Notes under the pieces: model-generated | What the model was told of the DNA's origin: nothing | Database searches by the model: none | Seen by the model: only the letters and a program-made list of their open reading frames with translations | Shown: positions 1-26,957 of the stretch, in pieces | Numbering within the stretch: position 1 is the first letter of the stretch | Layout of the letters: every line of letters begins with the position of its first letter | Position numbers and translations under genes: made by a program | Source: a virus | Strand: one strand, 5' to 3' | Length of the DNA: 26,957 bases | IMG/VR virus record: IMGVR_UViG_3300034061_006238 | Coordinates: 1-26,957 of that record

Positions 1-2
1 AG

Positions 3-821
3 AATGAGGAGGTCGCCAAGCTGCTGCTCTCCATCGCCGTCCAAGGCTACGGTGCCTACTGCTTCGATAACCTCAAGAACGGTGCCGACTTCGGCTGTGC
101 CGCGCTGGACGCTGTCCTCACCGGACGAAGCGTCTCGGGCCGAATCCTCGGCCAAAGCAAAGTCGCAGATGCCGAGTTGGACACGGTCTTCTTCGCCACC
201 GGCAATCGCGTCGGCATCAGCAAGGAGTCGGACTCCTTCCGGCGGGTGGCGATCATCAGTCTCCAGTCGAAGTCCGAAGACCCCAAGGCCCGCACCAACT
301 TCCGGTTCGGATGCGACTCTGCTCTGCTGTCACACGCTCTCGCAAACCGAGCAGGCATTCTGCGTGACTGCTTGATCGTGTTGCAAGCGGCGAGCAAGGC
401 CGAACTGCCCGCAGTCAAAGGCTGGGGATCCTACAGTGCCTTCTCCAATATCATCCGCCGGCCACTGGTCTGGTTGGGCGAGCCTGACCCCATCGAAAGC
501 CGGGAAGACGTCCTGATGTACAACGAGGACGCAGAGGAACTGCAGGCAGTGGTCAACGGTCTGCTCCAGGTGTTTGGGGAAGCACAGTACCGCACTGCTG
601 GTGAAATCTACACCGAGCTCCGCAACCACGCAGACGCTGGCGACGACTCAGCCAAGCATGCGGTCGACTCGCTCGCACCAGAGCATTTCCGAGAACCCGC
701 TAGGGCAGTGGGAAAGCGATTGAAGACACGGTTCCGCGACCGGCCGATTGGCGGGTTCTGGATCAAGAGCAAGAAGGATGGACACCGCAACCAGTTGACG
801 TATGGAGTGGAGAAGACATGA
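3..821 (+). CDS. Phage primase/helicase-type replication protein, C-terminal fragment
   Basis: The reading frame is open from base 3, so the gene is cut by the window edge; about 272 residues remain. The visible part has the layout of the C-terminus of phage and plasmid primase-helicase proteins. There is a hydrophobic beta strand ending in FATGNR (sensor-like Asn), then an arginine-containing segment (SFRRVAIISL), then the motif RRPLVWLGEPDP and a C-terminal helical region. In that family this part belongs to an ATP-dependent helicase or primase-helicase used to start phage DNA replication. The ATP-binding P-loop would lie upstream of the window. The stop codon overlaps the next ATG (ATGA, 818-821), so the two genes are probably translated together. 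The family assignment rests on motif recognition; the early-operon position agrees with it. Confidence 0.7.
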   Translation, partial: NEEVAKLLLSIAVQGYGAYCFDNLKNGADFGCAALDAVLTGRSVSGRILGQSKVADAELDTVFFATGNRVGISKESDSFRRVAIISLQSKSEDPKARTNFRFGCDSALLSHALANRAGILRDCLIVLQAASKAELPAVKGWGSYSAFSNIIRRPLVWLGEPDPIESREDVLMYNEDAEELQAVVNGLLQVFGEAQYRTAGEIYTELRNHADAGDDSAKHAVDSLAPEHFREPARAVGKRLKTRFRDRPIGGFWIKSKKDGHRNQLTYGVEKT

Positions 822-1084
822 ACATGAAGTTCAGGATCTGGTCGGCCAAGTTTCAGGAACTTGTGCCGGCCCACAGGCGAGTCGAGATGGAAGCAATGAT
901 GGCTTTGCTGTTCAAGGACCTGGGGCATCCGGTGGAAGAAGAGGTCAAGAAGCATCCCAACAGCAGGAGGTCCGACAGGGAATTTTCACCAGAGGAAATG
1001 GCAGAGATTGAACGTCGTAAGGCCGAGGTCAGGGCAGGGTGGACACCCGCTGATTTTGAGGAAAGAAAGACCAAGATTGTGTGA
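818..1084 (+). CDS. Small hypothetical early protein (88 aa)
   Basis: An 88-residue charged protein lies between the replication gene and the HNH gene, overlapping both by 4 bases (ATGA upstream, GTGA downstream). A second ATG two codons in (824) is an alternative start. Residues about 50-88 are rich in Glu, Lys and Arg and look helical. I recognise no family motif, signal peptide or membrane segment. Tight coupling on both sides supports it as a real gene. Its role is unknown; position suggests an accessory replication or early function. Confidence 0.7.
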   Translation: MNMKFRIWSAKFQELVPAHRRVEMEAMMALLFKDLGHPVEEEVKKHPNSRRSDREFSPEEMAEIERRKAEVRAGWTPADFEERKTKIV

Positions 1085-1857
1085 GCATGGAGGTTGGGGT
1101 GTTCAAGACGAAGGTTTGCTCGAAGTGCAAGGTTGAGAAGGATGAGTGGGAGTTCCGTAAAAACCGCGGTGGATTGCGATCATGGTGCATAGACTGTGAA
1201 TCTGAACCAAGAAGAAAGGCAAGAGAAAAGAGAAAGACTGTGTTCGCAGGTGTTGACGTTTACGACGGGACTGACAGGCCTTGTGCTAAATGTAGAGAAG
1301 TGTACCCAAAAGAAAAAAGGTACTGGAAGAAGCAACCCAGTGGTTCTGGTGGTCTGAGCCCTTGGTGCCGCATGTGCGACATGCGTAACAACCTTGGTTA
1401 CAAAGACACTGGCGATCTCGCGACAGACGTTATCAGTCGGGTTCTCAGGAAGTGGAGGCATGAGCGGCGTGGCAAACGCAACAAGAAAGAAAACGCTGCA
1501 CCTTGGATCAACCACAGTGAAGCCGACTTCTTCGACATGCTGGTCCAGCAGCAAGCACGTTGCGTCGTAAGCAACGTCCCACTCACACCGGAGAACGTCT
1601 CAATCGACCACATCATACCACTGATCAAAGGAGGCACCCACGAACTGAGTAACCTTCGTCTTGTCGCATGGGACGTCAACCAAGCCATGAATTCCCTCGA
1701 CGACCATACCTTCATCGAACTCTGCCGCCAGGTCGCCAACTACCAACTTGATCTGCTGATCTACGGCAACGAAAAAGCCCCGGTGTCTGAATCTCACACC
1801 GGGGCTCATAGCGTCCCAGCCTTGGGACAGTCCCTGACCTTGGATGAACTACCCTAG
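1081..1857 (+). CDS. HNH endonuclease with two Cys-pair zinc-binding repeats
   Basis: This 258-residue protein has two N-terminal Cys repeats. The first runs from CSKC to CIDC and the second from CAKC to CRMC, each enclosing a GGL-x-W-C segment typical of small zinc-binding modules in phage HNH proteins. A basic linker (KWRHERRGKRNKK) precedes the HNH domain, where SIDHIIPLIKGG and SNLRL provide the central DH and the following Asn. HNH enzymes nick or cut DNA; in phages they act as homing nucleases or in packaging and replication. The GTG start overlaps the previous stop; ATG at 1087 is an alternative. The last 27 or so codons, after the HNH domain, carry the terminator of the opposite strand and overlap the stop of the convergent fibre gene by 9 bases, so this tail may be shaped by that signal. 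The packaging genes are far away, so a role in packaging is less likely. Confidence 0.85.
   Translation: MSMEVGVFKTKVCSKCKVEKDEWEFRKNRGGLRSWCIDCESEPRRKAREKRKTVFAGVDVYDGTDRPCAKCREVYPKEKRYWKKQPSGSGGLSPWCRMCDMRNNLGYKDTGDLATDVISRVLRKWRHERRGKRNKKENAAPWINHSEADFFDMLVQQQARCVVSNVPLTPENVSIDHIIPLIKGGTHELSNLRLVAWDVNQAMNSLDDHTFIELCRQVANYQLDLLIYGNEKAPVSESHTGAHSVPALGQSLTLDELP
1771..1806 (-). terminator. Intrinsic terminator of the late operon
   Basis: An 11-bp perfect inverted repeat (AGCCCCGGTGT at 1776-1786, its complement at 1796-1806) encloses a 9-base loop. Read on the minus strand the stem is followed directly by a run of T (1776-1772), the classic rho-independent form. It lies 43 bases beyond the stop codon of the last late gene (1849). 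On the plus strand no T-run follows, so it should act on the minus strand only. The signal lies entirely within the coding region of the convergent HNH gene. Confidence 0.9.
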
Positions 1858-3162
1858 CGGGTCGAGAATGTTCACCGGTCCACGGGCAACTGTCTTTTTT
1901 GTAGCATCTGCCCTGACCAATTCCAAGTCAAAAAATGCATCCTCACCAACGTAGTCGGCCAGCAGAGTTGTCTGTGCCTCGGTGAGCTCGACACTGACGG
2001 TCTTGCTGCTGTTGTCCAGTTCGGTTGTGGAGACATGATCAACCACCGCAACACCGGCCACGCTGACAGTGAGCTCTGCCGAATCGAACAGCGACAGGTT
2101 CGGGAACTTGGAGTCCGTGAAGGACACTGCCGTGTTGTCTGCTGCGATGTACTCATCCCCAGGCACGATGTCCAACACGTTGTTGATCATCCTGCCGCCG
2201 GCAGAGACTGCGAAATTGAATTGACCAGTGAGCACCGGCAGTCCATTGGCAGACACGATGTTCGCATCCATCTCCGAGATGGTGTAGACGATCACCGGGA
2301 TCAGTTCCACGTTTGTCGTCGTGCTCTTGCCCGAGAACACCAACTTGTCGGCATTGGTCTCTGCCTGAGTCAGTGTCCAGGTGTAGAGTCCCTTCGCGTT
2401 TGTCGCGTCTGTTTCCGCTGCCGAAGCATCTCCCAAAGCGGTAACTGCCCCATCGTCCTTCGCGATGTAAGCAGTCAGGTTCGCCGCGTCTCCGGTCTTT
2501 GGCTTGCCCGTTGCAGTGTCGATGGCAAGCATCGTGATGGATTGGCCGGCTTGATTCTTTTGCATTGTCATTACCTCAAACGAGTACCAATAAATCCACC
2601 AGTTTGCGGCACCGGTAGACTGAGTCGTTGGATTGCCAAGTTGCGGTAAACCCGCGGATACTGCAACAACACTGAAAACATGTACCTGTCCCAGCACCAG
2701 TGTTCCGCACACTGGCGAACCCGTTGCCAGTCCGCTTGGCCCCAGCACGTGATTCTGCGTCAGCGTTGTTTCGCGTACCTGCGCCTTCGCGCTGTCAAAC
2801 CCCGTCGCCGTGAGGCTGTGGTTCTGGGCGAGGCTGGTTGTCCCCACCACCGGCGAACCAGTGGCGAGACCGCTTGGCGCAAGGCTGTGATTTTGCGTTA
2901 GTGCGGTCGTGCCGCAAACTGGTGCGGTCGTCGCCAGTCCGCTGGCAGTCAGGCTGTGATTCTGCGTGAGGGCTGGCTGGCCGCAAACTGGCGTCCCCGC
3001 TGCGAGGTTGTTCGGCCCGAGGCTGTGATTCTGCGAAAGGCTTGGCTGGCCGCAAACGGGCGTCCCGGCAGCAATTCCGCTAAGGGTGAGGGAGTCGTTG
3101 CCGGCTGCCCCAGCCCCAAGCAAACCGCCAAACAGGAATGTCAGCCCTTGCAGATCAGCCAT
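1849..3162 (-). CDS. Repeat-containing tail fibre-like protein, last gene of the late operon
   Basis: This 437-residue protein has two parts. Residues about 20-180 hold seven imperfect tandem repeats of 23 residues, with a consensus like TQNHSL-x-PSGLATG-x-PVCG-x-xxL. Similar degenerate repeats occur in phage fibre or structural proteins. After a Trp/Tyr-rich stretch (WWIYWY), residues about 198-437 form a beta-rich region without recognised catalytic motifs. An internal ATG pair (2571, 2565) has a GAGG ribosome site at 2574-2577, so the second part may also be made separately. The upstream SD for the full ORF (GGAG at 3174-3177) is 11 bases from the ATG. The stop is 9 bases inside the convergent HNH gene. 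A role in host attachment is inferred from position at the end of the fibre module. Confidence 0.75.
   Translation of the reverse strand: MADLQGLTFLFGGLLGAGAAGNDSLTLSGIAAGTPVCGQPSLSQNHSLGPNNLAAGTPVCGQPALTQNHSLTASGLATTAPVCGTTALTQNHSLAPSGLATGSPVVGTTSLAQNHSLTATGFDSAKAQVRETTLTQNHVLGPSGLATGSPVCGTLVLGQVHVFSVVAVSAGLPQLGNPTTQSTGAANWWIYWYSFEVMTMQKNQAGQSITMLAIDTATGKPKTGDAANLTAYIAKDDGAVTALGDASAAETDATNAKGLYTWTLTQAETNADKLVFSGKSTTTNVELIPVIVYTISEMDANIVSANGLPVLTGQFNFAVSAGGRMINNVLDIVPGDEYIAADNTAVSFTDSKFPNLSLFDSAELTVSVAGVAVVDHVSTTELDNSSKTVSVELTEAQTTLLADYVGEDAFFDLELVRADATKKTVARGPVNILDPLG
2563..2577 (-). promoter_or_regulatory. Possible internal ribosome binding site and start inside the repeat-fibre gene
   Basis: GAGG (complement of 2574-2577) stands 8 bases before the in-frame ATG at 2565 and 2 bases before another at 2571. 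In the +1 frame the same bases read TAATG, the stop-start overlap used at several other junctions of this module. This suggests that the repeat part and the C-terminal part were once, or still are, separate translation units. Confidence 0.4.
2620..3105 (-). repeat. Seven imperfect 69-bp tandem coding repeats
   Basis: The repeat unit encodes 23 residues, with QNHSL and PVCG blocks recurring in register. Copies 2-4 and 6 are most alike; copies 1, 5 and 7 have diverged (the last has lost QNH and PVCG). The approximate limits are from the protein alignment. Such arrays can expand or contract by recombination and would change fibre length. Confidence 0.75.
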
Positions 3163-3166
3163 TTAT

Positions 3167-3328
3167 TTACAGGCTCCGCAACGCCTCAAGCGTCGTTTCT
3201 GTCTCCGCGATTTGAACGTCCAACTGCTCGACCTGCTCGATTTCACCGAGTGCGGCCGCGCTGGTGCGCAGCATCGAAAGATTGGCAACTTTGCGCTGCA
3301 ATAGTTCGATGATATAGGCAATGGTCAT
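3167..3328 (-). CDS. Small coiled-coil protein (53 aa)
   Basis: This short gene lies between two fibre genes. Its ATG overlaps the stop of the kelch-fibre gene (TAATG, 3330-3326), and its TAA ends 4 bases before the ATG of the repeat-fibre gene. The protein begins MTIAYIIELLQRKV and continues with a Glu/Gln/Leu-rich stretch including EIEQVEQLDVQIAET, with hydrophobic residues spaced as in a coiled coil. It fills an otherwise empty 165-base gap. It could be a small virion or chaperone-like partner of the fibres; no family was recognised. Confidence 0.6.
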   Translation of the reverse strand: MTIAYIIELLQRKVANLSMLRTSAAALGEIEQVEQLDVQIAETETTLEALRSL

Positions 3329-4752
3329 TAAATCACCATCTGGCGAAGAAGAATTGCGGAAGTGTTGAGCAGAATGTAATTGTAAAAAATGTCCGTTGCC
3401 CCGTCCTTGTAAATGACGTCGAATGCGGTGTCACCAACAACCGCTGTTCCTTGTGGGTACAGCATCGTCCCCCACGGGAACAACTCGCTGCGTGCGAATT
3501 CAAAAGCAAACCAGCGTCCTGTCGCTTCTTTTTGGATGTACAGCCGGTCGCCGTGCAGAGCGTATTTTGTGCCAGCCGCAAACGTCTCGCTTGAAGGCGA
3601 GTAAGTGACGGTCGCCCATGTGTTGCCCGGAATGTCGTAACGATGCAAAGCACCGCTAGCCGCACCTTGAAACGAGTAGATATACCGACCGTTCAGAATC
3701 AAACTCTCGTTCGTCCAGTCGCTCGCCGTTGACGAATGCACCCAATGGGCAGACATGCCAGCACCGGGTGCCGCTGCTCTCGCCGCAACAGGTGTCAGAG
3801 TAGACCACGTATTGGCCGTGATGTCATAGCGGTACATCGTGACCGCGTTGTTTCCAAGCAGATAGAGGAAGTTGTCATTTCCCTCGATTGCGTATTGACT
3901 GGTAGCGTCTGGCGTGGTTGTCCACGTTGCAACCGTCAGGGTATCAGCCGTGTTTGCCGTGATAGTGCGGATTTGCCCAGCACCCGTTCCTGAAGTGATT
4001 CGCACTTGCGAGTTAATCCAGCTAGACGCTTGCCAGGTCTTGCCGGTCTGAACCAGCGTTGTAGAAGTTGCTGATGTTGCGGTTCCGGTCGCGAAGGTCT
4101 TAAACGAACCATCGACAACAGAAGGCGTCGCAACCAGTTTGGCGTCGGTGCCAAAAGACGCGGGCATATTTGCCAGCGTTGTCCAAGTGTTAGTTGCCCA
4201 ATCGTACTTTCGGAAACTAGCCGCAGCGGTGGAGCCGTTTCCAGCAACGTACCAAGTAGGCGTAAGTAGCCGGTACACCGTCGAAGCAGAAAACGCCGAA
4301 GCTTGAGTCGCCACCGTAATTACAGCGTTCGTTCCAATTGTGTTGCTGACAATATCTAGCACAGCACCCGCATTCGGACCAGCCATGATTTGGATTTTGT
4401 AGCCGCGCAGGTCACGGGCAAGCGTCTGATTGGTGGTAATCGTGCTGGTAGTGCCTGCCGTTGCGGTCAATGAAAAAACAGCGGTACTTGCACCGACCGA
4501 AAAACCTGTGGCAGTTGCTGACGCTCCCACACCGAGAGCCGCTGCTAACCCGGGAGCGGGCAACGTGACCCAGCCATCCTCTTCCGGCAGATACATCAAT
4601 GCAGAGTTTTGACCTGTCAGATAGAGTTGCTGCTGACGAAAGTGGCGAGAGGAAGCAATCAGCATCCCAGCCGCTGAGGTGGTTGGTGCCGGTGTACAAA
4701 ACTCCCATCGCTTTAGGTCCAGAATTTTTCGATTGCCGTTGGTTGTTGGCAT
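3328..4752 (-). CDS. Kelch-repeat tail fibre / receptor-binding-like protein
   Basis: This 474-residue protein contains three kelch-type blades marked by YDWATNTW (about residue 183), YDITANTW (309) and YDIPGNTW (372). Each is followed by a TL/TV-type turn, as in beta-propellers that bind sugars or proteins. Between the blades are two beta inserts of the form GAGQIRTITANTADTLTVA (about 257-275) and a related one at about 124-148, a motif I associate with phage structural proteins. There is no signal peptide, consistent with a virion component. A strong AGGAGG ribosome site precedes the ATG. It probably forms a tail fibre or adhesin that contacts the host surface. The neighbours on both sides are fibre-module genes. 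Confidence 0.7.
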   Translation of the reverse strand: MPTTNGNRKILDLKRWEFCTPAPTTSAAGMLIASSRHFRQQQLYLTGQNSALMYLPEEDGWVTLPAPGLAAALGVGASATATGFSVGASTAVFSLTATAGTTSTITTNQTLARDLRGYKIQIMAGPNAGAVLDIVSNTIGTNAVITVATQASAFSASTVYRLLTPTWYVAGNGSTAAASFRKYDWATNTWTTLANMPASFGTDAKLVATPSVVDGSFKTFATGTATSATSTTLVQTGKTWQASSWINSQVRITSGTGAGQIRTITANTADTLTVATWTTTPDATSQYAIEGNDNFLYLLGNNAVTMYRYDITANTWSTLTPVAARAAAPGAGMSAHWVHSSTASDWTNESLILNGRYIYSFQGAASGALHRYDIPGNTWATVTYSPSSETFAAGTKYALHGDRLYIQKEATGRWFAFEFARSELFPWGTMLYPQGTAVVGDTAFDVIYKDGATDIFYNYILLNTSAILLRQMVI

Positions 4753-4762
4753 GGGTTGCCTC

Positions 4763-5206
4763 CTAAGTTACTGAAATGTTTCGCCGGAGATTGTCGGCTT
4801 GTAAGTGCATCAATGCCGGGATTTGGTCATTGCACGCAAACCCGCCGATTTGCGTTTGATTGGCGAGTGAGCCGGTTCCGATGTTGGAGGTCACGGTTCC
4901 GCTGACTGTGACATTCATGTTTGCCGCCGTTGCCTGCCGCACTTCCATAATTGGAAAGCCTTGCGCGTTCGGTAGTGACATGCCGATTGTCTTGGTCAGC
5001 GTGTTAATCGCAAACCGCATCGCCTCGATTGCCTCCATCAATTCGCCCACACCTTTTACGGGCAGGCCATTGGCCGACGATACGTCGCCATCGTTGACCC
5101 CATCCGCGCCATGCACCAGCTTAATTCTCTGGTACTGGACGCCGCCGATGTCGTCGGATGCTGCGGTTGCCCCGCTGCCCGGTGTGATGCCTACATTGTC
5201 TGCCAT
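4763..5206 (-). CDS. Conserved phage structural protein (DDIGGVQYQR type)
   Basis: This 147-residue protein has an N-terminal signature (a short Gly/Ala-rich lead, then DDIGGVQYQRIKL, HGADG and GDVSSANGLPV). I recognise it from small proteins encoded near tail fibres in many phages. The middle is helical (ELMEAIEAMRFAINTL) and the C-terminus is beta-like with a Cys in GGFACND. It has no signal peptide. It starts 3 bases after the stop of the upstream gene, so it is surely co-transcribed. It is probably a virion decoration or fibre-associated protein; the exact role is unknown. Confidence 0.65.
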   Translation of the reverse strand: MADNVGITPGSGATAASDDIGGVQYQRIKLVHGADGVNDGDVSSANGLPVKGVGELMEAIEAMRFAINTLTKTIGMSLPNAQGFPIMEVRQATAANMNVTVSGTVTSNIGTGSLANQTQIGGFACNDQIPALMHLQADNLRRNISVT

Positions 5207-5209
5207 GTG

Positions 5210-5587
5210 TTAGCTCGCCTGCGGGATGCGAATGGTGAATGAACTGGTGGAAAACGTGTTGCCGTTGGTCACGGATTGCGACGAAGACAGGGCACCAGTC
5301 GCCAGAAGGCGTGAGTTGCCGGTGTCGGTGATGGCGTAGTGGGTCGCCGTGCCCGTGCCAGTGACGCTCCCAGCCGTCAAGGCCTGAACCGTCACCTGCC
5401 GACCGTTTGGTGAACCAGCAGCAGGTGCGCCAACGTCACCAGCCCCAAGCGTTTTATTGCCGAGGGTTAGCGTGCTTGTCGCCTGCGTGTAGGTCGTCGG
5501 CTCGCTGGAGCAAATGTCTAGTCGGTTGCCTTCGGTGTCCAGAACCGTCAGGCCGTTGTCGAATACCCGGTCATTGAGAAATGGCAT
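5210..5587 (-). CDS. Conserved phage structural protein (LNDRVFDNG type)
   Basis: This 125-residue protein begins PFLNDRVFDNGL and continues LDICSSEPTTYTQAT and TLGNK, a signature I associate with small phage proteins next to fibre genes. The remainder is Thr/Ser/Gly-rich and beta-like (HYAITDTG, LLATGALS), ending FTIRIP. An AAAGG ribosome site is spaced 8 bases from the ATG. No enzyme motif is present. It probably sits in or on the virion tail tip or fibres; this is inferred from neighbours and composition. Confidence 0.65.
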   Translation of the reverse strand: MPFLNDRVFDNGLTVLDTEGNRLDICSSEPTTYTQATSTLTLGNKTLGAGDVGAPAAGSPNGRQVTVQALTAGSVTGTGTATHYAITDTGNSRLLATGALSSSQSVTNGNTFSTSSFTIRIPQAS

Positions 5588-5617
5588 GTCCTAAACCTTT
5601 CCATCTATCGTGGTTTG

Positions 5618-5986
5618 TTACTGAATGGGTTCCACTTCAAACCGTGTCAGCCCGTTCGCCTCGATTACCCGGTTGAAATGACTGAACCCATCCTCATTTT
5701 CCGATATGTCGATAATCAGGCTGGCGAGAATCGCCCCGATAACCTGCGGGTCTGCTCCCTCAATGGGCGGAAACTCGCCTTGCCCCATTCCGGCCAGCAA
5801 GTCAACGAAGCTCTGTTGAGCCTGTGTGCGGCAACCGTAGTGCGTGACTGATTGACCGTCTGCCGAGAGCGTTGCTGAGAAGTTATTCGGCCCGTGCCCC
5901 AATGCCTCGGCAACAGCGTTAGCCCCGTCGCGGGTGTACGTTGGGGCAATCATCACGATTGAATATTTCCAGTCGGTTTGGCTCAT
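5618..5986 (-). CDS. Hypothetical fibre-module protein (122 aa)
   Basis: The ATG overlaps the stop of the large upstream fibre gene (TAATG, 5988-5984), so it should be translated by coupling. The sequence has an N-terminal strand (WKYSIVMIAPTYT), a helical centre with FVDLLAGMGQGE, and a hydrophobic stretch (GAILASLIIDIS) that is too short and polar-flanked to be a clear membrane anchor. I do not recognise a family. It could be a chaperone or cap for the fibre upstream. Confidence 0.65.
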   Translation of the reverse strand: MSQTDWKYSIVMIAPTYTRDGANAVAEALGHGPNNFSATLSADGQSVTHYGCRTQAQQSFVDLLAGMGQGEFPPIEGADPQVIGAILASLIIDISENEDGFSHFNRVIEANGLTRFEVEPIQ

Positions 5987-7788
5987 TAGTAGCTGACTCC
6001 AGCACGTTTGGCTAACAAGTTGCGTTCAAAGTCTGCAATCGTTCCTTCAGGTGTTGCGGCTCCTCGGATAATCAGGGTGTAGAGGATGCCGGAGAAACGG
6101 AGAGACGTTCCGGCACGGGAGCCGATATAGACAATTGCGTTTGAATAGTTTCCAGACCCTTGAGTGCTTGTAGATGACGCAACAGAAACAGAATTTCTAC
6201 GAACTGACACTGATGGAGCTGAAATGTTAGCTTGACCCGTTAAAACGCTTGTCGATGGTGCTTGCCATGCAGCAGTTACTGAAGTTTCCGCAAATTCTGT
6301 ACTGGTTCCTCGACTTGCGAACGCCAACTTTGATGCCGAGCCGCTTGGTTCAAACAAACCGAATGACCCGTTGTTGGCGGAGACGCTGCCAGTTAATTCA
6401 GCCACTACACCCGTTGCCGCGTCGCTATTCTTCCTTACCCCCGCCATCACGGTCATCTTGTCGGTGCTTGAAAAATCTATGCTCGTCGTAATCAGGCTGT
6501 CGTCACTACCGTCTGCCAACAGACCCCAACAATCACGCTTTGATGCCTCGGTTACGTCGTGGGTTGTGGTAACTCGCTGGTAGGTGGTTGCGGTCGAGCC
6601 GGTTTCACACTGAGCCGACGCAACGTGGATTGTTTTGTTTAAGTTGTCAGCAGCAACGGCCCAAGTGAACGCTGATGTGCTAGGGGCAATATAAACACGA
6701 AGGCTTCCAGTTAAGTCACCAGCAAGCGGTGCGATGTTTAGGCTGCATCTATACCAACCATTCCCCGCTGATGTTATTGTTGCCCCTGCCGTTGGCGTTG
6801 TTCCATTAGCTAAATCAAAGTAAGCAAGAGCAGTTGAAATGCCCGTCCAATCTGTTGACAGAATTGCGGCGAAATCATGATTTCCCTTTTTCAAATAGAA
6901 ACTTTGGTTGTAAGTCCCCGCAACTGGAACTGTAACAGTTTGACTAACAAAAACAGAAGTTGAGCCTCCGCCGCCAACCAAAGTATCAGCGTTTTGTTCG
7001 CCAAATGGCCCGACCTCTGCGTTGGCTGAAACAGTTAGTCCACCTTTACCCCACGCCCCATTATCAAACTGTTCCGTGAACGTCAGCAGATTCCGCCTAC
7101 CACCATCCGGGGTACGGCACAAGGCGGGGCGCTGGCTTCCGTTAGTCTGGTACGGGTGGATGCCGGGGATTTCGCGGACGGAGATGTTGTCGAGAGCGAG
7201 GACCGTTCCCGCTGACGTTGCCTCAAAAATGATTTGGGTGTCAGAACTTCCGGCAAGACAGAAAACCCGATACGTTCCTGTTGCTGCGTAGGTTGACGTT
7301 CGATTTCCGCCTGTGTAAACCCGAACGCCACCGGACGAAAAACTAGCTACCGTGAAGGTAACAACGTAGAACTTTCCCGCCGTAACAACACCAGACCGGA
7401 AAACACCGTTGTTCAGTGCTACGGTGTTATAGTTGGCAAGCCCTCCTGAGATAGTCACGTTGGTTGATTTCGTCCACCACGTATCACTATCGAACCCGCC
7501 ATTCGTCACCAACTCCGCCCCAAGATTCTCCAGCCCGCCCCGGCTCGAATCAATCACAAGGCCAACCGGGTCACCCGGCTGAATCGCTGGCGTTACGCCG
7601 TTAGCGTCTTGATAGAGCGAGTGATTGGGATAAGCAGCTTTGAATGTCTCACCAGTCAAGCCGGAAACAATCTTTGCCTGACTCGCCCCGTTTCTATCGC
7701 CAATGTCGATGGCGAGGCCCTGTTCGTTGTTGGAAAATAACGAACGAACATTTGGGTCAGAACTTGCACCGAGTAGTAGCAGACTCAT
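5986..7788 (-). CDS. Large tail fibre with carbohydrate-binding-like and LamG-like domains
   Basis: This 600-residue protein has a short N-terminal region (about 1-85), then a beta-sandwich-like domain opened by ELVTNGGFDS-x-TWW and closed by LDNISVRE (about 88-207). A second, related domain opens with RNLLTFTEQFDNGAW (about 232-410) and ends CETGSTATTYQRV. Residues about 425-600 resemble a concanavalin A/LamG fold, with repeated strands and a final GILYTLIIRG. Such modules bind surface sugars and are common in phage distal tail proteins. No catalytic motif was seen. It is likely the main host-recognition fibre. A GGAAAG ribosome site precedes the ATG. Base composition looks more AT-rich than in the head genes. 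Confidence 0.7.
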   Translation of the reverse strand: MSLLLLGASSDPNVRSLFSNNEQGLAIDIGDRNGASQAKIVSGLTGETFKAAYPNHSLYQDANGVTPAIQPGDPVGLVIDSSRGGLENLGAELVTNGGFDSDTWWTKSTNVTISGGLANYNTVALNNGVFRSGVVTAGKFYVVTFTVASFSSGGVRVYTGGNRTSTYAATGTYRVFCLAGSSDTQIIFEATSAGTVLALDNISVREIPGIHPYQTNGSQRPALCRTPDGGRRNLLTFTEQFDNGAWGKGGLTVSANAEVGPFGEQNADTLVGGGGSTSVFVSQTVTVPVAGTYNQSFYLKKGNHDFAAILSTDWTGISTALAYFDLANGTTPTAGATITSAGNGWYRCSLNIAPLAGDLTGSLRVYIAPSTSAFTWAVAADNLNKTIHVASAQCETGSTATTYQRVTTTHDVTEASKRDCWGLLADGSDDSLITTSIDFSSTDKMTVMAGVRKNSDAATGVVAELTGSVSANNGSFGLFEPSGSASKLAFASRGTSTEFAETSVTAAWQAPSTSVLTGQANISAPSVSVRRNSVSVASSTSTQGSGNYSNAIVYIGSRAGTSLRFSGILYTLIIRGAATPEGTIADFERNLLAKRAGVSY

Positions 7789-7843
7789 TTCTTACTTTCC
7801 GTATTTCGCAATCAGTTTGCCGCGGCACGGGGCCACCTACCAA

Positions 7844-8191
7844 TTAGTTGACGGGGCGAGTGATCAGGATGATCGTTCGGGCACCACCGGTCTCACTGGC
7901 AGAACTGACAATCTGCACTTGTCCGACACCACAGAAAACGTCTACGTCCAGTGGGACCCATTCATTTGCGGTGAACGAAGTCTGATAGTCCGAAGTGCTG
8001 TTCTTTTGGGCGATGATGTTTCCGCTGCCAGAGTCCAAGTATCGACCACGGTACTTGATCGAAGTACCGTTCATCGTTGCCGGGAACACCACGGCAACAA
8101 GCTGCTTACCCTTGAGATCAACCCAACCGGAGTCAGTGGTGCTGATCGCAATCGTGGCGATTTCAAAGTTTGGTTCTACGGTTTGTGACAT
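7844..8191 (-). CDS. Small structural-like protein (115 aa)
   Basis: A compact beta-rich protein of 115 residues without a signal peptide. Its ATG overlaps the stop of the trypsin-like protease gene (TAATG, 8193-8189), so the two are co-translated. It ends with GARTIILITRP and has a VDLKGKQLVAVVFPAT segment, resembling a jelly-roll or decoration-type fold, though no specific family is recognised. It marks the start of the fibre module and could be a small virion protein. A 55-base gap without a gene follows it. Confidence 0.65.
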   Translation of the reverse strand: MSQTVEPNFEIATIAISTTDSGWVDLKGKQLVAVVFPATMNGTSIKYRGRYLDSGSGNIIAQKNSTSDYQTSFTANEWVPLDVDVFCGVGQVQIVSSASETGGARTIILITRPVN

Positions 8192-9801
8192 TAGCTTTCT
8201 TCTCGCTTCTTGAGGATGTCCGCAATCATCGCTGCGAGCTCAGTCTCGCTCGGTGCCGGTGACTGCTTCTTGGCAAAGATCTCTTTGACACCGGCAAATG
8301 CCGCCTGGAAGAACCCCTTCACAGAGCGAATGACCGGCAGGAACCACAGTGGACCAAGGTTGAGCAGGAACGCTGGAACCCACCAGAGGCCAAACAGGAC
8401 CAAAGGCCAAAACATGACTTGCACCAACCAACGAACCTGGCGAATGAGAGGCAGGTTAAGCAGTCGGCCGATAATACCCGTCTCGACTTTCTCCACGCTC
8501 TCCTTGATGGAGTTCTGCAACTGCTGCCGCTGGATGTCCAACTGCTGCTCAATGGCATCCATCCGCCGGTCAAACCGCTCGCTCAGGTTCTGGAGGATGC
8601 CAGTCTGCTCGTCGTGCTTCTTCCCCAGTTGCTCGAGTAGCCCCTGCGCCTTGTCCTGGAGCTTGGGCGCAATCGGCTCAGGGAGTTCCGGCAGAATCGG
8701 AGGGAGGTTTGGGAAGATCTCTCGCTTCTGTTGTGGGAGAGTTTGAGGTTGGGGTTGGATGGGATCCTCCTGCGGCAACGGGCAACTGTCATCAGGACAG
8801 TCCTTCTGCAACTTCTTCGGGAGCGACGGGAAGATACCAATGTCCGCTGCTGCGGTTTCCCTCGAGGTAAGTTTCCCCCCGATCTTGGCGATCTCAATCG
8901 GTTTCAATTCCGGTCCACTTCGACCTTCAGCATAAGGGTCGACATACCGCAAGCTGTATCGCTCGATTTGGTCTCCCACGACGAGGAACGACTCTTCGAC
9001 TGGAGGACAGACTCCACCAGGGCATTCCTGTGTTGGGACGAGCTCGTACTTGCTGTCGTCAACTTCATCGCGGAAGTCAAACAGGCTGTAGTCCGACGAG
9101 TCCATGGCTTTGCGGATATGACTGATGGTCTGGGCGATGCCCTCACCATCGGTCTCGCTGGTGCCGTCTTTCCCCGGTGCCTTTGTGCGATATGTGATCA
9201 CTCCGACTTGGACTACCGACCCACCATCCAAGACTTGATAAACGGCACTTCCGCTTCGGCCATTGGCCGGCATCGGAACAAATCGAACTGCCTGGTTCCC
9301 CATCACACCAGTTCCGTGCCCAATCCAGTGAGTTTGCCAAGTACCCTGCGGGCAACCCGCAGAGAACAGCTTCGCGAAGTCAGGAGTAAAGTTCTGCTCT
9401 GCCAGCGGGATGGGAGAGATAACATCAAAGTAGCCCCCAAGGTCCTCCTTCTTGATGAAGACCACCGCATAGTCGTGATCGCTGCGATTGCTCAACAGCG
9501 ACTTGGTCACCACGCCTGGTACTTTGGTCGAGAGTCGACCTTGATACCAGAACTCCACCTTGACCTTGGCGTTGACCCCACCGGCAACGTGTGCGTTGGT
9601 GAGAATGTAAATGCCCTCGTCAGTCTTCGCGAAGATGCTGCCGCTGCCCAGAGACCCACCTTGGGCAAAGATGCGAACAGACGCGCCGGCGATCACCTCG
9701 AGGACCTGAGGTTCATTCGCGGTCAGAGACGACTTTGAGCAGAAGGTTGTAGAGCACAACAACAGCAGCAGAAAGCAGCAGCGTAAGAGTTTCGAGCACA
9801 T
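8191..9801 (-). CDS. Secreted, membrane-anchored trypsin-like serine protease with coiled coil
   Basis: This 536-residue protein begins with a basic n-region and a hydrophobic core (CCFLLLLLC, residues 8-16), a Sec signal. A trypsin-like domain follows with all three expected catalytic residues: His71 in TNAHV, Asp110 in DHDYAVV and Ser183 in GRSGSAV. Two CPxxxC motifs (260-265 and 335-340) come next, then a Pro/Gln-rich linker (345-380), a coiled coil (385-442) and a hydrophobic hairpin or pair of membrane helices (about 459-492) before a charged tail. The enzyme should act outside the cytoplasmic membrane while tethered to it. It lies between the integrase and the fibre module; its stop is coupled to the next gene. 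No endolysin is visible here, so a role in host envelope breakdown at lysis is possible. A lysogenic-conversion factor is the alternative. Confidence 0.85.
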   Translation of the reverse strand: MCSKLLRCCFLLLLLCSTTFCSKSSLTANEPQVLEVIAGASVRIFAQGGSLGSGSIFAKTDEGIYILTNAHVAGGVNAKVKVEFWYQGRLSTKVPGVVTKSLLSNRSDHDYAVVFIKKEDLGGYFDVISPIPLAEQNFTPDFAKLFSAGCPQGTWQTHWIGHGTGVMGNQAVRFVPMPANGRSGSAVYQVLDGGSVVQVGVITYRTKAPGKDGTSETDGEGIAQTISHIRKAMDSSDYSLFDFRDEVDDSKYELVPTQECPGGVCPPVEESFLVVGDQIERYSLRYVDPYAEGRSGPELKPIEIAKIGGKLTSRETAAADIGIFPSLPKKLQKDCPDDSCPLPQEDPIQPQPQTLPQQKREIFPNLPPILPELPEPIAPKLQDKAQGLLEQLGKKHDEQTGILQNLSERFDRRMDAIEQQLDIQRQQLQNSIKESVEKVETGIIGRLLNLPLIRQVRWLVQVMFWPLVLFGLWWVPAFLLNLGPLWFLPVIRSVKGFFQAAFAGVKEIFAKKQSPAPSETELAAMIADILKKREES

Positions 9802-9820
9802 GGGCGACCCTTTGGATGTT

Positions 9821-9838
9821 CACACAGATTCCTGTGTG
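9821..9838. other. Short hairpin between integrase and protease genes
   Basis: CACACAG (9821-9827) and CTGTGTG (9832-9838) form a 7-bp perfect stem with a 4-base loop. It sits just upstream of the protease ribosome site (AAGGG) in a 74-base gap. There is no T-run on either side, so it is not a good intrinsic terminator. It might affect translation of the protease mRNA or be an operator or attachment-site core; nothing decides this. Confidence 0.35.
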
Positions 9839-9875
9839 CCATAGTCGCAACGCTGCCGCCAGCATCAACCCAAAT

Positions 9876-10982
9876 TCACTTGGGAATTGAATCTTTAAAT
9901 TTCCGGCCGACTGCCAGGTCCAACTTCTCCTGAAGCGTCATTTGGTAATGCCGGCGGGAGATGTCGGGACCGTGCCCAATCCACTCGCTCTCGGCCTTTA
10001 CCCCAAACTCCTCCACCACCTCGGTGGCACGACTTCGACGGCAGTTCAGCAGCAGGTCGGGCCAAGGCTCAAGGCCGGCCCGGCGGATCGCTCGAGTCAG
10101 TCGCTTCCGGTACATCTGATCGGTCGCGGCGCAGAACCTGGGGCAAACAACGTCATCGTCAGGCATCTCAGCCAACTGCTGCCGCAGGAAAGGCTGGAGC
10201 TCGAGGAACACAGGGCAAACCCGGTACAGCTTGGTCTTGGGACTCCAGACCCGCATGGTCAGCGTGTCCCAGTCGATATCGCACCAGCGGAGACTCCTGA
10301 CCTCCGAGCCCACGCGGAAACCGGCCCAGCGAGCCAGCGCGAACACAAGCTTGTCCTCGGTGTCACCAAGGCACCGGAGGACATCGGCAGTGGCCTCTGG
10401 CGTGACGTAGAATCGACGACCTTGGTCAATTGGGACTTTGACCCGAATGCCGACGAACGGATTGCGAGCGAGCCATTCTCGAGCCACAGCGTAGCCGAAG
10501 ACCTGCCGGCTGTGTTTGATGCGTTTGGCGACCGATGCCGGCGAGTACTCCTGCCGCTCCAGGTGCCGGCGGAACTCCTCGCAGTCGCCCTGTGTGATGG
10601 TCGCAAGCTGGCGGGTAGAGGAGAAGAAATCACGCAGCGACTTGTGGTACTGTTTATGGTTGACCTTGGTCCTTGGGGCAAGATCCTCACCAAGGCGCTC
10701 GGCCAAGGCGATCAGGTCCTCGAGGGTGCCGCCCGCATGCCCCAGATTCACCAGGCCTGACTCGGCCAGTAGATGCTTGGTGCTTGGCGCGAGGGAGAGG
10801 ACCCAGTCCAGCAGGTCACCAGTCAGGGGCAAACCTGACCTTCGCAAATGCTCGAGCCGAGACAGAAATCCGCGAACGGTCTCTGCCTCGGCCCGAGTGC
10901 ATTTCAGAGTGAGCGAGTGGACTTTGGTGCCCCTGAACTGAAGTCGAAAGACCCGTTTCCCTCTCGCTGTTAGCTGTGCCAT
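9876..10982 (-). CDS. int: Tyrosine recombinase (phage integrase), planctomycete type
   Basis: This protein of about 368 residues has an N-terminal arm, a core-binding SAM-like domain (about 88-180) and a C-terminal catalytic domain. Numbered from an upstream GTG at 10985, the catalytic residues are Arg224 (GFRVGSEV), a Lys at 250 or 252 (SPKTK), an N-x-x-R element in NCRR (Asn314, Arg317), His338 in GHG and the nucleophile Tyr347 in RRHYQ. The usual HxxR box is therefore NxxR, as I associate with recombinases from planctomycetes. I prefer the ATG at 10982, which forms a TGATG overlap with the stop of the HTH gene upstream. It should integrate and excise the phage genome. Its place inside the tail-gene series, on the same strand, is unusual. 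Confidence 0.9.
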   Translation of the reverse strand: MAQLTARGKRVFRLQFRGTKVHSLTLKCTRAEAETVRGFLSRLEHLRRSGLPLTGDLLDWVLSLAPSTKHLLAESGLVNLGHAGGTLEDLIALAERLGEDLAPRTKVNHKQYHKSLRDFFSSTRQLATITQGDCEEFRRHLERQEYSPASVAKRIKHSRQVFGYAVAREWLARNPFVGIRVKVPIDQGRRFYVTPEATADVLRCLGDTEDKLVFALARWAGFRVGSEVRSLRWCDIDWDTLTMRVWSPKTKLYRVCPVFLELQPFLRQQLAEMPDDDVVCPRFCAATDQMYRKRLTRAIRRAGLEPWPDLLLNCRRSRATEVVEEFGVKAESEWIGHGPDISRRHYQMTLQEKLDLAVGRKFKDSIPK

Positions 10983-11236
10983 CACTTCACCAGAAGTTCG
11001 ACCTCCCAGCGACTGACTCGCACTCGCTTGCCCACATGCCGCTTCTGGAGTTTGCCCTCCTCAATGTAGCGTTCCACCGTTCTGATCGAAACGCCCAGCA
11101 TGGTCGCAGCATCGCGCTTGCTGATGAATTCCGGTCGCCCGGCGGGTGGGGCCCCCTGTGCGGGGGGTTGAATCTGTGACAGCATTGGAAACAATTGATT
11201 TAATGCATTGATCGCATTGATCAGATCCAAAGTCAT
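10982..11236 (-). CDS. Small helix-turn-helix protein, probable excisionase (recombination directionality factor)
   Basis: This 84-residue protein has a Pro-rich linker at about 23-34. A winged or MerR-like helix-turn-helix follows (FISKRDAATMLGVS, then RTVERYIEEG, then KRVRVSRWEVELL), the form used by excisionases and other small DNA-bending proteins. It is coupled to the integrase gene by TGATG, the usual arrangement for a directionality factor. A GGAG ribosome site lies about 10 bases before the ATG. The upstream gap contains a 12-bp inverted repeat that could be its operator or a leader structure. An alternative is a small transcription regulator. Confidence 0.75.
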   Translation of the reverse strand: MTLDLINAINALNQLFPMLSQIQPPAQGAPPAGRPEFISKRDAATMLGVSIRTVERYIEEGKLQKRHVGKRVRVSRWEVELLVK

Positions 11237-11252
11237 TAGCTATGATCTCCGT

Positions 11253-11335
11253 ACCGATGCTCGGTTCTTAGGGGTGGGAATTTTGGGGCTCTTTCGACGG
11301 TGACCCCAGACAAGACACCGACGCCGAGCATCGGT
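11253..11335. promoter_or_regulatory. Paired operator-like palindromes ahead of the HTH-integrase genes
   Basis: ACCGATGCTCGG (11253-11264) recurs as its exact reverse complement at 11324-11335. Each copy is itself a dyad of the form CCGA-N3-TCGG (5-bp arms at the left copy). The copies flank a 59-base spacer in the only gap before the HTH gene. They could bind a dimeric regulator at two sites. In the minus-strand RNA they could also pair into a 12-bp stem whose second arm ends 2 bases before the GGAG ribosome site. Confidence 0.55.
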
Positions 11336-11366
11336 GCTTTTTAAATATCAATGGTGCCCTGACACC

Positions 11367-11648
11367 TTAGGTCTTTTTGCCACGTTTCTTCGACAGAAAC
11401 TGGCAAAACGACATTGCTTCCTCGAGATGCTTTTCTCCTTCTTTGGTCAGACTGACTTCAATCGTAATGCCACCGCGGTGGACACGCTCCGTCGCAATGA
11501 GCCCACGATTTCTCAGGCGAGCGATGTGCTGGGGAAATTGAATCAGTGGTACGAAATCGCTCATCAACGATGCGAGCTCAGGCCCGGTGATGCCTGGCTG
11601 TGAATTAATCACCGCGAGCATCGCGGCCTGTTTCATACTGAGTTCCAT
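11367..11648 (-). CDS. Winged-helix (MarR-like) transcription regulator
   Basis: This 93-residue protein begins MELSMKQAAML, followed by a helix, a recognition-helix-like segment (PGITGPELASLMSD, PQHIARLRNRGLI) and a wing (RGGITIEVSLTKEGEKHLEEA), the order of a compact MarR-type winged helix. The longer frame upstream was not used because a strong GAGGGG ribosome site sits 4 bases before this ATG. It precedes the HTH and integrase genes on the same strand and has its own promoter-like sequence, so it may be the lysogeny repressor or an activator of the cassette. The C-terminal tail is basic (KKRGKK). No dimerisation or sensing domain is visible. Confidence 0.75.
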   Translation of the reverse strand: MELSMKQAAMLAVINSQPGITGPELASLMSDFVPLIQFPQHIARLRNRGLIATERVHRGGITIEVSLTKEGEKHLEEAMSFCQFLSKKRGKKT

Positions 11649-11693
11649 GTTTCCCCTCGATCTTCTGGCCGAATCCACCACTCGACTTTCGTG

Positions 11694-11721
11694 ATTTTAG
11701 CGAGGGATCATACGGGATCAA
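11694..11721 (-). promoter_or_regulatory. Promoter of the winged-helix gene with phased GGGATCA repeats
   Basis: On the minus strand TTGATC (11721-11716) and TAAAAT (11699-11694) are separated by 16 bases, a reasonable sigma70-type promoter 45 bases ahead of the winged-helix start. The plus strand carries the direct repeat GGGATCA at 11704-11710 and 11714-11720, exactly 10 bases apart, overlapping the -35 and spacer. This is the position expected of an operator, possibly for autoregulation. Confidence 0.5.
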
Positions 11722-11756
11722 TAGGTGCTTGATTTGAAATTTTCTAACGTTTTGCG

Positions 11757-12212
11757 TTAAGAAATTACATTAACACCTAAGACGATCACCCCGTTAGTCT
11801 CGTCGAAAGCAGTGTAACCAAGCGTTTCTGTGTTTTCGGACGCAGTGATCGTCACCGTGCGACCGTAGTCGATCCCCCCCACCAACTCATCAGACGGGGC
11901 TGTGTCGTTCACCAAAACCAGAGATCTGAAGGAAAAACCACCTCCACTGCCTGTCCAAGCGGGAGATTCAATCCGAATCGCCAACACCCCGCCGGTCGTG
12001 CTCACGCCGAGAACGGAACATGTCACACCACCAGAGGTGTACCCTCCACCGGTTGCGACTTCATCAGCCGAGATGTCACTCCAAGTGTCATCTGCTGGGT
12101 CAAGCGCGGTCGTGAGGAGCCTTGCCTTAAGTGTGTCCCCCGCGACCTTGATTGAATGTTTCTCATCAAACACTGCTGCAAGGAAAGCCGGATAAAATTT
12201 GAAGTCAGTCAT
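11757..12212 (-). CDS. Phage structural protein, tail-associated (151 aa)
   Basis: The N-terminus (TDFKFYPAFLAAVFDEKHS, then DTLKARLLTTALDP, DTWSDIS and a GGGYTSGGV stretch) matches a type of small phage protein usually found beside tail genes. The rest is beta-rich (RSLVLVNDTAPSDELVGG). The protein has no signal peptide. AGGA is spaced 7 bases before the ATG. It is the last structural gene before the lysogeny cassette. It probably belongs to the distal tail; the exact role is unknown. Confidence 0.65.
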   Translation of the reverse strand: MTDFKFYPAFLAAVFDEKHSIKVAGDTLKARLLTTALDPADDTWSDISADEVATGGGYTSGGVTCSVLGVSTTGGVLAIRIESPAWTGSGGGFSFRSLVLVNDTAPSDELVGGIDYGRTVTITASENTETLGYTAFDETNGVIVLGVNVIS

Positions 12213-12221
12213 ATGATTTTC

Positions 12222-13931
12222 CTATTCAAAACCGAAACCAGATCCAGGAGTCACCGTCCGCAGGCCATTGGAGTACAAAGCACCTGTCGCTGGAGATACA
12301 CCTTCCTTGAGCGGAGCGAGTGGGTCAGCGACTGCACCACTCGACAGGTAACCACCGACAGGAATCACTCCGCCCCCGCTTTGACCAAACCGGTCAAGCA
12401 TCGGATCAACTTCATGCAAGAAAAGACTGCAGTTAACCGGTGTGACAGTAATTCGACCTGACCCGGTTCCACCAAGTAGTTGAACCGACAAAGTCGAGAA
12501 GATGTCCGCACCGTTTTTCGCAAGCGCGCCTGGGCCCGACTGAAAAAAGATCGGCTGAGTCAGCGAATAGTAGGTGCCGCTCGAGCCTCCGCTCGAGATT
12601 ACACCAAGATAATCAGCACCGGAGACAAGTCCCGGTTTCTCTGAGATCTCGACAGCTTCGTTGAACCCATACTCAAACCCTGCGGGTGGGAAGAGAAGTG
12701 ACCAGATCGCCCGAAATCCTGGCACCCGATAAAATCCGCTCGAGCCGGCAAGTGGGAGTTCCGAGTAAGTGATTTTGATCGTGACCGTCGCTTCACCAAT
12801 CCATGCTGAAGGTCCGGAAATTTTGAGAGAAGTTGGAGTCGCGAGCGTTCGGACGATGCCGTTCTGCCACAGTTGCGATGTCGACCATGGATTGCCTTGG
12901 TAGCTGAAAGGAGAGTTCAGCGCAACTGATCCACCGGCGAACATTCCTGTTGTTAACGTGGCCTCACCAATGATCACTGCCGGCTGGTTCTGTGGCATGA
13001 GATCAATGAGGGCCCACTTCTCACCAGTTCCTGTCTCCCGATACAGAATTGGGAATCCGAAATTCGTTTGATCGTAACGAGCGTTCAATCTGGAGACGTC
13101 GTTGATCGAACTCTCATAGTTGAGATGAGCCATCAAAGGCCCAGTCTTGTACTCCGAGTAGACCCTTGCCGGAACCCGCCCGTCGAGGATGCAATCGACT
13201 GTCTCGCCGGGAGCCGCTCCCCCAGGGACTGAGACAAGCCGCTTGTTGCCAAAGACTGTCATCGACTGAGGCGCAATGCCACGGAAGACAGGTGCGGCTT
13301 TGAAGGAGGCAAGGTCTTGGGTGGGTGTCGTGACGACACCATCGACCATCAGAAACCCGAATTCCGGAACGGTGTACCCGCTGTCGTTCCGAACCTGAGC
13401 AGTCTTCTGCTCACTGCTGGATCCACCCCCCTCGAATCGTACCATCGCCTTTTGACTGCCCGTTGCGGTCAATGGGTGGACAATCCGAAATCTCCCTGAC
13501 TCACCACTTTTCAGCACAGTTGACCCGACAGTGACGTCGGCATATTTGTGCGAGGTCGAAATCACGTTGATCAACGCAATTGTTGTCCCAGCAACCACGC
13601 TCTCGACAAGTTCCCCTGTTGCACTTGGGTTCTGAGTGATTGCAACTGCAGTGTCCAGAGCAGTCACTTCTTCCCCGTTGAGCGATTTATTCCAGATGAA
13701 GTCGGTCTCGGCATGCAGCTTGCCCGTGAGCTCGATCACGGAGAATGCGGGCAAGTCGCTGCCTGTCGCATTCTTGACAAACACGTTGGTCGCGTTGGAC
13801 CGGAACTTGTGTTGCCCCGCGCCACCCAGCGTCTGCTGCCGCTGTGCCCATTTCACGGTATCGACCAACTTGTTGTGGAAGTCGGCCGTAAACCGCAGAG
13901 GCATTCCGGATTGTGTCTTCTTCGGATTCAT
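12222..13931 (-). CDS. Large structural protein of the distal tail (569 aa), function unknown
   Basis: A 569-residue protein without signal peptide. The N-terminal helix (FTADFHNKLVDTVKWAQRQQ) is followed by repeated beta-type segments such as VFVKNATGSDLPAFSVIEL and AQVRNDSGYTVPEFGFLMV. These two are similar (V+N-x-(S/T)G-x-x-(L/V)P-x-F) and suggest an internally duplicated module at about residues 50 and 182. The C-terminus is Gly-rich. The gene is coupled to the preceding one (TGATG, 13933-13929). Position after the tape measure suggests a baseplate, tail-tip or fibre component. I could not name the family. Confidence 0.6.
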   Translation of the reverse strand: MNPKKTQSGMPLRFTADFHNKLVDTVKWAQRQQTLGGAGQHKFRSNATNVFVKNATGSDLPAFSVIELTGKLHAETDFIWNKSLNGEEVTALDTAVAITQNPSATGELVESVVAGTTIALINVISTSHKYADVTVGSTVLKSGESGRFRIVHPLTATGSQKAMVRFEGGGSSSEQKTAQVRNDSGYTVPEFGFLMVDGVVTTPTQDLASFKAAPVFRGIAPQSMTVFGNKRLVSVPGGAAPGETVDCILDGRVPARVYSEYKTGPLMAHLNYESSINDVSRLNARYDQTNFGFPILYRETGTGEKWALIDLMPQNQPAVIIGEATLTTGMFAGGSVALNSPFSYQGNPWSTSQLWQNGIVRTLATPTSLKISGPSAWIGEATVTIKITYSELPLAGSSGFYRVPGFRAIWSLLFPPAGFEYGFNEAVEISEKPGLVSGADYLGVISSGGSSGTYYSLTQPIFFQSGPGALAKNGADIFSTLSVQLLGGTGSGRITVTPVNCSLFLHEVDPMLDRFGQSGGGVIPVGGYLSSGAVADPLAPLKEGVSPATGALYSNGLRTVTPGSGFGFE

Positions 13932-14848
13932 CAGTTAATAATTCCAAGCTGGCTGAAGTCGGAGTACTCGTAAACCTGGGCCTCGTAGACACCGATTGCC
14001 TTGGGTTCAATCCACTTGTCACCCTCTTCTGCAGTGTAGCGGACCCAAACGTAGTTCCAGCCCTCAAACGTCGTCGTCGAAGCATCCGCATCGGGATCTT
14101 CTGGGTCCACCGGAAACAAGTCGATTCCTGCGTACTCCCCGATGCCCTTTTGGCTGGGGGAGATCTGAAAGCTGTAGTCGACCTCCCAATTGCCGTCAGA
14201 CCGCTGCCTGGTGTCCATGCTGGTCAAGGCGACTTCACCTCTCTCCCAGCCTCGGAAATCCGAACTGTTAATCGTCCAGACCTGCTTGAACCGGTCTTTG
14301 AGCCAGTCATTGTCCACCAAGGATTCAGGCAGGACGGTACTGACCGTAAATGTGCCAGTCCGCTTGTAGATGTCGGTGCCTTCCACCTCGCCGTTGCTCT
14401 GCACGTTGATCGCGAAGTTCGACCGAGGTGCCTCATTGTCACCGTAAGCTGGGAACCGCTCTTGCGTTATCGCGGTGGTGATGTGCTGAGTCTCACCGGA
14501 GAAACTGGCCGAGACCTTTTCACGGAATGGCTCGAGCAACTCGTTGGTACCAAGCGTCTGCTCATCGCGACCTGGGTGCCGGTACTCAACCTGTCCAGAC
14601 CAGACACCCACTCCACCACTCGGGTTGAGCGATGGCTCAATCCGCAGAGTCGGGGTAGCGTTGAGCAAAATGCCGTCCACTGTCGGGTACGGGAGCACAG
14701 TTGCCTTGAGCAAAGCCAAGGCAGCACCGTGACCGTTGGCGTTGATGTCGTACTGCCTGGTCATCGTCGTGTTGATGCCGGCCGAAGTGACCTTGGGAGA
14801 GGTCGTCTTCTCGGTGATTTTTTCAGTCACACAAAATGTCGTCGGCAT
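13931..14848 (-). CDS. Tail or baseplate-like structural protein (305 aa)
   Basis: This 305-residue protein starts MPTTFC, the same six residues that open the tail tube protein, but the rest differs. It is beta-rich and acidic near the C-terminus (DPEDPDAD), with aromatic segments such as RFPAYGDNEAPRSNFAI and GWNYVWVRYTAEEG. There is no enzyme motif. It lies directly after the tape measure gene, where distal tail or baseplate hub proteins normally occur, and is coupled to the next gene by TGATG. The role is inferred from position only. Confidence 0.6.
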   Translation of the reverse strand: MPTTFCVTEKITEKTTSPKVTSAGINTTMTRQYDINANGHGAALALLKATVLPYPTVDGILLNATPTLRIEPSLNPSGGVGVWSGQVEYRHPGRDEQTLGTNELLEPFREKVSASFSGETQHITTAITQERFPAYGDNEAPRSNFAINVQSNGEVEGTDIYKRTGTFTVSTVLPESLVDNDWLKDRFKQVWTINSSDFRGWERGEVALTSMDTRQRSDGNWEVDYSFQISPSQKGIGEYAGIDLFPVDPEDPDADASTTTFEGWNYVWVRYTAEEGDKWIEPKAIGVYEAQVYEYSDFSQLGIIN

Positions 14849-14857
14849 TTCACCACC

Positions 14858-17068
14858 TTACTCAAAAACTGATCCGTTCATGTCTTCCAGCAACTGGTTG
14901 GTCTGCTGCTGCTCCGACACCATTTTCTTCGTGTTGTCGGCAATCTTTTCGGTCACTGGCTTGCCGCCAGGTTTCATTCGGTCGAGGAAATGCCCACCGT
15001 AACTGCCAATGGCAGCGAACTGGGTCGCGTTCCGCATCTCCATTGCTGCCCCGTTCAGTTCGGGAGCATTCAGTTGCGGGATCACCCCATCCGGCAAACG
15101 GAGCTCAGGCACAGCGCGAGCCGGCCCGAGAGCAGTCGTCTTCTTCCGCTCTTCCTCGGCAATCAATGCGGCGCGTTCCGCCTCTTTCCGCAGATTCACC
15201 AGTTCCTCGAACAACGACCCTGTGTCCAAGGCCGATGCCACACTCTGACCGATTTGGTCAGGATCGAATTTATCCCAGAATTCAAAGTTGGAAATCGCGT
15301 TGTTGGCTTGGGCTCGAGCAGGTGCCATGCGGGCGTTGAACTGCTCACGGCTGATGTTCATTGACGCATAGTTGAGGTACTGGGCGTCGTGGTTCGACTT
15401 CGCATACTCCATCTTCAACCAAGTCAGTGATCTCATGACCCCGCGAATCGGGGCGATGGTCCCGGCAACCATGTCCTTCACGGTCGTATTGAAGAGTTCC
15501 GCAATCTCCTTCAGCGTCTTCGCGAAGGCAAATTTGATCGAGGTCATGAGGATGTTGATCGCCAGCATCATGTCGCCGGCCTTGAGGGCATTGGCGATGC
15601 CATCGAACGCATACCTCGCGGTCGTGACCATCCAGTCAGACCAACTCGCGAAGTGCTCACCGACGTTGTTCATCGTGAGTCCCCAGTCGTTGAACGCCAG
15701 GATCACTGCACCAATCAGGACCGGGATCCCAATCCAAGGGTTGAGCAGCAAAGGCACCAACGCAGCGAACGTGGTCATCGCGGAGATGGCAGTCGTCAAG
15801 GCGAACGTCAGGGGACCCAGCAATGTGCCGATGGTCGAGATCGCAAAGGAGACGCCAATCAAAGCGGCACCAAAGGCACCTGCGGCACCTGCCCCAACCA
15901 GCAACTGCACCAAGAAGTCCTTGTTGTTCTTGACCAGAGAGTCGAACTTGCCGATCAAGTCAGTCACCGCGGCGAGGAAACCGTTCAGGTGACCCTGAAG
16001 CAGTTCACCAATGGAGATCTGCAAACCCTCGAAGGCACTGGTCATGTAGTCGAAACTACCGGTCAGTGTGTTCATCATCGTGCCGGCAAACTTGCGGGCG
16101 GCACCCGTCGAGTTGTAGAGCGACTTCTCCATCTCTCGGAAGATGACGGCACCGTTTGCAACTGCCTTGGCAAAACCTGATGCCTGGCGGTTGTCGAAAA
16201 TGTCGCCTAAGAATCGCATCCGCTCGGCAGTGCCCATCCCCCCAAGTTTTACCTCGAACTGGCGAATGACCTCAGACAACGAAGCAAAGTTTCCCTCGAG
16301 GGTGTCGATGTCAACTCCGAGCTCAGTCAACCGCTCGCGAGCCATTTGGCTTGGCGAGGTCAAGGCCAGCAGCGCACCACGCAGAGTCGTACCAGCCATG
16401 TCGGCCTTGATACCCGCATTGGACATCATCTGAAGGAAGACCGTTGCTTCCTCAAACGACGCGCCTGCACTGGACGCAATCGCACCAGCGTAGGTGAACG
16501 CATGACCGAGTTCCCGCAAGTCGGTATTGGCGGTCTGGGTTGCCTTGGTCAAAACGTCAATCGCGGTCCCGACATCGTCGGCCGAGATGTTCATGGAGTT
16601 CATGATCTGGGCAGCAATGTCCGCTGCCTCGGCAACATCCATTTCACCAGCGGCGGCGAGGTCCAGAATCGGCAGCATTGCCGCCAGGATCTGGTTGGTC
16701 TTGAAATTGGCCTGTGCCAACGTCGCCATGCCTCGAGCAGCGTCTGAGGCTGTGAATTGAGTCTCAGCACCCAACTTCTTCGCCGTATCCCACAGTGCTT
16801 GGAACTCAGCTTTGGTTGGAGTAATGATGGCGTTGACCTTCGCCATGGATTTCTCAAATCCAGCGAACGTCCTCGAGGCAGCGGCAGTCGGGCCCAGGAT
16901 CGCCAACGAAGCAGTGCCCAGTTTCGCTCCGAGAGCACCAACCCGCTGGCCGAATGCCGCAAGCTTCCGCTCGGCCAGCATCAAACCACCGGACAAGCGG
17001 TCGTTCACGCCGAGGGTGACATACGCACCACCGGCACGAATTTTCATCCCTAATGCACCGGTGCTCAT
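14858..17068 (-). CDS. Tail tape measure protein, TP901 family
   Basis: This 736-residue protein has the N-terminal tape-measure domain with segments such as FEKSMAKVNAIITP, LGAETQFTASDAARGMATLAQA, DLRELGHAFTYAG and GTTLRGALLAL, typical of TP901-type tape measures. Residues about 380-465 are strongly hydrophobic (several possible membrane-inserting segments, including FGAALIGVSFAIST), as expected for DNA passage through the host membrane. The C-terminus is charged and helical. It sets tail length and is ejected with DNA. At the rough rule of 0.15 nm per residue the tail would be near 110 nm. The start overlaps the upstream stop (ATGA). Confidence 0.95.
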   Translation of the reverse strand: MSTGALGMKIRAGGAYVTLGVNDRLSGGLMLAERKLAAFGQRVGALGAKLGTASLAILGPTAAASRTFAGFEKSMAKVNAIITPTKAEFQALWDTAKKLGAETQFTASDAARGMATLAQANFKTNQILAAMLPILDLAAAGEMDVAEAADIAAQIMNSMNISADDVGTAIDVLTKATQTANTDLRELGHAFTYAGAIASSAGASFEEATVFLQMMSNAGIKADMAGTTLRGALLALTSPSQMARERLTELGVDIDTLEGNFASLSEVIRQFEVKLGGMGTAERMRFLGDIFDNRQASGFAKAVANGAVIFREMEKSLYNSTGAARKFAGTMMNTLTGSFDYMTSAFEGLQISIGELLQGHLNGFLAAVTDLIGKFDSLVKNNKDFLVQLLVGAGAAGAFGAALIGVSFAISTIGTLLGPLTFALTTAISAMTTFAALVPLLLNPWIGIPVLIGAVILAFNDWGLTMNNVGEHFASWSDWMVTTARYAFDGIANALKAGDMMLAINILMTSIKFAFAKTLKEIAELFNTTVKDMVAGTIAPIRGVMRSLTWLKMEYAKSNHDAQYLNYASMNISREQFNARMAPARAQANNAISNFEFWDKFDPDQIGQSVASALDTGSLFEELVNLRKEAERAALIAEEERKKTTALGPARAVPELRLPDGVIPQLNAPELNGAAMEMRNATQFAAIGSYGGHFLDRMKPGGKPVTEKIADNTKKMVSEQQQTNQLLEDMNGSVFE

Positions 17069-17703
17069 TTAATGCAGTCCTTCCAGATCTCTTTGTAAAG
17101 CGGACTAGTCGTGAAGATCTTCAAAGCAGGGTTGGCGTACGGGCGAGGACGGATCTTCCTTCGCACCTTGGATTGAGCCTGGAGAGGGTTCTTCCGCCGA
17201 TACCAACTCGGAGGTTGAGAACCCTTCGCCCATGTGCGAGGCAGCATCGTGCCACCGCGGTAGAACTGATTGCCGACCCAAACACCACCCTTCTTTGCCT
17301 TCCGCCGCTTCGGCATCTTCTTCCGCTTGCGGAACGTCTTCACCATCGTGTAGCCACCGTACTCGAGCGCACCGGGCACCGGACTGATGTTCGGCTTGCT
17401 GCGGTCGAGTTGAGGACCGATGATCACCTTTTCCGAAGAGGCCACGAACTGAATCGTGTTCTTGATGCCGGGGAGGAAGTGGGCGTAAGGAGGAGTCCCA
17501 ACAGGTGATGCCAGGTTCGGGTTCTTGCGGTGCTTGATCAAACGCCGCATAATCCCCCGAACGTAAGCACCACCTCGACGGAACGCATTCAGCTTGCCCT
17601 TTTTCGCCCGCTTGAGAATCGTCTGGAAATTCGTCTGCGAACGAAAGGACATCGAGATGATGGAGTTCTTACCCTGATGTGCTATCTTCAGCATGTTCGC
17701 CAT
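17065..17703 (-). CDS. HK97 gp10-like minor tail / tail completion protein
   Basis: This very basic 212-residue protein has the order seen in HK97 gp10-like proteins: an N-terminal helix with a basic region, GTPPYAHFLPG followed by NTIQF, VIIGP, LEYGG, and a final RPYANPAL motif with a helical tail. A Lys/Arg-rich insert (FRKRKKMPKRRKAKKGG, about 127-143) is longer than usual. Such proteins sit at the head-tail neck and help tail completion. Here the gene lies between the chaperone and tape measure genes, whereas it usually precedes the tube gene. The start (GGAG ribosome site, 8-base spacing) is 35 bases inside the end of the frameshifted chaperone reading frame. Confidence 0.7.
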   Translation of the reverse strand: MANMLKIAHQGKNSIISMSFRSQTNFQTILKRAKKGKLNAFRRGGAYVRGIMRRLIKHRKNPNLASPVGTPPYAHFLPGIKNTIQFVASSEKVIIGPQLDRSKPNISPVPGALEYGGYTMVKTFRKRKKMPKRRKAKKGGVWVGNQFYRGGTMLPRTWAKGSQPPSWYRRKNPLQAQSKVRRKIRPRPYANPALKIFTTSPLYKEIWKDCIK

Positions 17704-18103
17704 AGGGATCTCTCCACGGTTTCAACCGACCTTTCAGGCTTTGCAGTGCATTGCCGGTCGCTGCCTGACCTCGTCTCGCGTCCTCTCGACGGTAAGGGTG
17801 GAAGTCCTGCACCTTCACTCCCGGTTTCACCAGTCCCGCCACGCAGGACAGCAAAGCCGAGGTGTGGTCCCAAGCTGCGTACTCATGAGCCTCGAGCATC
17901 CCCTGCAACTCACCGAAGGTGAATGGCCTGGGGTCGAGTCTCAGGATTCCTGCTGCTCGGAAAATAAGTCCCCAATAACCGAGTCGATCCGCTTGTCCAT
18001 CTGGTTCTGACTCTCCAGAATCTGACTCTCCACCTTCGTCGCCACTTTCTCCAGTCCCATGTTCAACTGACGGGTCATCGCGCCGAATGCCCGTCGTTGC
18101 AAC
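17669..18103 (-). CDS. T-domain of tail assembly chaperone, made by -1 frameshift (G-T fusion)
   Basis: This reading frame is open without a stop from the slippery site (18103) to 17669 (144 codons) and has no convincing start of its own. After an acidic linker it contains YWGLIFRAAGILRLDPRPFT, FGELQGMLEA, AWDHTSALL and a final DFHPY. This is the recognisable pattern of the second part of lambda-like G-T chaperones (small proteins next to tape measures with WG, ELxxM, AW and DFHP). A -1 slip would join it to the first 108 residues of the G protein, giving about 252 residues. The fusion protein recruits the tape measure and tube protein in lambda; the same is inferred here. A TTG at 17908 is a poor alternative start because it would cut the domain in two. 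Confidence 0.8.
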   Translation of the reverse strand, partial: VATTGIRRDDPSVEHGTGESGDEGGESDSGESEPDGQADRLGYWGLIFRAAGILRLDPRPFTFGELQGMLEAHEYAAWDHTSALLSCVAGLVKPGVKVQDFHPYRREDARRGQAATGNALQSLKGRLKPWRDPYGEHAEDSTSG

Positions 18104-18426
18104 TTTTTTAGGCTGGAGGTCACTCCAAACAAGAAGGCTTCAACAGCAGCGTCAAGAGTCTCACCACCGAGGGCATCCGCGAAGTCCTTGTCACTGACCG
18201 ACAGGTCCTTCCGCTGATCTCGAGTGAGCAGCAGCAGAATGTCGACCAGTTTCCAACTGTCGACAATCAACTCATGCAGCAAACCAGACTTCGGGTCAAT
18301 CAGTTGATTGACGTCCAGGTTCATCTCGTCGCGAAGGAGCATTGCCTTCCCGACCGAAATCTTGAGGTTCCAACGACGACCAAGTTCGTCGTCAAACCAT
18401 GTCTTCAATTCTTCCGTCTCGCTCAT
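17941..18426 (-). CDS. Tail assembly chaperone, G-type protein
   Basis: This 161-residue protein has WNLKISVGKAMLLRDEMNLDVN, then LLHELIVDSWKLVDILLLLTRDQ and a helical, acidic C-terminus. This pattern matches small proteins upstream of tape measure genes in phages. I chose the ATG at 18426 because it has an AAAGGAG ribosome site 8 bases away and starts 4 bases after the upstream gene; the longer frame upstream only overlaps that gene. In lambda the G protein and its frameshifted G-T form act in a fixed ratio to assemble the tail shaft and are absent from the virion. Confidence 0.8.
   Translation of the reverse strand: MSETEELKTWFDDELGRRWNLKISVGKAMLLRDEMNLDVNQLIDPKSGLLHELIVDSWKLVDILLLLTRDQRKDLSVSDKDFADALGGETLDAAVEAFLFGVTSSLKKLQRRAFGAMTRQLNMGLEKVATKVESQILESQNQMDKRIDSVIGDLFSEQQES
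18069..18109 (-). promoter_or_regulatory. Predicted -1 ribosomal frameshift site (slippery heptamer plus stem-loop)
   Basis: Within the G gene the codons CTA AAA AAG contain A AAA AAG (18109-18103), the classic X XXY YYZ heptamer also used by E. coli dnaX. After a 7-base spacer, GACGGGCAT (18095-18087) can pair with ATG (18078-18076) and CCCGTC (18074-18069), with one bulged A and an 8-base loop. The -1 frame entered is the one encoding the T domain. Confidence 0.85.
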
Positions 18427-18430
18427 CGTC

Positions 18431-18667
18431 TCACTCCTTTCCAGGACAGCCACAATCCTCCACAATCGGCTCAACGTCACTGACCTCGGCAAGTTGCCGC
18501 AGGTCCTTGACCTTGATGAAAACCGGTGTCCCGCCGGGGATGTGCCCAGGGACTTCCATCCCGAAGGCACGAAGGTCCCGAGCATTGATCGCAATGTCGT
18601 GTTCGTCGGGATAGATTTTCAGTTGCTCAATTTTTTCACCGAGAAGTTGTTTTGCCTCAGGTGTCAT
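18431..18667 (-). CDS. Small tail-region protein (78 aa)
   Basis: A 78-residue protein with a TAGGAG ribosome site 8 bases before the ATG. It includes IAINARDLRAFGMEVPGHIPGGTPVF and ends with an acidic stretch and DCGCPGK. The Cys-x-Cys pair near the C-terminus could bind a metal or form a disulphide. I recognise no family. It lies between the small tail protein gene and the chaperone gene, 4 bases from the latter, so it belongs to the tail-assembly unit. Confidence 0.65.
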   Translation of the reverse strand: MTPEAKQLLGEKIEQLKIYPDEHDIAINARDLRAFGMEVPGHIPGGTPVFIKVKDLRQLAEVSDVEPIVEDCGCPGKE

Positions 18668-18678
18668 CGTCTCGTCTC

Positions 18679-19038
18679 CTAAGCGTTAAACCAATCCAGT
18701 TTGACCTTGCATGCCGCCACATTGGCAATTCCATACAACGTCACACCGGAGTCAAGATAGAAAACCGCAATCCCACCTTCCGGTAGAAGTCGGATTGCAT
18801 TCGCACCGGTTGAAAAACGCAACCGGACAAAGTTCGTGTTGTCGAGGTTTGTGGCAATGACGTAACCCGGTCCCCCGTCACCAAAGGGAATCGTCTCTTC
18901 GGTCGTCCCGATGTCTTGGCAGACGGCACCTGCTCGAGCAGTCGTCTGGTCGAACTTGCGAGTGACATTCTGGAAGACATGCTTCAGATTGCCATTGACG
19001 ACCTGACCACCAACCGTGATTGAGATTTCATCTGCCAT
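18679..19038 (-). CDS. Small tail-associated protein (119 aa)
   Basis: A 119-residue beta-rich protein (ISITVGGQVVNGNLKHVF, GPGYVIATNLDNTNFVRLRF, GGIAVFYLDSG) with no signal peptide. The fold resembles small tail, head-tail or decoration proteins, but no family could be named. It begins after the intrinsic terminator that follows the tail tube gene and has its own GGAG ribosome site 6 bases before the ATG. It is therefore probably expressed at a lower level than the tube protein. Confidence 0.65.
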   Translation of the reverse strand: MADEISITVGGQVVNGNLKHVFQNVTRKFDQTTARAGAVCQDIGTTEETIPFGDGGPGYVIATNLDNTNFVRLRFSTGANAIRLLPEGGIAVFYLDSGVTLYGIANVAACKVKLDWFNA

Positions 19039-19055
19039 TTAACGCTCCAGATTTG

Positions 19056-19088
19056 AAAAAACGGCAGGGGGATTGCTCCCCCGTGCCG
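19056..19088 (-). terminator. Intrinsic terminator after the tail tube gene
   Basis: On the minus strand, CGGCA, a G and a CCCCC/GGGGG block form a 10-bp stem with one bulged G (19062-19071 with 19078-19088) and a 6-base loop. It is followed directly by six T (19061-19056). It lies in an 82-base gap after the tail tube gene and before the next tail gene. It probably acts partially, because the downstream tail genes need to be transcribed from the same operon. Confidence 0.85.
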
Positions 19089-19120
19089 CCACGCCGAGAC
19101 GAAAGACGTTCTCGTAAATG

Positions 19121-19603
19121 CTAGGTTCCCGCAACGTCGTACCAAGACAGTTCGACGAATGCGCTCGAACCGTTCTCGAAGTAGCAGGGTTTCAGACTGA
19201 TGTCGACAGTCATGCCATCGGCCAAGGGGAACTCCATCGAGTTCGTGAAGACCTTGAATCCACCGCGGATGCCTTCAGCGGCACCATTGGCACCAGAGAT
19301 CGTGTTGCTCATCAACGCGAACTCGGCACCACATCCGCTGAGGAACAAACCGCGAATGGTCTCGCAGTTGGCGTTGTTGGTGCGGTAGGTCAGCTTGCCG
19401 CTGATCTCCACATCGATGCCGCCATGGTCGTACAGCTTGAACTTGGTGTTTCGGTCGGAAACGTCGAACTCCTCTGCGGTCATCGACAGCGAGAGGTCGC
19501 GAGCTTCCTTGATTTCAGTCCAAGTCGGACTGGCAACAGTGCCGGAATTGTGATACAGCTTTGCATCACGACCGGAGTTCTTCGAGCAAAAAGTCGTAGG
19601 CAT
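19121..19603 (-). CDS. Major tail tube protein
   Basis: A 160-residue protein of the usual size for a tail tube subunit. It is beta-rich, with WTEIKEARDLSLSMTAEEFDVSD, HGGIDVEISGKLTYR and TVDISLKPCYF, resembling major tail proteins with alternating polar and hydrophobic strands. The gene lies between the tail terminator-like gene and the chaperones, as in lambda (V). A strong terminator follows it, a usual sign of a highly made virion protein. GAGG is 7 bases before the ATG, inside the end of the preceding gene. Confidence 0.75.
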   Translation of the reverse strand: MPTTFCSKNSGRDAKLYHNSGTVASPTWTEIKEARDLSLSMTAEEFDVSDRNTKFKLYDHGGIDVEISGKLTYRTNNANCETIRGLFLSGCGAEFALMSNTISGANGAAEGIRGGFKVFTNSMEFPLADGMTVDISLKPCYFENGSSAFVELSWYDVAGT

Positions 19604-19604
19604 G

Positions 19605-20147
19605 TTAGGACCTCAGTTTTTCAAAGTGATAGACGAAATTTGTGACCCCCATGAACACGCCCTCTGTCCGAAGGACCTGCGGGTCGTAGGCTGGGTTGTT
19701 CTCCCAAGGTAAAATCAATCTGGCAGTGTGCGCTGGCTGGATTTCCACCGAGTTACCGTCCACCACTGCTGGCAACGTCAACTGCTGTTGCGAATCCCAA
19801 CTGAGAAAGTCCTGGATCTGCTCCACAAGTGAAAGGCAGTCCTCGACATCAACCTCCCGGCTGGAAGCATTGATGCCGACACTTTTCGCCACGCCCACGC
19901 TGATCGTGTACTTGAGGTACTCCCAAGCACGGTCGTGTTCGTTGTGCTCCACTGCGCCGAAAACGACAAAGCACTTAGCCGTCTGAAGGTTCTCCTTCTG
20001 CATTTCCGGAACAGCAGACCTTTCAAAAGCCACAGGGATAACCCAGTCGGTTTCATCGGATTCGCTCCAATACGGAGCAGACCCGTTCTCCAACAGGGTG
20101 AGCACCGCATCAGCGATTCTTACGCCGACCGACTTCCTGTATGCCAT
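19605..20147 (-). CDS. Tail terminator-like / neck protein (180 aa)
   Basis: A 180-residue protein with an N-terminal helix (GVRIADAVLTLLENG), a beta hairpin including KCFVVFGA, an EYLKYTISVGVAK strand and a helix with DCLSLVEQIQDFL. This arrangement and its place just before the tube gene match tail terminator (lambda U-like) proteins, which cap the tail tube and join it to the head. Its ATG is coupled to the preceding gene (TAATG, 20149-20145). The assignment is mostly from position and size. Confidence 0.6.
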   Translation of the reverse strand: MAYRKSVGVRIADAVLTLLENGSAPYWSESDETDWVIPVAFERSAVPEMQKENLQTAKCFVVFGAVEHNEHDRAWEYLKYTISVGVAKSVGINASSREVDVEDCLSLVEQIQDFLSWDSQQQLTLPAVVDGNSVEIQPAHTARLILPWENNPAYDPQVLRTEGVFMGVTNFVYHFEKLRS

Positions 20148-20542
20148 TACAGATCCTTAGCCTCTCTTGTGTGGATCCTCCAGATCGTCCTCGATGAATC
20201 GCTGAACCGATTCGGTTCACCAGCCACCGGAAGAACCTGGAACGTCACCACCAACCCATCAATCGTCTCGTCAATCTGGTCATCGGGCTGTGGCGACATG
20301 AGCTCACCCCCAATGATGTATTCTTTCACATCGATGAAGTAATCACGGAATCTGACCGTGACCACCATCTCCTCGCTCTGGAACTCTTCCGAACGAGTCT
20401 CACCAATGGTCGCAATCGCGTAGCCCAGTTTCGCCACCCCACCGACATACCTGCGGAGAACGACAGGCCGACCCGAGATCCGCTTTTGCGGACCTCGAGT
20501 GGCAAGAATCGCTCTCTCAACAGGTGTCGGCATTGGCGTCAA
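20147..20542 (-). CDS. Head-tail connector / head closure-like protein (131 aa)
   Basis: The gene follows the capsid gene at once, with a TTG (20542) or ATG (20533) start and no strong ribosome site. It may depend on coupling from the capsid gene. The protein is mostly beta-rich (KLGYAIATIGETR, MVVTVRFRDYF, IDGLVVTFQVLPVAG) and of the size expected for neck proteins that bridge portal and tail. No catalytic motif is present. The role is inferred from its position between capsid and tail terminator-like genes. Confidence 0.6.
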   Translation of the reverse strand: MTPMPTPVERAILATRGPQKRISGRPVVLRRYVGGVAKLGYAIATIGETRSEEFQSEEMVVTVRFRDYFIDVKEYIIGGELMSPQPDDQIDETIDGLVVTFQVLPVAGEPNRFSDSSRTIWRIHTREAKDL

Positions 20543-20548
20543 TCAGGA

Positions 20549-21487
20549 CTAGGTTTCGATTGCTTCGGTGCTGGTGATTGCTTCCGTCACGATGATCGGA
20601 ATGCCTTCAACCTCACGCGGAATCGGAGCGGGAGCACCGGTCGCATTGGTCGCGGTGCGCGACTCACGCAACTGACGCAGCGAGCGTCGGTTCATCACGA
20701 CATGGGTCGGAGCACGACCACCAGGGAACTTGGACAGCGCGGTGTAGATCAGGTCGTCGGTCAACCCCTTGCCCGAGTCTTCGGTCAAGTTGGCAATCCG
20801 GACGATATCAAACGCGCCACCGATTTGCAGACCACACCAGGCCGAGCCGGGAGTGTAGTAAGCAGGGAAGTGCTTGCCGTCGCCGTCGAGCATGTCGAGC
20901 ACAACGGTCTCGCCCAGTTCGATGGGATTGTCGTCACGCATGACCGAGCACATTGCGTTCTCGCTCGCGGTGATGAGCCACACTGACGAACCAGTGTTGG
21001 CGGATGAACCAGCGGCGTTGACCACCATGGTGTCGGCCAAGGCGTCGAACTGAGCGTTGTCGAGCAGACCGGCGAAACCGCCAGCATCACCCACGCCAGT
21101 GCCGTAGAAGATCTGCTTCTCATAGTGATAGAAAGCAGACTTCAGATGCCGCAGACCTTCGCGAGCAATCAGGGCAGGAGCACCACCCTTCCGCCAGGCC
21201 TTGGCGAGGGCATAGTCAACTGCCCATGAAAAATCGAGGACCTTGAGGTCCAACGACACGACGGTGTCGACAGAGTGGTCGAGTTCACGACCCGCATTCA
21301 CGGCGCGGAAACCGACGACAGGAGCACCAGTCTCCTTGACGTACTTGTGGTTCGTGCCATTGCTGGACGGAACCATCGGTAGGGACATCAGGACCGGAGC
21401 GGCGAGGCTCAGGTCGGTAACTTGGGCAGGCGAGAGATCGAGGGCATCGCCCACGAAGTCTGCCAATACGTAAATGTCATCAGCCAT
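20549..21487 (-). CDS. Major capsid protein (HK97-type fold)
   Basis: A 312-residue protein immediately after the portal and maturation protease genes, where the capsid gene is found in lambda-like phages. The sequence has an N-terminal stretch, then SWAVDYALAKAWRKG and HLKSAFYHYEKQIFYGTG (a spine-helix-like segment), a central beta domain and the conserved LSKFPGGRAPTHVVMNRRSLRQL near the C-terminus. A strong AAAGGA ribosome site precedes the ATG. The family was inferred from context and general resemblance to HK97-type capsids. Confidence 0.8.
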   Translation of the reverse strand: MADDIYVLADFVGDALDLSPAQVTDLSLAAPVLMSLPMVPSSNGTNHKYVKETGAPVVGFRAVNAGRELDHSVDTVVSLDLKVLDFSWAVDYALAKAWRKGGAPALIAREGLRHLKSAFYHYEKQIFYGTGVGDAGGFAGLLDNAQFDALADTMVVNAAGSSANTGSSVWLITASENAMCSVMRDDNPIELGETVVLDMLDGDGKHFPAYYTPGSAWCGLQIGGAFDIVRIANLTEDSGKGLTDDLIYTALSKFPGGRAPTHVVMNRRSLRQLRESRTATNATGAPAPIPREVEGIPIIVTEAITSTEAIET

Positions 21488-21535
21488 CAGAAAATCCTTT
21501 CAAAGGTAAACGTCAAAATGTTCAGGACACCAAGA

Positions 21536-22738
21536 CTAGCCGGGAAGGCGAATCTTGGACGCAAAACCACCTCGAGTCTTCGAGGGAGACGTTGGATCAC
21601 CTCCTCCCTGGGACAAAGGCACTGACTCGGACTGTTTCGACAGTTCGAGTTCTTTCCGCAACTTCTCGTTCTCAGCTTGCAGTTGCCCAAGCTTGCGTGA
21701 CTGTGCTTCCGCGAAGGAAATCCCTTCGATGAACCAGAATGCACCTTGTTCACCAAACTCACAGACAAACCGCTTGAGCTCTTCCCGAGTGTTGTCGGAA
21801 GACAATTCGGCAGCGTTGGCTGGCTTGACTTCAGGCACTGCAACCGTCTCCGCGGCAGGTGCAACTGGAGTTTCGACAACCTCGACTTCGGCAGCAGACT
21901 CTTGGAAGTTTCCTTCGGCCAGCTTGCCCAGTTCATTTGCTTTCACGATTGATAATCCTCTCGTTGAAAGAAACCTCTTCAAGAATCCGCCAACCCTGTC
22001 AGGGTCAACACCGAGCATCACAAGCTCGGGTTTGGCACCGGTCGCCTCACCAGTGATATAGGAAAGGAGTGCTTCTGCCTCCTGGAAAACCTCGTCCCTT
22101 GCGAACAAACCATCGGGGTTCGCCGCGGGGTCGTCCACAATGTCCACAGCGCGAAGCTTCGCCAATCGGACATGCGGATGGTTGTTCACGTTGAGCGGAT
22201 CCGGTGACTTGAACCCACTGATGTCCAAGTATCCGTTCTTGTCGATGATCGCTCCATGCTGGAGCATAAATGCAACCTCGGCCTGTGGGTCCCGAGTAAA
22301 GCTGATCGACGCGCCGAAGCTGGACGGGTCCTCGCCGGCTCGCTCGAGGATGTGGGCACCCAGGTCGCCTTCCGGCGTCTTGCGAGACGACTTCCAGAAA
22401 TGGAGGTCACCGCGGACAACGTCGGTCGATTCCGAGGGGGCCCAAGTCACGCGACCGAGTCCCTTCGCCAGCCCATCACCACTCATGTCGGGGTGCGTGT
22501 AGCGGCTTTTGACACCAGCCTCACTCACCCGCATCGCACCATCAACCTGCGAAATGAACGTAGTGTCGATCCATGCGTCGTGGCCCAAGGCCTCGCCACG
22601 GGTAATGACGGCGAGCCCGGTGACGAGGCCGGCACCGAAACGACCGCCCGAGTCCCGAACGGACGAGGAGGTAGCAAGACCTCGCCCGACAGGAGCACGG
22701 TAGTACGTTGGTGCCTTATCGAGATTGTGTTTCGCCAT
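21536..22738 (-). CDS. Prohead maturation protease with scaffold-like C-terminus
   Basis: A 400-residue protein. The N-terminal half carries SRYTHPDMSGDGLAKGLGR (His82), GDLHF, PEGDLGAHILERA and FGASISF (Ser144), the His and Ser pattern of an S78-like phage head protease. It is followed by an acidic, Ala/Pro-rich linker and a coiled coil (LQAENEKLRKELELSK, about 355-372), which probably acts as an internal scaffold. The enzyme is expected to cleave capsid and scaffold proteins inside the prohead. The start lies 23 bases inside the portal gene with an AGGGA ribosome site. The predicted fusion of protease and scaffold is comparable to lambda C/Nu3. Confidence 0.8.
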   Translation of the reverse strand: MAKHNLDKAPTYYRAPVGRGLATSSSVRDSGGRFGAGLVTGLAVITRGEALGHDAWIDTTFISQVDGAMRVSEAGVKSRYTHPDMSGDGLAKGLGRVTWAPSESTDVVRGDLHFWKSSRKTPEGDLGAHILERAGEDPSSFGASISFTRDPQAEVAFMLQHGAIIDKNGYLDISGFKSPDPLNVNNHPHVRLAKLRAVDIVDDPAANPDGLFARDEVFQEAEALLSYITGEATGAKPELVMLGVDPDRVGGFLKRFLSTRGLSIVKANELGKLAEGNFQESAAEVEVVETPVAPAAETVAVPEVKPANAAELSSDNTREELKRFVCEFGEQGAFWFIEGISFAEAQSRKLGQLQAENEKLRKELELSKQSESVPLSQGGGDPTSPSKTRGGFASKIRLPG

Positions 22739-24170
22739 TGGCGTCCCTCTGCTGCTGTTGTGCTTTGCGTTCCGCCATCTTCGCGGTCAACTCAGGATTC
22801 GGGTCAACCCCAAGTTCCTTCATGTACTTCTGCTCTTCGGCCAGTTCATCGATGACATCTCGCCAGTCGTCGCCGTCAGTCTCCATCCGGACCTGAGCCC
22901 GACTCTTGAGACCTGCGTTGATCGCTTCGATGTTTGCCCGAACCTCATCGCCTGGGTTCCACCACGGGATGCCGTCCGGAGTCCACTGCCACAGCATCTG
23001 GTCGGGGTTGTACCCAACGGGCGCGACAAACTCTCCGGTCTGAATTGCTGTGTTCAGTCGCCAACGCAACCAAGCGTCGTTGAAGTCCTGAACATCCTTT
23101 TGTTTTTCCTTCACCGACTTCTGATACAAAATCAGGGCAGATTTTGCTCCAAAAAAGTTGGTGTGCGCCTCGTCGTAAAAGCTGTAAGGAATGCCCAGCG
23201 ACTTCAGCGACACCGCGATCAGCGTCTGCCAGAAGTTCGCCGTGTTCTCACCAGGGGAGTCACCCTCGAGGAACTCAGCCCGCTCACCTGGGTTGAGGTC
23301 GAGGAAAATCGGTCCCTTGGAGAAGTCAATCTTGTAGTCTCGCGTCGAGGCACCGTTCTGGTTCTCGTCGTCCGACTCACCGATTCCACCACCCCAGTCA
23401 GTCTCCGCTTCACGGAAAATCGACAAGGCAAACAGTTGCGAGATCTTCGACTTCGCCAAGGCGTAATCGAAACCCTCGTAAAGGCCCATGAGCGTGTTGA
23501 TTGCACTTGCGATCAACGGCACTCCGCGGTACTGGTCGAATCGGTCGAAGTAGCCGAACCACATCGTCCGACTGGCGTTGACAATCCGCTCGAGCTCGAA
23601 CGATTGCGCGCCAGTCCTGCGGTGGACCGCAAATTGCGAAATCTGACCGAAAGGCCCGATTCGCAATCCTTGAACCCATTTCTCGGCACTCAGGTAATCT
23701 GCACCAGGGTCCCGAATCCGGTCCCCCTCGATGGCTTGAAGCCATCCACCACCCTCACCACTGATCTTGACGATCAGGATGTCACCGTCGACGACCCGAG
23801 ACGCCTCCATCATTCGCAGGAACCTGCGATGTGGATGTCGCCCGGTGACGTCAAAGTTCTCTGGCATCATCAGCCGATCAACAAACCGCTCGAGCTCGCG
23901 ATCAAACTCCCGGTCGCCTGAGCGAGAGCGGAAGTTGTGCGAGACAACGAAGTCGAGATGTTTGTCGATCATCCAGCGAGCAGCGGCGAAGTTCCGCCGA
24001 ACATCGCGTGCCGATGCCACAACGACCTTACGGTCGCTGCCCTTGAGCACCTTGTCCTCGGAGTCCAACGTGGTCGCCGGTTGCCGACGCCGGTTCGTCG
24101 TCTTGGCGGCATCGTAGCCACCCGTCCACGACAGGCTCATCATGTTTTTCAACCGGTCGTACAGGCTCAT
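22716..24170 (-). CDS. Portal protein, lambda gpB type
   Basis: The portal has about 484 residues from the ATG at 24170 (SLYDRLKNMM), which overlaps the stop of the gpW-like gene by ATGA. A longer in-frame extension upstream was rejected because it only overlaps gpW. Motifs such as RNFAAARWMIDKHLDFVV, GDILIVKI, IEGDRIRDPG, RGVPLIASAINTL and NFFGAKSALI are characteristic of lambda-like portals. Residues about 300-410 include the helical stem and crown region; the C-terminus is Gln-rich. The portal is the ring through which the terminase packages DNA and to which the tail connects. Confidence 0.9.
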   Translation of the reverse strand: MSLYDRLKNMMSLSWTGGYDAAKTTNRRRQPATTLDSEDKVLKGSDRKVVVASARDVRRNFAAARWMIDKHLDFVVSHNFRSRSGDREFDRELERFVDRLMMPENFDVTGRHPHRRFLRMMEASRVVDGDILIVKISGEGGGWLQAIEGDRIRDPGADYLSAEKWVQGLRIGPFGQISQFAVHRRTGAQSFELERIVNASRTMWFGYFDRFDQYRGVPLIASAINTLMGLYEGFDYALAKSKISQLFALSIFREAETDWGGGIGESDDENQNGASTRDYKIDFSKGPIFLDLNPGERAEFLEGDSPGENTANFWQTLIAVSLKSLGIPYSFYDEAHTNFFGAKSALILYQKSVKEKQKDVQDFNDAWLRWRLNTAIQTGEFVAPVGYNPDQMLWQWTPDGIPWWNPGDEVRANIEAINAGLKSRAQVRMETDGDDWRDVIDELAEEQKYMKELGVDPNPELTAKMAERKAQQQQRDANGETQSR

Positions 24171-24403
24171 TCGACCCCCGAGATGTCGATGGAACCGTAC
24201 ATTGGGCGAGGAACCCGCTTGTTCTGCAAATTCGCCAGTTTCGCCCGCAACTCCCGCAACTGCCGGCGGCAATGCTCGAGGTCAAACGACGTTACCCGGC
24301 CGTCTTCCACGACCTGGGTGACGCCGCTGTTGACCACTGCCTCGAGGGAGGCAATGTCGGCTTTTAGCTGCTCTATCTGCGTGATATTGCTCATGCCACC
24401 CAT
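24167..24403 (-). CDS. gpW-like head-tail joining protein
   Basis: The protein is 78 residues from the ATG at 24403, or 75 from 24394. It has a helix (IEQLKADIASLEAVV), a Gly/Val beta turn (QVVEDGRVTSFD) and a second helix (LRELRAKLANLQ), the layout of lambda gpW, followed by a short tail. In lambda gpW sits between terminase and portal, as here. It stabilises the filled head and prepares the connector. The longer frame reaching 24553 has no ribosome site and overlaps the zinc-ribbon gene. Neither start has a clear ribosome site. Confidence 0.75.
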   Translation of the reverse strand: MGGMSNITQIEQLKADIASLEAVVNSGVTQVVEDGRVTSFDLEHCRRQLRELRAKLANLQNKRVPRPMYGSIDISGVE

Positions 24404-24430
24404 AGTTACGGTGCAAAAAGGCTGAATCAA

Positions 24431-24453
24431 CTCAAATTCTGCTGGAAATTGAG
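24431..24453 (-). other. Imperfect hairpin upstream of the gpW-like gene
   Basis: CTCAAATTC (24431-24439) and GAAATTGAG (24445-24453) can form a 9-bp stem with one mismatch and a 5-base loop. It lies in the short AT-rich gap between the zinc-ribbon gene and the gpW-like gene. There is no T-run, so it is not a clear terminator; it may process or stabilise the mRNA. Confidence 0.3.
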
Positions 24454-24461
24454 AAGTTAAA

Positions 24462-24716
24462 TTAAGCCACGTTGTAGGTTTTCTCGATACGAGTCTGTCC
24501 GCACTTCGCGCACCGACATCGCCGCAGAGTGATCGAGGTGTACTCAACCCCATCGTGAACGCCTGACGTAAACAGGTGCCGGTTGGTTCCGGTGTAGACT
24601 CCGCGCGCGGTACTCCCGCACTTCGGGCAGGCCACGGGCAACACCTCCACCACCACGCTCTCTGACTTGGACCCCTTGGGTCGACCCTTCTTCGACTTCT
24701 TCTCTGTCTCTTCCAT
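24462..24716 (-). CDS. Zinc-ribbon protein (84 aa)
   Basis: From the ATG at 24716 this 84-residue protein has a basic Lys/Arg N-terminus (KKSKKGRPKGSK), then ACPKCGS and, after about 30 residues, CRCAKCGQ, making a four-cysteine zinc ribbon. A GAGG ribosome site lies 6 bases upstream, overlapping the terminase stop. The ribbon could bind DNA or a protein of the packaging motor. It lies between the terminase and gpW-like genes, where lambda has no such gene. The function is unknown. Confidence 0.75.
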   Translation of the reverse strand: MEETEKKSKKGRPKGSKSESVVVEVLPVACPKCGSTARGVYTGTNRHLFTSGVHDGVEYTSITLRRCRCAKCGQTRIEKTYNVA

Positions 24717-24724
24717 CATGCACC

Positions 24725-26824
24725 TCAAAACACGACCTCTCGCCTCGGCTTGCTCGGAGGAGGTGCCACCACCTTCTTCTCCGGAACCGGTGTCTCTGCT
24801 TTCCTCTTCTGCTGCGGCTTCGCCATCGGCCGGCGATTCGGGAACTTAGCACCCGCTGCGTGAGCGAGCACAGCCGCGCCGCAAAGGCAGTCAAGGAAGT
24901 GATTGTCACGCCCAGGCAGGAGCAACCACTCATCTACCGTGCGACCATTCGCTTCGACCCGGTCGGCCTTTTCCGCAGTGACCTGCTCGGCAAACATCCG
25001 ATGACTCTGACCTGTTCCCAACTTGTGCAAGTGAATCGAACCCGCAGTGCCTGGCGGCAACCGCAGGCCGGCGTTGACTTTGCTCTTCCAGTAGTTGGTG
25101 TCGTAGAGCAGCAGAAAGACCTTGGCCTTGGTCTTCGCGAACTTCCACTGCCCGTCAACCGACTCTCTCGTCTTCGGCTTGACCGCAGGGTCAACCAGTG
25201 GTTGCCGCTTCGCGCCGATACCCATACCCTTGCTGGGTCGAAGAATCGTGCGGTACTTCGACTGCCGGCAGAACCGGTAAACCTCCGGAGCGTACTCACC
25301 CCAGCCAGAGTCAATCGCCATCGCGGCGAGCGACATCTCCTCGCCGGTCTCGGTCGAGTAAACCCGGCCGGCGAGCAACTCCACCAACTCCTCCAAGCTG
25401 CGGTCAAGCGCGGTCGCGAAGTCACCTTTCCACTTCTGCCGAATGGTCTTGTGGACCGTCGCCAGTGTCAGATAATTCGTCGGTTGTTCTGGGTAAACCC
25501 CCGACGCAATCACAGTTCCACTGAAGTCCGACTTCTTCCAAGCGACCACCGTCCACCAAAGACACTTCTCCGAGATGTCGACAAATGCCGTGAGGCAGTC
25601 AGCATCGTCAGGCACAATGAACCGAGAGACCTTGCAGCAGTTGCCCTCCACCTCACCTGGAGTCAGTGGCTTGAGGTCACCAGCGGTGATCTCCTGCGGG
25701 TCGTTTTGACATTCGCTCTCAAATGCCGCCATCCCGTAGTCGTAGATGAAATCCATCGCAGCTTGAATCGTGCTGCTCTGGTAAGCACTCGGGCTGAACG
25801 CATAATCCCAAGTCACCGCGGACCCGCGGTCCATCTCTTCACGGTTAGACAGGTAGAACTGCTGCGCCTCCATCTTCGCCCGCAGGTCATCTCCAGGCAG
25901 GTTCTCATTGTATGTCTGCCTGATCGCTCGGTACTGCTCCCAGAGCTCGAGGTTTTCAGGCATCGACTCGACCATCTTATATCTGACCGTCACAAACGCC
26001 CGGTTCTTGGTCAAGCTGTGAGCGTAATCGTCCGGTGCAATGATCGTCGCGTTGTTGATGATCGCGACTTGCCGTTTGCGACTCCCGAGGAAGGCGATGT
26101 CCGAGTAGAGCGTCTTCAACAGTTTCGCCACGCCCGTGACACTGATCGCGTCTTCGCTCGACTGAACGTCGTCGAGAATGACGACAGTGGGACGTTTGCC
26201 TTTGATGTTCTTGCCGCGGGTCTTCTTGAACGGGCGCGCGACAATGATCGCACCAGAGGAAGGAACACCTGGCAACTCGGGGAACATGATGGTGTCACCC
26301 TTGATCGAGATGTTGGTCCTCTTGCCGTTGTAGAGTTGGTACTGCCCCTTGTGCGGATTGCCTTGCAGCAGGTGGAAGCACTTGAGTTCGGGGAAACACC
26401 CCAGCAATTTCTCGTTCTCGGAGACTGCCGTCATGATCAGCTTGAGCAGGTCGTCTGCCTTTTCGCTCGAGTCGCAGCAGACCACCGCGAAATTCTGCAC
26501 ACCCTTGAGAATTGCCCAGAGAACACCCAAGCAACTGCGGGTCGATTTGCCGTACCCGCGAGGTTCCAGCTTGTTCAACCGGCCCGAGCCGACCAAATAG
26601 AGTTGCTGCTCATGTGCAATGCTCGACTTCTGCACCTGGCCGAACGGGTCCGAGAACAGGTCGGGGAAGAATTCGGTCAGGAAGACCTCGAGCGACTCCA
26701 GTGCCCGCTGCTTGAGCTCCGGATCTTCCACCTTTGGAAGGTCGCCAATCTCGTTCTGCTTGGCAACCCGTTCTTTGTGGTATTGCCGGTCGTATGTCTG
26801 CTTGTCGAAACCCTTCTTCGCCAT
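24725..26824 (-). CDS. Terminase large subunit
   Basis: A 699-residue protein with an N-terminal ATPase: Walker A is PRGYGKST (88-95) and Walker B is VVILDD (214-219). The C-terminal nuclease has acidic residues at Asp416 (AFVDIS), Asp505 (AIDSGWGE) and Asp645 (DNHFLDCLCG), the usual spacing of RNase H-like terminase nucleases. The C-terminus is basic and Pro-rich. The enzyme packages phage DNA into the prohead and cuts it. GGGGAAGA ends directly before the ATG, which may serve as the ribosome site. No small terminase gene is visible; it would lie beyond the right end. Confidence 0.92.
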   Translation of the reverse strand: MAKKGFDKQTYDRQYHKERVAKQNEIGDLPKVEDPELKQRALESLEVFLTEFFPDLFSDPFGQVQKSSIAHEQQLYLVGSGRLNKLEPRGYGKSTRSCLGVLWAILKGVQNFAVVCCDSSEKADDLLKLIMTAVSENEKLLGCFPELKCFHLLQGNPHKGQYQLYNGKRTNISIKGDTIMFPELPGVPSSGAIIVARPFKKTRGKNIKGKRPTVVILDDVQSSEDAISVTGVAKLLKTLYSDIAFLGSRKRQVAIINNATIIAPDDYAHSLTKNRAFVTVRYKMVESMPENLELWEQYRAIRQTYNENLPGDDLRAKMEAQQFYLSNREEMDRGSAVTWDYAFSPSAYQSSTIQAAMDFIYDYGMAAFESECQNDPQEITAGDLKPLTPGEVEGNCCKVSRFIVPDDADCLTAFVDISEKCLWWTVVAWKKSDFSGTVIASGVYPEQPTNYLTLATVHKTIRQKWKGDFATALDRSLEELVELLAGRVYSTETGEEMSLAAMAIDSGWGEYAPEVYRFCRQSKYRTILRPSKGMGIGAKRQPLVDPAVKPKTRESVDGQWKFAKTKAKVFLLLYDTNYWKSKVNAGLRLPPGTAGSIHLHKLGTGQSHRMFAEQVTAEKADRVEANGRTVDEWLLLPGRDNHFLDCLCGAAVLAHAAGAKFPNRRPMAKPQQKRKAETPVPEKKVVAPPPSKPRREVVF

Positions 26825-26856
26825 TCTTCCCCAGCGGTTCCTTCTTCGTCTCGGAA

Positions 26857-26874
26857 TCCCCTCGCAAGAGGGGA
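26857..26874. other. Stable hairpin with GCAA loop upstream of the terminase gene
   Basis: TCCCCTC (26857-26863) and GAGGGGA (26868-26874) form a 7-bp perfect stem. On the plus strand the loop is GCAA, a stable tetraloop. On the minus strand it would lie in the 5' leader of the late mRNA, about 30 bases before the terminase ATG. There is no good T-run, so it is not clearly a terminator; it may stabilise or regulate the leader. Confidence 0.45.
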
Positions 26875-26893
26875 AATACTTTGGGCTGGTGGA

Positions 26894-26920
26894 TTTTTAC
26901 CAATTAATTTATATTGTCAA
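26894..26920 (-). promoter_or_regulatory. Possible late promoter ahead of the terminase gene
   Basis: TTGACA (26920-26915) is a full -35 consensus on the minus strand, followed after 15 bases by TAAAAA (26899-26894), a weak -10. The region is AT-rich. It could start the late transcript, but the window ends soon after, so an upstream promoter or small terminase gene cannot be excluded. Confidence 0.4.
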
Positions 26921-26957
26921 TTAACGAAATCGAATCATTACAGACTGAGAGCAACCT

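Follow-up and report, generated by a model that had tools for sequence, protein, structure and literature searches.

A predicted exported and membrane-tethered chymotrypsin-fold serine protease in the late region of a probable planctomycete phage

The protease gene and its setting

The window, that is, the entire stretch of 26,957 nucleotides analyzed here, is a 27-kb virus record and represents a fragment; its left end runs into a primase-like gene, and thus the early region is absent. Genes for the tape measure, major tail, and major head proteins and for the terminase were recognized by PHROGs, and an integrase by both Pfam and PHROGs, which bears out the phage late region that an earlier note on this DNA had described. 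The protease gene sits inside this siphophage late operon. The ORF and its translation, the existence of relatives, and purifying selection define it as an ATG-initiated gene on the minus strand (8191-9801) for a predicted exported, membrane-tethered chymotrypsin-fold serine protease of 536 amino acids. Directly upstream lies the gene of a tyrosine integrase (9876-10985, minus strand; Pfam and PHROGs), and an excisionase-like protein is also encoded on this side. The adjacency of integrase and protease is common to the window and its nearest relative, L002, but absent in L003. On the other side follows a gene for a protein of 115 amino acids (7844-8191, minus strand), whose ATG overlaps the protease stop codon at a CTAATG junction. 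This overlap (TAATG) makes translational coupling probable. A homolog of the 115-aa gene with 63% identity is found in L003 near the protease, after a metallophosphoesterase-like gene, and another with 23% identity in L016 immediately after the protease. A further candidate for a conserved neighbor, at 5618-5986, proved unsupported in L003. At the protease gene, no promoter or terminator signal clearly exceeded chance. The putative late protein encoded at 1849-3162 of the window (minus strand) carries degenerate TPVCGQPSLSQNHSL-like repeats near its N-terminus.

Sequence, AlphaFold model, and hydropathy agree on all the parts that had been read from the letters: a signal peptide, a catalytic triad, two CPxxxC motifs, a coiled coil, and a membrane hairpin (all coordinates refer to the minus strand). 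The signal peptide comprises about residues 1-22 (MCSKLLRCCFLLLLLCSTTFCS; 9736-9801), with a hydrophobic h-region after basic residues; it has neither a clean AxA cleavage site nor a lipobox (STTFC), and in a simple scan it was the sole sense-strand signal-peptide candidate in the window. The protease domain (residues 30-240; 9082-9714), delimited by the AlphaFold model, PDB matches, and Trypsin_2, contains the catalytic residues His71 (TNAH; 9589-9591), Asp110 (9472-9474), and Ser183 (GRSGS; 9253-9255). This triad is invariant in all 26 diverse proteins aligned, from which the doubtful member L032 was left out. Further downstream are the motifs CPGGVC (residues 260-265; 9007-9024) and CPDDSC (residues 335-340; 8782-8799), a coiled-coil helix in the AlphaFold model (residues 381-441; 8479-8661), and the C-terminal membrane hairpin (residues 451-511; 8269-8451). 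Hydropathy and the model both indicate a helix pair here, formed by residues 451-481 and 483-511. Over the whole protein, the hydropathy profile marks two hydrophobic regions, one N-terminal and the other C-terminal.

Fold, relatives, and a secreted partner gene

The AlphaFold model has a chymotrypsin fold, and most of residues 30-205 reach pLDDT values of about 70-96; confidence is lower at about residues 205-220, poor in the linker, and fair in the C-terminal helices. Re-alignment with PDB chains gave Z scores of at least 8 for 998 of 998 chains, and the list is led by MarP (best Z, 20.6), effectively tied with HtrA-type enzymes (Z about 20). The predicted double beta-barrel fold together with the His-Asp-Ser triad places the enzyme in family S1 of the PA clan. 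Against Trypsin_2 (PF13365; gathering cut-off 27.6 bits) the window copy scores 23 bits, whereas four of five relatives tested pass (L011, 52.1; L014, 34.2; L026, 33.3; L017, 30.6 bits) and L031 falls just short with 27.3 bits. No PDZ domain was matched downstream of the protease domain (Pfam, E 0.1), the NCBIfam HtrA models reached 13.8-14.5 bits versus cut-offs of 416-650, and neither Pfam, PHROGs, nor NCBIfam detected a peptidoglycan hydrolase domain in the protein. Matches in a viral structure library were distant RNA-virus proteases, alike in fold only. By its modeled fold the enzyme ranks among the chymotrypsin-like proteases, and it is not classed as an HtrA, a MarP, or an endolysin. 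The earlier label "trypsin-like" fits the fold and the intact triad but not trypsin specificity, because the S1-pocket residue six positions before the catalytic serine is Met177 (M, N, I, E, A, P, V, or D among the relatives) and the cleavage preference should therefore differ from that of trypsin.

The earlier note had advised looking for the gene in related prophages, and about 25 relatives were found in viral contigs and planctomycete genomes. Two of them are close, with 86 and 58% identity, and the other two dozen or so are distant; this rules out a lone curiosity. Most loci place the protease amid genes for terminase, portal, capsid, connector, head, tail, or fiber proteins. Together the relatives form a whole undescribed family, encoded within the structural gene regions of many related viruses; no published description of this protein was found among open-licence papers. 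All three genome matches outside viral contigs belong to Planctomycetota, in support of the host group proposed before; the window virus probably infects planctomycete bacteria. Within this phylum, a survey at E 1e-20 detected the protease in at least 1 of 294 genomes, a lower bound because at most five candidates per genome were scored, and this rarity points to a phage rather than a host function. Together with the phage genes around most readable loci, it rules out that the contig captured a host gene. Searches of 50,697 GenBank phage records, in which planctomycete phages are poorly represented, yielded no relative with P0001 or two other subfamilies as queries, and none was found on GenBank plasmids with P0001 as query. 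Contigs retrieved via capsid and terminase in a hunt for protease-free close relatives were short. In many of the prophages, the prohead protease and the major capsid protein apparently form one ORF of about 700 amino acids, as read from sequence (L004:6968-9010, L018:1852-3987). One end of the SV_7m_r prophage (L072:2346-8243) carries glycosyltransferase, sulfotransferase, and radical-SAM genes, which perhaps serve surface or virion modification.

The dN/dS ratio between the window and L002 is 0.083, indicating strong purifying selection, and the ORF is therefore not a chance product; between the window and L003, synonymous sites are saturated. Amino acid identity with L003 amounts to 73% in the protease domain and 72% in the hairpin (residues 448-511), as compared to 49% in the linker, 40% in the coiled coil (residues 376-447), 31% in the signal, and 16% in the tail. 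Conservation of the hairpin to the same degree as the catalytic domain suggests that it is more than a loose anchor. Export features vary in the family. Several relatives have clear AxA cleavage sites (SAEAQ in L017, SADAQ in L019), L003 carries a VSGC lipobox, and six relatives lack a signal peptide. A CPxGxCP-type motif occurs in most exported relatives (for example, L014:6723-9032 and L017:7447-8490), in proline-rich parts at differing positions before or after the protease domain. As a host-wide motif it had 2-7 matches per genome versus 0-4 in the control, several of them in host proteins.

The C-terminal membrane segment and a second gene are distributed in a complementary manner. None of the 11 proteases that have such a segment according to hydropathy is accompanied by this partner gene, but 12 of the 15 that lack the segment are directly preceded by it (Fisher p 5e-5, with phages treated as independent; L014 counted as segment-less at the threshold used, although a shorter hydrophobic stretch is present). 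The partner is a small signal-peptide protein, predicted to be secreted, with a hydrophobic C-terminal helix and a mostly helical fold that has no significant match in the PDB. Partner genes lie at L031:9256-9852 and L017:6999-7397, and equivalents were found in L006, L016, L018, L019, L023, L024, L027, L029, L033, and L034. They fall into two groups, which are probably homologous according to profile alignment (hhalign E 2.9e-6, probability 88). Six of these phages combine a partner that has a signal peptide with a protease that has none. The complementarity suggests that membrane association is contributed either by the protease itself or by its neighbor, and the pattern points to the partner as a second gene of interest.

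Host envelope and virus exit

As had been remarked earlier, no endolysin or holin family is recognizable in the 27-kb fragment. Beyond the window, the relative G002 (L009 plus L003; 35,397 bases) is probably a complete genome, because 11 identical bases occur at both of its ends. Pfam identified a polymerase, helicase, primase, nuclease, ssDNA-binding protein, metallophosphatase, and tail proteins in G002, but no peptidoglycan hydrolase, holin, or spanin among the non-structural and tail proteins scanned. The clearest exported protein of G002 in a simple signal-peptide scan is the protease. Between its tail and integrase genes, the opposite strand carries a small lipoprotein-like ORF (MKTAILTALALLLCLGC...; L009:14552-14872, minus strand). 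Amidase_2, SLT, and M15_3, the three families searched in 20 viral records, were absent from all of them. A missing endolysin match is weak evidence, however, because Pfam and PHROGs cover planctomycete phage proteins poorly. The phage of L014 contains a weak candidate lysis pair: a candidate cysteine peptidase (L048:18187-19103, minus strand; weak match to 3kw0, E 0.015) adjoins a small protein with a single membrane segment. The same phage encodes a second secreted trypsin-fold protein (L048:10919-11872, minus strand; Trypsin_2, E 2.6e-10).

The suggestion that the protease is the lysis enzyme had started from the premise that planctomycete envelopes are rich in protein. This premise is out of date, because planctomycetes have peptidoglycan and respond to lysozyme with shape loss or lysis (PMC4432640). 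A protease alone would thus be a poor substitute for an endolysin, and another enzyme would still be needed. On the other hand, one planctomycete phage was reported to exit without lysis (PMC10945688), so that a classical cassette is perhaps not required; no description of the exit mode of tailed planctomycete phages was found in open-licence papers. A lysis role of the protease is possible. It agrees with export, tethering, and the lack of a recognizable endolysin, but sits uneasily with the peptidoglycan wall and with the six signal-less relatives, which could attack the envelope directly from beyond the membrane only if a partner lets them out.

We tentatively propose, with somewhat less than even confidence, that a late, membrane-tethered, HtrA/MarP-like periplasmic protease cuts host envelope proteins at virus exit. 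After export, the enzyme would stay on the periplasmic face of the inner membrane, anchored by the C-terminal hairpin on a stalk of coiled coil and proline-rich sequence. In a manner comparable to HtrA and MarP, it would cut selected host envelope proteins instead of digesting the wall wholesale. Cleavage may remove proteins that link the outer membrane and the wall, or it may activate the host's own peptidoglycan hydrolases. With the latter option, for which MarP sets a precedent by acting through a peptidoglycan hydrolase, a protease would be compatible with a wall of peptidoglycan. In either case, the envelope would be prepared for virus exit. We infer that the protease domain resides outside the cytoplasm, is proteolytically active, and is made late, whereas its substrate and its role in exit are conjectural. 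Late co-expression is likely because of the structural-gene setting in most relatives and the stop/start overlap with the 115-aa gene. In many phages, however, the protease gene is flanked by head genes on one side and tail genes on the other, which is not a usual lysis position.

The main alternative, which appears rather unlikely, is that the protease trims proteins on the host surface, among them the phage receptor; released virions would then not stick to debris, and the cell would resist superinfection. Alteration of the lysogen's surface had already been considered in the earlier note. The integrase adjoins the protease in the window and L002, which is a usual site of lysogen-altering genes, although this adjacency is lost in L003. 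In both the window and L016, a member of the 115-aa gene family comes directly after the protease, and large presumed fiber or lectin-like genes follow in the window, L003, and L016, but most relatives lack the fiber neighborhood. The glycosyltransferase and sulfotransferase genes of the SV_7m_r prophage would also be in line with surface remodeling. An inner-membrane-anchored protease would hardly reach outer-surface receptors, however, and the conserved place in structural operons argues for late expression. Many copies are located between the major capsid and tail genes, and the six relatives without signal peptide could act in the cytoplasm; hence the protease might cut a fiber, connector, or decoration protein during virion assembly or maturation, with tethering being secondary. 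This is improbable, because most copies have clear export signals, some with AxA sites, that would draw the enzyme away from assembling virions, and several of these phages apparently possess a separate, capsid-fused prohead protease. Still less probable is a general periplasmic quality-control or stress protease that helps the cell to survive lysogeny or the overproduction of phage proteins, which would suit the HtrA-like fold but is at odds with the undetected PDZ domain, the HtrA-like proteins (weaker matches) of the host genomes themselves, and the strong retention in structural operons that suggests a phage-specific task.

If the proposed envelope processing at exit extends to the family, many planctomycete phages may leave their hosts by means of a tethered protease, or a protease plus a small secreted and membrane-active partner, that opens the envelope instead of the usual endolysin cassette, perhaps through activation of host wall hydrolases. 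We regard this extension as unlikely. Nevertheless, the conservation of this predicted exported protease in late operons makes it a concrete candidate for a step in virus exit or exclusion.

Comparison with known systems

The closest structural counterpart, MarP (Rv3671c) of Mycobacterium tuberculosis (3k6z; Z 20.6, rmsd 2.2 over 172 residues, 17% identity), is membrane-anchored and cleaves the peptidoglycan hydrolase RipA with its periplasmic protease domain (PMC6628586). The window protease would share the inner-membrane tether and the location of the domain outside the cytoplasm. However, MarP is anchored by four membrane helices at its N-terminus, whereas the window protease has an N-terminal signal and, in addition, a C-terminal hairpin, a coiled coil, and a CPxxxC stalk. 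HtrA/Deg proteases (DegS, DegP, HtrA1) have the same type of catalytic domain and triad (Z about 20) but differ in the PDZ domain, which was not detected in the window protease, and the scores against the NCBIfam HtrA models are far below cut-off. Glutamyl endopeptidases (S1B) provide the best sequence-profile matches in the PDB (E 2e-6, alignment A3), but these enzymes are secreted, soluble, and devoid of a membrane tail.

Among phage lysis proteins, endolysins with a Sec signal or SAR tether occur in exported, tethered, and signal-less forms. The same three forms are found in the protease family, but the window protein is a protease and has no peptidoglycan-degrading domain. Unimolecular spanins connect an exported N-terminus to a C-terminal membrane segment via a long linker and coiled coil. 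The window protease likewise has an N-terminus predicted to be exported, a C-terminal membrane segment, a linker, and a coiled coil; it differs from spanins by its enzyme domain and by the lipobox, which is absent from the window copy but present in L003 (VSGC).
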